Source: Armatimonadota bacterium (GTDB lineage: Bacteria; Armatimonadota; Chthonomonadetes; Chthonomonadales; CAJBBX01). Taken from it: a stretch of 57,763 nt of DNA. The position numbers and the translations under genes were made by a program. Each line of letters starts with the position of its first letter. The stretch's first letter is position 1. The stretch covers positions 1 to 57,763 of the forward strand of contig JAPLCQ010000029.1 in NCBI GenBank assembly GCA_026392115.1, read 5' to 3'. A model generated the notes under the pieces. That model saw nothing but the letters and a program-made list of their open reading frames with translations, had not been told where the DNA came from and did no database searches. Of this stretch, positions 1-57,763 are shown in pieces.

Positions 1-102
1 CTTCAGGCTCGCCAGCACCATCCAGAGGAAGGGCAGCAGCATCGTCAGGGCCACCAGGCTCAGGCCCAGGTAGATCAGTACGGTCCGGATCGGTTTGGCC
101 AT
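1..102 (-). CDS. Sugar ABC transporter permease, MalG-like (N-terminal fragment)
   Basis: Only the first 34 codons lie in the window; the gene runs off the left edge. The visible peptide starts MAKPIRTVLIYLGLSLVALT and continues as one hydrophobic segment ending in a short polar stretch, as expected for the first membrane helix of a carbohydrate ABC permease. Its ATG overlaps the TGA of the upstream MalF-like permease by one base (TGATG), so the two are almost certainly translationally coupled. Order (binding protein, first permease, second permease) is the classic CUT1 sugar-importer arrangement. The identity as the MalG-type partner is inferred from position, since no EAA loop is visible in this fragment. 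Confidence 0.75.
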   Translation of the reverse strand, partial: MAKPIRTVLIYLGLSLVALTMLLPFLWMVLASLK

Positions 103-1082
103 CAGTAGCTCACCTCCCGGTTGCCGAACTTCCAGTTGATGGCCGTCGCCGCGAAGACGAGCGCGAAGAGCACCCATGAGGCAGCCGACGCATAGCCGAT
201 CTGGAACTCCTCGAAGGCCTTGGTGTAGATATGGTATGCCAGCGTGGTGGTGGTGCCTGCCGGACCTCCGGCGGTCATGACCCGGGCCTGCTCAAACCCG
301 CCCTGCAGGCCGCCGATGAAGCTCATCACAACGATGAAGAACGTGGTCGGGGCGAGCTGCGGCCAGGTCACGTTCCGGAACACCTGCCACGGTCCGGCTC
401 CGTCGAGCTCGGCCGCCTCGCTGAGTTCCTGAGGCACGTTGGTCAGCGCGGCCAGGTAGAGCAGCATGTTGTTTCCGCCCACGGCCGTCCAGATGCCCAT
501 GATGATGATGGCGTCGCGGGCGCCGATGCCCAACTGCTTGGCCGCAAAGCCGACCTTCTCCACGTCGAGGCCCAGCACGTTCTGCGTCGAGAGAAGCCAC
601 TGCGGCGCGGCGATGGAGAGGTGCAGGCTATGGGTCACCCAGTCGATCATGGCGTTGACCGGACCGAAGTCCGGGTTGTAGAGCGCCTTCCAGAGGATCA
701 TCAGGGCCACGCCGCTGGTGAAGCTGGGCAGGTAGAAGAGCGTGCGGTAGATCACGATGCCCTTCAGCTTCTGGCTCAGCATCATGGCCAGGCAGAGCGA
801 TCCCGCGATGGCAAGCGGCATGCCCAGCAGGAAGTATGCCGTGTTCACCGCATAGAGGTGGAACTCGGGGTCGGCCAGGAGCCTGCCGTAGTTCCCAAAG
901 CCGACCCAGCGGAACGGCACGGTCTGCTGCAGGTTCCAGTTCGTGAAGCTGGCGGCCAGCGAGAAGATGACGGGCCCGCTCGTGAAGATGACGAAGCCCA
1001 GGAAGTTCGGCAGCAGGAAGAAGAGGGCGGCCACGGTGTCGCGGCGGTTCCGGGCCTCTCCCGGGCGAAGTTTGCCGGTCAC
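102..1082 (-). CDS. Sugar ABC transporter permease, MalF-like
   Basis: A 326-residue inner-membrane permease of the binding-protein-dependent (CUT1) sugar importer family. About six hydrophobic segments are visible, and the cytoplasmic EAA loop that docks the ATPase reads EAAELDGAGPWQVFRNVTWP near residues 222-241. The start is GTG, overlapping the stop of the binding-protein gene (GTGA, 4 bases); the stop overlaps the next permease start. No ATPase gene is visible, which is common because a shared MsiK/UgpC-type ATPase can be encoded elsewhere. The transported sugar cannot be read from sequence. Confidence 0.9.
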   Translation of the reverse strand: MTGKLRPGEARNRRDTVAALFFLLPNFLGFVIFTSGPVIFSLAASFTNWNLQQTVPFRWVGFGNYGRLLADPEFHLYAVNTAYFLLGMPLAIAGSLCLAMMLSQKLKGIVIYRTLFYLPSFTSGVALMILWKALYNPDFGPVNAMIDWVTHSLHLSIAAPQWLLSTQNVLGLDVEKVGFAAKQLGIGARDAIIIMGIWTAVGGNNMLLYLAALTNVPQELSEAAELDGAGPWQVFRNVTWPQLAPTTFFIVVMSFIGGLQGGFEQARVMTAGGPAGTTTTLAYHIYTKAFEEFQIGYASAASWVLFALVFAATAINWKFGNREVSY

Positions 1083-2440
1083 TGGGCGCCTCCTGGGGCC
1101 GTGCGGCCGGTTGTCTCGCGGTAGCGCCGCGCCAACTCGGGGTCCTGCTCCAGCCCGCGGGCGATCTCGCGGTTCAGCTGGAGGGCTGCGTCGCGCATGG
1201 CTTCTTTGGCGGTCTTCTGGTTGTTCTTGACCAGGTCGAGCTGTTTGTTCAGCAGCCTGAGCGCCACCTGGCCGTTGATGAAGGGGGAGTACTGGTCGGG
1301 CGTGGCCCGCTCCAGGGCGTCGCGCCAGACGACGTTGTAGTCCTCTTCAGGGTGCTTGGGGTTCATCAGGTAGCGCGGCTCATAGGCGAACTTCACCACC
1401 GGACCCAGGGCGTCGGCCTGGTCGCTGATGAGCTGGTTGTAGTCGCGACCGGCCTGGTAGATGAGGAACTTCAGGGCCTCCTGCCGGTGCGGGCTGTTCT
1501 TGTTGATCAGGGTCCCCTTGCCATAGCCTCGGAAGACCCGCTTGACGCTGTAGGGGCACTCCACCACTCCCAGCCGCAGCCCCTTGTAGTCGCGCAGGGT
1601 GCAGAGCCACCAGCGGCCGCCCAGGGCCATGGCGCCCTTGTCGGCGCCGAACCGGGTGATGGTCCCGGAGCCCCAGCCTCCCTGGGTGGCCATGGCGGCC
1701 TCCTCAACCGGGCTGGGCATCACCTTGTACTTGTAGATCAGGTCATACAGCAGTTGCACCGCGGCCACCGTCTCCGGCGAGTCCACGACGCACCGCGTAC
1801 CATCCTCCGAGTAGACCCGGCCGCCGAACTGGTAGACGAAGTGGAGCCACTGCCACCACTCGCACATGAACCCGAACTGCGTGGCGCGGCCGTTGGCGTC
1901 GCGATGGGTCAGCCGTTGGGCGAGCTTGATGAACTCCGGCCAGCGCCACGGGCCCTTGGGATAGGGGATGCCCTCGCGGTCGAAAATGCTCTTGTTGAAC
2001 CAGACCGCGTCGGCGCCCACGTTGTTGCCGAACCCGTAGGCTCGGCCCTCATAGATCGAGTCCGCTTGCACGGCCTTCCAGGTCTGCTTGGCGGGGTCGA
2101 GGCCCAGCTTGGCCAGTTCGTCGGTCACGTCCCAGGCGATGCCGGACTTGACATAGGCCGAAAGCTGGAAGGTGTCGTAGCAATCGAACAGGTCGGGGCC
2201 AACCCCTGCCAGCGACTGAACGATCACCTTCTCCATGCCCGTGTTGTTCGGGTCCAGCCGCAGCGTGAGGTCTTTGTGCAGCCGGTTGAAGAGGCTGATC
2301 TGCTCACGGCGTGCCGGGTTGTCGTCGGAGACCCACGTGAGCGCCGTCTTGCCGGGCTCGGCCACGTTGGGCCGTATAGACCAGGCCAGGAGCGAGAGCC
2401 CTATCAGGACGACGAAGGTTACGGCGAAGAAGACGCGCAT
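1079..2440 (-). CDS. Extracellular sugar-binding protein of ABC transporter (family 1)
   Basis: About 453 residues. An N-terminal hydrophobic segment (MRVFFAVTFVVLIGLSLLAW) is followed by a family 1 solute-binding fold: a ligand-exposed region rich in Trp/Tyr (MCEWWQWLHFVYQFGGRVYS), a WFNK strand, and repeated aromatic positions typical of sugar binding. No lipobox cysteine is evident, so it may be anchored by the uncleaved N-terminal helix. I prefer ATG at 2440 over the in-frame GTG at 2452, because the GAGG ribosome site sits directly against the GTG but about ten bases from the ATG. First gene of the sugar-importer operon that continues leftward. Confidence 0.85.
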   Translation of the reverse strand: MRVFFAVTFVVLIGLSLLAWSIRPNVAEPGKTALTWVSDDNPARREQISLFNRLHKDLTLRLDPNNTGMEKVIVQSLAGVGPDLFDCYDTFQLSAYVKSGIAWDVTDELAKLGLDPAKQTWKAVQADSIYEGRAYGFGNNVGADAVWFNKSIFDREGIPYPKGPWRWPEFIKLAQRLTHRDANGRATQFGFMCEWWQWLHFVYQFGGRVYSEDGTRCVVDSPETVAAVQLLYDLIYKYKVMPSPVEEAAMATQGGWGSGTITRFGADKGAMALGGRWWLCTLRDYKGLRLGVVECPYSVKRVFRGYGKGTLINKNSPHRQEALKFLIYQAGRDYNQLISDQADALGPVVKFAYEPRYLMNPKHPEEDYNVVWRDALERATPDQYSPFINGQVALRLLNKQLDLVKNNQKTAKEAMRDAALQLNREIARGLEQDPELARRYRETTGRTAPGGAQ

Positions 2441-2519
2441 GCGGGTGGTCACCTCGATAGTTGCACTGGTAGATTACTCCCGCACCGCCCCGTTTCCTGC
2501 CCTGCGCCGCTCGCAGTTG

Positions 2520-2540
2520 CCGGGTAACCTTAATACCCGG
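2520..2540. promoter_or_regulatory. Inverted repeat in divergent intergenic region (candidate operator)
   Basis: CCGGGTA - 7 bases - TACCCGG is a perfect 7-bp inverted repeat with an AT-rich centre, midway between the divergently transcribed sugar-importer operon and serC. Position and symmetry suit a dimeric repressor, for example of the LacI or GntR type, but no regulator gene is adjacent. It could alternatively form a small RNA hairpin. No good sigma-70 promoter pair was found nearby on either strand. Confidence 0.35.
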
Positions 2541-2589
2541 GGAGTGCGGCGGTCGACTCGCCCCGGAATCCGCGCGCACGGAACAGGCA

Positions 2590-3675
2590 ATGAAACGCAT
2601 CTTCAACTTCAGCCCGGGGCCGGCCGTTCTGCCCGAGGAGGTCCTTCGTCAGGCGTCGCAGGCCGTACTGGAGGTCGATGGATCGGGAATGTCGATCCTG
2701 GAGATAAGCCACCGGGGCCGTGAGTTCGCCGCGATCCACGCGGAGGCGAAGGCGGCCTTGCTGCGTGTGCTGAACCTGGATGCCAACGAGTACGAAGTGC
2801 TCTTCCTCGGCGGCGGCGCCAGCTTGCAGTTCGCCATGCTGCCCATGAACTTCCTGTGCGAGGGCCGCTCGGCCGACTATGTGGACACCGGCGAGTGGTC
2901 TCTCAAGGCCATGAAGGAGGCCCGGCGCTACGGCCGTGTGCGCGTGGTGGCCTCTTCTTCAGCCGCCCACTACTCCGAGATTCCGACATTCGAGCCCCCC
3001 GCGTCCGACGCCGCCTACTACCACATCACCACGAATAACACGATCGAGGGGACCCAGTGGTGCGACCTGCCCGTCACCGGGGTCACGCCGCTGGCGGCGG
3101 ACATGTCTTCCGACTTCATGGCCCGCGACATCGACCACACACGGTGCGCCTTCATCTACGCCGGGGCTCAGAAGAATGCCGGTCCCGCGGGCGTCACGGT
3201 TGTTATCGCGCGACGCTCGTTCCTATTCCATGCCGCACCGGACCTGCCCGCCATGCTTGCCTACGCCACCCATGTTAAGAACGACTCCCTCTACAATACG
3301 CCGCCGGTCTTCGGCATCTATGTGGTGGGTCTGGTGGCGCAGTGGGTCGAGGCCCAGGGCGGTCTGGCAGGGGTCGAGGCGCGCAACCGGCGCAAGGCGG
3401 CGCTGATCTATGCCGCGCTGGATGCCTATCCCGACGTCTTCGACGCCCCCGTGCGCCGCGTCTGCGACCGGTCTATCATGAACATCGTTTTCCGCCTGCG
3501 CGACAAGAACCGTGAGCCGGCCTTCCTGCTGGGCGCCAAGGAGCGCGAGATGAGCGGCCTCAAGGGGCACCGCTCCGTGGGTGGTTTCCGCGCGTCGGTC
3601 TACAATGCCTTCCCGCATGAAGGCGCAGAGGCGCTGGCCGACTACCTCACCAGCTTCGCCGAGGGGCGCGCATGA
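2590..3675 (+). CDS. serC: Phosphoserine aminotransferase
   Basis: 361 residues, the usual SerC length. Converts 3-phosphohydroxypyruvate plus glutamate to phosphoserine in cytoplasmic serine synthesis (and a related step in pyridoxal phosphate synthesis). The N-terminus NFSPGPAVLPEEVL and the SHRGREF motif match the bacterial SerC family; the PLP-binding lysine is K195 in YAGAQKNAGPAG. The C-terminal GGFRASVYNAF segment is the usual substrate-binding arginine region. The gene has only a weak ribosome site. It stands apart from the divergent sugar operon and is followed 18 bases later by the CDF-type start. Confidence 0.95.
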   Translation: MKRIFNFSPGPAVLPEEVLRQASQAVLEVDGSGMSILEISHRGREFAAIHAEAKAALLRVLNLDANEYEVLFLGGGASLQFAMLPMNFLCEGRSADYVDTGEWSLKAMKEARRYGRVRVVASSSAAHYSEIPTFEPPASDAAYYHITTNNTIEGTQWCDLPVTGVTPLAADMSSDFMARDIDHTRCAFIYAGAQKNAGPAGVTVVIARRSFLFHAAPDLPAMLAYATHVKNDSLYNTPPVFGIYVVGLVAQWVEAQGGLAGVEARNRRKAALIYAALDAYPDVFDAPVRRVCDRSIMNIVFRLRDKNREPAFLLGAKEREMSGLKGHRSVGGFRASVYNAFPHEGAEALADYLTSFAEGRA

Positions 3676-3693
3676 CGGGGCTCCTGCCCTAAC

Positions 3694-6600
3694 ATGGCCG
3701 GGCACTGCCACGCCGAGCACATGGCCGACGCCGGGCGACGCCTGGGCGTCTCCATGGCGCTGACCTTCGCGTTCGTCGCCTTCGAGGCCGTCGTGGGGAT
3801 GCGGTCGGGGAGCCTTGCACTCCTCTCCGACGCGGGGCACAACTTCGCCGACGCCGTTGCGCTGGCTCTATCGTGGTACGGGCTCTCCGCCGCCCGGCGG
3901 CCCGCCACCGCCCGGCGGACCTACGGGTTCCACCGCGTCGCGATCCTGGCTGCGCTGGCCAACTCGGTCTCTCTCGTGATCATCGCGCTGGGCATCTTCT
4001 GGGAGGCCTGTCAGCGTCTGGGCAAGCCCGGCGAGGTGCAGGGCTTCGCCATGGTCTGGACCGCCGCGGCGGCCATACTGATCAACGGCCTCATCTCCTA
4101 CTGGCTGCACGCCGGCTCCAAGCACGACATCAACATCCGGAGCGCCTACATCCATATGCTCGGTGATGCCGTTTCCGCCGTCGGCGTCGTGGCGGCGGGC
4201 CTCATCATCAGTCGGACCGGCTGGTCGGCGGCCGATCCCATCGTCTCGCTGGCCATCGGCGCCCTGATCCTCTACAGCAGCTGGGGCGTCCTGCAGGAGG
4301 CGGTAGATGTGCTGATGGAGGCCACTCCGGCCGGCCTCGACCTGGCGGCGGTTGAGGGGGACCTGATGGCGCTTTTGAACAAGGGTAGGGGAGGCTGGGC
4401 TATGGTCCGTGCAATGCGTCTGTTGCTCGCGGTCTGCGCCGTGGCGTCGTTGGCGACGGCCCAGGAGCCGCCCGTGCCCAGTGCGATCCGGTTCGCCCGG
4501 CACCCGGCGCTCTCTCCCGACGGTCGGACCCTGGCGTTCGGCTACAAGGGGGACATCTGGACCGTTCCCGTCACGGGCGGCGCGGCACAGCGCGTCACCG
4601 TCCATTCCGCGCATGACCAGCTTCCCGCGTGGTCGCCGGACGGCAAGTGGCTGGCCTTCTCCTCCAAGCGCGAAGGGAACTACGACGTCTATGTGATCCC
4701 GGCCGCAGGCGGTACCGCCAAGCGGCTGACCTACCATAGCGCCGACGATGCCGTGAGCGGATGGTCCCCCGACGGCGCCGAAATCCTCTTCGCATCTTCG
4801 CGTGAAGCCACGCGGACAACCGCCATCTATGCCGTGAACGTGAAGAAGGGCTCATCGCGGCTGGTGCGGTACGACGATGAGCCGCTGGGCAACGCGTGCA
4901 TGAGCCAGGACGGGAAGCTGATCGCCTGCACCCGCTCCGGTTCATGGACGCGCAAGGGCTATCGCGGCTCCTCGAACTCCGACCTGATGCTCATGACGGC
5001 CGCGGGAGCGCAGGGCGAGCTACTGACCAGGACGCCGCACAACGAGCGATGGCCGCTCTTTGCGCCTGACGGCAAGATCATCTATTACGTTTCGGACCAG
5101 ACCGGCGCCGCCAACATCTACCGCCGACGGCTGGGCGAGAAGCCCACTGAGCAGGTGACGCGCTTCACCGCCGGTACCATCTTCTACCCGTCGATTGCCC
5201 GCGACGGATCGGCCATCGCCTTCGAGCGCGATTTCGGGATCTGGCGGCTGGACCTCAAGACGCGCGAACTCCGTGAGATTCGGGTGACGGCCGCCTCAGA
5301 TGATCGCGAGAACAGCGTTCGGAAGACGGTCTATGTGAACAGCGTGCAAGAGGCGACGCTCTCGCCGGACGGCAAGCAGGTGGCGTTCATCGTCCATGGC
5401 GAGGTCTTCGTGCAGCCGGCCTCCGGCGGCGAGGCCGTGCGCATCACCGACACCCCGCAGCGCGAGGAGGACGTCACCTGGTCGCCCAACGGCAAGGAGG
5501 TGGCCTTCACCTCCGACCGCACCGGCGAGCCCGACATCTACATCGCCACCGTGCCCGGCAAGGAGACGCGCAAGCTGGTGGGCGCCAAGGAGACGGCCGA
5601 GTGCGTGCCGGTCTATTCGCCCGACGGCAAGCAGGTGCTGTTCCTGCGCGGCGGCGATGGCCAGGAGCTCTGCGTGATCCCGGCCGCGGGCAGCGATGTC
5701 AAGGTGGTGGCCCGCGGTCCCAGCATCGGTGGGCACGCCTGGTCGCCCGACGGGAAGTGGGTGACCTACCATCTCGTGAAGTCGCACTCGGCCGGCACCA
5801 TCGGCTCGTTGCATCTGCTCTCCATGGAGAACGGGTCTGACACCGACATCTCGCGGTATCCCGGCGTAACGGCCGACGCGCAATGGTCCGCCGACGGCAA
5901 GACGCTTGCCTTCCAGTCCAACCGGAGCGGTAAGAATCAGGTCTACTCGCTGTCCCTCAAGGAGATGCGATGGACCTACGGTGCAGACGAGGGAGCCGCC
6001 GCCGCCGTCCGTCCTGTCGCCACGCGCAGGCGCACTTCGGGCGAGGGTGGAGCCGATGCGGCTGCCGCACCTCCGGCCGCACCTGTGAAGGTCGTCGTCG
6101 ACCTGGAGGAGATCCACACCCGTCCCAAGCAGGTCACCTCAAGCGACACGGGCACCACTTCGTACGCCATTTCGCCCGACGGTCAGACGATCTGGTTCTT
6201 CATGAGTACGCTGGGCCGCTCGGATCTCTGGAAGGCGCCTGCGGCGGGCGGGGCCTCAACACGGATCACGCAGTCCGGCGAGAGCGGTCGGGCCATGCAG
6301 TTCAGCCCCGATGGATCGACGATCTACTGGATCGCGGGCGGTCAGCTCAAGAGCCTGCCCACCGCCTCCGCCGCGGCTGCCGCGCCCTCCTCGGCTGCCG
6401 CAACCGGTCCTGTGCCGTCTGCGCTCTCCTTGACCGCGACCATGGACCTGGACATGCGGGCCGAACTGACCCAGATGTTCGATGAGGCGTGGCGCAAGAT
6501 GCGCGACGGCTTCTACGACGAGAAGATGCATGGCTGCGACTGGAACGCCCTTCGGGAGCGCTATCGACCTGTGGTGGCGGACATCACCTACCGCGAGGAC

Positions 6601-7605
6601 TTCTACACGCTGTTCAGCCTGGCCCTCGGCGAGCTCAACGCGAGCCATACCGGCATCTCCGGCGCCCGCGATTCCGAGGGCGCCGCAACCGCCGCGTTCG
6701 GCGTCACGTTTGACGACGGCTTTGCGGGACCCGGCGTCAAGGTCGCCACCGTGGTCGAGCGTACCCCCGCGGCGTCGGTAGGCGGCAGGCTGGTTCCAGG
6801 GGATGTGGTGACGGCTGTCGACGGCGCCGCGGTGGCCCACAACGAGGAGCTCTACCGCCTGCTGGCCGATAAGTCCGGCAAGAAGCTGTCTCTCACGGTC
6901 GCCGCCGACGGCAAGACGCGCACCGTGACCATGCGGCCGATCTCGGGCGCCGCGCAGCGCAGCCTGGCCTACGAGCACTGGGTCCGTGAGCGCCGCGGCC
7001 TTACCGAGAAGCTCTCCGGCGGCCGGTTCATCTATGTCCACATGAACGGCATGGGCGTCACCCAGTTGGAGGAGTTCCGGCGTGTCGCACTCGCGGATGC
7101 ACAGGGCAGCGATGGGCTGGTGCTTGACCTCAGGTTCAACGGCGGCGGCAGCGTGGCCGATGAGATGTTCAGCATCATCAACAACCGCGTCTTCGGCTAC
7201 CGCACGCTCCGGGGTAGTCCCGAGCGGCTCCCTGCGCCCATGCCTGCGTCTACAAAGCCCATGGTGGTGCTGATCAACGGCCAGTCGTTCAGCAATGCGG
7301 AGGTCTTCCCCTGGGGCTTCCGCGGCCTTGGTCTTGGGAAGACCGTGGGTGTGCCCACCAACGGGTCGGTCATCGGCACAGGCAGCACGACGCTGATCGA
7401 CGGCAGCAGCCTTCGGATGCCCGCGGTCGGCAGCTTCACGCTGGACGGCAAGGACATGGAGCTGAACGGCTGTCCGGCCGACATCGAAGTGGAGCTCACT
7501 CCCGCCGACATCGTGGAGAACAAGGACCGGCAGCTCGAGGCCGCCGTAGCCGAACTGCTCAAGACCGCGGGGCCCGCCCGCGAGAGAACGCAGGGACGCA
7601 AGTAG
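3694..7605 (+). CDS. Cation diffusion facilitator membrane domain fused in frame to tricorn-like protease
   Basis: One uninterrupted frame of 1303 codons. Residues 1-230 are the membrane part of a ZitB/CzcD-like zinc/cation efflux protein: six hydrophobic segments, the metal-site HxxxD in TM2 (H49, D53 in DAGHNFAD) and the second HxxxD in TM5 (H154, D158 in HMLGD). Homology stops near residue 228, exactly where the roughly 80-residue cytoplasmic domain of CDF proteins (normally beginning with a VHDLHVW-type strand) should follow. Instead, with no stop codon, the frame runs into a signal peptide and a complete secreted protease (see the entry starting 4402). Either the CDF gene lost its 3' end by deletion and now reads through, or a genuine fusion is made. 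Because the second half has its own ribosome site and signal peptide, two translation products are likely. Confidence 0.75.
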   Translation: MAGHCHAEHMADAGRRLGVSMALTFAFVAFEAVVGMRSGSLALLSDAGHNFADAVALALSWYGLSAARRPATARRTYGFHRVAILAALANSVSLVIIALGIFWEACQRLGKPGEVQGFAMVWTAAAAILINGLISYWLHAGSKHDINIRSAYIHMLGDAVSAVGVVAAGLIISRTGWSAADPIVSLAIGALILYSSWGVLQEAVDVLMEATPAGLDLAAVEGDLMALLNKGRGGWAMVRAMRLLLAVCAVASLATAQEPPVPSAIRFARHPALSPDGRTLAFGYKGDIWTVPVTGGAAQRVTVHSAHDQLPAWSPDGKWLAFSSKREGNYDVYVIPAAGGTAKRLTYHSADDAVSGWSPDGAEILFASSREATRTTAIYAVNVKKGSSRLVRYDDEPLGNACMSQDGKLIACTRSGSWTRKGYRGSSNSDLMLMTAAGAQGELLTRTPHNERWPLFAPDGKIIYYVSDQTGAANIYRRRLGEKPTEQVTRFTAGTIFYPSIARDGSAIAFERDFGIWRLDLKTRELREIRVTAASDDRENSVRKTVYVNSVQEATLSPDGKQVAFIVHGEVFVQPASGGEAVRITDTPQREEDVTWSPNGKEVAFTSDRTGEPDIYIATVPGKETRKLVGAKETAECVPVYSPDGKQVLFLRGGDGQELCVIPAAGSDVKVVARGPSIGGHAWSPDGKWVTYHLVKSHSAGTIGSLHLLSMENGSDTDISRYPGVTADAQWSADGKTLAFQSNRSGKNQVYSLSLKEMRWTYGADEGAAAAVRPVATRRRTSGEGGADAAAAPPAAPVKVVVDLEEIHTRPKQVTSSDTGTTSYAISPDGQTIWFFMSTLGRSDLWKAPAAGGASTRITQSGESGRAMQFSPDGSTIYWIAGGQLKSLPTASAAAAAPSSAAATGPVPSALSLTATMDLDMRAELTQMFDEAWRKMRDGFYDEKMHGCDWNALRERYRPVVADITYREDFYTLFSLALGELNASHTGISGARDSEGAATAAFGVTFDDGFAGPGVKVATVVERTPAASVGGRLVPGDVVTAVDGAAVAHNEELYRLLADKSGKKLSLTVAADGKTRTVTMRPISGAAQRSLAYEHWVRERRGLTEKLSGGRFIYVHMNGMGVTQLEEFRRVALADAQGSDGLVLDLRFNGGGSVADEMFSIINNRVFGYRTLRGSPERLPAPMPASTKPMVVLINGQSFSNAEVFPWGFRGLGLGKTVGVPTNGSVIGTGSTTLIDGSSLRMPAVGSFTLDGKDMELNGCPADIEVELTPADIVENKDRQLEAAVAELLKTAGPARERTQGRK
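4402..7605 (+). CDS. Tricorn-like S41 protease with own internal start
   Basis: From ATG 4402 the product is 1067 residues. AGGGGAGG at 4387-4394 lies seven bases upstream, and the protein opens with a signal peptide (MRLLLAVCAVASLATAQ), so this is probably the real start of an exported protease. Order: N-terminal beta-propeller built from PD40-type repeats (LSPDGRTLAF, WSPDGKWLAF and others, to about residue 650), the tricorn C1 region with the catalytic histidine H710 in MHGCDW, a PDZ domain (about 763-846), and the S41 core with DLRFNGGGS and the nucleophile serine S964 in SFSNAEVF. Bacterial tricorn homologues degrade peptides; export points to the periplasm or exterior. Length and motifs are complete, so activity is plausible. 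Confidence 0.88.
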   Translation: MVRAMRLLLAVCAVASLATAQEPPVPSAIRFARHPALSPDGRTLAFGYKGDIWTVPVTGGAAQRVTVHSAHDQLPAWSPDGKWLAFSSKREGNYDVYVIPAAGGTAKRLTYHSADDAVSGWSPDGAEILFASSREATRTTAIYAVNVKKGSSRLVRYDDEPLGNACMSQDGKLIACTRSGSWTRKGYRGSSNSDLMLMTAAGAQGELLTRTPHNERWPLFAPDGKIIYYVSDQTGAANIYRRRLGEKPTEQVTRFTAGTIFYPSIARDGSAIAFERDFGIWRLDLKTRELREIRVTAASDDRENSVRKTVYVNSVQEATLSPDGKQVAFIVHGEVFVQPASGGEAVRITDTPQREEDVTWSPNGKEVAFTSDRTGEPDIYIATVPGKETRKLVGAKETAECVPVYSPDGKQVLFLRGGDGQELCVIPAAGSDVKVVARGPSIGGHAWSPDGKWVTYHLVKSHSAGTIGSLHLLSMENGSDTDISRYPGVTADAQWSADGKTLAFQSNRSGKNQVYSLSLKEMRWTYGADEGAAAAVRPVATRRRTSGEGGADAAAAPPAAPVKVVVDLEEIHTRPKQVTSSDTGTTSYAISPDGQTIWFFMSTLGRSDLWKAPAAGGASTRITQSGESGRAMQFSPDGSTIYWIAGGQLKSLPTASAAAAAPSSAAATGPVPSALSLTATMDLDMRAELTQMFDEAWRKMRDGFYDEKMHGCDWNALRERYRPVVADITYREDFYTLFSLALGELNASHTGISGARDSEGAATAAFGVTFDDGFAGPGVKVATVVERTPAASVGGRLVPGDVVTAVDGAAVAHNEELYRLLADKSGKKLSLTVAADGKTRTVTMRPISGAAQRSLAYEHWVRERRGLTEKLSGGRFIYVHMNGMGVTQLEEFRRVALADAQGSDGLVLDLRFNGGGSVADEMFSIINNRVFGYRTLRGSPERLPAPMPASTKPMVVLINGQSFSNAEVFPWGFRGLGLGKTVGVPTNGSVIGTGSTTLIDGSSLRMPAVGSFTLDGKDMELNGCPADIEVELTPADIVENKDRQLEAAVAELLKTAGPARERTQGRK

Positions 7606-7611
7606 CTCCGG

Positions 7612-9024
7612 ATGCTGTTCAACTCGTTCGCGTTCGGCGTCTTCGCGTGCTGCTTCTTTCCGGTCTGGCGGTTGCTGCGCGATCAGTTGAAGCCGAGGCT
7701 GGTGTTCCTGATCCTGGCCTCTTTCATCTTCTACGGCGCGTGGGACTGGCGGTACCTGTTCCTGCTGGTCTATACGGGGCTGATCGACTTCACTGCGGGC
7801 ATTGCCATGGAACGCCGGCCGGAGCGCAAGCGCCTCTGGCTGGCGCTCTCACTCGTGGGCAATGTCGGCTCGCTGCTGATCTTCAAGTACTCCGGCTTCG
7901 CGGCCCGAGCGGTCAACGCTCTGCTCAGCGTCGCCCACGCCCCGTTGAGCGTGCCGGTTTATGACCTGATCCTTCCTGTGGGCATCAGCTTCTACACCTT
8001 CGAATCGCTCAGCTACACCATCGATGTCTACCAGGGGAGGGCAAAGGCCACCCGGGACCCGGTGCAGTTCTTCGCGTTCCTCTCCATGTTCCCACACCTG
8101 GTCGCGGGGCCGGTGATCCGTCCGTACGACCTCCTCCCGCAGATACTCGCAAACCGCAGGCCCACGGCGGAGCAGATGTGGGAGGGGACGCGCCTCATCA
8201 TCCACGGGCTGTTCAAGAAGATGGTGATCGCCGACCAACTGGCTCCGGCTGTGAACGCCGCCTACAGCCAGGCGCAGGCGCCGCAGTCGGCGCCCTACTG
8301 GTGGGTGATCGCCACCATGTTCTCGCTCCAGATCTACTGTGACTTCAGCGGGTACACGGACATCGCGCGCGGCCTCGCCAAGTGGATGGGCTACGACTTC
8401 CCGCTCAACTTCAACCACCCCTGCATCTCTCGGTCCATGCGGGAGTTCTGGACGCGGTGGCACATCTCGCTCTCGACCTGGTTCCGCGACTACCTCTACC
8501 GACCGCTGGGGGGCTCTCGCAAGGGCGTCTGGGCCGCACACCGGAACCTGTGGATCACCATGCTCGCGTCGGGGCTATGGCACGGCGCCGGTTGGCACTT
8601 CATCGTGTGGGGCGCCATCCATGCGTTCTACATCAGCGTCGAGCGCCTGACGCGGTGGCCCGAGCGGCTCGCCCGGATGCGGTGGGGGCGCGCGGCCGCG
8701 ACGCTGGTCTGCATCATGCTGGTCGACATCGCCTATGTGCCCTTTCGGGCGTCGGACCTGGGCCAGGCGCTGAGTGTGCTCTCTGTGATGCTCAATCCCG
8801 CCTGCGGCTCGTGGGCGCCGGTCGCCGCCATCAGCATGCCCGCCCTCGTTGCGGCCGCGCTGGCCATAGGACGAGAGGCGTACCACTACCATGGATGGGG
8901 TGACTCGGCCTGCTGGCGCTCCAACGCCGGGAGGGCGATGGAGCCCGTCTACCTCGCGCTCATACTGGCCATGTGCGTCTTCCTGCGCGGACCCGGCGCC
9001 GCGTTCATCTACTTCCAGTTCTAG
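7612..9024 (+). CDS. MBOAT-family O-acyltransferase (AlgI-like)
   Basis: 470 residues, with about ten membrane helices. Family members such as AlgI and DltB move acyl (usually acetyl) groups across the inner membrane toward cell-surface polysaccharides. Visible signatures are FIFYGAWDWRYL near the start, the FWTRWHISLSTWFRDYLYRPLGG block, and the catalytic-histidine helix GLWHGAGWHFIVWGAIHAFY. It begins six bases after the protease stop, with only a weak ribosome site, suggesting co-transcription. No AlgJ/AlgX/SGNH partner is nearby, but the next gene encodes a secreted right-handed beta-helix protein. The acceptor polymer is unknown. Confidence 0.9.
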   Translation: MLFNSFAFGVFACCFFPVWRLLRDQLKPRLVFLILASFIFYGAWDWRYLFLLVYTGLIDFTAGIAMERRPERKRLWLALSLVGNVGSLLIFKYSGFAARAVNALLSVAHAPLSVPVYDLILPVGISFYTFESLSYTIDVYQGRAKATRDPVQFFAFLSMFPHLVAGPVIRPYDLLPQILANRRPTAEQMWEGTRLIIHGLFKKMVIADQLAPAVNAAYSQAQAPQSAPYWWVIATMFSLQIYCDFSGYTDIARGLAKWMGYDFPLNFNHPCISRSMREFWTRWHISLSTWFRDYLYRPLGGSRKGVWAAHRNLWITMLASGLWHGAGWHFIVWGAIHAFYISVERLTRWPERLARMRWGRAAATLVCIMLVDIAYVPFRASDLGQALSVLSVMLNPACGSWAPVAAISMPALVAAALAIGREAYHYHGWGDSACWRSNAGRAMEPVYLALILAMCVFLRGPGAAFIYFQF

Positions 9025-9070
9025 ATCAGCGACTGCCGGACCGGCTGCGGCAGCGTGTGGGAGACCGACG

Positions 9071-11206
9071 ATGCGGGGTGCGGCATTCGTGGTGGCGTCT
9101 GGTTGTCTCATCGCTGCGCTGGTTGCGCGCGCCGCAGCTGCCCCATCCCCCGAGGTCTGGGTGGCGCCGAGCGGCAGCGATGCCGCAGACGGCTCCCGTG
9201 AGCGGCCCCTCCGCACTCTGGAGGCAGGGCGCGACGCACTGCGCAAGCTCGCCGGAGGCCGCGGGGGAACCCTCTGGCTTCGGGGCGGCCGCTACAGTCG
9301 AACCGCGACATTCGACCTCTCCGCGCAGGACAGCGGCGTCGCCGGCTCTCCGATGGTGGTTCGCTCGGCGCCCGGTGAGCGTGCGGTTCTGGATGGCGGC
9401 GTCGTGGTCCCCGCCGCCGCATGGACGCCGGTCACGGATGCCGCCGTACTTGCCCGCCTGCCTGCCGCCGCGCGGACCCATGCGCTCGCGCTCGACCTCC
9501 GAACCGTCGGCGTCACCGAGTGCGGCGTCATCGGCGCACATGCGCATTCGCGAGCCGCCCGTCCCGCTCCGCTGGAACTGGCGCTTGACGGCCGACCGCA
9601 GCAGATGGCCCGCTTCCCCAATGCAGGGGAGCCGCTGATCCCGATCACCAAGGTCGTCAATCCCGGCAGTATGCCGCGCGAAGGCGACTTCGGGGGTAAG
9701 GGGGCCACCATCCAGGTCGATACGCCGCGCATCTCCGCGTGGATCACCGCATCGGACCCGTACGTGGCCGGCATCTTCAACTACGCCTTCTCGGCCGAAC
9801 TGCTTCCGGTGGCCTCGCTCGACCCTGCCCTGCGGACCGTCACGACCGCTCTGCCGAGCGTCTATAGCGTGGTGGCGAAGCCCATCTGCGGCTGGTACAT
9901 CACGAACCTGCTCGAAGAGATCGACGTGCCCGGTGAGTACTACGTGGACCGGACGGCCCTCAAGGTCTACTGGTGGCCGCCCAAGGACCTCGCGGCCTCC
10001 GTCGTACAGGTCTCGGTGATGGAGACGCCGATGGTGGCGCTCCAGGATGCCTCCAACGTGGTGATCCGCGACCTGACGGTGGAGAACACGCGCGGCACGG
10101 CGATCTATGTGGAAGGCGGCTCCGGATGTACCATCGGTGGTTGCCTGTTGCGCAATCTGGGTCTCCTGGGCGTGCAACTGGGGCGTGGAGCGGCTGCGGT
10201 CGATCCGCGCGGCGACTGGCCGGCGGCGCCCGGCAAGCCGGCATCTCGCGTGCTTGGCGACTTCAACCGGCGCCTCTACGAGGAGAGCGCCTGGGATCGG
10301 CGCTGCGGCACGGGTCACACGGTGACGGGCTGCGACATCATGGACGCGGGAGCGGGAGGGGTGCTCCTCGGCGGCGGCGACCGACGAACGCTGAAGCCTG
10401 GCAACAACGCCGTGGAGAACTGCCGGATCGAGCGCGTCGCCCGGTGGGGATGGCATGTGCGGCCTCACGTGAGTGTCGATGGCGTGGGCAACCGGGTCAG
10501 CCGCTGCCTCCTGTCCGACAGCCCGGGGCAGGCCGTCATGCTCTTCGGCAACGATCACGTCATCGAGGGCAACGACATAGGAGGCGTCTGCACATGGATC
10601 GGCGACGGCGCGGCGATCTATATGGGGCGCGACCCCAGCGCGTGCGGCTACACCATCCGGGGGAACTACATCCATGACCTTCGCAGCGGCATGGGCGACG
10701 CCCACGGAGTACAGGCCATCTACATCGACGACAGCTGCGTCTACACAGCCACCATCGAGGAGAACGTCTTCGTTCGCGCCGGGTCCACGGCCGTGATCAA
10801 GTTCAACGGCGGCGGCGGGAGCGCGATCCGAAACAACCTTTTCGTGGCATGCCCCAAGCCGATTGCCGGGACGGTCAGCGATCCGCGACGGTTTTTCGAG
10901 CTGATGGAGGACCCTCTGGGCGTTGCGAGGACCCGTCGGTCGGTCGATATCCGCGACGAACCGTATCGCACGCGCTACCCGGCCCTCTACAAGCTGTATG
11001 TCGGACAGACGACACTGATCGAGACGCCCGCCGAGCGCAACTTCCCCGTGGTCTCTCCGTCGTTCCTGCGCGGCACAGGCCCGGGAGGCATCGCCTACGC
11101 GGCGGCGCCGACGCCCGATGAGACCGCTTCGGGCTTCAAGCGAATGGACCTGGGCGCCATTGGCCTCCATGCCTCGGAGTTCCGGTCCGCCGCTTCGGTG
11201 CGATAG
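9071..11206 (+). CDS. Secreted right-handed parallel beta-helix protein
   Basis: 711 residues from ATG 9071, chosen because GGGAG lies seven bases upstream and a signal peptide (AAFVVASGCLIAALVARAAA) follows. The mature start WVAPSGSDAADG...RPLRTL is the characteristic opening of pectate-lyase-like beta-helix proteins. The middle (about 310-600) carries beta-helix rungs with recurrent VVIRDLTVENT, CTIGGCLLRN, VIEGNDIGG and YTIRGNYIHDL strands. Related folds are polysaccharide lyases, glycoside hydrolases or C5-epimerases; the exact activity is not readable. It follows the MBOAT gene by 46 bases, so a polysaccharide-modifying pair is possible. Confidence 0.85.
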   Translation: MRGAAFVVASGCLIAALVARAAAAPSPEVWVAPSGSDAADGSRERPLRTLEAGRDALRKLAGGRGGTLWLRGGRYSRTATFDLSAQDSGVAGSPMVVRSAPGERAVLDGGVVVPAAAWTPVTDAAVLARLPAAARTHALALDLRTVGVTECGVIGAHAHSRAARPAPLELALDGRPQQMARFPNAGEPLIPITKVVNPGSMPREGDFGGKGATIQVDTPRISAWITASDPYVAGIFNYAFSAELLPVASLDPALRTVTTALPSVYSVVAKPICGWYITNLLEEIDVPGEYYVDRTALKVYWWPPKDLAASVVQVSVMETPMVALQDASNVVIRDLTVENTRGTAIYVEGGSGCTIGGCLLRNLGLLGVQLGRGAAAVDPRGDWPAAPGKPASRVLGDFNRRLYEESAWDRRCGTGHTVTGCDIMDAGAGGVLLGGGDRRTLKPGNNAVENCRIERVARWGWHVRPHVSVDGVGNRVSRCLLSDSPGQAVMLFGNDHVIEGNDIGGVCTWIGDGAAIYMGRDPSACGYTIRGNYIHDLRSGMGDAHGVQAIYIDDSCVYTATIEENVFVRAGSTAVIKFNGGGGSAIRNNLFVACPKPIAGTVSDPRRFFELMEDPLGVARTRRSVDIRDEPYRTRYPALYKLYVGQTTLIETPAERNFPVVSPSFLRGTGPGGIAYAAAPTPDETASGFKRMDLGAIGLHASEFRSAASVR

Positions 11207-11223
11207 ACCAGACATCTGTAGTG

Positions 11224-11253
11224 TTGCTAAACTCCCGATGGGCAGCGTATAAT
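11224..11253 (+). promoter_or_regulatory. Sigma-70-type promoter
   Basis: TTGCTA (11224-11229) and a perfect TATAAT (11248-11253) are separated by 18 bases. This lies just after the beta-helix gene and upstream of the stalked protease gene on the same strand. A consensus -10 box in such GC-rich DNA is unlikely by chance. It would start RNA near 11260, leaving a leader of more than 330 bases. Confidence 0.55.
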
Positions 11254-11597
11254 AGTGCTGTAGGACGGTCGCATCCCTGTCGTGAGAGCCTGACGCCACG
11301 GTGCGCCGGCTTGATCGCGGGTCCTATGTACCCCTGTGTTGCTCCCAACTCCCCGTACACGTCGATGGCCTGACACAACCAACTCCGTCATGGTCCACCG
11401 TTCGTCGCCCCGCACGGGGCCTCGGCTGTGGGGCCCGTGAGGCTCGCCGCGCATCTTACCGATGTGAGGTGGCTCTGGCTGGCGTAAGGCTGTCACACCG
11501 CTCCCGCGGTTCAGCGCAGACGCACGGCACTGCGTCTCATCGATCAGTCAGCACTTAGCCCCGACCCTTGTTCGGCACACTCTATGGAGGTATTCGC
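11254..11597 (+). other. Long untranslated leader with hairpins
   Basis: Between the promoter and the TTG start I see no credible gene. Hairpins are possible: AGACGCA/TGCGTCT (11518-11524 with 11531-11537, six-base loop) and a CCCCGCACGGGG stem-loop near 11411. I could not match any known riboswitch consensus. The length suggests post-transcriptional control, but that is inference. Confidence 0.35.
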
Positions 11598-14500
11598 TTG
11601 GAGAGATCGACTCGACCCGCGTTCGCGCATGCCCTGGCCGTTGCCGTCCTGTCGGCATTGCAGGTCTCATCGGTCGCCCAGCCGGCGCCGGTATGGGAGC
11701 TTGCCGCCCCCAATCCCCGGTTCGTGGAGTACCAGCTCCATCCACCGACGCAGCCGGGGCTGACGCCTTCTCCGGTGGACTACTCCCATGCGGATGGTGT
11801 TCCGGTTCATGGCGCGATCCGCCGCCTGGGGCCGATTCCGACCGCGTACGACCTGCGCGCCTTGGGCCGAACAACCGCCGTGCGGCAGCAAGACACGTGC
11901 GGGACCTGCTGGGTGTTTGCGTCGTACGCATCGCTCGAGGGTGCGCTGTTGCCCGGCGAGCGTTGGGATTTCTCAGAGAACCACGTCAAGAACACCTCGG
12001 GGTTCGGGGGCGACCCCTGTGTCGGCGGGAACCAGCACAAGGTGCTTGCCTACCTTGCCCGCTGGTCGGGCCCCGTCACGGAGGCCGATGATCCGTACGT
12101 CCCCTATGCGAGCACGTCACCGACCGGGCTCACGGTGCGTAAGCACCTCCAGAATGTGCTGTTCCTGCCCAACAGAACGGGCCCGCTCGATACAACCGCC
12201 ATCAAGAGGGCCATCATGGACGTGGGGCCGGTCTACACTCCCATGACGTGGTCCTCCGCCCAGATGAACCCGGCTACGAACGCCTACTACTACTACGGCA
12301 ACAGGATCGACAACCACGCGGTCGCCATCGTCGGATGGGATGATGGTTACGCCCAGTCTCGCTTCCTGCGGCGGCCCTCTGGTCCCGGCGCTTGGATATG
12401 CAAGAACAGTCAGGGAATCTATCACGACGATGGCGTATACTTTTATGTATCATACTACGATAGCTCTATCGCGTATGATGTGACCGTTTTCACGGCCGGC
12501 GAAGATACGACGAACTACTCTAGAAACTACCAGTACGATCCCATGGGGGATACCGGATATATAGGCTGCGGTAGCAATACGGCTTTCTATTCTAACGTGT
12601 TTACCGCAGAGGCGACCGAGCCCGTGGTGGCGGCAGCGTTCTATGCCGCGTCGCCCGGCACCTCCTACACGGTCCGGCTCTACACAGACGTTGGTGCGAC
12701 GCCGACGTCGGGCAGGCTGGCATCGTCCGCCTCAGGTGTGACCCCCACGGCAGGCTACTTCACGGCGCCCATACCGCCGGCTACAGTGCTCGCGGGCAGT
12801 CGCTTCGCCGTGGCGGTGGAGGTAACCACTCCGACGACCGTAAAGCCCATCCCGGTGGAGTACTACATCAACGGCTATTCACACTGCACGTCCAACCCGG
12901 GCGAGAGCTGGATCAGCGCCGACGGCGTGTCGTGGAGCGACATGGCTACCGTGATCAAGCACGCGAACGTCTGTGTCAAGGCGTTCACCTCCGGCGCCAA
13001 GCCCACATCGCTGTCGGTCGTCGACGCTTCGGGCTCGGCGGGGCAGAGCCTGACGCTCTCCGCCAAGCTTGTGCGGTCGGTCGACCTCGCGGCCCTCGCC
13101 GGGAAGGCGGTCCGTTTCGCGGTGGACGGCCAGGACCTGGGGGCGGCATCGACCTCGGCTTCCGGTGTGGCCGCCATGCCATATACCGTGCCCGTCGGTC
13201 TCGCGGCGGGAACGCATCCGATCGCCTGCCGCTTTGACGGTGACGGTGACCTCGGAGGCTCGCAGGCGGTAGGCAGCCTGGTCGTCGCCAAGGTGGGCAT
13301 GGCTCTGACGATGCAGCCGGCGAGCGGCGTGCCGGGCCAGGTCGTCGGCCTGTCCGCCGTTCTCAGTGTCGCCCTCACCGGCGCGCCGGCACAGGGCCGG
13401 AGCCTCGAGTTCGCGGTCTCTGGCACGGCGGTCGGTACGGTGTCGACGGACGCCGCCGGCCAGGCGTCGCTTGCGTACACGGTTCCGGGCGATGCGGCTG
13501 AGGGGTCGCTGCCGACGACTGCTTCGTTCGCAGGCGATGCCCAGCGGTCCCCGGTAACCTGCTCGTCGACGCTGGCGGTGACAAAGGGCGCCTCCGTCGT
13601 CACGGTGTCTGCGGTATCCGGCTACGTCGGTCGCGCCCTTACGCTGAGCGCTTCGGCATCCCGAGCGGTCGACGGTCGACCGCTGGCCGGTGCGGCACTC
13701 AGCTTCTCCGTGGACGGTGTGGCGGTGGGCTCCGCCGTTGCCGGTGCATCCGGTGATGCGCACCTGGGCTATTCGCCGGTCGAGGCCCTGCGCGGCCGCT
13801 CGGTCGACGTGGCTGTAGCATTCGCCGGGGGAGCCGGCCAGCTTCCCGCCGCGGGTTCGGGTCAGCTCGCGGTGGCCCAGTACGACACGACCCTCGCCGT
13901 GCCCGATGTGACGGCGACCGTTGGTTCGGCGGTGGCGCTCAGAGCCACGCTGTGCCGTGTCGGCTCAGGTCCGATCGGGTCGGCCGCAGTCTCCTTCAGC
14001 GTTTCAGGCGTAGACGTCGGCGATGGTGCGACGGACGCGGACGGGGTGGCGTCGGTGGCATACACGTTCGCGCCCGACTTCCTGGCGGGTTCGCTTCCCA
14101 TCCGGGCGGCCTTCGCGGGTTTGGCCAACGAAGGACCATCGGTCGGCGCCGGTCTGCTGTCGATAGGGGGGACCCCGAGCGTCCTCGCCGTCGGCTCGCG
14201 GACCGCGCAGTTCGGCCAGACAGTCTCGCTGTCCGGCGTGTTGACATCGTCATTGGACGGCAAGGCGCTCCGCGGGTACACGGTGTCGGTCTCACTGGAT
14301 GGTACCGCCCTTGGGACCGGCGTTACGGACTCGACCGGAGCAGGCGGCATCCGGTGGACGGTTCCCACCACCGTGGCCGCCGGTCCGCACAAGACGACCG
14401 TCTCATTCGCCGGCAACGCCGCTTACGGGCCGTCGGAGGGATCGGGCACTCTCACCGTCACGACCGCCGACTCGCTGCTCTCGATCGCGCCGGTCACGGC

Positions 14501-15959
14501 AGCCCCCGGCCAGACGGTCGACCTGATTGCCGTGCTCCGACACGGGATCACACTGGTCGGTCAGCCCGGCAAGGTGGTCGCGTTCAAGATGGCCTCCACG
14601 GCTCTGGGCTCGGCCACCACCGATGGAACGGGAACAGCGACGTTCGAGATGGCCCTGCCACTGGATACCGGCGCCGGAACCTACGCCTCGTCGGCTTCGT
14701 TTGCCGGTGATACCTGGCTCGGATGCCGGTCGGCGTCATCAACCCTGACCGTCTTGGGGCAGGCGTCGACCACATTGTCGCTCCGAGCCCTCTCCGCGGA
14801 ACCCGGTGAGGCTGTCGGCCTGGACGCGCTCCTTCTTCGCTCCTCGGACTCGTGCCCGCTGGCCGGGCTGGCCGTTGCATTCACGGTGGATGGAGCCGCG
14901 GTCGGTAGCGCTATGACCGATGCGGCGGGCCACGCGGTCCTCTCGTACACGGTCGCCGCGACGGCCGGCATCGGCTCACTGGCCACGTCCGCCGCGTTCG
15001 GCGGAACCGCTTCGTACGCCGCCGCCGCCGCGTCGAGCTCCATCACGGTGGTGCGCTTCGCCACGGCGATGAGCGTGCCGAATGTGGTCGGCCGGGCCGG
15101 GCAGGCAGCAGTCCTCCGCGCGGTCCTCTGCCGTGCCGCGTCCGGCTCGGCGGTCCCGGGCGCCACCGTGGCCTTCTCGATCGACGGGCTGGCCGTTGGG
15201 GCGACCGTTACGAATGCGGCAGGATCTGCCGAGCTGCCATACACCCCGCCCGCCACCATGGCCGGCGGCCTTCATCCTGTCGGCGCCGCATTCACGGGTT
15301 CGGTCGTCGATGCGCCATCCTCGGGTTCGGCCGCGCTCTCCATCGGCCTGACCGATGTTGTCTACTCGATCTCAACCCAGTCGGGTTCGGCTACACAGAC
15401 GGTTGCGCTGTCATCCAGAATCCGCAGGAAGCAGGACTTGGCTGCGCTGTCCGGTCTTGTGGTCACCGTGAAGGTTGTGGGCACCGCCGTGGGCGCCGCC
15501 ACGACCGGAGCCGACGGCCTCGCGGTGGTGCGGTGGTATATAGCACCAGGCACCACCGCGGGCGCCAAGGCGGTGGTGGGCGAGTTCGCCGGCACTGCGA
15601 GCTATGCCGCTGCATCAGCTTCTACGTCACTGACCGTGCTCGCCAAGGCGCCAACCTACTGCTGGGTGGGCTCGAAGACGGTCACGGTCGGCGCGACGGC
15701 GACGCTCGTGGGCTTTCTTTACCAGGTCATGCCTGACGGCGCGTTGCCGCCGTTGGCAGGCAAACCCACGACATGGTCGGTCGACGGCGCCCGGGTCGGC
15801 GCCTGCACGTCGGCGCTGGATGGCCGGTGCTCCGCGACGTATTCCGTGCCCGCGACATGGGCCGCGGGCTCCAAGCACACGCTTCAGCTGGAATATGCGC
15901 CGGGCGCGGACCCCGTCTACTCGGGCTCGGTTGGGTCGGCGCAGCTCACAGTGAACTGA
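11598..15959 (+). CDS. Secreted papain-like (C1) cysteine protease on a stalk of Ig-like repeats
   Basis: 1453 residues. I chose TTG 11598 because GGAGG at 11586-11590 is seven bases upstream; an earlier in-frame TTG at 11568 has no such site. After a signal peptide ending near VSSVAQ, residues 75-300 form a C1A peptidase: QDTCGTCWVF with catalytic C104, H240 in DNHAVAIVGW, and N270 in CKNSQG. No normal propeptide is obvious. A lectin-like domain (about 330-460) follows, then ten Ig-like repeats of about 95 residues each to the C-terminus. It should act outside the cell, held away from the surface by the repeats. No LPXTG, dockerin or outer-membrane anchor is seen. The segment 12420-12600 is clearly richer in A+T than the rest. 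Confidence 0.9.
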   Translation: MERSTRPAFAHALAVAVLSALQVSSVAQPAPVWELAAPNPRFVEYQLHPPTQPGLTPSPVDYSHADGVPVHGAIRRLGPIPTAYDLRALGRTTAVRQQDTCGTCWVFASYASLEGALLPGERWDFSENHVKNTSGFGGDPCVGGNQHKVLAYLARWSGPVTEADDPYVPYASTSPTGLTVRKHLQNVLFLPNRTGPLDTTAIKRAIMDVGPVYTPMTWSSAQMNPATNAYYYYGNRIDNHAVAIVGWDDGYAQSRFLRRPSGPGAWICKNSQGIYHDDGVYFYVSYYDSSIAYDVTVFTAGEDTTNYSRNYQYDPMGDTGYIGCGSNTAFYSNVFTAEATEPVVAAAFYAASPGTSYTVRLYTDVGATPTSGRLASSASGVTPTAGYFTAPIPPATVLAGSRFAVAVEVTTPTTVKPIPVEYYINGYSHCTSNPGESWISADGVSWSDMATVIKHANVCVKAFTSGAKPTSLSVVDASGSAGQSLTLSAKLVRSVDLAALAGKAVRFAVDGQDLGAASTSASGVAAMPYTVPVGLAAGTHPIACRFDGDGDLGGSQAVGSLVVAKVGMALTMQPASGVPGQVVGLSAVLSVALTGAPAQGRSLEFAVSGTAVGTVSTDAAGQASLAYTVPGDAAEGSLPTTASFAGDAQRSPVTCSSTLAVTKGASVVTVSAVSGYVGRALTLSASASRAVDGRPLAGAALSFSVDGVAVGSAVAGASGDAHLGYSPVEALRGRSVDVAVAFAGGAGQLPAAGSGQLAVAQYDTTLAVPDVTATVGSAVALRATLCRVGSGPIGSAAVSFSVSGVDVGDGATDADGVASVAYTFAPDFLAGSLPIRAAFAGLANEGPSVGAGLLSIGGTPSVLAVGSRTAQFGQTVSLSGVLTSSLDGKALRGYTVSVSLDGTALGTGVTDSTGAGGIRWTVPTTVAAGPHKTTVSFAGNAAYGPSEGSGTLTVTTADSLLSIAPVTAAPGQTVDLIAVLRHGITLVGQPGKVVAFKMASTALGSATTDGTGTATFEMALPLDTGAGTYASSASFAGDTWLGCRSASSTLTVLGQASTTLSLRALSAEPGEAVGLDALLLRSSDSCPLAGLAVAFTVDGAAVGSAMTDAAGHAVLSYTVAATAGIGSLATSAAFGGTASYAAAAASSSITVVRFATAMSVPNVVGRAGQAAVLRAVLCRAASGSAVPGATVAFSIDGLAVGATVTNAAGSAELPYTPPATMAGGLHPVGAAFTGSVVDAPSSGSAALSIGLTDVVYSISTQSGSATQTVALSSRIRRKQDLAALSGLVVTVKVVGTAVGAATTGADGLAVVRWYIAPGTTAGAKAVVGEFAGTASYAAASASTSLTVLAKAPTYCWVGSKTVTVGATATLVGFLYQVMPDGALPPLAGKPTTWSVDGARVGACTSALDGRCSATYSVPATWAAGSKHTLQLEYAPGADPVYSGSVGSAQLTVN
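13001..15956 (+). repeat. Ten tandem Ig-like repeats (protein level)
   Basis: Each unit is about 95-100 residues and follows one pattern: a G-x-x-V-x-L strand, then LAG..V.F.VDG..VG, a T(D/S)A.G.A.L.YTVP turn, an A.FAGDA.Y strand and a closing SGTLTV. The copies are diverged at DNA level, so expansion is not recent. The same module appears as two copies at 18340-18921 and three copies at 37960-38860. Confidence 0.8.
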
Positions 15960-16224
15960 GGGGAATACACCGGGACGTTGGCGCCCGTCGGCTGCGGCAT
16001 CAGGGCCTTATCGTCCATTGTGGCGGGGCTGAGGGAACATGGAGCGCGCTGCGTGCGTCTCACAGGTTAAGACTGCGTGCGCTCTTGGCGCTGATGGGCC
16101 TTGATCGTGTGTGCGCAAGGTAGAATTGCATGGAGTCGGCCACGTGGGCCGAACAGATGGATCACGGGCGGTTGTCGGCTCCCTTCTCTTGGGGTCCGGC
16201 ATGGCCGCTGGAGGGTGAAGGGCG
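15960..16224 (+). other. Intergenic region, no gene seen
   Basis: Between the stalked protease and the SBBP protein. TAGAAT at 16121-16126 resembles a -10 box, but the nearest -35-like sequence (TTGATC, 16101-16106) is only 14 bases away, so the promoter is doubtful. A GGAGGG ribosome site precedes the next start. I see no terminator hairpin with a T-run. Confidence 0.3.
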
Positions 16225-18924
16225 ATGAATCTTCCTGGACGTTGTATGCTGTCGATCGCCGGTTTGGGGTTGGCCTGCGCCGCCCCGGCAGCGCTCGCCG
16301 GCGGTGGCCTTCCGACCGCGGATGCGGTCCGAGCCGCCAAGACTGCTGCCTCTGTGCGCTTCGAGGCCAATGTGGGTCAGACCGACCCAGCGGTGCGGTA
16401 TGTTGCGCGTGGCGCTCAGTATGGGCTGTTCCTCAAGCCGAGCCAGATGACGCTGGCCCTGCGAGGCGGGCGGACCCCTGAGCAGCGGCTTGCCGGTCGC
16501 CTTCCCGGCGGCGACCCGTTCGCGGGTGGCAAGACCTCGGTGCTGCAGATGGACCTGGCGGGCGCCAGTCGGACCGCGCGCGCTCTGCCCATGGGCAAGG
16601 CGCTGTTCACGACCCGCTACCTGCGGGCATCGGGTAGCCTGTCGGCCCCGACCTTCGGCGCCGTGGGTTTCCAGGGCGTCTACCCGGGCATCGATCTGGC
16701 GTATTACGGCAAGGGCAATTCGGTCGAGCATGACTTCGTCGTCAAGCCCGGCGCGAATCCGAGCCGCATTGCCATGGACTTCTCCGGTGCGAACAGCGTG
16801 ACGGTGCGCAACGGCGCTCTCGTGCTGATGTCAGACGCCGGCGCGGTCCGCTGGGAGCGCCCCGTGGCCTACCAGCTCGTCAACGGCCACCGAGTGGGCG
16901 TCCCTGCGACCTATCAGGTCGCTCGGACGGCGAAGGGCGCCGCGCGCGTTTCATTCAAGGTTGCGCGGTACGACACTGGCCGTGCGCTCGTGATCGACCC
17001 GATCCTGACCTTCTCAACCTATCTCGGCGGTTCGGCCGATGAGGACGACGCCTGGGGCGTGGCCGTCAGCCCCGCCGGCTACGTCGCCGTGGTTGGTCAG
17101 ACCTGGTCTGCGAACTTCCCGGCTCCGTCGTACACGCTGTCCGGCAGCACCGACGCCTTCGTTACCGTCCTGAACTCCACCGGTACGGCGGTACATGGAT
17201 CGGTCCTGATTGGCGGATCCGGTGACGATACCGCGTTCGGCGCCGCGGCGGATGCGTCAGGCAACCTTTACGTTGGTGGAGCCACCTCGTCACCAGACTT
17301 CCCGGTCTCCCCGGGCGCGGCGCAGACGGCGTTCGGTGGCGTGGTTGACGGCTTCGTCCTGAAGATTTCCGCACTCGGCGTTCCGGTCTACAGCACCTAT
17401 GTGGGTGGCTCCGACGTAGACATCGTGAACTCGGTGGCAGTGAACGCCGCTGGCCAGGCCGCCTTCGGCGGTCAGTCCGGTTCACACGATCTGCCGGTCG
17501 TGGCCGCGCTCCAGCCGTACCAGGGCGGCTATGACGCCTTCGTCGGTCAGGTGAACGCGGCGGGCTCCGCCTTTGGGTGGCTCACCTTCTACGCCGGCTA
17601 TGGCACCGATGCGATTTCGGCGGTTGCATACGACGCGACCGGCAATGTCTGCTTCGCGGGCGGAACCGATTCGACCGGCTTCCCCGCAACCGCGAATTCG
17701 TTCGGATCGACCGTCAAGGGCGGCGTCGATGCCTTCGCCGGCAAGATAAACGGCGCTGGCACGGCAGTGATCTACGGCGGGCGCACGGGCGGCTCGGGCG
17801 ACGACTACGCCATGGGCCTTGCGGTTGAGGCCAGTGGTGCGCTCTTTGTCACCGGCTACACGACCTCCGCCAACTTCCCGCTCGTCTCCGGCGCGCCGAT
17901 CAGCGTTGCGCCGGCGAACTACAACGGCTTCCTCTTCAGGACCAACTCCCCGGGAACCGCGATCACCGGATCGACCTACCTCGGCGGCAACGGCTACGAT
18001 GTGGCCTATGGCGTCGTGTTGGTTAATGGCGCCCCGGTGGTGGTTGGCAGCACGCAGTCGACCAACTTCCCGGTCACTGCCGGCGCGTTTCAGTCCACCC
18101 TGTCCGGCGCCGGCGACCTGTTTGTTTCGGCCCTGGGCTCGGACATCAAGTCGCTGACGTACAGCACCTACCTCGGCGGTTCCGGTGCAGAGGTGGCGTC
18201 GGCCATCACGAGCGCCGGCTCCGTCGTGTATCTGGTCGGCGGCACCGCATCCCGGAACTACCCGGTGACCAGTGGTGTGGTTCAGCCGGCCTACGCGGGC
18301 AACTGGGACGGCATCGTCACCGCGATCAACTTCACGGCCGGTACCAATATCGTGGTGAACTCGGTGACCGGTGGCGTCGGCGATGCCATCACGCACCTGG
18401 CGACCCTGAAGACATCGGGCGGCGTCGCGATCGCCGGACGCACGCTGACCTTCAAGGTGGATGGCACCGGTATCGGGACCTCCGCCCCGACAAACGCGTC
18501 CGGCATGGGCATTCTGAACTGGACCGTTACGGCGTTCACGGTCGGTGCGCACGCGATCACGGCTGACTTTGCCGGCGACGCCGTCTACGCGGCATCAACC
18601 GGCGCCGGTACGCTCACCGTCAGCGCAGGCTCCAACACCAAGTCCGTGGTGCCGAATCTCTCCTGCGCCCGCGGCGCATCGGCGACTGTGTCCGGTACGC
18701 TCTACAAGTCTACCGGCACCGTGCCCCTTGCATCCAGGACCATCACGTTCATCGTAAACGGTGTGAACCTGGGCACCTCGCTGACTAACGCCAGCGGCGT
18801 GGCCACGAAGACCTTCACGGTTCCCGCCGGATGGACCCCGGGTGGCTCCTCGATCCAGTTCAAGTTCACCGGTGACGCCAGCTACAACAGCTCCACCGGG
18901 TTCGGGACCTTCACCACGCTGTAG
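16225..18924 (+). CDS. Secreted SBBP-repeat beta-propeller protein with two Ig-like domains
   Basis: 899 residues with a GGAGGG ribosome site and a signal peptide (LSIAGLGLACAAPAALAGG). Residues 35-270 match the N-terminal region usual in SBBP proteins (FEANVGQTDPAVRYVARG, then YPGIDLAYYGKGNSVEHDF and IDPILTFSTYLGG). From about 265 to 700, SBBP repeats follow (YLGGSGDD.A.G.A.D..GN.Y..G.T.S..FP). Two Ig-like units (about 705-805 and 805-899) of the same type as in the upstream protease end the protein. Function is probably structural or binding at the cell surface; no enzymatic motif is visible. Confidence 0.88.
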   Translation: MNLPGRCMLSIAGLGLACAAPAALAGGGLPTADAVRAAKTAASVRFEANVGQTDPAVRYVARGAQYGLFLKPSQMTLALRGGRTPEQRLAGRLPGGDPFAGGKTSVLQMDLAGASRTARALPMGKALFTTRYLRASGSLSAPTFGAVGFQGVYPGIDLAYYGKGNSVEHDFVVKPGANPSRIAMDFSGANSVTVRNGALVLMSDAGAVRWERPVAYQLVNGHRVGVPATYQVARTAKGAARVSFKVARYDTGRALVIDPILTFSTYLGGSADEDDAWGVAVSPAGYVAVVGQTWSANFPAPSYTLSGSTDAFVTVLNSTGTAVHGSVLIGGSGDDTAFGAAADASGNLYVGGATSSPDFPVSPGAAQTAFGGVVDGFVLKISALGVPVYSTYVGGSDVDIVNSVAVNAAGQAAFGGQSGSHDLPVVAALQPYQGGYDAFVGQVNAAGSAFGWLTFYAGYGTDAISAVAYDATGNVCFAGGTDSTGFPATANSFGSTVKGGVDAFAGKINGAGTAVIYGGRTGGSGDDYAMGLAVEASGALFVTGYTTSANFPLVSGAPISVAPANYNGFLFRTNSPGTAITGSTYLGGNGYDVAYGVVLVNGAPVVVGSTQSTNFPVTAGAFQSTLSGAGDLFVSALGSDIKSLTYSTYLGGSGAEVASAITSAGSVVYLVGGTASRNYPVTSGVVQPAYAGNWDGIVTAINFTAGTNIVVNSVTGGVGDAITHLATLKTSGGVAIAGRTLTFKVDGTGIGTSAPTNASGMGILNWTVTAFTVGAHAITADFAGDAVYAASTGAGTLTVSAGSNTKSVVPNLSCARGASATVSGTLYKSTGTVPLASRTITFIVNGVNLGTSLTNASGVATKTFTVPAGWTPGGSSIQFKFTGDASYNSSTGFGTFTTL

Positions 18925-18951
18925 TCCTCGGACTCGGCGTCGAGCCAGACA

Positions 18952-18994
18952 AGAGAGCGACCGGCCCCCATCGTTGGGGCTGGTCGCTCTCTTT
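18952..18994. terminator. Strong hairpin between convergent genes
   Basis: AGAGAGCGACCGGCCCC pairs with GGGGCTGGTCGCTCTCT across a short loop (one G-T pair), followed by TTT. It sits 28 bases after the SBBP stop and 40 bases after the rdgB stop on the other strand, so it can end both transcripts. Confidence 0.85.
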
Positions 18995-19034
18995 GTGCCT
19001 ATGCGGCGTCATCGCCTGGGGCGATGGGCGGTCG

Positions 19035-19664
19035 CTAAGCAGGACCGAACAGGTCGGCGATGGCCAGTTTCGCGCAGGCCAGGGCCTGTCCCCGGTGGCT
19101 GATGCCGTGCTTGATCTCAGGAGGCAGTTCGGCCATATGCCTGCCAAGGGCCGGGACGAAAAAGATGGGGTCGTATCCGAAGCCGAACGCGCCGCGCTGC
19201 TCGCGCGCGATCCGACCCTCACACACGCCATGGCAGCCGACCGTACGGCCGTCCGGCGTGGCGATGGCCACTGCCGCCCGGAACCGACATCCCCGTTGCT
19301 CGTCCGGGACGTGTCGCAGCATCTCGAGGATGCGCACCATCTTCGCCGGGAATGGGGTCTCTTCGCCCAGGAAACGCCGCGAGTAGACGCCCGGCGCGCC
19401 GTCCAGCGCGTCGATCTCCAGCCCGGCGTCATCGGCCACGCAGACACGGCCCGTGATCCGGCATGCCGCCAGGGCCTTGATCTCGGCGTTTTCCATGTAG
19501 GTGCAGCCGGTCTCCTCGGGGTCGAACGGCTCGCCCGGGAAGTGCGCCATCGTCAGGATGCGAATGCCACAGCCCTGCAGAATCTGCTCCATCTCGGCGC
19601 ACTTGCCCGGATTCCCGGTGGCGACCACCAACTCGCGTCGAAGCCCCGGGCCGGTCTCCGTCAC
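19035..19664 (-). CDS. rdgB: XTP/dITP diphosphatase (non-canonical purine NTPase)
   Basis: 209 residues, normal for the HAM1/RdgB family, which hydrolyses dITP, XTP and ITP to monophosphates and keeps deaminated purines out of DNA. Motifs seen: the N-terminal VVATGNPGK nucleotide-binding strand, VADDAGLEIDAL with the metal/catalytic aspartates, and FGFGYDPIFF near the C-terminus, followed by SHRGQAL. The GTG start overlaps the DUF1844 stop by four bases (GTGA), so the two are coupled. Confidence 0.93.
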   Translation of the reverse strand: MTETGPGLRRELVVATGNPGKCAEMEQILQGCGIRILTMAHFPGEPFDPEETGCTYMENAEIKALAACRITGRVCVADDAGLEIDALDGAPGVYSRRFLGEETPFPAKMVRILEMLRHVPDEQRGCRFRAAVAIATPDGRTVGCHGVCEGRIAREQRGAFGFGYDPIFFVPALGRHMAELPPEIKHGISHRGQALACAKLAIADLFGPA

Positions 19665-20071
19665 TGGGCGGCCCGGCGCACGTAGTTGGCTCGAAGGTCG
19701 GTCACAAGGTTGCGAATCTCGCGCTTCAGCGGGCCGTCCACCAGCGGCTCAACGGCAGTGGCCACCGCGGCGAGGCTATCGATCATCGCCTTGGCCTCGA
19801 CCAGGTTCTCGGTGACCTCGTTGGTGGCCGGGTCTGCGTGGAGGCCCAGCGCGATCCAGGCTCCCTGGCCCAGGATGTCGAGGCACATGAGCATCCGATC
19901 ACGGGCGCCGAGCTTCGGGTGCGGCGGCATCGCATCGTCGTCGTCATCCGGCGCCGCGTCGCTGTCGTCGGGCCCGAGGTCGACTTCGGTGGTCGGCGGG
20001 TCGGCATCCGGGATATCGGCGCCGCCGCGCTTGTCGACGAAGGTGAAGCCAGTCTCTTCGGTATCGGGCAT
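19661..20071 (-). CDS. DUF1844 domain protein
   Basis: 136 residues. An acidic, disordered N-terminus (about 1-50, with a run DDDDD) is followed by the DUF1844 helices (AWIALGLHADPATNEVTENLVEAKAMIDSLA...LRANYV). The family is small, cytoplasmic and uncharacterised, found in Planctomycetes, Acidobacteria and relatives. GGAGG precedes the ATG. It is the first gene of a two-gene unit with rdgB. Confidence 0.85.
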   Translation of the reverse strand: MPDTEETGFTFVDKRGGADIPDADPPTTEVDLGPDDSDAAPDDDDDAMPPHPKLGARDRMLMCLDILGQGAWIALGLHADPATNEVTENLVEAKAMIDSLAAVATAVEPLVDGPLKREIRNLVTDLRANYVRRAAQ

Positions 20072-20114
20072 GGGGGTTGATCCTCCTGCGGTGTGGTGTC
20101 ATCGGCTACGGAGG

Positions 20115-20122
20115 AGTATAAC
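20115..20122. promoter_or_regulatory. Possible divergent -10 boxes
   Basis: AGTATAAC contains TATACT on the minus strand (towards DUF1844/rdgB) and TATAAC on the plus strand (towards the Nif3-like gene). Neither has a convincing -35 box, so this is only a plausible shared promoter region. Confidence 0.3.
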
Positions 20123-20181
20123 ATAAGGGCCAACGGCACGGTCCACCCGGCTCGTGCGGATGGGGGCTGCGGAGGTGCGGG

Positions 20182-20934
20182 ATGCTGTCGGGCGAGCTGG
20201 CCGGATATCTGGACGACTACCTCGGTGTCGCATCGTTTCAGGACTACACGGGCGCCTACAACGGCCTCCAGGTTGAGGCCGCCCGCCCGATGGCCAGGGT
20301 CGCCTTTGCCGTGGACGCATGCCAGTTCACCATCGACCAGGCGGTTGCGCGCGGGGCTGACGCGCTGGTCGTGCATCACGGTCTATTCTGGGGCGCTACG
20401 GCGCCCATCACCGGCACGCGCTACCGACGCCTATCGGCTCTGATCCGCGCCGACGTTGCGCTCTACTCGTGCCACCTGCCGCTGGATGCGCACGCGGAGG
20501 TGGGGAACAACGCATGCCTTGCCCGCCTCCTCGGCGTCACCAATCCGGCGCCCTTCGGCCTCGTCTCCGGCAACGCGGTGGGGCTGATGGGCGATGCTCG
20601 GGCCCCGCGAGACGAGTTCGTGCAACGCGTGAGGGACGCCCTCGGGGTTGAGCCGACGGTGCTGCCCTGCGGTCCGGCCGACCTGCGCCGAATGGCGATC
20701 GTCAGCGGCGGGGCGGGACGGCTGGTGAGCGAGGCGGCCGATGCAGGCGCCGACCTGCTCCTGACCGGCGAGGGGTCGCATGACACGTACTTCGTCGCCG
20801 AGGAGCGCGGCGTGAACCTGATCTATGCTGGGCACTACGCCACGGAGTGCGTGGGGGTTCGGGCACTGCAGGCGCATGTAGAGGAGCGGCTGGGGCTGGA
20901 CACGCTCTTCATCGATCATCCCACCGGCCTCTAG
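20182..20934 (+). CDS. Nif3-like dinuclear metal centre protein
   Basis: 250 residues with a GGAGG ribosome site six bases upstream. Nif3/YbgI (DUF34) proteins bind two metals in a ring of subunits; they have been annotated as GTP cyclohydrolase type 2, but the true role is unsettled. Metal ligands visible: H65/H66 in VVHHGLFW, H98 and D102 in SCHLPLDAHAEVGNN, and the C-terminal AGHYATE. Only the two catalytic-domain halves are present; the optional middle insert is absent. Ten bases separate it from the DUF1517 gene. Confidence 0.92.
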   Translation: MLSGELAGYLDDYLGVASFQDYTGAYNGLQVEAARPMARVAFAVDACQFTIDQAVARGADALVVHHGLFWGATAPITGTRYRRLSALIRADVALYSCHLPLDAHAEVGNNACLARLLGVTNPAPFGLVSGNAVGLMGDARAPRDEFVQRVRDALGVEPTVLPCGPADLRRMAIVSGGAGRLVSEAADAGADLLLTGEGSHDTYFVAEERGVNLIYAGHYATECVGVRALQAHVEERLGLDTLFIDHPTGL

Positions 20935-20944
20935 GAGCCTATCG

Positions 20945-21895
20945 ATGCGGCGGTTCATTCGGTCTGCGGCCGTTCTGGCGGCCCTCATATGCCTTGTTCT
21001 GGCTACCGCGGCGCCGCGCATGGGTGGCGGTTTCGGCGGCGGCAGGTCGTCCTTCGGCGGTGGCAGGTCTTCGTTCGGCGGCGGCTTTTCCGGGCGAAGC
21101 TCATGGGGTGGCGGCTCCTCGGGGCGCAGCTCGTGGGGCGGTGGCGGCGGTCGGTCCTCGTATGGCGGTGGTTACCGTCCCATGCCCATCTTCATCCCGT
21201 TCGGCGTCGGCGGACCGCACGGCTCGGGTAGGGGCTTCCTTACGGTTCTGGGCATCATCGCCGGTGTGGTGGTCCTGGTCGTGGCGGCCTCCGCGGCCTC
21301 CCAGTGGTGGGCCAACCGCTGCTCGCTGGTCAACGTGGGCTTTCGCCTGCGCAGGGGCGCCGCCTATGCCCACATGCTGGACGGCATTCTGGACGGCGCC
21401 GAGGTTGGCACCGTTACGGGCCGCGTCACGGCGCTGCACCGGTTGGTCAAGCACATTGATCCGTCGGACATTCTGGACTCCTACGTCCGGATTCCCGTGC
21501 GCCATGGCGGCTCGGAGCAGGTCGGGAAGCAGGCTGAGGATCAGGCGAGGACTCTCATGGATCGGCTGGGAATGACGCCTGAGACGGTCAACGTGGCCGA
21601 TGAGGATGGCCAAAGCGTACAGGTGAGTGCGCGGGCCGGCCGCGACGCCTCTGCGGGCGACACGGACGGTTGCGTCCTGTCGCTTCTGCTGGGTGTCCGT
21701 GCGGGCAAGCTGACCGGCATCAAGCCGACGGGTGCGCCTGAGGACTCCGTTGTTCTGCTCAATCTGCTGGAGGCTCTGCCGGGACGCGACCTGGCCGCGT
21801 TCTACACGTTCTACACGCCCAACGGCGGCGTGCGCATGGACACCAACATGGCCGACCGCGCCTACCTCGACATGAAGGCCCTGGCGCAAGGCTGA
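20945..21895 (+). CDS. DUF1517-like membrane protein with Gly-rich segment
   Basis: 316 residues. A signal peptide (IRSAAVLAALICLVLATAAP) is followed by a glycine/serine/arginine low-complexity stretch (GGGRSSFGGG repeats, about 27-75), a membrane helix near 100-120 (LTVLGIIAGVVVLVVAASAA), and a soluble domain. The soluble part resembles DUF1517 of cyanobacteria and plastids, including the late DGCVLSLLLGV strand and FYTFYTPNG near the end. This assignment rests on pattern memory. No known activity. Confidence 0.65.
   Translation: MRRFIRSAAVLAALICLVLATAAPRMGGGFGGGRSSFGGGRSSFGGGFSGRSSWGGGSSGRSSWGGGGGRSSYGGGYRPMPIFIPFGVGGPHGSGRGFLTVLGIIAGVVVLVVAASAASQWWANRCSLVNVGFRLRRGAAYAHMLDGILDGAEVGTVTGRVTALHRLVKHIDPSDILDSYVRIPVRHGGSEQVGKQAEDQARTLMDRLGMTPETVNVADEDGQSVQVSARAGRDASAGDTDGCVLSLLLGVRAGKLTGIKPTGAPEDSVVLLNLLEALPGRDLAAFYTFYTPNGGVRMDTNMADRAYLDMKALAQG
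21020..21175 (+). repeat. Gly/Ser/Arg-rich low-complexity repeats
   Basis: Imperfect DNA repeats of GGCGGTGGCAGGTCTTCGTTC type encode GGGRSSFGGG and SGRSSWGGG units inside the DUF1517-like gene. Repeats of this kind change length easily by slippage. Confidence 0.7.
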
Positions 21896-21927
21896 CGTCG
21901 GAACCCAATACGAGAAGGAGCTTCACC

Positions 21928-23010
21928 ATGGCAGAAGGCCTCACGGTGCCGGCGAGCGGCACGCTTGATCTCGTCTCGCTAGGGGCGCTGGTCCATCGCC
22001 TGGATACCGGGGTCATCCCGTTCCGAAAAGCCTCCGAGTGCCGGATCCACGTCAGCGGCGGCGAGTTCAACGTCGCGGCCAACCTCGCCGATTGCTTCGG
22101 CCTGAAGACGGGCGTCGTCTCGGCCATGGTGGACTACCCCGTCGGCGACCTGATCGCCGAGCGAGTCCGCGCCATGGGCGTTCGGCCGCACTACCGCCGC
22201 TTTGAGCACGACGGCGTCACCGGCCCCAATATGGCCACCGTGTACAGCGACCGAGGTTGCGGCGTGCGGGCGCCGGTGGTCTTCTACAACCGCTGCAATG
22301 AAGCGGCAGCGCGGCTCAAGCCCGGCGACTTCGACTGGGGAGCCGTCTTTGCCGGCGGCGTCCGCTGGTTCCACTCGGGCGGCATCTTCGCGGCCCTGTC
22401 GCCGACCACGGCGGAACTGATCATCGAGGGCATGCGGGCTGCACGCGGAGCCGGCGCCGTCGTCTCGTTCGATCTCAACTTCCGCGAGAAGCTGTGGCGC
22501 GTAGCCGGCGGGCTGGACACAGCACAGGAGACGCTGAAACGGATCGTGGCCAACGTGGACGTGCTGGTGGGGAACGAGGAGGACCTGCAGAAGGGTCTCG
22601 GCGTTCCCGGTCCGGATGTGGCAGCAGCCTCGAAGCTGGACCCCAGCGCCTTCGTCGCCATGATCGACAGCGTCGTCGCCCGCCATCCGAACGTGAAGGT
22701 GGTGGCCACGACCCTCCGTGACGTGAGATCGACCAACCGCCACCTCTGGGGCGCCGTGGCCTGGATCGGTGGCGAGGTCCATGTGGCTCCCACCTGCGAG
22801 TTGGACGTGTACGACCGTGTGGGCGGCGGCGACGGCTTCGCGTCAGGCCTCTTCTACGGTCTTCTGTCCGGCGCGGCGCCCGCCGATGCCGTCGCGCTGG
22901 GCTGGGCACACGGCGCCCTGCTCACCTCGTTCCCCGGCGACACCACCATGGCGACGCTGGCCCAGGTCAAGGCCTTCGCGGCTGGAGGCTCGGCCAGGAT
23001 CCAAAGGTAG
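21928..23010 (+). CDS. kdgK: PfkB-family sugar kinase, 2-keto-3-deoxygluconate kinase-like
   Basis: 360 residues with AAGGAG upstream. The fold is ribokinase/PfkB: an N-terminal substrate-binding GGEFNVAANLA, the central FDLNFREKLW, and the C-terminal phosphate-binding DRVGGGDGFASG, where the family's usual GAGD is GGGD and the last Asp is the catalytic base. The NFREKLW and NEEDL segments resemble KDG kinases. It would phosphorylate 2-keto-3-deoxygluconate from uronic acids. gnd follows on the opposite strand. Assignment to KDG rather than another sugar acid is probable, not certain. Confidence 0.8.
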   Translation: MAEGLTVPASGTLDLVSLGALVHRLDTGVIPFRKASECRIHVSGGEFNVAANLADCFGLKTGVVSAMVDYPVGDLIAERVRAMGVRPHYRRFEHDGVTGPNMATVYSDRGCGVRAPVVFYNRCNEAAARLKPGDFDWGAVFAGGVRWFHSGGIFAALSPTTAELIIEGMRAARGAGAVVSFDLNFREKLWRVAGGLDTAQETLKRIVANVDVLVGNEEDLQKGLGVPGPDVAAASKLDPSAFVAMIDSVVARHPNVKVVATTLRDVRSTNRHLWGAVAWIGGEVHVAPTCELDVYDRVGGGDGFASGLFYGLLSGAAPADAVALGWAHGALLTSFPGDTTMATLAQVKAFAAGGSARIQR

Positions 23011-23028
23011 TCATCCGCCCGGTGCAGC

Positions 23029-23073
23029 GACGCCCCGCCGCAACGGCCCGATCCGGCCTCACGTCGGGGCGTC
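23029..23073. terminator. Hairpin between convergent kdgK-like and gnd genes
   Basis: GACGCCCCG (23029-23037) pairs with CGGGGCGTC (23065-23073), with a small GGCC/GGCC stem in the loop. It is followed by TGCTTCT rather than a pure T-run. It lies 18 bases after the kinase stop and 16 bases after the gnd stop on the other strand. Confidence 0.55.
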
Positions 23074-23089
23074 TGCTTCTGTCAGCCGG

Positions 23090-24496
23090 CTATCCCCACT
23101 GTGAGTGGTAGGCGCCGGGACGGTCCACGCGCTCGTAGGTGTGTGCGCCGAAGAGGTCGCGCTGGGCTTGGATCAGGTTGGCAGGCAGCCGCCGCCGGCG
23201 GTAGCCGTCGTAGTAGGCAAGGGCCGAAGCGAAGGCGGGGACGGGCGTGCCCGCCTGCACGGCCTGGGTCACCACGAGCCGCCAGTTCTCCTGCGCCCGA
23301 GCCACTGCCTCCGTGAAATAGGGGGCAATCAGCAGGTTCTGCAGGTCCGGCGCCTCAAGGTAGGCATCCCGAATTCGGTTCAGGAAGCGCGCGCGGATAA
23401 TGCAGCCGCCGCGCCAGAGCGTGGCGATCTCGGCCGGCTTCAGGTTCCAGCCGTACCGCTCATCGGCCACCTTGAGCAGATCGAACCCCTGCGCGTAGGC
23501 CACCACCTTGGACGCGTAGAGGGCGTCGCGGATCGCGGCCACAAGGGCCTGCTTGTCGCCCTGCCACGTGCCGGATGGTCCTGGTAGGACCGCTGAGGCC
23601 CGCGTGCGGTCGTCCTTCATGGCGGAGAGGTACCGGGCGAAGACCGCCTCGGTGATGGCGGTGACCGGCGAACCCAGTTCCAGCGCGGAGTCCGAGGTCC
23701 ACTTGCCTGTGCCCTTCTGGCCCGCGCGGTCCAGCACGGCATCTACCAGCCAGCCGTCGGTGAGCGTGTCGCGGGTGCGGAAGATTTGCGCCGTAATCTC
23801 GATCAGGTAGGAGTCGAGGTCTCCCTCGTTCCACTGGGTGAACGCCGCGCCGATCTCCTCGTTGGTGAGGCCCAGTCCGGACTTCATCAGGTCATACGCC
23901 TCGGAGATCAGTTGCATATCGGCGTACTCGATGCCGTTATGCACCATCTTCACGTAGTGGCCCGCTCCGCCCTCGCCGATGTAGGTGCAGCAGGGCTCGC
24001 CGTCGACATGCGCCGCGATCTGCGTCAAGATCGGCGCGACGCGCTCGTAGGCTTCCCTCTGCCCGCCGGGCATGATTGCGGGGCCGTTCAGCGCGCCCTC
24101 CTCGCCGCCCGACACGCCCGTGCCGATGTAGAGGATGCCCTCGGCGGCCAGCGCCTCGGCGCGTCGCGCGGTGTCCTCGAAGAAGGAGTTGCCGCCGTCG
24201 ATCAGCAGGTCGCCCTTGCTCAGGTAGGGTTTGATGCCCTCGATGACGCCGTCGACCGCGGCGCCGGCCTTCACCATCATCATGATGGACCGAGGCGCCT
24301 GCACCGCCGCCGCCAGCGCGGCCAGGTCATCGCAAGCCGCAAACGCGCCCTCGTGGCCGAACTCCTCAACGAACCGGTGCGTGGTCTCAACCGTGCGGTT
24401 GTGCACCGCGATCGGAATCCCCTTGCGCGCCACATTCCGGGCCAGGTTTTGTCCCATAACGGCGAGGCCGGTCAGGCCAAAGGTCGGTTTGCCCAT
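23090..24496 (-). CDS. gnd: 6-phosphogluconate dehydrogenase, decarboxylating
   Basis: 468 residues from ATG 24496, where the NADP-binding strand GLTGLAVMGQNLARN begins at once; an upstream in-frame ATG at 24550 would add 18 non-homologous residues. The enzyme turns 6-phosphogluconate plus NADP into ribulose 5-phosphate, CO2 and NADPH (oxidative pentose phosphate pathway). Catalytic signature HYVKMVHNGIEYADMQLI and the GTGVSGGEEGA substrate loop are intact, as is the C-terminal DLFGAHTYERVD tail. Runs from its own candidate promoter at the end of the FGGY gene. Confidence 0.95.
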   Translation of the reverse strand: MGKPTFGLTGLAVMGQNLARNVARKGIPIAVHNRTVETTHRFVEEFGHEGAFAACDDLAALAAAVQAPRSIMMMVKAGAAVDGVIEGIKPYLSKGDLLIDGGNSFFEDTARRAEALAAEGILYIGTGVSGGEEGALNGPAIMPGGQREAYERVAPILTQIAAHVDGEPCCTYIGEGGAGHYVKMVHNGIEYADMQLISEAYDLMKSGLGLTNEEIGAAFTQWNEGDLDSYLIEITAQIFRTRDTLTDGWLVDAVLDRAGQKGTGKWTSDSALELGSPVTAITEAVFARYLSAMKDDRTRASAVLPGPSGTWQGDKQALVAAIRDALYASKVVAYAQGFDLLKVADERYGWNLKPAEIATLWRGGCIIRARFLNRIRDAYLEAPDLQNLLIAPYFTEAVARAQENWRLVVTQAVQAGTPVPAFASALAYYDGYRRRRLPANLIQAQRDLFGAHTYERVDRPGAYHSQWG

Positions 24497-24548
24497 GCGT
24501 GTACCCCCATTGCCGCGCTCCCGGCGCTCGGCGTTATCAGTGGCCCAC

Positions 24549-24577
24549 ATTATACTGGACGGTCGCCGACGGACGCC
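24549..24577 (-). promoter_or_regulatory. Candidate gnd promoter (TATAAT)
   Basis: A perfect TATAAT on the minus strand (24549-24554) contains the TAA stop of the FGGY-like gene. The matching -35 position (about 24572-24577) is a poor GCGTCC. Transcription would begin near 24542, about 45 bases before the gnd ATG. Confidence 0.4.
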
Positions 24578-25674
24578 GCGGCCCGCATCCGGGTCATGAG
24601 GGCTTCCCTGCGCTCGATCGCTCGCACGAAGATCGCGTGGAGGCTCGGGTCGTGGCGCACCAGCGGGCCCAGGGGGGCGGGCGCGGCGCCGACGGCCGGA
24701 AGCATCGCGGCGGCCACCATGGCGAGGATCGCGGCGCCGCGCTCAGGGGCCGACGGCTCCTCGGCCAGCAAGATCGGCGTGCCAAGGGCATCAGCCAGCA
24801 TGTCGGCCCAGAGCATGCTCTGGTCGATCCCGCTGCCCGAAGCCACCACCTCGCCGGCGCTTGGGAACGCGGCGCGCAGGCGCTCGCGCAGGCCTGCCAG
24901 ATTCATGGCGACGGTCTCCATGGCGGCTTGCAGGAAGTCCAACGCCGATGTGTCGACCTGAAGCCCGGCGACGGAGCCGTTGCCCGGCGCCCCCGCATGG
25001 GTCGGCGGAAAGAGCATGAGGCCATGGCAATCCGGCGTTCGGGCGGCCAGCGCCTCCTCGGCGTCCAGGGGCAGGTCTACCGTCTCCATCGATCTGTCCA
25101 CCCATTCGGCGCCAGGCGCGGGGCCGGCCCCGTATACGGCCAGTCCTCCGCCGATGGGCTCCCGCCACAGTCCCTCCAGATCCACGGCGGCGTCATCGGG
25201 GGCGAGGACCGTGGCGGAGCAGTCCGCGCCAAGGTGCAGCGACATGCGTGTGGCGTCGATGCAACCGGCGCCCACGGTGGTGGCGGCGCGGTCGGATGCC
25301 GGCGGGGCCCAGACAGCGGCGGCCAGCTCCTGCCACCGGTCACGAGCCATGGCGGGCAGTGTGCGGGCCAGCGCCTCCAGCGGGGCGTGGTAGACTTCCG
25401 TGTCGGCGCCGTCTGTCTGCCGCGGCCGATGCAGGCAGACGCCCACCGCCGCGATGGAGCCCGCAGGCGCCTGAGCGGCGCCGAGGGCGTCGTCGATGCA
25501 TCGCTCGACGGCGTCCTGTGCCGCCCGGGCATCGAGAGGCGCATCGACGCGGTGGTCGCCGTAGGTGCGCCGAGCCAACGTGTGCGGGAGCATGACCGCG
25601 CCGGCGGTGAAGATCGCGGCGGTTGCTGATCGCCGGCCCAATCGGAGCGCCAATACCAGGGCACTAGACGGCAT
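24550..25674 (-). CDS. Degenerate FGGY-family carbohydrate kinase-like protein
   Basis: 374 residues, against about 490 for working FGGY kinases. The C-terminal ATPase half is recognisable: SLHLGADCSATVLAP, then GLRERLRAAFPSAGEVVASGSGIDQSMLWADMLADALG and a SAPERGAAILA segment, matching the usual gluco-/xylulokinase C-terminal order. The N-terminal half has lost its signatures: LALRLGRRSATAAIF replaces the DxGTTxxK-type phosphate loop, and no catalytic D-x-R follows the first domain. An in-frame TAA lies just upstream of the ATG, so no longer start exists. It lies 53 bases upstream of gnd, where a gluconokinase would be expected. It may be a pseudo-kinase with a regulatory role, or a decaying gene that is still open. 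Confidence 0.7.
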   Translation of the reverse strand: MPSSALVLALRLGRRSATAAIFTAGAVMLPHTLARRTYGDHRVDAPLDARAAQDAVERCIDDALGAAQAPAGSIAAVGVCLHRPRQTDGADTEVYHAPLEALARTLPAMARDRWQELAAAVWAPPASDRAATTVGAGCIDATRMSLHLGADCSATVLAPDDAAVDLEGLWREPIGGGLAVYGAGPAPGAEWVDRSMETVDLPLDAEEALAARTPDCHGLMLFPPTHAGAPGNGSVAGLQVDTSALDFLQAAMETVAMNLAGLRERLRAAFPSAGEVVASGSGIDQSMLWADMLADALGTPILLAEEPSAPERGAAILAMVAAAMLPAVGAAPAPLGPLVRHDPSLHAIFVRAIERREALMTRMRAAASVGDRPV

Positions 25675-25722
25675 GGTTGTTTACCATTCAGGGGTAACCC
25701 TATCGTTCGGGAGGCAGGCGCC

Positions 25723-27126
25723 ATGGACGGCTGGAGCGACCTGCGGGCGAAGTGTACCCGCCGCACCTTCGTGGGCGCCGCCGCCGCGGCAGCCCTGATG
25801 GGAGGATCGAATATGCCTGAAGCCGCGACGCGCGAGGCGGGCCGCAGACCCAACATCGTCGTCATCTACTGCGACGACCTTGGGTACGGGGACCTGGGCT
25901 GCTTCGGATCAGAGACTATCCGGACACCAAACCTGGACCGGTTGGCGGCCTCGGGAGTTCGCTTCACCGATTGGTACTCAAACTCGCCGGTCTGCTCGCC
26001 GTCACGCGCCTCGTTGCTCACCGGCTGCTATCCCGAGCGCACGGGTGTCACCAACATTCTGGGCGGCGGGCGCGGCAGCGCGGGCCTGGCGCCGGACCAG
26101 CATACGCTGGCATCGCTGCTCAAGCCCCACGGCTACGCCACTGCCCTGTTCGGCAAGTGGCATCTGGGCCTCACGCCTGAGTGCCGGCCCAACTCCCACG
26201 GGTTCGACGAGTTCTACGGCTTCATGGCCGGCTGCGTGGACTACTACTCGCACATCTTCTACTGGGGCGGCGGGAACCCTCTCCACGACCTCTGGCACAA
26301 CGAGGCCGAGGTCTGGAACAACGGCCAGTACCTGACCGAGTTGATCACCGACAAGGCGGTCGACTATATCCGATCGCGTCCCGCCGGCGCGCCCTTCTTC
26401 ACCTACGTGGCCTACAACGCGCCGCACTATCCGATGCACGCGCCGCGCAGGTACCTCGACCGCTACAGAGACCTGCCCGCCGACAAGCGCATCATGGCCG
26501 CCATGGTCTCGGCGGTGGACGACGGCGTTGGCCGGATCGTGGCGGCGCTCAAGGTGGACGGCCGCCTGCAAGACACCGTGATCTTCTTCTCGGCCGACAA
26601 CGGGCCCTCCACCGAGAGCCGCAACTGGCTCGACGGCACACAGGACCCCTACTACGGCGGTTCGGCGGGTCGGTTCAGGGGGCACAAGGCGAGCCTGTTC
26701 GAGGGAGGCATCCGCGAGCCCGCGATCCTCTGTGCGCCGGGTCGGCTCCCGGCGGGCGAGGTCCGGTCGCAGCCATGCGCCATGATGGACGTCGTCCCAA
26801 CGCTGCTCGAGATGGCCGGCGTCGAAGGTCCGTCGGGCATCGACGGCCGCTCCATCCTGGGCGTGGCTCGCGAGGGCGTCCCCTCCCCCCACGCATGCCT
26901 TTGCTGGGCCTACAACGGCCAGACGGCCGTGCGCGAGGGACGGTGGAAACTGGTGCTGGACGGCAAGCTGGACTTCACCCACGGGCAGGCTGACCCCGTC
27001 CATCTGGCCGACCTCGAAGCCGACCCCGGTGAGAGGCGCAACCTGGCGTCCGCCGAGCCGCAGCGGGTCGCGGCCCTGCGCGAACGCTTGGCCGCGTGGC
27101 GCGCCGGGGTCGGCCAGGCAGTCTGA
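25723..27126 (+). CDS. Tat-exported sulfatase
   Basis: 467 residues with GGGAGG upstream. A twin-arginine-like signal (TRRTFVGAAAAAALMGG) opens the protein. The alkaline-phosphatase-fold sulfatase core follows: metal-binding CDDLGYGDLG, the activation site C91 in CSPSRASLLTG (cysteine type, needing conversion to formylglycine), FGKWHLG, and the FFSADNGP metal site. It should remove sulfate from sulfated glycans or related esters outside the cytoplasm. No formylglycine-generating enzyme is visible nearby. It heads a dense plus-strand gene series. Confidence 0.93.
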   Translation: MDGWSDLRAKCTRRTFVGAAAAAALMGGSNMPEAATREAGRRPNIVVIYCDDLGYGDLGCFGSETIRTPNLDRLAASGVRFTDWYSNSPVCSPSRASLLTGCYPERTGVTNILGGGRGSAGLAPDQHTLASLLKPHGYATALFGKWHLGLTPECRPNSHGFDEFYGFMAGCVDYYSHIFYWGGGNPLHDLWHNEAEVWNNGQYLTELITDKAVDYIRSRPAGAPFFTYVAYNAPHYPMHAPRRYLDRYRDLPADKRIMAAMVSAVDDGVGRIVAALKVDGRLQDTVIFFSADNGPSTESRNWLDGTQDPYYGGSAGRFRGHKASLFEGGIREPAILCAPGRLPAGEVRSQPCAMMDVVPTLLEMAGVEGPSGIDGRSILGVAREGVPSPHACLCWAYNGQTAVREGRWKLVLDGKLDFTHGQADPVHLADLEADPGERRNLASAEPQRVAALRERLAAWRAGVGQAV

Positions 27127-27140
27127 TCGGGAGGCGTGAC

Positions 27141-28247
27141 ATGGCGTCGATGACCAAGCGTGAACGGGTGATGCGCACCATGCGGTTCCAGGAGACGGAC
27201 CGCGTCCCGATCTACGACATCCTGCAGAACGACGGCATCATCGAGCGGCTGGCCGGAGAGAGGCTCTCCCCCGGCAACGGCGCCCGGCTGACCGGGCTGG
27301 CCGTGGGCCGATGCCTGGAAATGACGCGCATGGCCGGCGGACCCATCGAGGCGCCCGGCGAGGTGGACGCGGGCAACGGGCTCGCCTACCGGCAGGAGCG
27401 GTGGACCTCATGGATCACCCGCCGCCCGTGGTCCGACATGGCCGGTCTGGTCTCGTGGATCAAGGAGGACATCCAGCGCGCCGAACAGGTCCGCTACGGC
27501 GCCGACCACCGGGATGCCTTCCATGCGCACATCCGCGAGAGCCAGGCGCGCTTTGCGGCCGGCGACCCCGACGGCGACCCGGCCGTGCTCATCGTGGAGA
27601 GCCTGCCCGGTCTCACGCACATGTACTCCGCGCCGGGTCAGGAGATGTTCGCCTACCTTCTGGCGGACACCCCGGGGCTTGCCGAGGAGTGGCTGGAGGC
27701 GCTGACGCAGGCCGAACTGAGGCGCGTGGCCTGCATCGCTGACGCGGACCTGATCCCGCTGGTCCTGACCGCCGACGACATCGCCTACAAGGCCGGGGCC
27801 CTGTTTTCGCCGGCGTGGCTCCGGCGCATCTTCATGCCGCGGCTGAAGCGCCTGAATGACGCCTGGCACGAGCGCGGCGCCCTCTGCGTCTTCCATTCCG
27901 ACGGCAACCTCTGGGGCGTGTTGGACGACCTGGTCGCCACCGGTATCGACGGCCTGAACCCGCTCGAGATTCTGGCGGGCATGGAGCCCGGCCTGCTGCG
28001 GCGGAAGTACCCGAGCCTCGTCCTCACCGGCGGCATCGATGTCAGCGACCTGCTCGTCTTCGGGACGCCGGACCAGGTCCGCGACGCCTGTCGTGCCGCC
28101 GTCCGCGCGACCGGCGGCGTAGGGTACTTCATGGGATCCAGCACCGAGTTGCACTGGGACGTGAAGGTGGAGAACGCGCTCGCCATGTTCGAGGTGGGCA
28201 TGGAGCCGCTCGCAGCGTTACCAGCCGAACCCGAAAGGAGCGCCTGA
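27141..28247 (+). CDS. Uroporphyrinogen decarboxylase-like (URO-D superfamily) protein
   Basis: 368 residues from ATG 27141 (GGGAGG upstream). An N-terminal TKRERVMRTMRFQETDRVPIYD motif is typical of the MtaA/CmuA-like URO-D branch rather than haem-pathway HemE. Later strands CVFHSDGNLWGVLDDLVATGIDGLNPLE and LTGGIDVSDLLVFGTPDQVRD fit the same fold: the HSDGN region would hold the metal or methyl-accepting site. Such proteins often act as methyltransferases or in aromatic/one-carbon metabolism. The start codon of thrC overlaps its stop by one base. Confidence 0.85.
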   Translation: MASMTKRERVMRTMRFQETDRVPIYDILQNDGIIERLAGERLSPGNGARLTGLAVGRCLEMTRMAGGPIEAPGEVDAGNGLAYRQERWTSWITRRPWSDMAGLVSWIKEDIQRAEQVRYGADHRDAFHAHIRESQARFAAGDPDGDPAVLIVESLPGLTHMYSAPGQEMFAYLLADTPGLAEEWLEALTQAELRRVACIADADLIPLVLTADDIAYKAGALFSPAWLRRIFMPRLKRLNDAWHERGALCVFHSDGNLWGVLDDLVATGIDGLNPLEILAGMEPGLLRRKYPSLVLTGGIDVSDLLVFGTPDQVRDACRAAVRATGGVGYFMGSSTELHWDVKVENALAMFEVGMEPLAALPAEPERSA

Positions 28248-29308
28248 TGCCCGAACCCGCTTGGCGAGGCGTCATCGCCCGCTACGGCCACCGCATGGCC
28301 ATCGACGGCATCGACGCCCCGGTGACGCTCTGCGAGGGCGGCACGCCGCTGATCCCCGCGCCGCGGCTGGCCCGCGAACTGGGCTTGGGTTGCGATCTGC
28401 AGCTCAAGTACGAGGGCCTCAACCCCACGGGCTCGTTCAAGGACCGAGGCATGACGGCCGCCATGACGCAGGCGGCCGCCGATGGCGCGAAAGTCGTTAT
28501 GTGTGCCAGCACGGGCAATACGGCTGCCTCCGCCGCCGCGTATGCCGCCCGTGCGGGCATGCGGTGCGTCGTTGTCGTGCCCAACGGCAAGGTGGCGTTG
28601 GGCAAGCTTGCCGGGGCCGTCGCCTACGGCGCGCGGGTTGTGGCTGTGAATGGGTCCTTCGACGACGGCCTGCGGCTCGTGCGCGAGGCCACGGAGGCGT
28701 CCGCCATCGCGCTGGTGAACTCACTGAACCCGGCCCGCATCGAGGGCCAAAAGACCGCCGCCTTCGAAGTCTGCGAGGCCCTGGGCGGGCCGCCGGATTG
28801 GCTCTGCCTGCCGGTGGGCAACGCCGGTAACATCACGGCCTACTGGAAGGGCTTCCGTGAGGAGGTCGCAACTGGCGCGCTGCCGCGTATCGTGGGCGGC
28901 CAGGCGGCAGGCGCGGCGCCCCTGGTCCTGGGCCATCCGGTGGAGCATCCTGACACGGTGGCCACGGCCATCCGCATCGGCAACCCGGCGCGCTGGACCG
29001 AGGCGCAATCCGCCATAGATGAGTCGGCCGGTCTGGTGGCAGCCGTTGAGGACATCGATATCCTCCGCGTCTACCGGATGCTCGCGCAGATCGAGGGAGT
29101 CTTCTGCGAGCCCTCATCGGCTGCGGGACTGGCCGCGCTGGCTGGCGAGGTGGCGCGGGGGGCCATCAGCGTCGCGGGCCAGGTCGTGGTCTGCGTGCTG
29201 ACGGGGCACGGGTTGAAGGATCCCGATGCCGCCATGGCGTCGGCGCGCCCCTGCGTGGCCGTGGAGCCCCGCCTCGAGCCGCTTCTGGAGGCGGCATCGG
29301 ATGAATAG
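28247..29308 (+). CDS. thrC: Threonine synthase
   Basis: 353 residues, the short (thermophile/actinobacterial) ThrC type. Converts O-phosphohomoserine to threonine with pyridoxal phosphate. PLP lysine K65 lies in NPTGSFKDRGM; SNG-type phosphate binding is in ASTGNTAASAAAYAARAG and LPVGNAGNITAYWKGF. Its ATG overlaps the URO-D stop (TGATG) and its end overlaps thrB by eight bases, so this is a coupled threonine unit. Homoserine dehydrogenase is not in the window. Confidence 0.95.
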   Translation: MPEPAWRGVIARYGHRMAIDGIDAPVTLCEGGTPLIPAPRLARELGLGCDLQLKYEGLNPTGSFKDRGMTAAMTQAAADGAKVVMCASTGNTAASAAAYAARAGMRCVVVVPNGKVALGKLAGAVAYGARVVAVNGSFDDGLRLVREATEASAIALVNSLNPARIEGQKTAAFEVCEALGGPPDWLCLPVGNAGNITAYWKGFREEVATGALPRIVGGQAAGAAPLVLGHPVEHPDTVATAIRIGNPARWTEAQSAIDESAGLVAAVEDIDILRVYRMLAQIEGVFCEPSSAAGLAALAGEVARGAISVAGQVVVCVLTGHGLKDPDAAMASARPCVAVEPRLEPLLEAASDE

Positions 29309-30275
29309 CGCCGTGCGACCGGGAGCCTCGCCGTTGCGCCGCGTGGTGGTGGAGGCGCCGGCTACGGTGGCCAACCTTGGCCCGGGCTTCGACAGCATGG
29401 GTATGGCGCTGGACCTCTGGAACCGCTTCGAGTTGACGGTTGAGGATGGGCCGCCCTGCCTGGATGTCACGATCGAAGGCGAGGGCGCCGGCGAACTGCC
29501 CGCCGACCGCACACACCTGACCGTGGAGACGCTCCTCGGCGCCCTCCGCGCACACGGGCAGCAGGCGCCGCCTGCACTCCGGCTCGCCTGCCGCAACGCC
29601 GTGCCGTCCGCCAGCGGGCTCGGCTCCAGCTCCACGGCGATCGTGGCGGGCCTGGTGCTGGCCGAGGCCGTGCGTCTCTCAGCCGACGCCGGACGGCATG
29701 CGAAGGCGCATGAGATCGACCTGGAGCACCTGCTCTCGGAGGCGGTGGAGTTGGAGGGGCATGGCGACAACGTGACCCCTGCCATCCTCGGCGGCCTGCA
29801 GGTGGTCTACACTCGCGGCGCCGAGTACCGGAGCCGGGCCATCCCCATGCCGCCCACGCGCGTGGTGGCTTGCGTTCCGCGCTACCGCTATCTGACCAAC
29901 CAGGCGCGGGCCGCACTGCCGAAGACGATCCCGCACTCCGACGCCGTCTTCAACATCGGCCACGCCATGCTCGTGATCGAGGCGCTCCGCAACCGCGACG
30001 ACGACCTGCTGGCCGACGCCCTGCACGACAGGCTGCACGAGCGCTACCGCCTGCCCAGCATCCCCGGCGCCGAGGCTGCGCGCGCCGCGGCTTACGACCA
30101 GGGTTCGATCGCGGTCTGCCTGGCGGGCGCCGGTCCGGGGCTGGTCGCCTTCGCACGGACCGGACACGACGCCATCGGCCAGGCCATGGTGGCGGCATTC
30201 GCCGACGCGGGCCTGGCGGCGCGCCATTGGGTGCTACCGGTCTCCGGCGCGGGCGTGCGGATCACGGTGGAGTAG
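29301..30275 (+). CDS. thrB: Homoserine kinase
   Basis: 324 residues from ATG 29301, which overlaps the thrC stop by eight bases and begins just before the conserved VEAPATVANLGPGFDSMGMALDLWN. GHMP-kinase ATP loop VPSASGLGSSSTA lies at about 102-114. Phosphorylates homoserine for ThrC. Terminal segments MVAAFADAGLAARHWVLPVSGAGVRI are typical of the family. Confidence 0.95.
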   Translation: MNSAVRPGASPLRRVVVEAPATVANLGPGFDSMGMALDLWNRFELTVEDGPPCLDVTIEGEGAGELPADRTHLTVETLLGALRAHGQQAPPALRLACRNAVPSASGLGSSSTAIVAGLVLAEAVRLSADAGRHAKAHEIDLEHLLSEAVELEGHGDNVTPAILGGLQVVYTRGAEYRSRAIPMPPTRVVACVPRYRYLTNQARAALPKTIPHSDAVFNIGHAMLVIEALRNRDDDLLADALHDRLHERYRLPSIPGAEAARAAAYDQGSIAVCLAGAGPGLVAFARTGHDAIGQAMVAAFADAGLAARHWVLPVSGAGVRITVE

Positions 30276-30283
30276 GGGAGGCC

Positions 30284-31270
30284 ATGTACGGCAAGGAGAC
30301 GATGCTGGCGCTGGTGAATACCGGACCGGGCGCTCTCGAGTTGCTCGACGTGCCGATGCCGACGCCGGGTCCGGGCCAGGCGCTGATCCGCACCCTCGCC
30401 GTGGGCATTTGCGCGACGGACCTGCACATGATCGCCGGCTGGCCACGCACCGGCTTCCCGGCCATCCCCGGCCATGAGTGGTGCGGGCAGGTGGCCGAGG
30501 CGGGGCCGGGTGTCGACCCGTCGCTGCGTGGGGCGACCTGCGTGGGAGACAACGTCCTGGCCGATGGCGGCGAGGTCGGTTTCGAGCATCCGGGCGGCTA
30601 TGCGTCCTACTTCGTCACCGAGGCGGCGAACCTTCACCGGTTGCCTGCCGGGCTCGACGCTGGCGTCACAACGCTGGCCGAGCCGCTGGCGGTATGCCTA
30701 CGCGGCCTGCGCAAGGTCGAGCCGCCCCGCAGCCCCGTCCTGATCGTGGGCGACGGACCCATCGGGCTCATCAGCCTGCTCCTGCTGCGCCGGACGGCGG
30801 GGCTCCGCGTGGCGCTCCTGGGCGGCAGGCCCTCCAGGCTGGACCTGGCTCGGGAGCTGGGCGCCGATGTGGCCGTGAGCCATCACGCCGAGCCGGTCGA
30901 GATCGCCGCGCAACTGGCTGGGAATGGTTTCGGCAGCCCCGCGCTCGTGGTGGAGGCGTCCGGCTCCGCCGATGCGGCCGACCGTGCTGTTGCGACGGTG
31001 GCCCCAGGCGGAAGCGTACTGGTGATGGGTGACTACGGTGGCGCTTCGGCCTCCTTCGCCTGGAACCGCCTGCTGCACGGCGAGGTGAGGCTGCTGGGGT
31101 CGAACACGGGCTCCGGCGCCTGGGCGGAGGCAGCCGAGATCGTGTCCGCCGGCAAGCTGCCGCTGGAGAAGCTGATCACCCATGGGTTCCGCGCCGGACA
31201 GCACGCCGACGCTCTGGCGCTGGTGCGTGACCGGACACATGGCGCCGTTAAGGTCGTCCTGCACTGGTAG
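30284..31270 (+). CDS. Zinc-type MDR dehydrogenase lacking the structural zinc lobe
   Basis: 328 residues from ATG 30284, eight bases after thrB. Catalytic zinc ligands C43 (GICATDLH) and H64/E65 (PGHEWCG) are present; the cofactor-binding strand reads VLIVGDGPIGLISLLL and the acidic end of the next strand is GGRPSRL, so NAD or NADP preference is unclear. The usual four-cysteine structural-zinc loop is missing, replaced by a short CVGDNVLADGGEVGFEHPGG. It looks like sorbitol/threonine-dehydrogenase-related enzymes; the substrate is not known. Beside threonine genes, a threonine or sugar-alcohol substrate is only a guess. Confidence 0.82.
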   Translation: MYGKETMLALVNTGPGALELLDVPMPTPGPGQALIRTLAVGICATDLHMIAGWPRTGFPAIPGHEWCGQVAEAGPGVDPSLRGATCVGDNVLADGGEVGFEHPGGYASYFVTEAANLHRLPAGLDAGVTTLAEPLAVCLRGLRKVEPPRSPVLIVGDGPIGLISLLLLRRTAGLRVALLGGRPSRLDLARELGADVAVSHHAEPVEIAAQLAGNGFGSPALVVEASGSADAADRAVATVAPGGSVLVMGDYGGASASFAWNRLLHGEVRLLGSNTGSGAWAEAAEIVSAGKLPLEKLITHGFRAGQHADALALVRDRTHGAVKVVLHW

Positions 31271-31295
31271 CGGGCGACGTACCGGGGGAGTGAGT

Positions 31296-32102
31296 ATGTT
31301 CCAGAATCATCGCGCCCGACCTTGCCCGCCCATGCCCGGGATGCCTCGCCACTGGTGCGAGGATGAGCACCTCCTGGCCAGTCCCTGCCAGCAGCCGGAG
31401 GACTTTACGCTGCAGGATCCGTGGCGCGTCTGGCGCATCTCCAGCGAGTTCGTGGAGGGGTTCGATGCGCTGGCACGTGTGAACCGCGCTGTGACGCTCT
31501 TCGGCAGCGCCCGCGTGAAGCCCGGCGATCCCACGTACGCTGCGGCGCAAGAGACGGCCCGGTTGCTGGGACAGGCGGGCTTCAGCATCATCACCGGGGG
31601 TGGGCCGGGCGTCATGGAGGCTGGCAACCGGGGCGCCGACGATATCGGCGCCCGCTCCATTGGGCTGAACATCCAGCTCCCGTTCGAGCAGCATGCCAAC
31701 CCGTACGCCGACACGCAGGTCACGTTCCGCTACTTCTTCGTGCGGAAGACGATGTTCGTGAAGTACGCCCTGGGCTTCGTCATCTTCCCCGGCGGCTTCG
31801 GGACCATGGACGAGCTCTTCGAGTCGCTGACGCTGATCCAGACCGGCAAAATCCGAAACTTCCCGGTGGTGCTCTACGACACGGCTCACTGGAAGGGCTT
31901 GTTGGACTGGATGCGCGGCGCCTTGCTGGAGCGCGGCCTGGTGAGCGCCCATGACCTGGACCTGATGATCCTCTGCGACACGCCCGAGGAGGCCTGCAGC
32001 GCCGTGGTCCGCTCAACGCAGGACACCGACTGGCTGGCCGCCATGGAGGAGATGGCCCGCATGGAGGCCCAGCGCGCCTACGGCCGGCATCACGAGGACT
32101 GA
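31296..32102 (+). CDS. LOG-family protein (Rossmann-fold nucleotide-binding, TIGR00730-like)
   Basis: 268 residues from ATG 31296, with GGGGGAG upstream. Motifs: ITGGGPGVMEAGNRGA, FVRKTMF and the hallmark PGGFGTMDELFE, which in LOG proteins of plants and bacteria releases the base from nucleoside monophosphates. It also carries an N-terminal extension of about 60 residues with several Cys/Pro/His (CPPMPGMPRHWCEDEHLLAS). Last gene of the plus-strand series; it ends 12 bases before the convergent OppC-like gene. Confidence 0.9.
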   Translation: MFQNHRARPCPPMPGMPRHWCEDEHLLASPCQQPEDFTLQDPWRVWRISSEFVEGFDALARVNRAVTLFGSARVKPGDPTYAAAQETARLLGQAGFSIITGGGPGVMEAGNRGADDIGARSIGLNIQLPFEQHANPYADTQVTFRYFFVRKTMFVKYALGFVIFPGGFGTMDELFESLTLIQTGKIRNFPVVLYDTAHWKGLLDWMRGALLERGLVSAHDLDLMILCDTPEEACSAVVRSTQDTDWLAAMEEMARMEAQRAYGRHHED

Positions 32103-32113
32103 GGCAGGGCTTC

Positions 32114-32983
32114 TTAGCCCCGCATGCGCGGGTCCAGCGCGTCGCGCAGGGCATCGCCGAGGAAGTTCAGGCTGATCACCACCGTGCCCAATGCCAGCGC
32201 CGGGTAGACAATCAACTGCGGCGCTGATCGGAGGTACGGCAGTCCGTCGCTGATCATGCGGCCCCAGCTCGGGTAGGGCGGCTGAAGGCCGATCCCCAGG
32301 AAGCTCAGCGTGGCCTCGGCCAAGATCACCTGAGCGATGTCCACGGTGGCGGCCACCACGATGGGGCTGACGATGTTGGGCAGCACGTGGCGCATGACGA
32401 TTCGGCGGTCGGGAATGCCCAGAGAACGCGCCGCTTCCACATACTCCTTGCTGCGTACCGCCAGCGCCTGCCCCCGAACGAGCCGCGCCATGCCCGGCCA
32501 GTTCACGAGCGCCAGAGCCACGAAGACCGTGAGGAAGCTGCCAGCCGCGGTCGTGGGCCGCATGATGCCCACGAGCAGGATCGCGAAGAGCAGGTCAGGG
32601 AAGGCGAACATGCCGTCTGTGACGCGCATGAGCAGCAGGTCCAGCCTGCCGCCCTTCCATGCGGCAAGAAGGCCCAGCGCCACGCCGATGAGGACCTCGA
32701 TGGCCTCCACCACCAGGCCCACGGAGAGCGACACCCTGGCGCCGTGCAGCAGGCGCGTCAGCGTGTCCTGCCCGTGGTTGTCCGTGCCCAGCGCGTGGCG
32801 GGGTCCTGGTGGCGCAAGGATGGCCGCACGGTCCTCTGTATCATAGCTGAAGGGGCTCAGGGCGGGGCCGAAGGCGGCGGCCAGTATGAGCAGCGCCAAC
32901 ACGGCGATCGCCGCCACGGCCACCGGGTTGCGGATGAGCCGCGCGCCGGCGCCGGGCATGGGGCGGGCCGCGGCGTCGCTCAC
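32114..32983 (-). CDS. Peptide/nickel ABC transporter permease, DppC/OppC-like
   Basis: 289 residues, with about six hydrophobic segments. The N-terminal extracytoplasmic GTDNHGQDTLTRLLHGARVS is characteristic of DppC/OppC, and the docking loop is EAARSLGIPDRRIVMRHVLPN. Its start overlaps the OppB-like stop by four bases, a coupled pair. No solute-binding protein or ATPase is adjacent. Confidence 0.93.
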   Translation of the reverse strand: MSDAAARPMPGAGARLIRNPVAVAAIAVLALLILAAAFGPALSPFSYDTEDRAAILAPPGPRHALGTDNHGQDTLTRLLHGARVSLSVGLVVEAIEVLIGVALGLLAAWKGGRLDLLLMRVTDGMFAFPDLLFAILLVGIMRPTTAAGSFLTVFVALALVNWPGMARLVRGQALAVRSKEYVEAARSLGIPDRRIVMRHVLPNIVSPIVVAATVDIAQVILAEATLSFLGIGLQPPYPSWGRMISDGLPYLRSAPQLIVYPALALGTVVISLNFLGDALRDALDPRMRG

Positions 32984-33912
32984 CGTGCCGCCTCGTGTCG
33001 CACGCGGGGGTCAACGATCACATAGAGCAGGTCGACCAGAAGGTTGACCGCGACGAACACCGAGGCCACCAGCAACGCCACTCCCTGGATTACAGGGTAG
33101 TCGCGCGCCAGGATGGAGTGGACCGACTCATAGCCGATGCCGGGGATCGAGAAGAGCGTTTCCACGATGAAGGACCCAGTCAGCAGGTACCCGAAGCTGT
33201 TGCCCAGCACCGTCAGCACGGGCAGGAGGGCGTTCTTCAGCGCGTGCCGCAGGATCACCTGGGTACCCGTGAGGCCCTTCGCCGATGCGGTGCGGATGTA
33301 GTCCTGGCGCAGCACCTCCAGCATGGACGAGCGCATCTGGCGCGCAAGCAGCGCCCCCGGCCGGGCCGCAAGGACCACGGTCGGCAGCACCCAGTAGGAG
33401 GGCCCTTCCCAGCCCGAGGTGGGCAGCCATCCCAGCCAGAGCGAGAAGCAGAGCATCAGGATGGGCGCCAGCACGAAGGGCGGCAGGGAGACGAGCACGA
33501 GCACCTGGGTCATCACGGCCCGGTCGGGCAGGCGATTGTGCTGCAGCGCCGCCAGCACGCCTGCGGGCAGACCAAGCAGGGAGGCCGTGCAGATCGCCAG
33601 GAGCGCAAGGAAGGCCGTGGTGGGGAACTGCTGGGCGATCAGGTCGGTGACGGATCGCCCGCCGTTGGCGAAAGAGTGGCCCAGGTCGCCTCGTACGGCG
33701 CCCCAGAGGAAGTCGGCGTACTGGACCATGGCCGGTCGATCCAGGCCGTACTCGTGCTCAAGCTGGCGGCGGATGGCTGGATCGGCGTGTTGCCCCACGA
33801 GCAGGTCGATGGGGCTGCCCGGCGCCAGGTAGCCCAGGAAGAAAGTGACGAACGAAACAGCCAGCAGCGTCGGAACTGCCAGCGCGAGCCGCTTGAGTAC
33901 GTAGGGCGCCAT
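32980..33912 (-). CDS. Peptide/nickel ABC transporter permease, DppB/OppB-like
   Basis: 310 residues from ATG 33912; an in-frame start at 33957 would add only 15 residues without homology. MAPYVLKRLALAVPTLLAVSF and FLGYLAPGSP match the DppB/OppB N-terminus. The docking loop is TASAKGLTGTQVILRHALKN and the last segment IVDPRVR is typical. Substrate may be peptides or oligosaccharides. No strong ribosome site precedes it, and a TATTAT box lies only five bases upstream, so a leaderless transcript is conceivable. Confidence 0.92.
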   Translation of the reverse strand: MAPYVLKRLALAVPTLLAVSFVTFFLGYLAPGSPIDLLVGQHADPAIRRQLEHEYGLDRPAMVQYADFLWGAVRGDLGHSFANGGRSVTDLIAQQFPTTAFLALLAICTASLLGLPAGVLAALQHNRLPDRAVMTQVLVLVSLPPFVLAPILMLCFSLWLGWLPTSGWEGPSYWVLPTVVLAARPGALLARQMRSSMLEVLRQDYIRTASAKGLTGTQVILRHALKNALLPVLTVLGNSFGYLLTGSFIVETLFSIPGIGYESVHSILARDYPVIQGVALLVASVFVAVNLLVDLLYVIVDPRVRHEAAR

Positions 33913-33948
33913 GCGGGGATAATACCCCAGCGGCGACACTGAAGGGGC

Positions 33949-33986
33949 GGCGGGCACGGAGGCAAGGAGCGCCTGCCGTGCCCGCC
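33949..33986 (-). terminator. Hairpin after the zinc metalloprotease gene
   Basis: GGCGGGCACGG (33949-33959) pairs with CCGTGCCCGCC (33976-33986), extended by AGGC/GCCT. On the minus strand it lies nine bases past the protease stop and is followed by CCCCTTC, without a true T-run. It separates the protease from the permease pair. Confidence 0.6.
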
Positions 33987-33994
33987 GGCAGAGG

Positions 33995-36900
33995 TCACGG
34001 GTTCTGCGCGCTCGGCTGCGATCCGCCCATGAGCATCTGCATCAAGCTCGGGGTGGCCGGCGCCGGGCCGGAGATGGTCAGCCGAGCGTCCAGCGCCCGG
34101 TTCACCTTGGCCAGAGTCTCCGAGACGTGGGCGCAGGTATAGGTATCAGCGCTCGGCTTCCGCTGGGCTGTGGCTAGGCGCAGCTTGAGCGAGCGGAGCT
34201 GGTCCCACGCCAGGGTGCGGGCATCGTCCGGCAGGCCCGTTGCCGGGCTGACGACCATGGACACCAGGGCGTCGACGTGGGCGCGCTGGAGCTGGCGCCG
34301 CATCGGATCCGACGGCCTGCCCGTGGAGAGCTCTGACCAGACGGAGCCGCCCAGCCTCTGGAAGAGCTCAGCCATGGTGAACGCGTCGGCCGGCGTTGCG
34401 GCTCGGAACTCGTTGTTGGCGACGCGCCGCAGCACGGCGGCGCTGAGCAGACGTCTAAGGATGCTCGTGCGCATCGATGCCAGCATATCCCGTACGTTCA
34501 GTTCCGAGGAGCCGCCACCTGTGATGGCCGCCATCATGTCGGGGTAGGGGTCTGTGCCCAGCTTGGCCAGAAGGCCCTTGGGCAGGGACAGCGCGCCCTC
34601 GTCGAAGACGTACTGGGTCAGCAGCGACAGCGCCTTTCGTTGGTCTGCGGCGGGAACCGGCGACACCGCCGGACGCTCTCCCGGATCGCCGCGGTGACTC
34701 CGGTTCTGGCGGATGCCGCCCACAAATCGCGACGCGATGGAGGCGCTCTGGCTGTACGAGCCCAATGCCTGCATCATGCCGCGCGTGTAGGTCCAGTAGG
34801 GCTGGCCCTTCTCGGGGAGGCGCTTGTTCAGGTTGAGCATCAGGTAACGGGCCATCGAGAGCGCACGCGACGCGTAGGCCAGGGGATCGGAGCTCAGGTC
34901 GAACCGAACCACCATGGGGTCGGACTGGTCGGCGATCTCGTCGCTCTGGTAGGCCAGGCCGGGCTCCGAGCCGTGGGCAGCCAGGGAGCGCAGCACCGGC
35001 GCCTCGCTCTCGGTGGTCGGCTGGGCGACCGGCATGTAGCCGTACTTCACGGCCCACTGGTCGTACTTGCCCACCGTGGTGGAAAAGAAGTCGACGCTGC
35101 GTTGCCTTATGGCGGCGAGGTTGAACGGCGTGTAGTCCATCACCGACGACGTGACGCCGTTCTGCTTCACAAACGACGCGTTCTTCAACTGCTCGAGACT
35201 GTAGGCGGTGCTGCCTGCGAAGTTGTGGCGCAGGCCCAGGATGTGGCCCATCTCGTGGCAGACCGTGCTCCTGAGGAACGCGGCCACGTAGGCCTTCTCG
35301 CTGGGCGCCACGCCGGCCGGCAGCGCCAGTTGGGCCGCGGTGAAGCCGAGCCAGGCCTGCTTGGCGGCGTGCTGGGCAAACCGGCAGTTTCGGGCGTCGT
35401 GGCACTGGTCGACGCCTGCCGGCGCCTCCTGAAGCCATGACAAGGGATCCACGAAGGCCTTCTTCTCGAGCTTGGTGGCGCGGGCCATATTGCCGTCCAC
35501 CGTGATGCTTGCGTTCAGGATCTCGCCGGTGATCGGGTTCGGCCGGAAGAGCGCCACGGCGTAGGCGTCGGACTCCGACGTGACCCAGCGGATAGTGTTG
35601 TAGCGCATGTCCGCGTGGTCCCAGTCGGCGTCGTCCGGCATCTGCTTCACGACAACGGCGTCCTTGATGCCGATCTTCTCGAAGGCCTTGTTCCACATGA
35701 GCAGGCCCTCGCGCACGGCGGGGCGGTACTCGACGGGAATCGCGTTGTCAAGCCAGAAGACGATGGGCTTCTTGGGCAGCGACATGGCGGCCTTGGGGTT
35801 CTCTTTCTCAAGGCGCCAGCGCAGGATGTACCGGCTGGTCTGGTCGGACTGGTCGTCGCGGCTCAGGTTCAGGTAGTCGGCGGTGAAGTAGCCTACGCGC
35901 GGGTCCGACAGGCGCGGACGGTAGCCGGCTTCGGGCAACTGGAGGAGAGTAAAAACCACTCGAACCGGAATGCTCCGCGGGTCGGCAAGCACCGCCGTGC
36001 CGCTGGTGGCGGCCCCGCGGCTGCTGCCGGTGAAGTTGTACTCGGTCTCAACCACCAGGTTCTCGGGCAGAACGCGGAAGGAGCGGATGGACGTCTTCTC
36101 GCGGTCCATGGAGTAGGATGACCCGCCTCCCGTGAGGGCCGCCAGGCCGCCGGAGATGGAGGGCGACGAGAAGAGCGAGCTGATCTGCGCGAAGTCGCCG
36201 CGGAAGAAGTCGCTGATGTTGATGAGGAGGCTCTTGCGCTCCGGCTGCTTGGCCTCGATCTTGAACTGCTCCAGATAGGCCTCGGCGGTTGACCGCTTGA
36301 CGGAGCGGGCCAACGGCGTGCCGTCCGGCGCTCGGAACGTGGTGTTGGGCGCAACCAGCATCAGCTTGTCGTCGCCAACCTGGCGCAGAAGGAAGACCGT
36401 ATCGCTGATCGGGGACCCGGCGACGACCTGAGTGGAGGTGCCCGAGGCCGCAGTCGCCTCCAGCATGAAGAGTTTGCCCAGTTGGTCCTCGCGGACCTCC
36501 AGGTAGATCGTTTCGCGACCGCCTTCGGTCTTGCGGTAGACCGTGAAGGCGCCGGTCAGCTTCTCGTAATCCTTGACCACATCGTCGATGGCCTTGGCCT
36601 TCTTCTCCGCCGATGCAGCCTTGACGCCTGCCTGCGGGACGGGCGAACCCTCGGTGCGGGTGTTGTGCAGCTTGCCCTTGGCGGCGGCGCCCGATCCGGG
36701 AGGCCCGAACTCCAGGCCGTCCAACTCCATATCCGCGGTCACGGCGTCGCCTGTGGTCTTCTCCAGCCACTGCGTCGATGTGATCGTGATGGCGGGCTTG
36801 CCCTCGGTCTCGTGGTAGACCATCTTGACCTTCAGGCAGTCGACGCCGCCCGACTGCTCGGACGCCATGACCTCGAAGTCGGCATGGGCCGTGCGGGCGC

Positions 36901-37429
36901 CGATGTCGGGCCGCGCCGCATACTCCTGCACCCACTTGTCGCCGGGGCCGATGGCCTTCTCAGGGAAGATGACCTGCGTGGCGATGAACATGCGCACGCC
37001 GGTCTTGTCGTCCTCCGGGTCCTTCTTGGCGGTCGTCCTGGAGACAAGCTGTCCCAGCGGCGACACGACGACGGTGGACTTATCCGGATCGTTGGAGGAG
37101 GGCATCTTGTTACCGTTGATGCGCATCTCCGACTCCTCGGTCACGGTGTCCGAGGTGATGTCTCCGTTGGCGACCACATCGACGACGGTGGCCTTCTGGA
37201 TCTCCTTCACCTCCATGGTCACCTGGCGTCCCATGGCATCCACCTGCATAACGCCTTCACTGCGGTACCGCATGATCTGCCCCTTCTGGGCGCGATAGCG
37301 CATGACGACCTTGTCGGTCGGGGCAGCGGGAGCCGCGGCGGCGGCGGGAGGCGCTTGGGCCGCGGCAACCAGCGGGAAGGTGGCCGCGACGGCGATGGCG
37401 ACGGCGGCGAGCCGTCCGGGTACAGGCAT
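33995..37429 (-). CDS. Exported zinc metalloprotease of the DUF5117/DUF5118 type
   Basis: 1144 residues from ATG 37429, chosen over ATG 37447 because AGGAG lies seven bases upstream. A signal peptide (LAAVAIAVAATFPLVAAAQA) is followed by an Ala/Pro-rich linker, a first unassigned domain (about 40-270), then the family core: DYEKLTGAFTVYRKTEGG, YLEVREDQLGKLFML, and RSVDFFSTT. The zinc site is H725-E726-xx-H729 in HEMGHILGLRHNFAGS. C-terminal helices complete the protein. These large gluzincin-like proteases are known from Bacteroidetes, Acidobacteria and Armatimonadota; natural substrates are unknown. The extra N-terminal domain is longer than in many relatives. Confidence 0.92.
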   Translation of the reverse strand: MPVPGRLAAVAIAVAATFPLVAAAQAPPAAAAAPAAPTDKVVMRYRAQKGQIMRYRSEGVMQVDAMGRQVTMEVKEIQKATVVDVVANGDITSDTVTEESEMRINGNKMPSSNDPDKSTVVVSPLGQLVSRTTAKKDPEDDKTGVRMFIATQVIFPEKAIGPGDKWVQEYAARPDIGARTAHADFEVMASEQSGGVDCLKVKMVYHETEGKPAITITSTQWLEKTTGDAVTADMELDGLEFGPPGSGAAAKGKLHNTRTEGSPVPQAGVKAASAEKKAKAIDDVVKDYEKLTGAFTVYRKTEGGRETIYLEVREDQLGKLFMLEATAASGTSTQVVAGSPISDTVFLLRQVGDDKLMLVAPNTTFRAPDGTPLARSVKRSTAEAYLEQFKIEAKQPERKSLLINISDFFRGDFAQISSLFSSPSISGGLAALTGGGSSYSMDREKTSIRSFRVLPENLVVETEYNFTGSSRGAATSGTAVLADPRSIPVRVVFTLLQLPEAGYRPRLSDPRVGYFTADYLNLSRDDQSDQTSRYILRWRLEKENPKAAMSLPKKPIVFWLDNAIPVEYRPAVREGLLMWNKAFEKIGIKDAVVVKQMPDDADWDHADMRYNTIRWVTSESDAYAVALFRPNPITGEILNASITVDGNMARATKLEKKAFVDPLSWLQEAPAGVDQCHDARNCRFAQHAAKQAWLGFTAAQLALPAGVAPSEKAYVAAFLRSTVCHEMGHILGLRHNFAGSTAYSLEQLKNASFVKQNGVTSSVMDYTPFNLAAIRQRSVDFFSTTVGKYDQWAVKYGYMPVAQPTTESEAPVLRSLAAHGSEPGLAYQSDEIADQSDPMVVRFDLSSDPLAYASRALSMARYLMLNLNKRLPEKGQPYWTYTRGMMQALGSYSQSASIASRFVGGIRQNRSHRGDPGERPAVSPVPAADQRKALSLLTQYVFDEGALSLPKGLLAKLGTDPYPDMMAAITGGGSSELNVRDMLASMRTSILRRLLSAAVLRRVANNEFRAATPADAFTMAELFQRLGGSVWSELSTGRPSDPMRRQLQRAHVDALVSMVVSPATGLPDDARTLAWDQLRSLKLRLATAQRKPSADTYTCAHVSETLAKVNRALDARLTISGPAPATPSLMQMLMGGSQPSAQNP

Positions 37430-37524
37430 AGGGTGTCTCCTAGACATGCGATGGCGCCGGCAATAACCTGACGCAGCGAGTGTACCTGCCAGGGGCGCGC
37501 CACGGCCCCGTAGGCGTGAGGCGC

Positions 37525-37806
37525 TCAGTCGGGCCGCACCAGCACGGCCGATGCCGAGGCCATGTCGAGGGCGATCTGAGTGAACCCTATCTCCACTACG
37601 ATGGAAGGGAAGCGTTGGTTTACCTTGATATCCGTGTGGGGTGTGAGTCCCAGGGCCATGAGCTTGCTGCGCTCGTGGGCGGATAGTGTGCGAATCTCCA
37701 CGACGCGCGCGTTGACGCCCTTGGGCAGGGCATCGAGGGTCACGGGCTCGGCCTCGCCGACCGACTCGTCGGCGTCAGGCGGTCCCGGTTGATGCGTAGA
37801 TGGCAC
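37525..37806 (-). CDS. feoA: FeoA-domain protein
   Basis: 93 residues. I place the start at GTG 37806, as GGAGGA lies five bases upstream; in-frame ATGs further up give a basic, non-homologous leader. After an acidic, proline-rich N-terminus (1-20), the SH3-like FeoA fold is clear: LDALPKGVNARVVEI, ERSKLMALGLTPHTDIKV, and FTQIALDMASASAVLV. FeoA partners FeoB in ferrous iron uptake, but feoB is not next to it here. A ferritin gene lies 4 kb upstream on the same strand. Confidence 0.85.
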   Translation of the reverse strand: MPSTHQPGPPDADESVGEAEPVTLDALPKGVNARVVEIRTLSAHERSKLMALGLTPHTDIKVNQRFPSIVVEIGFTQIALDMASASAVLVRPD

Positions 37807-37869
37807 GTTGCTCCTCCGTGGCGCGGCATGGCGCCGCCGGAATCCTACCCGCATGCGGCCCATTCCGGC

Positions 37870-37920
37870 AGACGCGCGGCGAGGGCGCCCCCGGTGCATC
37901 GGGAGCGCCCTCGCGCGTCT
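37870..37920 (-). terminator. Long hairpin downstream of the toroid/PKD protein
   Basis: AGACGCGCG...AGGGCGC pairs with GCGCCCTCGCGCGTCT, with a three-base bulge; the core GCGAGGGCGC/GCGCCCTCGC is perfect. It lies 36 bases past the gene's stop on the minus strand. No T-run follows, so termination could need extra factors, or the hairpin could protect or attenuate a transcript reading into feoA. Confidence 0.55.
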
Positions 37921-37955
37921 GTGGCGGCCGTTGAGGGCCGTTTGCGGCTAGTCCG

Positions 37956-40900
37956 CTACGGCGATACGGTGAGCTTGCCGTAGCCCACGGCGGCGTCGTA
38001 GATGCCCTCGCCGGCGAAGATGCAGGTCACAGGGCGAATGCCAGTGGGCGTGCGCGACGGGATTGTGTAGGCAAGCGTCGCCGAACCCCAGACGTTGGTC
38101 ACGGCGGAGCCGATCTGCACGTAGTCGACCTGGTATACGATCGTGCGGCTCCGGATCGGCGTATTCGTGCGATTCACGTTCAGGAACGCGAGGAGGTTCA
38201 CGGACTGCCCCAGCCGCCCCTGAGCGTCGCGGACCACGAGCTTCGTATTGCCCGTGGCGGCCGCCACCGTCAGTGTGCCGGCGCCCGACGAGGCCAGGAA
38301 CTTGGCATCGCCCGCGAAGGTCGCCACGATGCGGTTGTCGCGCAGACCCCACGCGCGCGGGGCCTGGTAGGTGATGGTCGCCCAGCCGTCGGCGCCCGTC
38401 ACCGCGGAGCCGGCGGGCCAGCCGCCGACGGTGAATACGATGGTCTTGCCCGAAACGGCCTGCCCGTTGCGAACGCGTACCAGGCGGGCCGTGAGGTCGG
38501 TCGAGCGACCGTAGATCTGCCGCACATTCGGGACGGTGATGGCGGTCTGTACGTTGACCTCGTCGTTGGTGACCGTCAGCGTGCCCGAGCCGGCCGACGG
38601 CGCATAGTCGGCATCGCCCGCGAAGCTGGGCGTGATGATGAAATCGCCGATCGGCTTGGCCAACGGCACCGTGAAGGGCGCGGCCGCCGCGCCGTTGGCC
38701 CCGGTTGGAGCCGTGACGGCGCCCGCCTCGCCCTGAACGGTGAACTGCACGGTCTTGCCGGCGAGCGGCGCACCGGCGCTAGTGACGGTGGCTTTGAGGC
38801 TCACGGTCTCTCCGCGGGCGCCGGTGACGGCCTCGCCCACGGTCTGCGATGGCGCACGAAGGTCGGCGTTGCGCCGCAGGCGAATCTGGCGGAGTACGGT
38901 GACCGTGTCCGGCGGGACGCCGTTCACGGATGCGATGTTCGACTTAACGCGGATACCGATGCTCATGGCGTTCGGCAAAGCGGCCGGATCGAACCGAAAC
39001 GTGTAGGTCTGCACCGGGTCCTTGCTGCCCAGGTTGTACGTGCCAAGCGCCGCGTCGGCGCCCTGGTCGAACGAGGCTGGCACCTCGGAACGGCCGTTGT
39101 TGAAGCCCGTGTCCGGGTTCGCGGGCCACTCGAACGCGAACGCACTGATGCCTCGAGCGTCTGCGGGACTGCCCACCACGTCGGGACGCGGGTTGAATGA
39201 GCGGTCCGCCTTGATGCGCAGGGTCAACGTTCCGTCGGGAAGCACGCCGAACGTGTCGTCCAGCTGCTTGGACCCGTTGGCGGGCTCGATGTCCAGCAGG
39301 CCCACGGGCGGGAACGGCGGCGGGATGACATGGACCACCACGGTGGCGACGCCGGAGTTGCCCGCGTCGTCATACACGGTCAGCGTCACGGTGAAGTCAC
39401 GCTCGGCGGCGTAGTGGTGCCGGGTCTGGTTGCCGGCGGGGTGGATGCCCGGAGCCGACGGCACGACGCCACCCAGCGAACTCGGCGTCGGAAGGTTGTA
39501 CTCGTCCACGGCGCCATCGCCGAACTCCCAGCGCACGCGAACGATGCGGGCCGAGGGATTCTGCTCGTAGGAGCCTACCGGGTCGAAGGTCACATAGTGA
39601 TCCTGCCCGTTGGACTGCAGCGGCACGTAGGTCTCGCCGTTGTTGCCGTCCGGGTGGCCGATGACGGCGACCGGTGACGGAGTGAAGACGGCGCCGGCCA
39701 GGATGGCGATGTCCCACCCTGTGACCAGGCCGACCTGCGCGTTCTGGTCGGAAGCGCCCGCTGGCCAGTCCGTGGTCTGGTAGCCGGAGGGCTCGAAGTG
39801 GCCGTCGGGAACGGGCGAGAAGTAGGTCGTGCCGGCGGCGGTTGTGCCGTGCCAGTTCTGGTGTCCCAGATCAGAGGCCGAGGCTCCGGCGATCCAGTCC
39901 ACGAGCGTGTTGTACCAATCGAAGGGCTGCAAGGGCCGCCCGTCAAGCGAGTTGCCTCCCGTGCCCAGCGGGTCGGTAAGCACATTCACTTCCGCCTCGC
40001 GGAGGCCCTTGAAGACGTTGTACATCCCATAGGCGTCGCGAGCGCTGGACCAGCCCCAGAGGCTGTCCGGGTTGAAGAAGTTGCGGTAGAGGAAGCTGAT
40101 GGCGCCCTTGACGCCCGCGGAGTCATTGGCCGCGCCGATGAACTTCAGGCCGGCCAGGCCGCCGGCCGTCTTGGCTGCGTTCGGGCCTTCGAGGCCCGTG
40201 GTGTAGCCAAGCCCGCCTGCGTACTGTGTCTGGATCGTGGGCGTCCCCGGCTGACGGTAGTCGGGTATGCCAAAGGTATCGGTCGCGGTGTTGGCCACCT
40301 GGTCGTTGGTGAGCCAGATCGCCGCCTCGGCCTTGGTGACCGCCGAGACCTCGATGGCCGGCGGGTAGAGCGCGCGCGGCCCAGGCGTGAACGTGTGGGC
40401 CTGTTCCGCCGCGCGAAGCCCGATGAAGGCCCACGCGGCCGTCGAACCGTCGGAGTCGTTGTAGTTGAAGGCGAGATCGTAGCGCCATCCGCCTTCAGCG
40501 TAGCCCGAGTAGCCCTGCGACCACTGGAACGCGTCGACGACGTCGCCGATCAGGTCATAGTAGGTGGCGTAGTCGGACCGGTTTGGAATGGCCTTCATCA
40601 CGTAGCCGGCCTGGCAGAGGGCCTGAAGTTGTGGGCCGGCCTCATAGGTGCCGGACGGTGACTTGGCTACAAATCCGTTGGGTGTTCCGCCCGGCCCATG
40701 GGTATCGGGGTTGAGCGTGCGGCCCGACGCGAACGTGATGACGCTGCCCGAGACGTTCACCTTCGTCAGGTTGTCGGACCGCGTCAGATAGTTGATCAGC
40801 AGGTCCAAGTCCTCAACGTAGGCGTCTTTCGATCCGTCGCTGCTGTAGTTCTTACCCCCGGAAATGGATCGCCCGGTGTTCTCGAACGCGATGGCGGCCA

Positions 40901-41774
40901 TGGAGGAGCCGGCAACCGACGCATACGTGCTGTCGGGGCCGTTGTAGAGGTACGGCACGAAGGCGTCGTCTGCCGCCGGTTGGCCGTCATACGAACTACC
41001 GTCCCTGCGAACCAGCATGCTGTGCAAGTACCAGAGCCCCTCGTCCGCTGCACGGTTGGCCCGGTTCGAGCGCACAGATGGGTCGCCGACGACCACGAAG
41101 TATGGGGCGGACCCTGTAGCGCCGAGGGCGTCCGTGACTGTGACGCCGGCGGCTATCTGGGTGTTGACCGAGAGGCCGGTGTACGTATGCAGCAGAGCGG
41201 CGCCCGAGACGGGATCGCTCGTCTGATATGGGGCTGTGACCGACCCGTCACCGGTGTTCCAGGCGACCGTGTAGGGTGCAACCCCGCCCTTGATGACGGC
41301 CTTCAGGCGTGTCGCCACGCCGTTGAAAACCACATGGCTACTGGCAAAGCTGGGCGGGTTGTCGGCAAACGTGGCGTCGGCCACCCAGGGGACCGGCACT
41401 ACCGTAAGTACAAAAGGCACCCGGCTGACGGCCGACGGCCGCGTTGCGGGCTTGGCGGGGGGCGCCGTGCCGCGGTCATAGGCGGCCAGGTCCACCGAGA
41501 TCACCTTGAACTCGTCGCCGGCCTCGAGCGTATAGTTGCCGGGCTTCAGGGCGAGGCGTGTGACCCGCGTGTTCGGAAGCCAACCGCTCCAGACCTGCTT
41601 GCTGCCGTAGGTGGTGACCCGCAGCCGTGTCTGTGGCGCGTAGCCGACGACCGCGACACCGTCCCGTGTAAACACTCTGGTCTTGAAGCTCGGCGCACCG
41701 TCGGCGTGCGCCTGTGGCAGCAGGTATGCCGCTGCCAGAGCCGCCAACAGGAGCGGCCCTCGTGGGGTTCCCAT
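37956..41774 (-). CDS. Secreted alpha-toroid / PKD / Ig-like repeat protein
   Basis: 1272 residues from ATG 41774, with GAGGA upstream. Signal peptide MGTPRGPLLLAALAAAYLL. An N-terminal unit with Ig-like strands (VTRLALKPGNYTLEAGDEF) and a PKD-like region precede a large alpha-helical middle (about 238-690) that resembles prenyltransferase/squalene-cyclase-like toroids: ADEGLWYLHSM, GYAEGGWRYDLAFNYNDSDGSTAAWAF, and GYTTGLEGPNAAKTAGGLAGL. A PKD domain (about 725-820; VRWEFGDGAVDEYNLP, FTVTLTVYDDAGNSG) and three Ig-like repeats (about 970-1271) follow. No catalytic DDxxD-type motif is seen, so binding or scaffolding is more likely than terpene chemistry. Confidence 0.82.
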   Translation of the reverse strand: MGTPRGPLLLAALAAAYLLPQAHADGAPSFKTRVFTRDGVAVVGYAPQTRLRVTTYGSKQVWSGWLPNTRVTRLALKPGNYTLEAGDEFKVISVDLAAYDRGTAPPAKPATRPSAVSRVPFVLTVVPVPWVADATFADNPPSFASSHVVFNGVATRLKAVIKGGVAPYTVAWNTGDGSVTAPYQTSDPVSGAALLHTYTGLSVNTQIAAGVTVTDALGATGSAPYFVVVGDPSVRSNRANRAADEGLWYLHSMLVRRDGSSYDGQPAADDAFVPYLYNGPDSTYASVAGSSMAAIAFENTGRSISGGKNYSSDGSKDAYVEDLDLLINYLTRSDNLTKVNVSGSVITFASGRTLNPDTHGPGGTPNGFVAKSPSGTYEAGPQLQALCQAGYVMKAIPNRSDYATYYDLIGDVVDAFQWSQGYSGYAEGGWRYDLAFNYNDSDGSTAAWAFIGLRAAEQAHTFTPGPRALYPPAIEVSAVTKAEAAIWLTNDQVANTATDTFGIPDYRQPGTPTIQTQYAGGLGYTTGLEGPNAAKTAGGLAGLKFIGAANDSAGVKGAISFLYRNFFNPDSLWGWSSARDAYGMYNVFKGLREAEVNVLTDPLGTGGNSLDGRPLQPFDWYNTLVDWIAGASASDLGHQNWHGTTAAGTTYFSPVPDGHFEPSGYQTTDWPAGASDQNAQVGLVTGWDIAILAGAVFTPSPVAVIGHPDGNNGETYVPLQSNGQDHYVTFDPVGSYEQNPSARIVRVRWEFGDGAVDEYNLPTPSSLGGVVPSAPGIHPAGNQTRHHYAAERDFTVTLTVYDDAGNSGVATVVVHVIPPPFPPVGLLDIEPANGSKQLDDTFGVLPDGTLTLRIKADRSFNPRPDVVGSPADARGISAFAFEWPANPDTGFNNGRSEVPASFDQGADAALGTYNLGSKDPVQTYTFRFDPAALPNAMSIGIRVKSNIASVNGVPPDTVTVLRQIRLRRNADLRAPSQTVGEAVTGARGETVSLKATVTSAGAPLAGKTVQFTVQGEAGAVTAPTGANGAAAAPFTVPLAKPIGDFIITPSFAGDADYAPSAGSGTLTVTNDEVNVQTAITVPNVRQIYGRSTDLTARLVRVRNGQAVSGKTIVFTVGGWPAGSAVTGADGWATITYQAPRAWGLRDNRIVATFAGDAKFLASSGAGTLTVAAATGNTKLVVRDAQGRLGQSVNLLAFLNVNRTNTPIRSRTIVYQVDYVQIGSAVTNVWGSATLAYTIPSRTPTGIRPVTCIFAGEGIYDAAVGYGKLTVSP

Positions 41775-41929
41775 TCTTCGGTTCCTCTCTTCTCTCACAG
41801 GCTTATCACAAATGGTCAGCTGAATCTGCGGGAAAGCGCCGGCCCGCGGCCGCACGCCTTGATCACCAATCGTACGACATCCTGTCGCCACGCGGCCCCG
41901 TGAAGCGATTCATGGGGCGTCCCGGGTCA

Positions 41930-41964
41930 GAAAGGCCCCGGACCACCCGAAGTGGCCCGAGGCC
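41930..41964 (-). terminator. Ferritin terminator hairpin
   Basis: On the minus strand, GGCCTCGGGCCAC pairs with GTGGTCCGGGGCC (two G-T pairs) around a TTCGG loop, followed by TTTCT. It is 15 bases past the ferritin stop. A good intrinsic terminator. Confidence 0.8.
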
Positions 41965-41979
41965 CCGACCGGTGGAGCG

Positions 41980-42462
41980 CTAAGAGCCCCGCTTGCCGAG
42001 CCGATGGTCCATGACGATGATGTGCTCGCCGGACATCTTGAGCACTTCGACGGTGTCACGGACGGACTTCTCTTCCTCGACCTGCTCGGTGATGAACCAC
42101 TGGAGGAATATCTGCGTGGCGAAGTCCTTCTCAGCGATCGCCGCGGAGTAGAGCTCGTTGATCTGGGCGGTGATCTCCTGCTCGTGCGCCAGGGTGTCCT
42201 CGAAGACGCCCAGCGGGCCGCGGAACTGGACCGGCGGCGCGGCAATCGCCTGCAGCTCGACGGTGGCGCCCTGATCGTTCATGTACTGAATGAACTTGGC
42301 GGCGTGGCCCTGCTCCTCCTGCGACTGCACCCGCATCCAGGTGGCGAAGCCCGCGAAGTTGATCGTCTCGCAGTACTGCGCCATGGCGGTGTACAGGTAC
42401 GAGGAGTAGAACTCCCGGTTCAGGTGGTCGTTCAGTCGCTTCTGCATCTTGCTCGAAATCAT
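41980..42462 (-). CDS. ftnA: Ferritin (non-haem iron storage)
   Basis: 160 residues from ATG 42462. GGAGG lies seven bases upstream of this ATG, while the ATG at 42468 is flush against it. The four-helix ferroxidase residues are visible: NREFYSSYLY, QSQEEQGHAAKFIQY with the EExxH metal site, QEITAQINELY and WFITEQVEEEKSV. It oxidises Fe(II) and stores Fe(III) in a 24-subunit shell. It stands alone with its own terminator. Confidence 0.96.
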   Translation of the reverse strand: MISSKMQKRLNDHLNREFYSSYLYTAMAQYCETINFAGFATWMRVQSQEEQGHAAKFIQYMNDQGATVELQAIAAPPVQFRGPLGVFEDTLAHEQEITAQINELYSAAIAEKDFATQIFLQWFITEQVEEEKSVRDTVEVLKMSGEHIIVMDHRLGKRGS

Positions 42463-42551
42463 CTGCATTCCTCCCTGGGCCAGGGCGAACGCCGCCCGGC
42501 CAGACCCTGTCGATCCGGGGCAGCGTCGATGTGACGCAACCCGCACGCAGT

Positions 42552-42601
42552 TGTATACGCGGCCTGCAACCGGCTGAGCGCCCTTGAGCGCCCAGAACCG
42601 G
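42552..42601 (-). promoter_or_regulatory. Candidate ferritin promoter with 10-bp spaced direct repeats
   Basis: A TATACA -10-like box reads on the minus strand at 42552-42557. Over its -35 position lie two TGAGCGCCC copies (42575-42583 and 42585-42593) spaced ten bases apart, framed by AACCGG copies (42568-42573 and 42596-42601). One helical-turn spacing fits a protein that binds one face of the DNA. No Fur-box is recognisable. Confidence 0.35.
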
Positions 42602-42626
42602 TCGCATACCTCAGTTGGCCCGGCTG

Positions 42627-45512
42627 TTACGGTGCGGCCTTGATGGACACATCGTCGATGCCCATCAGGTACCCCGAACCGTCGGATGCCGGGCTCTTGC
42701 CGACTGCCTTGAAGCGGAGCCGGTGCACGCCGGCGGTGAGCTTCACCTTGCCCAGAGCGGTCTCAGGCCCTCGCTTCACGTCCAGCGTGTAGGTATCGAC
42801 CTGTGGGCCGAGCGGCGAGCCATCCAGTTCGGCCTGCACGACGGCGTAGTCGTGCGAAGTGGTGAGTCGCACTGCCAGGTCATACTGCCCCTCCTTCGGC
42901 ACGTGGACCAGCAGCTCGACGGCGGCGTTGAGGCCGCTGGGCATGATCCAGAGCTGGTGGCCGCCGGAGTAGGCCGGCCCGAGGTTTTGGGCCTCATAGC
43001 CTCCGCCGCTGACGCCGCCGATCTGGATCCAGACGCCATCGGCAGAGCCCTCCGCCAGCACTTGCGGCTCATAGCGCAGGTAGTCGACCTCAACGGTCCT
43101 GCCGCTCGATGCCGCGTTCCTGCCGACGCACCGCAACTCCACCGAGGCCGTTCCAGCGGGGATGACGCCCAGCGGAAGGATGCCAGCCATGGGGCCGGCC
43201 TTGGGCGCGTAGAGGTCGAAGACGGGCCCGATGGCCTTGCCGTCGATGAACGCCTGCACGAGGCCGCCGGCGGGGCCTGCGTGGGCCTTGAGGCCCAGGA
43301 CGCGCGTCTCCGGCGCAGGCGCTGCCAGGCTGATGGTCAGCGACTGCCCGTCCTCTGAAGCCGCCCATCGGATCAGGCGGCCGCCGCTGATCGATCGGTC
43401 GCCGAACCGCGTCTCCGGCTGCGGTGCGCCCGCCGAGGCGCTCAGCTTCTGCTCCTCGATCTCGATGGCGCGGGCCTCGGCCCAGGCGGGCTCAAGGCGC
43501 ACGCAGTCCAACACGGCGCGTCCTGCCGCCGCCGTGACGATGGACGCGGGTTCGCCCTTCCCGTCGATGACCACCGCCTGCAGTGCGGAGACACCCGGCG
43601 TGGCGGCGGTGATCTCAAGGGTCCTACCGGCCACCAGCATCGTCAGCGGCGCCGCGTCGGGCAGGGCCGAGATGAGCTGCGGGTAGTAGACGCCGGCCTT
43701 GGGAGCCCGGAGGGTGAAGTCGGCCAGCTTTTGGCCCTGCGCGGCCTGCCCGAAGTCCACGGCGCGTTCGCGGCTGAACTCCACCTTCAGGCCGGAGTCG
43801 CTGAGGACCGATCCCGCCCCTGCCCGTACGGCATCGCGCAGCACATCCTCAGCCTCGTCGGCGAACGTGACGCCGGACCCGTAGGTCCGAAGAGCCTGAG
43901 CGTCGAGCGCTCGGAAGGGGCGGGTGTTGTAGCGCACCTTGCTCGGCGGGTCGTTGGGCGTAAGGCCGCCGGTCACCGTGGCGTTGGCCAGTTCGGAGAA
44001 GGGCGGGGTCAGCTCGGCCTGGTACCAGAACGCGGTGGAGGTGAACTCATAGTGGCCGCGCGGGCCGACGCCGTTGGGCCCATAGTTTTCGATGACCATT
44101 CGGAAGCGTTTGGTGAACGGGATGAAGTCGGCGAAATGCCATCGGTAGTTGCACGTGCGATGCCCGACCTGCGACGAGCATCCCCAGCTGCCGCCAGAGA
44201 GGTACCGAATGCCCCACGCATCGCCGAAGTAGTCCTCCGAGCCCGTGCCGACCCACTTGGGGAAGTCGTCCTCGTCGACCCAGACCTTCTCGTCGCCTTC
44301 GCCCCACCACCCGCCCAGCGGGTGGTCGATCGGCATGGAGACGCCCACGAAGTGGCCCTTGCCTGCCGTCTCGAGGAAGCTATAGTCGAAGCCGGCGATG
44401 CCCGGCTCACTGCGCCATCGTGCGTAGAAGTAGCACATATCGGCCGGCAACGCCTCAACGGGGGCCCAGTCGATCTGCACATCGAGCTGCGCGGGGCGAT
44501 CCAGGTAGTTTGTGGCCTGGATTTCTCCGGAGCGCCGGAACGGCATGGCGTAGAAGTTGTAGGCTTGGTTGCCCTTGCAGCCTGCGATCACGGAGCCGTA
44601 GTCCGGCGCCTCCCAGTCGAAGCCGAAGAAGGGCCCCAGCGGCGTGAGTACCTGCGGCCAGGGCGCCTTGTCCCAGACCGCCTGCAGCACCACCTTGCGC
44701 CAGACGTAGCGCTGCTCTGATGCGGCGCTGATGTGGATGCCTCGAACGACGCCAGGACCGCGCAGCGAGGCCAGGTTGACGGTGGCGCCCGGCGCGATCT
44801 CGACACGGGAACTGATCGTCACCTGGCCCGCCATATGCTCCTTCGGGTCGATGCCCTTGCGGCCCCATGCGGCCGCGGCCTCGTAGAGGGCCGAGGTCTG
44901 GTCGCCGGTGAGGGGCAGCTTCAGGCTCTCGACGGCTCGATCCTTCGGATAGATGTGGTAGCCGAAGTGGTAGTACTGCCCGTACGCCCTGTCCGCCGTG
45001 ATCTTGATGTGTTTGGCGAACGGGATCGGCACATACGAGTCGGACGCCTGCCGATCGGCCCGCTGCCAGACCAGCGGCTTCACGAACGGTTGGATGTCGC
45101 CATTGAAGATCTGGTTGAAGTCCCACTCATAGGTCGGCTTCTCCGCGCCGTCGAGGTATACGCGAATCTTGCCCTGTGGATTGGCCGACCAGATGCGCCA
45201 GATGCAGCCGGGGCCGTCGATATCCATCATCACCGCCTCGCCGTTGGGCTCCACCCGCAGGTACTGGCCGGCGTCGCCGTTGGCCCCGTAGGCCTTGGTC
45301 ATGTTCCGGTCCCAGCTTGAGAACTGGCCCGCGGTGATGCCTGTCTGCAGCCGCGTCAGTCCGTCGAGATCGGTCAGGCGCTTGATCAGCTCGGTGTAGC
45401 TCTGCGGCTGCCCTGCGGCGCCGGTGGCCGGGAGCAGTGCCGCGGCGGCGGCGCACACCGGCAGCAGCTTGCCGGCGGCTCGGCGAAGTAGTCTGGGAAG
45501 ATGCATGCTCAT
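42627..45512 (-). CDS. Secreted GH172-type (DUF2961) glycoside hydrolase
   Basis: 961 residues with AAGGAGG seven bases upstream and a signal peptide (KLLPVCAAAAALLPATGAAGQ). Residues 35-480 are the DUF2961 fold now assigned to CAZy GH172 (arabinofuran and fructan-type linkages): GITAGQFSSWDRN, GPGCIWRIWSANPQG, VDEDDFPKWVGTGSEDYFGDAWG with E426 as a candidate catalytic glutamate. The later part (about 600-961) holds two jelly-roll-like binding regions (VELRCVGRNAASSGRTVEVDYLRYE and VHRLRFKAVGKSP). Length is more than double the catalytic unit. Sugar specificity is not predictable. Confidence 0.9.
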   Translation of the reverse strand: MSMHLPRLLRRAAGKLLPVCAAAAALLPATGAAGQPQSYTELIKRLTDLDGLTRLQTGITAGQFSSWDRNMTKAYGANGDAGQYLRVEPNGEAVMMDIDGPGCIWRIWSANPQGKIRVYLDGAEKPTYEWDFNQIFNGDIQPFVKPLVWQRADRQASDSYVPIPFAKHIKITADRAYGQYYHFGYHIYPKDRAVESLKLPLTGDQTSALYEAAAAWGRKGIDPKEHMAGQVTISSRVEIAPGATVNLASLRGPGVVRGIHISAASEQRYVWRKVVLQAVWDKAPWPQVLTPLGPFFGFDWEAPDYGSVIAGCKGNQAYNFYAMPFRRSGEIQATNYLDRPAQLDVQIDWAPVEALPADMCYFYARWRSEPGIAGFDYSFLETAGKGHFVGVSMPIDHPLGGWWGEGDEKVWVDEDDFPKWVGTGSEDYFGDAWGIRYLSGGSWGCSSQVGHRTCNYRWHFADFIPFTKRFRMVIENYGPNGVGPRGHYEFTSTAFWYQAELTPPFSELANATVTGGLTPNDPPSKVRYNTRPFRALDAQALRTYGSGVTFADEAEDVLRDAVRAGAGSVLSDSGLKVEFSRERAVDFGQAAQGQKLADFTLRAPKAGVYYPQLISALPDAAPLTMLVAGRTLEITAATPGVSALQAVVIDGKGEPASIVTAAAGRAVLDCVRLEPAWAEARAIEIEEQKLSASAGAPQPETRFGDRSISGGRLIRWAASEDGQSLTISLAAPAPETRVLGLKAHAGPAGGLVQAFIDGKAIGPVFDLYAPKAGPMAGILPLGVIPAGTASVELRCVGRNAASSGRTVEVDYLRYEPQVLAEGSADGVWIQIGGVSGGGYEAQNLGPAYSGGHQLWIMPSGLNAAVELLVHVPKEGQYDLAVRLTTSHDYAVVQAELDGSPLGPQVDTYTLDVKRGPETALGKVKLTAGVHRLRFKAVGKSPASDGSGYLMGIDDVSIKAAP

Positions 45513-45563
45513 AGTCGCGCCTCCTTGCGGTGCTCGGCCCGACGCGCCCCGGTTTGGGCTGGC

Positions 45564-46445
45564 TCAGGGCCTCTCGTGCAGCAGTCTGCCGAGGTCCCAT
45601 GCGGGCGTCCAGCCCAGCAGCGCCTCGGCTTTTCGTATGTCGAAGAACGAACGGAAGGGCTCATCACCGTAGTAGGTCTCGTCGAGTGGCACCTGCGGGT
45701 CTTCGGGCCAGTTGCGGCGCGCCAGATCGCCAGTGGAGACCGTGCCGTACTGGTCGTGCGCCGTCAGGTAGAAGGCCTCATGCGAGCCCGCCGGCACGTC
45801 GGCCACCAGGGCCAGCGCGATGGCTTCGGCCACATCCCGCACGTCGATCCAAGCGTAGGTCGCTCCCCGCGCGTCTCGCCGCCCCTCGGCGCGGATGCCT
45901 CCCAGGAAACCCGCGTAGTGCGGTTCGTAGACGACATACGTGTACCGCAGGGCCAGCGTCGTCAGTCCGTGTTCGCGGCTGTACCCCGCGCAGAGTTGGT
46001 CGCCGAAGGACTTGGAGTAGCTGTAGACTTCCGAGGGCAGGTCGCGGTGTTTCTCATCGATGGGGAGGTAGTCCGGCCGGTAGAACCTGCCGTGAATGCC
46101 CCAGCCGGACGCCGACTCGCTGCTGCCGAAGACGACGCGCCGCACACCCCACTCGGCGGCGTAGCGGAGCACGTTGAAGGTCGCCAGCATGTTGACGGCC
46201 AGCACGCGGTCCCATGTTGCCACGAACGGGTTGGGAATGGCCGCCAGATGGACGATGGCGTCCGGCGGCTGAGGCAGCGCGTCCAGGGCGAAGGGTTGCG
46301 TCAGGTCAGCGACGATGGACGCTGTGCCGAGGCCCTCGGGCAGGGGCGCCGCATCCAGCACCGTGACCTCATGGCCGGCCTCCAGAAGCCGCCCGAGCGT
46401 CACGCGGCCGATGTTGCCGGCGCCCCCGGTGAGCAGCACCCTCAT
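45564..46445 (-). CDS. NAD-dependent nucleotide-sugar epimerase/dehydratase-like
   Basis: 293 residues. Short-chain (extended SDR) fold: VLLTGGAGNIGRVTLGRLLEAG cofactor loop, VHLAAIPNP, a serine strand VVFGSSESASG, and the catalytic Y-x-x-x-K in YSYSK. Its ATG overlaps the GH36 stop by four bases, so it is translated with the glycosidase. Likely substrate is a sugar or sugar acid released by neighbouring hydrolases; uronate dehydrogenases share this layout. Confidence 0.85.
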   Translation of the reverse strand: MRVLLTGGAGNIGRVTLGRLLEAGHEVTVLDAAPLPEGLGTASIVADLTQPFALDALPQPPDAIVHLAAIPNPFVATWDRVLAVNMLATFNVLRYAAEWGVRRVVFGSSESASGWGIHGRFYRPDYLPIDEKHRDLPSEVYSYSKSFGDQLCAGYSREHGLTTLALRYTYVVYEPHYAGFLGGIRAEGRRDARGATYAWIDVRDVAEAIALALVADVPAGSHEAFYLTAHDQYGTVSTGDLARRNWPEDPQVPLDETYYGDEPFRSFFDIRKAEALLGWTPAWDLGRLLHERP

Positions 46446-49000
46446 GGCTTGGCCTTCGCGCGCGCGCCGGGACGCGCCGCCTTTGGGGGCGGCGCAGGCG
46501 CGTAGCGGACGAGCAGGCTCTCGCCGGGCGCGCCGATCTTCAGCGTGAGACCCTCGCGGAGTTGGGCGCCGGTCATGCGACGGCGGCTGGAGTTGCGCCG
46601 CTCATCGATCAGGTCCACGACGTAGGTCTTCTCGGGGTCCACGGCGCGGAGGCCGGCGATGATGCCCGCCAGGTTGCACTCGCGACGGCGGAAGGCCAGC
46701 ACGATGCCCGAGTCCTTCTCGGCAAGGTGGAGCTGCCACGCGGCGAAGCGGTCCGCCGCCGTGTCCCCGGCCATGATGGGGTAGAGGTCGCCGTACCAGT
46801 AGGGCCGGTTGACCCGAAGCTCGGCGATGGCCTCCTTGGCCGACGCCTTTACAAAGTCCGGGTTCATGTAGTCGAACTCGGCCGCGACGCCCATGGTGGC
46901 GTTGGAGCGTGTCTCGTAGGGCTCTGTGGTCCACGTGGAGAGGGAGGCCAGCGGGACGTAGAGGCCGAACGCGCAGACCTGCGCCTGGTGCCAGTCGGCA
47001 TGGCCGGGGCTGCAGCCGGTATCACTGCGCCAGAGGGGAACGGAGCGGGAGCACATCTCGATCTCGATGCGTCGGCCGCCGCTGGCGCAGTTGTCGATCA
47101 TCACGCCGGGGCATCTGGCGCGGATCTCGTCCCACATGGCGTAGAGGCCCTCGACGTAGCGGATCTCGGTGATGCCCTGCCGATCGGGCGCGTCGGCCCG
47201 GCGCCAGTAGTCCAGCGGGTCCATGTTGAAGTCGTTGCGGTAGACATCGACGCCGTAGGCCTTGACCTGTCCGATGAGCAGTTCGGTCAGCCAGCGCCTG
47301 GCCGCCGGGTCATCGAGCTTGAAGAGGCCGCCGGCCTTGCCGCCGTGGACGAACTCGGGATGCTCGTTGGCGATGTCTGAGCCAGGAGCCACGCGCTCGG
47401 GCTCGAACCAGAGCACGAACCGGCCGCCATTCGCATGGACCTTGTCCGACACCGGCTTCAGCCCGCGCGGATACTCCGCCTTGCGGTGCGACCAGGTGCC
47501 CACGCCGTTGGGGAAGCCGCCGGGGAACCACGCCGCATCGAGCCAGAGGGCGTCGAAGCCCAACTCGGCTGCCACGGCTGCGGCCTTGAGTTGGCCCTCT
47601 TCGGTGGACCAATCGGGACGGCCCACATAGCGGTCGAAGCACTGAAGCGCGAAGGGCGGCTCCGCGGGCTTGCCGGCCAGCTTCGGCGAGTAGTGGGCCA
47701 GCATGAGCCTCCGGAAGCGGTTGTGGTTGGTCAGGCGGTCGCCCCGCCATGCCATGATCAGGATGCGTGGCGTGCGCACCGTCTCGCCGGGATGCAGCAC
47801 GAACCGGGCGCCCTCCATGCCTGCGCTGAGCCGGGTGGGGCCGGCATCAGATCGATCGATCTCGGCGAACCACTGGCCGCACCAGCCGACGGCGGCGAAG
47901 AGGCCGTCGCCCGCGTACTCCAGGCCAAAGAAGGGGAATGCTGAGACCGACGATGGACGTCCGCCCGATGGCGCCATGCGCACAGGCCGCCCCGGCTCCA
48001 CCGTATCCTCGATGGGCAGGAAGGAGGTCTGGCCGCAGGCGTCGCCCTGGAGGCGGTGCAGAGCCACAGGCGTCCGAGCATGGCCGGTGCGGAGGCGTGT
48101 GTCCACCGCACGAATCTGCTCGATCACGGGCGTGTCCGCCGTGCCGGTGTTGGTGAAGCGGACCACCCAGTCGCAGGCGGCGTAGCCCTTGTACGCGGTC
48201 GCATCGGCTTCGACGCGCAGGCCGCCGGCCGGGTCGCTCCAGGTGACGGTCCAGGTGGTGCGGTCACCGGTTTCCGCCGACTTCACATTGCGGCTCCAGC
48301 CGGGCAGCAGTTGGGCCGACGGCTTGCCTCCGATTACGAAGGAGAAAGGCGGCGCCTCATCCAGCAGCAGGGAGCCGGGCTGGTTGTCGTCGAGGAAGCG
48401 GATGGCGCCGTCGGCCAGCACGAACTGCGCATCGGCCCAGTCCGCCTGGTCGAAGCCGGGCCCATCGCCGCCATCGGTGACCACCAGATCCAGGTGGCTT
48501 GTTCCCTTGGGCAGCCTCGTGAGGAGCTTCAGCGCGGGCTGGCCGACCTTGCACACGGGCGATCGAGCCAACTCCACGCCGTCGGCCTCCACGACGAACT
48601 CGACGGACGCGTTGCCGCGGCGCGTGTCCTCGTTGTCATCCACGCCGACCGACGCGGAGAACTCCACGGCGCCACCGGGGACCTCGACGCGGATGTGGCT
48701 CGTAGCGTGGGTGCCCAGGCCATGGCTGAAGCGCTTGCCGTCCAGCGTGATGGGCGTGCCGATGGCCGACTGCCCGAACCGGAGGGCGCTATGGTCCTGT
48801 CGGAGCACCGTCATTGGCACGCGAACCGTGCTGGAGGCGTCGCCGGCGAAGGCTGAGGCCGCCCAGGTGCGTACCGACCGCAGCAGGTCCTTTGGCGGAA
48901 CCGAGGGGTCGAGGTCACCAGGCGCCGCCGCAGAGGGGAGAGCGGCCGCCACAGCGGCCAGGAAGAGGACCAGCGAAACCAGCTGCCAACCTGAACCCAT
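46442..49000 (-). CDS. Secreted GH36-like alpha-galactosidase with NPCBM domain
   Basis: 852 residues with GGAGG upstream and a signal peptide (VSLVLFLAAVAAALPSAAA). Residues about 45-190 are an NPCBM carbohydrate-binding domain (SHGLGTHATSHIRVEVPGG, VGVDDNEDTRRGNASVEF). A beta-sandwich leads to the GH36/GH27-type barrel (about 430-830): LWLDAAWFPGGFPNGVGTW, FVLWFEPERVAPGS, nucleophile D590 in YRNDFNMD, CASGGRRIE and acid/base D660 in WRSDTGC. It probably removes alpha-galactosyl groups from plant or microbial glycans outside the cytoplasm. First gene of the GH36-epimerase-GH172 operon, driven by the promoter at 49035-49063. Confidence 0.92.
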   Translation of the reverse strand: MGSGWQLVSLVLFLAAVAAALPSAAAPGDLDPSVPPKDLLRSVRTWAASAFAGDASSTVRVPMTVLRQDHSALRFGQSAIGTPITLDGKRFSHGLGTHATSHIRVEVPGGAVEFSASVGVDDNEDTRRGNASVEFVVEADGVELARSPVCKVGQPALKLLTRLPKGTSHLDLVVTDGGDGPGFDQADWADAQFVLADGAIRFLDDNQPGSLLLDEAPPFSFVIGGKPSAQLLPGWSRNVKSAETGDRTTWTVTWSDPAGGLRVEADATAYKGYAACDWVVRFTNTGTADTPVIEQIRAVDTRLRTGHARTPVALHRLQGDACGQTSFLPIEDTVEPGRPVRMAPSGGRPSSVSAFPFFGLEYAGDGLFAAVGWCGQWFAEIDRSDAGPTRLSAGMEGARFVLHPGETVRTPRILIMAWRGDRLTNHNRFRRLMLAHYSPKLAGKPAEPPFALQCFDRYVGRPDWSTEEGQLKAAAVAAELGFDALWLDAAWFPGGFPNGVGTWSHRKAEYPRGLKPVSDKVHANGGRFVLWFEPERVAPGSDIANEHPEFVHGGKAGGLFKLDDPAARRWLTELLIGQVKAYGVDVYRNDFNMDPLDYWRRADAPDRQGITEIRYVEGLYAMWDEIRARCPGVMIDNCASGGRRIEIEMCSRSVPLWRSDTGCSPGHADWHQAQVCAFGLYVPLASLSTWTTEPYETRSNATMGVAAEFDYMNPDFVKASAKEAIAELRVNRPYWYGDLYPIMAGDTAADRFAAWQLHLAEKDSGIVLAFRRRECNLAGIIAGLRAVDPEKTYVVDLIDERRNSSRRRMTGAQLREGLTLKIGAPGESLLVRYAPAPPPKAARPGARAKAKP

Positions 49001-49020
49001 TCGATCGTGCCTCCGAACGC

Positions 49021-49034
49021 GGACTTGCTAGTCC
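49021..49034. promoter_or_regulatory. Palindrome at the glycan-operon start site (candidate operator)
   Basis: GGACTTGCTAGTCC is a perfect 5-bp inverted repeat with a four-base centre. It touches the -10 box of the promoter at 49035-49063 and covers the expected start of transcription, the position where a repressor would block initiation. Confidence 0.45.
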
Positions 49035-49063
49035 ATTCTAGGCCGCAACCCCGCAGGAGTCAA
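49035..49063 (-). promoter_or_regulatory. Strong sigma-70 promoter of the GH36-epimerase-GH172 operon
   Basis: On the minus strand TTGACT (49058-49063) and TAGAAT (49035-49040) are separated by the ideal 17 bases. Predicted start near 49028 leaves a leader of about 28 bases with a GGAGG site before the GH36 ATG. Confidence 0.7.
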
Positions 49064-49116
49064 CAGCCGCGCCGGCATTGCAGGCCATGCTTAGCAATGT
49101 TGCGCGCCTGTCGCGC

Positions 49117-49151
49117 AAAGGCGGCCCCGGCAAGGTGCGCCGGGGCCGCCT
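49117..49151 (-). terminator. Terminator of the SdrD-B repeat protein
   Basis: AGGCGGCCCCGGC (49119-49131) pairs perfectly with GCCGGGGCCGCCT (49139-49151) around a seven-base loop; on the minus strand TTT follows. It is 28 bases past the gene's stop. Confidence 0.8.
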
Positions 49152-49179
49152 CAGAACGCCTACGCTGACAGGGTACGCG

Positions 49180-52100
49180 CTACTTCAGGAAGCCATTGTC
49201 GGTCGTGCCATTGTCGAAGTTCTCGTTGATGGCCGTTGCCGCGTCGTTGATCTGGCTCATGGTATAGCCGCTGGTGCCGCCGCCGCCGAGGGCCTTGTTC
49301 GCGATGGCCGCGAACTGCGTGACGGTGAGGCCGCCGAATGCCCCGGACTGGATGCGCAGACTGCCAAGGCCGGTCTGGGTGATGCCGGCTGCCGAGAAGT
49401 CGATGTTCAGCCGCATAGCCAGGACCTGTCCGGCAAGCACGCCGAGTTGGCCGGTCGGGTTCACCGCCGAGCAAGACAGCGCACGGGCCGTGCCGCCCTG
49501 CGGGAGGAACGCCTCGATGGCTGAGGCGCTGGTGAAGCGCAGCGTCTTGCAGCCGCCGATGGTAACGCCGCAGGAACCGTAGACCCGGCAGAACTTGGCT
49601 GCCAACAGGGCCCCGGGGTTGTTGCCGCTGGGCTTGGCGCCCCAGCCGCCCTGGGTGTAGGTGGTGTAGCGGTGCGTACACGTGGTGCGCTTGAGGCCGG
49701 CGTCCACCGATGTCACATTGTCGCCCGAAGCGAGGACGACGGCGCCGGTTACACCGGTGGTCCTGTCAGCGTCGCTATCGACGGCGCGGTTGGAGCCGAC
49801 GCCCTTGAGCGTGAACGCGTAATCGGCAGGGAGGATGAACTGGACCTTGTAGGTTCCGGGGGCGAGGTTGTTGAAAAGGTAACCGCCCGTGGAACTGGTA
49901 ACCGTGGTGGCCAGGACCTCGTCGTCTGATCCGAGCAGCTTCACGGTGACGCCTGCCACACCGACTTCGCAGGAGTCCTGGACTCCATCCTTGTCGGCGT
50001 CGAGCCAGACGCGGTCGCCCAGCGATGCGGGGCGTACACACGAACGCTTCAGGCCGGCATCGACGTAGGTGACGCTGTCACCGGACGCGAGAGTGACGAC
50101 CGCAGTCACGCCCGTGGCGGTATCTGCGTCGCTGTCGACTGCACGGTTGGACCCGACGCCCTTGAGCGTGAAGGTGTAGTTGGCCGGCAGGACGAACTGA
50201 ACCTTGTAGCTACCCGGTGCCAGGTTGCCGAAGAGGTAGCGGCCGGTGCTGCCGGTGACCGTGGTGGCCAGTACGGTGTCGCTCGTGTCGAGCAGCTTCA
50301 CAGTGACGCCTGCCACACCCACTTCGCAGGAGTCCTGAATCCCGTCCTTGTCGGCATCAAGCCAGACCCGGTCGCCAAGGGACGCGGGCCGGACGCATGT
50401 GTTGCGCTTGAGGCCGGCATCGACCGAGGTCACATTGTCACCTGCGGCCAGCGTCACGGCTGCGGTCATGCCGCTGGTCGTGTCGGCGTCGCTATCGGCT
50501 TCGGTGTCGGAGCCGACTCCCTTGAGCGTGAACGTATGGTTGGTCGGAAGTACGAACTGGACCCTGTAGGTTCCGGGCGCCAGGTCGCTGAAGAGGTACT
50601 CGCCGTCGGCGTCGGTCACGACAGAGGTGAGTACGGCGTCGGTCGCGCTCAGCAGTTTCACCGTGACGCCAGCCACGCCGGTCTCGCCGGCATCCTGAAT
50701 GCCGTCCTTGTCTGTGTCAAGCCAGACCTTGTCGCCAAGCGACGCCGGGCCGATCAGGCCGGCGTCAACCGATGTTACGCTCTCGCCTGAGACAAGCGTG
50801 ACGGAGCCGCTGATGCCGGTGGCCGTGTCGGCGTCGCTGTCCGCCTCCGGGTCCGTGCCGGCGGCCTGGGCGGTGAACGTGTAGCCGGCCGGAGCGGTGA
50901 ATGCGACCTTGTAGACGCCCGGAGCCAGGTCGCTGAAGAGGTAGCGGCCGTCGGTTCCTGTCGTATCGGCAGCGAGCACCACGCCGTCGGCATCCATCAG
51001 CCTCACGGCCACGCCGGCCAGGCCGACTTCGTCTGTGTCCTGCGTGCCATTGCGATTGGCGTCGACCCAGACCCGGTCGCCCAGTGCGGCCACGCGGACC
51101 AGACCGGCGTCCAGGATCGTGATCGATCCGCCGGCAGGGACTTCGCGGAGCTCGGTGGCGCCGGTGATCGCATCTGCGTGGCTCTGGATCGCCGAGTCGG
51201 GGTCGGTGGCCGGTTGGGTGAACTGGTAGCCGATGGGCGGCTCGAACCGGACTGAGTAGGTGCCGGGCACGAGGCCGGTGAACGAGTAGAGCCCGCCGGT
51301 CGCAGTCGTAGCAGTGGCCTGAACTTCGCCGGCGCTGGTAAGCAGCTCAACCTTGACGCCGCTGACGCCCGGCTCGCCGGCATCCTGTACGCCGTTGTAG
51401 TTCATATCCTCCCAGACGTAGTCGCCGACGGAGGCGGGCCGAACGAGGCCGGCATCGAGGAAGAAGGCGGACTGCCCGGCTGCCAGAATGACAGCATCAG
51501 TCGCGCCGGTCTGTAGGTCAGCGTGGCTGTTGGCCTCGGGGTTCGTGCCGGCGCCGGCCACCGTAAAGACATAGCCCGCGGGCAGAGAGAAGCGCACGGA
51601 GTAGGCGCCTGGGACCAGATTATCGAACAGGTAAGCGCCCGTGGCGTTGGTGGTGGTGGTCGCGATGACCGCGAATGTGGCGTCGAGGAGGGAGACGGTC
51701 ACGCCGCCCACGCCGGCTTCGCCTGCGTCCTGAATGCCGTTGGCGTTAACATCATCCCAGACGAAGTCGCCAACCTGCGACATACCGTACAGGTCGTACT
51801 CCGGGTGGAGGAAGAGCGTATTGCGCCCGTCGGCGCCGATGATCTGCCAGCGGTAGAGCCCCGCGGGCATCGAGGGGACCTTCCAGTCGGCATCGGCGGG
51901 TGCGGTTGGATTGGCGTAGGTCGCTCCGGCAACGCCTGTGTCTAGCCGAACCGACAGCAACTCCCACTCCTTGTCGCCGGACGGGTTCGGGTCTGTGACG
52001 GTCCATGCACCGTCGGGCGCCGTGAAGCTCTGGCCGATGGCGGGTGAGATTCGCAGTAACGACCCCGAGGGTGCGTCGTCAGCCGGTGCGCCGGTACGCG

Positions 52101-52884
52101 CACCTTGGGGCTGTAGTCCCTTCTCAGGGTTGGCACTGACGACCACGGGAAACCCCGGTGTTGACGGCGAGTTCGGGTCACTGGTGTCGTCGGCGCGGTC
52201 GAAGTCGCCGTTCCAGAGCGCGATGCTCGTGGGTGCCGTCTTGACGTCTAGGTTGAAGCTCCATGCACCCGTGTATGTCGTGTTCGGAAAGAGGCTGGGG
52301 GTCGGGTCCACCGGCCCGTAGCCGATGAAACCGAAGCTTGCGTTGCCCTTGGCGAACACGACGCCGTTGGTACGTACTTTGAAGTTGTTCTGCTCATCCG
52401 TCTGGCCAGTCGTCTGCCAGGTGACGGCAAGATAGTAGCGGTACTCGACGCCCGACGTTGTGAGGGCCGCAGTCACATTGGGCACGGCGATGTCGAACCA
52501 CGCATCGTCCGGCATGGCCGTGGAGAACCACTCGCCGACGAGACGATCTGGAGTGGCGGCCATCACGCCGCTCGGGTCCGCGTACAGAGCGAAGCGGACT
52601 GTATCGACCGTCAGCGAGTTCACAGGGTCCCATTTTCCGCCCAGGTCGCCGTCGAAGACGCCGATCTTGAGTTGGGCGGCACCGGCTGGGCATGTGATGC
52701 CGAGGTGCGTTCCGGCTTCGCCAATGCTGGAGAGCCCGCGCGTGACGTTGATGAACCGTCCGCTCCTCGGGTTTGCATCTGGGAAGCCAGAGGTCAGTTG
52801 GGCGTTGCTTGCGGTGGTCGATGCCGCGGTCAGAGCCGCCAGCATCAGCGCGCACATGGCGCGCAGGATTGGAAGATTGCGCAT
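49180..52884 (-). CDS. Secreted multi-SdrD-B-domain protein
   Basis: 1234 residues from ATG 52884 (GAGGA seven bases upstream), with signal peptide MRNLPILRAMCALMLAALTA. An N-terminal lectin-like region (about 30-360; GEAGTHLGITCPAGAAQLKIGVFDGDLGG) leads to six SdrD-B repeats (about 368-1068), each starting G-D-x-V-W-x-D-x-N-x-N-G-x-Q-D with calcium-loop acids and closing SVDAGL. The last three repeats carry extra Cys (SCEVG, RSCVRP). A C-terminal unit (about 1068-1234; YTQGGWGAKPSGNNPG, AFLPQGG, INENFDNGT) resembles a module that I recall ending similar bacterial surface proteins. No LPXTG or T9SS tail. Adhesive or scaffolding role is inferred. Confidence 0.88.
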   Translation of the reverse strand: MRNLPILRAMCALMLAALTAASTTASNAQLTSGFPDANPRSGRFINVTRGLSSIGEAGTHLGITCPAGAAQLKIGVFDGDLGGKWDPVNSLTVDTVRFALYADPSGVMAATPDRLVGEWFSTAMPDDAWFDIAVPNVTAALTTSGVEYRYYLAVTWQTTGQTDEQNNFKVRTNGVVFAKGNASFGFIGYGPVDPTPSLFPNTTYTGAWSFNLDVKTAPTSIALWNGDFDRADDTSDPNSPSTPGFPVVVSANPEKGLQPQGARTGAPADDAPSGSLLRISPAIGQSFTAPDGAWTVTDPNPSGDKEWELLSVRLDTGVAGATYANPTAPADADWKVPSMPAGLYRWQIIGADGRNTLFLHPEYDLYGMSQVGDFVWDDVNANGIQDAGEAGVGGVTVSLLDATFAVIATTTTNATGAYLFDNLVPGAYSVRFSLPAGYVFTVAGAGTNPEANSHADLQTGATDAVILAAGQSAFFLDAGLVRPASVGDYVWEDMNYNGVQDAGEPGVSGVKVELLTSAGEVQATATTATGGLYSFTGLVPGTYSVRFEPPIGYQFTQPATDPDSAIQSHADAITGATELREVPAGGSITILDAGLVRVAALGDRVWVDANRNGTQDTDEVGLAGVAVRLMDADGVVLAADTTGTDGRYLFSDLAPGVYKVAFTAPAGYTFTAQAAGTDPEADSDADTATGISGSVTLVSGESVTSVDAGLIGPASLGDKVWLDTDKDGIQDAGETGVAGVTVKLLSATDAVLTSVVTDADGEYLFSDLAPGTYRVQFVLPTNHTFTLKGVGSDTEADSDADTTSGMTAAVTLAAGDNVTSVDAGLKRNTCVRPASLGDRVWLDADKDGIQDSCEVGVAGVTVKLLDTSDTVLATTVTGSTGRYLFGNLAPGSYKVQFVLPANYTFTLKGVGSNRAVDSDADTATGVTAVVTLASGDSVTYVDAGLKRSCVRPASLGDRVWLDADKDGVQDSCEVGVAGVTVKLLGSDDEVLATTVTSSTGGYLFNNLAPGTYKVQFILPADYAFTLKGVGSNRAVDSDADRTTGVTGAVVLASGDNVTSVDAGLKRTTCTHRYTTYTQGGWGAKPSGNNPGALLAAKFCRVYGSCGVTIGGCKTLRFTSASAIEAFLPQGGTARALSCSAVNPTGQLGVLAGQVLAMRLNIDFSAAGITQTGLGSLRIQSGAFGGLTVTQFAAIANKALGGGGTSGYTMSQINDAATAINENFDNGTTDNGFLK
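49673..50392 (-). repeat. Recent tandem duplication of a 357-bp SdrD-B unit
   Basis: The two 3'-most SdrD-B repeats are nearly the same at DNA level; for example CGGTCGCC beside the repeat start occurs at 50012 and 50369, exactly 357 bases (119 codons) apart. Earlier repeats are much more diverged. This indicates recent copying. Confidence 0.75.
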
Positions 52885-53154
52885 TGAAGTGTCCTCAAAT
52901 ACAGAATTGCGGCCGATCACACACGCTATCGTGGCGGTCACCGGCAAGTGGCCTGCTCAGCAGAAGCAACGGATTGGCGCTTGGCACGCACAATGACAGC
53001 ATAGCCGCCTCGAACCGGTCAGTCCTACGCTCTTGGGTGCCAAGCCCCACCGGAAATGTGGTGCCTTTTGGCCTAATCGCGTATCAGGTCGCGGATTCGA
53101 GCCCTCTAGGGGTGTTAGGCAGGTGTCGACGAAGGGGAGATGGGCGAGTGAGGC
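52885..53154. other. Intergenic region between divergent surface-protein genes
   Basis: No gene is seen. GCCTAA (53071-53076) and TTAGGC (53115-53120) form an inverted repeat around a tRNA T-arm-like GGATTCGAGCCC. No tRNA body is present. A promoter for the SdrD-B gene must lie here but I could not pick it out. Confidence 0.35.
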
Positions 53155-53183
53155 TTGACTCCTGCGGGGCATGGGGATACCAT
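53155..53183 (+). promoter_or_regulatory. Promoter of the PQQ-propeller gene
   Basis: TTGACT (53155-53160) and TACCAT (53178-53183) lie 17 bases apart. Transcription would begin near 53190, right at ATG 53192, making the mRNA nearly leaderless and explaining the absent ribosome site. The first 15 bases (TTGACTCCTGCGGGG) match the GH36-operon promoter exactly. Confidence 0.5.
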
Positions 53184-53191
53184 CTCTGATC

Positions 53192-54616
53192 ATGATCAAG
53201 CCCCTTATGGTGGTGGCCGCATTGGCCTCGAGCGTGGCGTTGGCAGCGGACCAGCGGCAGTTCGGCGCGCTCCATACCCGCAACATGGCCTCAGCCGAGC
53301 GCGGGTTGCCCGCGTCGGTGGCTGTGGAGCAGGGCAAGGGCCTGCTCTGGCGCGTGGACCTGGGCACGGAGTCGTATGCCACGCCCGTGGTGGCGGGCGG
53401 CCGCGTCTACATCGGGACCAACAACGAGCGGCCGCGCGACCCCAAGGTGACGGGCGACCGGGGCGTGCTTCTCTGCCTCTCGGAGGCCACGGGCGCCTTC
53501 ATCTGGCAGTTGACCGCGACGAAGCGGAGCGAGAGCCCGTTCCTCGACTGGCCGAGAACGGGCATGGTCGCGCCGCCCTCGGTGGAGGGCGACCGCATCT
53601 ACACGGTCACCAACCGCGACGAAGTCGTCTGCCTGCGTATGGACGGCAGCCGCGTTTGGTCGACCGACCTGGTCGCCCAGGCGGGGGTGCATCCGCATGA
53701 CCAGTCCCACGGCTCTCCGCTCATCGATGGGCCATTCCTCTATGTGAACACCAGCCTGGGAGTGGACGACCGGCACCTGCAGACGCCCGCTCTGGACGCT
53801 CCCGCGCTGGTCGTCCTGGAGAAGGCCACCGGTCGCATCGTGGCTCGGAACCCCGAGAGGTTGGGACCCAATACCATCCACTGCAACTGGTCGCCGCCCG
53901 CGCTGGTGTCGGTGGGAGGCCGTACGCTGGTGGTGCTCGGCGGCGGCGACGGCATCTGCTACGCCTACAAGGCCCTGCCCCATGCATCGGCGGGCAAGGC
54001 ACAGCAGCGCGTCGCAGACCTGAAGCAGGTGTGGCGCTTCGACTGCGACCCCGACGGGCCCAAGGTGGACATCTTCCGCTGGCAGGAGAACCGGAAGGAG
54101 GGGCCGAGCACCATACTCTCGTCTCCCGTCGTCCACAACGGCAGGGTCTACGTCACGGCGGGTGGCGATCCGTGGCACGGGAAGCCCTGGAGCTGGGTGA
54201 AGTGCATCGACCCGTCCGGCTCCGGGGACATCACCCGGTCGGGTCAGGTCTGGAGCGCCCGCATAGACGCCTATGCCATGTCGACGCCAGCCATCGCCGA
54301 CGGACTGCTCTACACCGCCGACTGGGCGGGCGTCGTCCACTGCCTCGACGCGGCCACGGGCAAGACCGTCTGGACGCGCCAGATGGACGGCGAGATATGG
54401 TCCTCCACACTGGTGGCCGACGGCAAGGTCTACGTCGCCACGCGCAAGGGCGACCTGGCCATCCTCGCCGCGGGCCGCACGCCGCGCCTGCTCTGCGGCG
54501 ACAGGCTCGACGGCCCGGTCAGCGGCGCGCCTGTCGCGGCCAACGGAAAGGTGTATATCGCCACCATGCGAAGCCTCTATGCGCTGGGCGCCGAGCCCGC
54601 CGGGAAGCGCCGATGA
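53192..54616 (+). CDS. Exported PQQ-like beta-propeller protein
   Basis: 474 residues from ATG 53192, which gives a lysine-containing signal peptide (MIKPLMVVAALASSVALAA); ATG 53171 is the alternative. Repeats of the PQQ/BamB type fill the rest: SYATPVVAGGRVYIGT, VAPPSVEGDRIYTVT, GSPLIDGPFLYVNTSLG, MSTPAIADGLLYTADW and SGAPVAANGKVYIATM, with the W-x-x-D type blade ends. It lacks the conserved residues of a quinone alcohol dehydrogenase, so a binding role is more likely than catalysis. Four-base overlap with tag. Confidence 0.87.
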   Translation: MIKPLMVVAALASSVALAADQRQFGALHTRNMASAERGLPASVAVEQGKGLLWRVDLGTESYATPVVAGGRVYIGTNNERPRDPKVTGDRGVLLCLSEATGAFIWQLTATKRSESPFLDWPRTGMVAPPSVEGDRIYTVTNRDEVVCLRMDGSRVWSTDLVAQAGVHPHDQSHGSPLIDGPFLYVNTSLGVDDRHLQTPALDAPALVVLEKATGRIVARNPERLGPNTIHCNWSPPALVSVGGRTLVVLGGGDGICYAYKALPHASAGKAQQRVADLKQVWRFDCDPDGPKVDIFRWQENRKEGPSTILSSPVVHNGRVYVTAGGDPWHGKPWSWVKCIDPSGSGDITRSGQVWSARIDAYAMSTPAIADGLLYTADWAGVVHCLDAATGKTVWTRQMDGEIWSSTLVADGKVYVATRKGDLAILAAGRTPRLLCGDRLDGPVSGAPVAANGKVYIATMRSLYALGAEPAGKRR

Positions 54617-55197
54617 CCTACTGCGAGTATGTTCGGGGATTGCCGGTCGACAACATCCACCGCGTCTACCATGACACGCAGTACGGTTTCCCGCTGGCCG
54701 GCGACGACGCCCTCTTCGAGCGGCTCATGCTGGAGGTGAACCAGGCCGGGCTCTCGTGGGAGACGGTGCTGAAGAAGGCGGAGGCGTTCCACGATGCGTT
54801 CGAGGGCTTCGCAATCGACCGCGTGGCCGCCTACGGGGACGAGGAGACGGCGCGTCTGCTGGGCAACGCCGGCATCATCCGCAACCGGGCCAAGGTTCGC
54901 GCCGCCATCGAGAACGCCCGTCGGATCCAGGGCCTTCGCGAAGGCCACGGCAGTTTTGCCGGGTGGCTGGCCGCGAACCATCCCCGGCTGATCGCCGACT
55001 GGGTCAAGCTCTTCCGCGCCACCTTCGTCTTCATGGGGCCCGAGGTGGTCGGCGAGTTCCTCACGAGCAGCGGCTACCTGCCCTACGCCCACGAGCGCTC
55101 CTGCCCGGCGTTTGACCAGATCGCACGCCTGAGCCCGCCCTGGATGACCTGCGCCGATCCCGGTTGGGTGGCGCCCGCCGCCTTCGCCGCCGAGTAG
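54613..55197 (+). CDS. tag: DNA-3-methyladenine glycosylase I
   Basis: 194 residues, like Tag of other bacteria. Excises 3-methyladenine from alkylated DNA. Seen: C4 and H20 (YHDTQYG) of the zinc site, the pocket LEVNQAGLSWETVLKK with the catalytic-site Glu, NAGIIRNRAKV, and the closing H-x-x-x-C (HERSC) of the zinc site. ATG overlaps the propeller stop (ATGA). A repair gene in a surface-protein operon is odd and probably just packing. Confidence 0.94.
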   Translation: MTYCEYVRGLPVDNIHRVYHDTQYGFPLAGDDALFERLMLEVNQAGLSWETVLKKAEAFHDAFEGFAIDRVAAYGDEETARLLGNAGIIRNRAKVRAAIENARRIQGLREGHGSFAGWLAANHPRLIADWVKLFRATFVFMGPEVVGEFLTSSGYLPYAHERSCPAFDQIARLSPPWMTCADPGWVAPAAFAAE

Positions 55198-55268
55198 CGC
55201 GGCCTAGCGGGTAACCTGAACCGGCCGCCGATCAGGCGCGGCAGCAGAACCACCATCGGGAGGCCTCC

Positions 55269-56111
55269 GTGATCCATCGCACTTCGCTACCCCTCGCCCT
55301 CGCCGCCGCGGCGCTCGCCTGCGCGGCCTGCGCCCAACAGCCCGCCACCCGTCCCGGGTCCGGCAAGGGCTACAACGATACGCCCATGCTGCCCGGCGGC
55401 AAGTGGCGCGTCCATGACTCGAAGCGGCCCAGTCCGGTCGTCGTGACGCCCGGCGTGGCAAGCACGCAGGAGAGGGCCGGCACCGCCCCGTCGGACGCCA
55501 CGGTGCTGTTCGACGGCAAGGACCTGTCGGCCTGGCAGCATCGCGACGGCAAGGACCCGCTCTGGGTGGTTGAGAACGGCGAGTTCCACCGGCCGGCGGG
55601 CCCCAAGCCCAGCGGCGGAGACATCGTGACCAAAGGGGAGTTCGGCGACGTGCAGCTTCACCTGGAGTTCTGCAGCGCCGTGCCGCCCACCGGCGATGAC
55701 CAGGGCCGGGGCAACAGCGGCGTCTTCTTCTTCGATGGCCGCTACGAGGTCCAGGTGCTGGACAGCTTCAGCAACCCGACGTACGCCGACGGATCGGCGG
55801 CGTCGCTCTACGGGCAGTACCCGCCGCTGGTGAACGCCAGCCGCAAGCCCGGCGAGTGGCAGACCTACGATATCATCTTCATCGCCCCGCGCTTCAAGGA
55901 CGGCAAGATCGAGACGCCGGGCTACGTCACCATGCTGCACAACGGCGTGCTGGTGCACAACAAGACCGCCCTCATGGGCCGCAACCTGCACCGGACGTTT
56001 CCCACGTACGAGGCGCACGGCCTGAAGGGTCGGCTCGGCCTGCAGGACCACGGCTCCATCGTGCGGTTCCGCAACGTATGGGTCAGGGATGTGAAGGACT
56101 ACGACGACTAG
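55269..56111 (+). CDS. Exported DUF1080 (3-keto-disaccharide hydrolase-type) protein
   Basis: 280 residues with a GTG start and GGGAGG five bases upstream. N-terminus LPLALAAAALACAACAQQ is a signal, possibly with a lipoprotein cysteine. The DUF1080 concanavalin-like fold (about 75-280) shows LFDGKDLSAWQHRDG, FGDVQLHLEF, GNSGVFFFDGRYEVQVLDSF and a final GSIVRFRNVWVRDV. Some members hydrolyse 3-keto sugars; whether this one does is unknown. Fits the glycan-use theme. Confidence 0.9.
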   Translation: MIHRTSLPLALAAAALACAACAQQPATRPGSGKGYNDTPMLPGGKWRVHDSKRPSPVVVTPGVASTQERAGTAPSDATVLFDGKDLSAWQHRDGKDPLWVVENGEFHRPAGPKPSGGDIVTKGEFGDVQLHLEFCSAVPPTGDDQGRGNSGVFFFDGRYEVQVLDSFSNPTYADGSAASLYGQYPPLVNASRKPGEWQTYDIIFIAPRFKDGKIETPGYVTMLHNGVLVHNKTALMGRNLHRTFPTYEAHGLKGRLGLQDHGSIVRFRNVWVRDVKDYDD

Positions 56112-56163
56112 CGTGGCGGGCTCTGTTGGGGCCCGCGGCGCTCGTGACACCAGGAGCGATCGA

Positions 56164-57441
56164 ATGCACAAAACGACAGTCTGCGTGAGCCTGTTCGCCG
56201 CACTGGCGGCCGGCTCCGCCCTGGCTGCCCCGGACAAGCTGACCATCGATGTGAAGGGCGCCACCACGGCGCGCGTCGGCTACATGCCGGTTCGAGTGGA
56301 GCTGAAGGCCGAGAAGCCGGCCTCCGTCAAGAAGGAGCCCACGTACGTGGGCGCCCCTCGCTACGCCACCCTCAAACTGGGCAATGGCCCCAAGGCCGAG
56401 TACGTGATCGCGGTGGACGAGCCGCAGGGCGGCGACTGGCGGATCTACGTGGATGTCAACCGCAACGGCAACCTTGCCGACGACGGTGACGGCGCTTGGT
56501 CCGCCAAGAAGGATTCCGGCGGCCGCACCATGTACGGCATCAACGAGTACACTCTTCGCGCATCCTACGCCGACCCGGCCCGCGGCGGCAAGCGCGAGAC
56601 CAGCAGCGCCGACTACGGCCTGGCCTTCTACCGGTTCAGCAACCTTGACGCGCTGCTCATGTACCGGCAGAGCGCACGCACCGGGACCGTCGTCGTCGAC
56701 GGCAAGGCCCACAAGGCCCTGCTGATCGAGAATGACTCCGATGGCGTCTACTCCAAGCCTGTCGCCACCAAGGACGAAGCCTCAAAGACCCGGCCGGTCT
56801 GGCTGCGGATCGACATGGCGGACGACGGCAAGTACAGCTCCGGCACGCTGGACATCCGCGCCCCGTTCAACTTCGCGGGCAAGGTCTACGAGGCTCAGGT
56901 GGCGCCGGACGGCTCCAGCCTCGCCCTGAATGTCACCACCAAGCCCGCCCTGGACCTGGCCCCCAAGGCCCCCGAGCGCAAGCCCCTGCTGGCCGCCGGC
57001 GCGAAGGCTCCCGACTTCACCTCCGAGAAGTGGGGCGGCGGCGAGCTGAAGCTCTCCGATTACGCCGGCAAGGTGGTCATCCTGGACTTCTGGGCGACCT
57101 GGTGCGGTCCGTGCCAGAAGTCGATGCCACATCTCGAGGAGGTCTTCAAGAAGGTGGCCCAGCAGGGCGTGGCGGTGGTCGCGCTGTGCGTCTGGGACGG
57201 CAAAGAGGCCTACACGAAGTGGGTGCCCGAGAATCAGAGCAAGTACACCTACCAGTTCGCGTATGATCCCGCGGGCCGCGGCGCCGAGTCGATCGCGGGC
57301 AAGCTCTTCAACGTCAGCGGCATTCCGACGACCTACATCATCGGCAAGGACGGCAAGGTCGCCGCCTCGGTGGTGGGTTTCTCGGACGGCGACAAGCGCG
57401 TCGAGGAGGAGTTGAAGAAGCTGGGCCTCAAGGTCGACTAA
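56164..57441 (+). CDS. Exported thioredoxin-fold protein with N-terminal beta domain
   Basis: 425 residues from ATG 56164 (AGGAG upstream), signal peptide LFAALAAGSALAAP. Residues 20-265 form an unassigned beta-rich region containing a calcium-loop-like VDVNRNGNLADDGDGAW. Residues about 275-425 are a TlpA/ResA-like redoxin: FWATWCGPCQKSMPHL with C314 and C317, and the cis-Pro GIPTTYII. It likely handles disulfides outside the cytoplasm, perhaps in the Cys-bearing exoproteins nearby. Confidence 0.9.
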   Translation: MHKTTVCVSLFAALAAGSALAAPDKLTIDVKGATTARVGYMPVRVELKAEKPASVKKEPTYVGAPRYATLKLGNGPKAEYVIAVDEPQGGDWRIYVDVNRNGNLADDGDGAWSAKKDSGGRTMYGINEYTLRASYADPARGGKRETSSADYGLAFYRFSNLDALLMYRQSARTGTVVVDGKAHKALLIENDSDGVYSKPVATKDEASKTRPVWLRIDMADDGKYSSGTLDIRAPFNFAGKVYEAQVAPDGSSLALNVTTKPALDLAPKAPERKPLLAAGAKAPDFTSEKWGGGELKLSDYAGKVVILDFWATWCGPCQKSMPHLEEVFKKVAQQGVAVVALCVWDGKEAYTKWVPENQSKYTYQFAYDPAGRGAESIAGKLFNVSGIPTTYIIGKDGKVAASVVGFSDGDKRVEEELKKLGLKVD

Positions 57442-57467
57442 CGGCCGCTCGGCTGGTCCCGAGACTG

Positions 57468-57507
57468 AGCAACGAGCCGGAGCGCACATTCGCTCCGGCT
57501 CGTTGCT
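57468..57507. terminator. Perfect 17-bp hairpin between convergent genes
   Basis: AGCAACGAGCCGGAGCG pairs perfectly with CGCTCCGGCTCGTTGCT around CACATT. It serves the redoxin gene and the convergent glycosidase; TTC follows on the plus strand and TCAG on the minus. Confidence 0.85.
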
Positions 57508-57521
57508 TCGGTCTTCGCCTG

Positions 57522-57763
57522 TCAGGGCTTGTCGGTCTGGGCGATCAGCACGCCGTAGGGCTCCAGTTCGACCTTGCCGGTCAGCGCGCGGCCCGTGAGC
57601 AGGTCGGTCATCGGCTCGGGCAGAGTCAGGTAGCCCGGCGCTCCGTCCACCTCCACCGCGGCCATGCCTCGCCCGCCCGGCCCCGAGCGCGGCGCGGCGA
57701 CCACGCCAGCGGAGCAGTCGGTGCGGCCCACCTTGCCATCGGCGCCTGCCAGGGCCAGGATGC
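57522..57763 (-). CDS. C-terminal fragment of a beta-galactosidase-like (GH42) protein
   Basis: The frame is open to the right edge; about 80 codons are visible. The end LPEPMTDLLTGRALTGKVELEPYGVLIA matches the terminal beta-sandwich of GH42 beta-galactosidases (D-LLTG-...-L-PYGV). The catalytic barrel lies outside the window, so family assignment is tentative. Confidence 0.6.
   Translation of the reverse strand, partial: ILALAGADGKVGRTDCSAGVVAAPRSGPGGRGMAAVEVDGAPGYLTLPEPMTDLLTGRALTGKVELEPYGVLIAQTDKP

Follow-up and report, generated by a model that had tools for sequence, protein, structure and literature searches.

A single open reading frame in the window (the whole 57,763-nt stretch of DNA analysed here, contig JAPLCQ010000029.1 of an Armatimonadota bacterium) raises the question of whether a cation diffusion facilitator (CDF) exporter and a tricorn-type protease have become one protein, or whether two separate genes only appear joined. 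The frame runs through 1303 codons and is uninterrupted, as the sequence-only reading had stated in noting that no stop codon precedes the protease. Pfam assigns to it Cation_efflux, PD40 repeats, Tricorn_C1, PDZ, and Peptidase_S41 domains, which confirms that in the assembled sequence a CDF membrane domain and a tricorn-type S41 protease do lie in one frame. The source assembly consists of 181 contigs and is estimated at 98.64% completeness and 1.53% contamination. A promoter and terminator scan of positions 3500–4600 found neither. The features of the locus are listed in Table 1. We consider it probable, from sequence comparison, that a recent lineage-specific deletion of 270 nt joined the CDF and tricorn frames and that the result is not a selected fusion.

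Table 1. Features of the joined frame and their positions in the window.
Feature	Position	Strand	Basis
Joined open reading frame, 1303 codons	3694..7605	+	ORF listing
CDF Cation_efflux membrane domain, residues 19–208	3748..4317	+	Pfam
HNFAD, HxxxD metal motif, TM2	3838..3852	+	Motif position
HMLGD, HxxxD metal motif, TM5	4153..4167	+	Motif position
CDF C-terminal (ZT_dimer) remnant, 14 residues	4333..4374	+	Congener ZT_dimer 214–287; homology end 4374
Putative deletion junction, 8 bases unaligned to G001; breakpoints placed to within several bases	4375..4382	+	Alignment
Protease ribosome-binding site AGGGGAGG, kept in both congeners	4387..4394	+	Sequence and comparison
Tricorn-type S41 protease gene with its own conserved ATG	4402..7605	+	Pfam and comparison
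Probable protease signal peptide, 20 residues	4402..4461	+	By eye; hydropathy peak at residues 236–254

The exporter part has a complete membrane domain. The Cation_efflux match (PF01545, residues 19–208, E 9.4e-39) covers profile positions 3–198 of 198, and the first 236 residues scored 200.8 bits against the CDF superfamily model TIGR01297 (cut-off 82.35). HxxxD motifs were found at residue 49 (HNFAD) in TM2 and at residue 154 (HMLGD) in TM5, the two helices that carry the CDF metal site. The earlier description of an intact membrane domain with both HxxxD sites is borne out by the profile end reached and by these motifs. In a helix scan, five of the six expected CDF helices were above threshold; TM2, which bears a metal motif, was below it. 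ZT_dimer, the usual but not universal CDF dimerisation domain, was undetected in the window protein by Pfam up to an E value of 1, and was found in all four relatives scanned (E 2.6e-12 and 1.9e-12 in the two congeners described below). It occupies residues 214–287 in the congener protein, and only its first 14 residues (214–227) are left in the window protein. The cytoplasmic domain, reported as missing in the sequence-only reading, is thus gone as a detectable domain but survives as a 14-residue remnant. The proposed cut at the domain boundary did not hold, since the break sits 14 residues inside ZT_dimer and homology to the congeners ends at 4374. Two other CDF genes in this genome are 29% and 33% identical and have complete C-terminal domains (CTDs); no compensating ZitB-like copy was found in the genome.

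In the protease part, propeller repeats, C1, PDZ, and S41 domains follow one another in the order of a tricorn-type protease (Pfam). The ribosome-binding site AGGGGAGG, the 7 nt after it, and the ATG at 4402 are present in all three genomes compared (the window genome and two congeners), and the bases preceding the site differ. The first 20 residues resemble a signal peptide with an AxA-type end, judged by eye, and a hydropathy peak of 1.85 was located at residues 236–254 of the joined frame. Conservation of the ribosome site and the start across the three genomes makes it probable that separate protease is still produced from this ATG, and the embedded start suggested in the sequence-only reading is supported to that extent.

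We compared the locus with that of two uncultured Chthonomonas sp. assemblies, G001 (CAJBBX010000040.1) and G002 (CAISJD010000106.1). Both congeners carry a cluster of class-V aminotransferase, CDF, tricorn, and MBOAT genes, and the CDF homologues at the same place are 97 and 96% identical to the window protein. In each congener a full 309-aa CDF with ZT_dimer ends at a TAG stop, and after a 48-nt spacer a separate tricorn gene follows in the same frame. The distance from the CDF ATG to the tricorn ATG is 708 nt in the window and 978 nt in each congener, so that exactly 270 nt (90 codons) are lacking in the window; in the alignment, the congener CDF genes extend 82 more codons to the TAG, followed by the 48 nt and the tricorn ATG. 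Blastn of the window against G001 gave two blocks, 1–4374 at 90.1% and 4383–9020 at 85.8% identity, separated by 278 bases in G001 and 8 bases in the window, and G002 showed the same net difference. Since CDF homologues stand at the same place and the 270-nt difference is identical in both congeners, the joined frame is more than a chance juxtaposition. The missing DNA was not found elsewhere in this genome, while the same query, serving as a positive control, found it in G001 and G002; location of the missing domain on another contig was therefore rejected. A recent deletion, offered earlier as the plain explanation, agrees with the stop codon and full CDF C-terminal domain of both congeners and with the 270 nt lacking here. 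The same comparison of relatives had been proposed as a check, and its outcome means that an assembly gap may also lie behind the difference. The close collinearity with the congeners extends no further than the MBOAT gene: from 9025 onward the only aligning pieces are 69–73% identical and lie about 1 kb farther along in the congeners.

Next, we surveyed the phylum. In a first search, some CDF match was found in 59 of 61 genomes, the window genome included. With a close match defined as E up to 1e-30, 71 of 291 phylum genomes had one, at 72 places. The frame around the window-genome match is 1309 aa long, and those at the other 71 places range from 196 to 469 aa; the two shortest (G257 and G262) are cut off by a contig end. 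In each of the 26 further CDF loci aligned, the frame extends at least to residue 287 of the 309-residue query. Among 17 fetched loci tested for both genes, CDF was found in 15, with tricorn beside it in the two congeners only; the other two had tricorn without CDF. A fusion common to relatives was rejected: neither congener and none of the 68 other close-match phylum genomes has a long joined frame. Thus the joined frame was found in one of the 291 genomes (71 with a close CDF match) and in a single species, and there is no evidence for an established CDF-protease fusion protein. The suggestion that a joined zinc exporter and protease would be novel gained no positive support from this survey. 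In the titles and opening abstract lines of papers found for cation diffusion facilitator together with tricorn, no CDF-tricorn fusion is described. One phylum relative (G057:C31:57471-58967) has a 734-aa frame with two consecutive CDF matches, possibly a tandem CDF protein. Elsewhere in the window, a 1463-aa open reading frame at 11568–15959 seems, by eye, to begin as a papain-like cysteine protease and to continue in many repeated Ig-like segments.

To estimate constraint, substitutions were assigned to branches. Exporter codons 1–224 have 5.8 nonsynonymous and 28.2 synonymous changes on the window branch, compared with summed counts of 11.8 and 79.2 for the two congener branches; the two ratios are not different (p 0.57, Fisher test on rounded counts). 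About 96 nonsynonymous changes would be expected under neutrality over the whole window branch. Adding the junction-edge codons 225–228 gave 8.8 nonsynonymous versus 28.2 synonymous changes on this branch (p 0.12). Constraint on the protease is unchanged (p 0.48), and the substitutions unique to the window genome are at positions variable in the CDF family. Decay of the exporter was rejected, there being no excess of amino-acid changes over either stretch. It follows from the undecayed exporter part that the deletion is very recent, or that the part is still useful, or that the deletion is not real. The MBOAT acyltransferase gene (7612–9024) has a raised rate of amino-acid change on the window branch, with a dN/dS of 0.24 where both congener branches have 0.08 (Fisher p 2e-4). 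These changes are distributed over the protein and do not come from a local frameshift.

In the favoured reading, the loss of 270 nt would have taken about the last 82 CDF codons, the stop, and part of the spacer from a ZitB-like CDF exporter gene. With both genes in the same frame beforehand, the loss of 270 nt, a multiple of three, would have joined their frames. Ribosomes starting at 3694 would read on into the protease, and others would start at the intact 4402, so that the normal exported protease would still be made. In CDF exporters the chain is on the inner side after six helices. The protease signal peptide in the read-through product could for this reason serve as a seventh membrane helix that runs from inside to outside and puts the protease on the outer side, within reach of cleavage by signal peptidase. 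The remaining exporter, which lacks the cytoplasmic dimerisation domain, is probably impaired: MamM lost its function when its entire CTD was deleted (PMC4994047), and OsMTP8.1 conferred no manganese tolerance with six of seven C-terminal deletions (PMC4995437). Loss of function is not certain, because some CDF proteins are stated to lack a CTD (PMC4994047); a search of PMC7864060 for CTD-less CDFs gave no passage.

Against the favoured reading stand the occurrence of the joined frame in one genome only, on one contig of a 181-contig assembly, and the rise of the nonsynonymous count to 8.8 with codons 225–228 included. The lack of membrane-domain decay would also fit a useful truncated exporter or an artefact. 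An assembly error, in which the species has a full CDF gene and the 270 nt were lost in short-read assembly or strain merging, is in our view rather unlikely but deserves weight. The restriction to one genome, the fragmentation into 181 pieces, and the undecayed exporter part speak for it, but the alignment, inspected by eye, shows no repeat at either end by which a stretch could have been skipped, hardly any other gaps interrupt the flanks against both congeners, and the missing DNA is on no other contig.

A functional translated fusion, in which a CTD-less exporter with a tethered protease is kept by selection, could draw on the frame being open throughout, on a topology compatible with a seventh helix, and on purifying selection acting on both parts on the window branch. 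We regard it as very unlikely: none of the other 70 phylum genomes with a close CDF match has it, the two congeners included, and with a start of its own and a signal that looks cleavable, the protease would be released. As evidence of selection the joining counts for little, since once the stop is lost, frame alone gives a one-in-three chance of it. That a newborn fusion is translated, one deletion having tethered tricorn to a CTD-less zinc exporter while the internal start makes free protease, giving two proteins from one frame, is unlikely. It is most improbable that the shortened exporter is functional without a CTD and that read-through into the protease is only a harmless side effect; the intact metal motifs, the lack of decay, and the CDF proteins stated to lack a CTD (PMC4994047) are in keeping with it, but all 28 close homologues examined retain the CTD, an indication that the subfamily depends on it.

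If the 270-nt deletion is real, the locus is a clean natural example of two neighbouring same-frame genes that merged when a domain and a stop were lost while the start of the second gene stayed intact, and it offers a test of how far a CDF membrane domain tolerates CTD loss. No new protein family is revealed, and automatic annotation would misname the product a 'CDF-tricorn' protein.

Compared with the congener cluster, the window has the same genes, order, frame, and protease start, but the 270 nt that in the congeners hold the CDF C-terminal domain and the TAG stop are missing. With CDF zinc exporters of the ZitB and ZnT (SLC30) type, the exporter part shares the Cation_efflux domain, the TIGR01297 match, and the HxxxD motifs in TM2 and TM5; unlike them it is without most of ZT_dimer, which the 28 close homologues keep. 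The protease shares propeller repeats, C1, PDZ, and the S41 core with tricorn protease (PDB 1k32, family S41) and aligns with it through the catalytic region, where SH is paired with SH and a Ser with a Ser in the S41 core; these may be among the catalytic residues of 1k32 (His, Ser, and Glu being those sought). In contrast to 1k32, the window protease has a signal-peptide-like start and is probably exported, and its reading frame continues upstream into the CDF gene.
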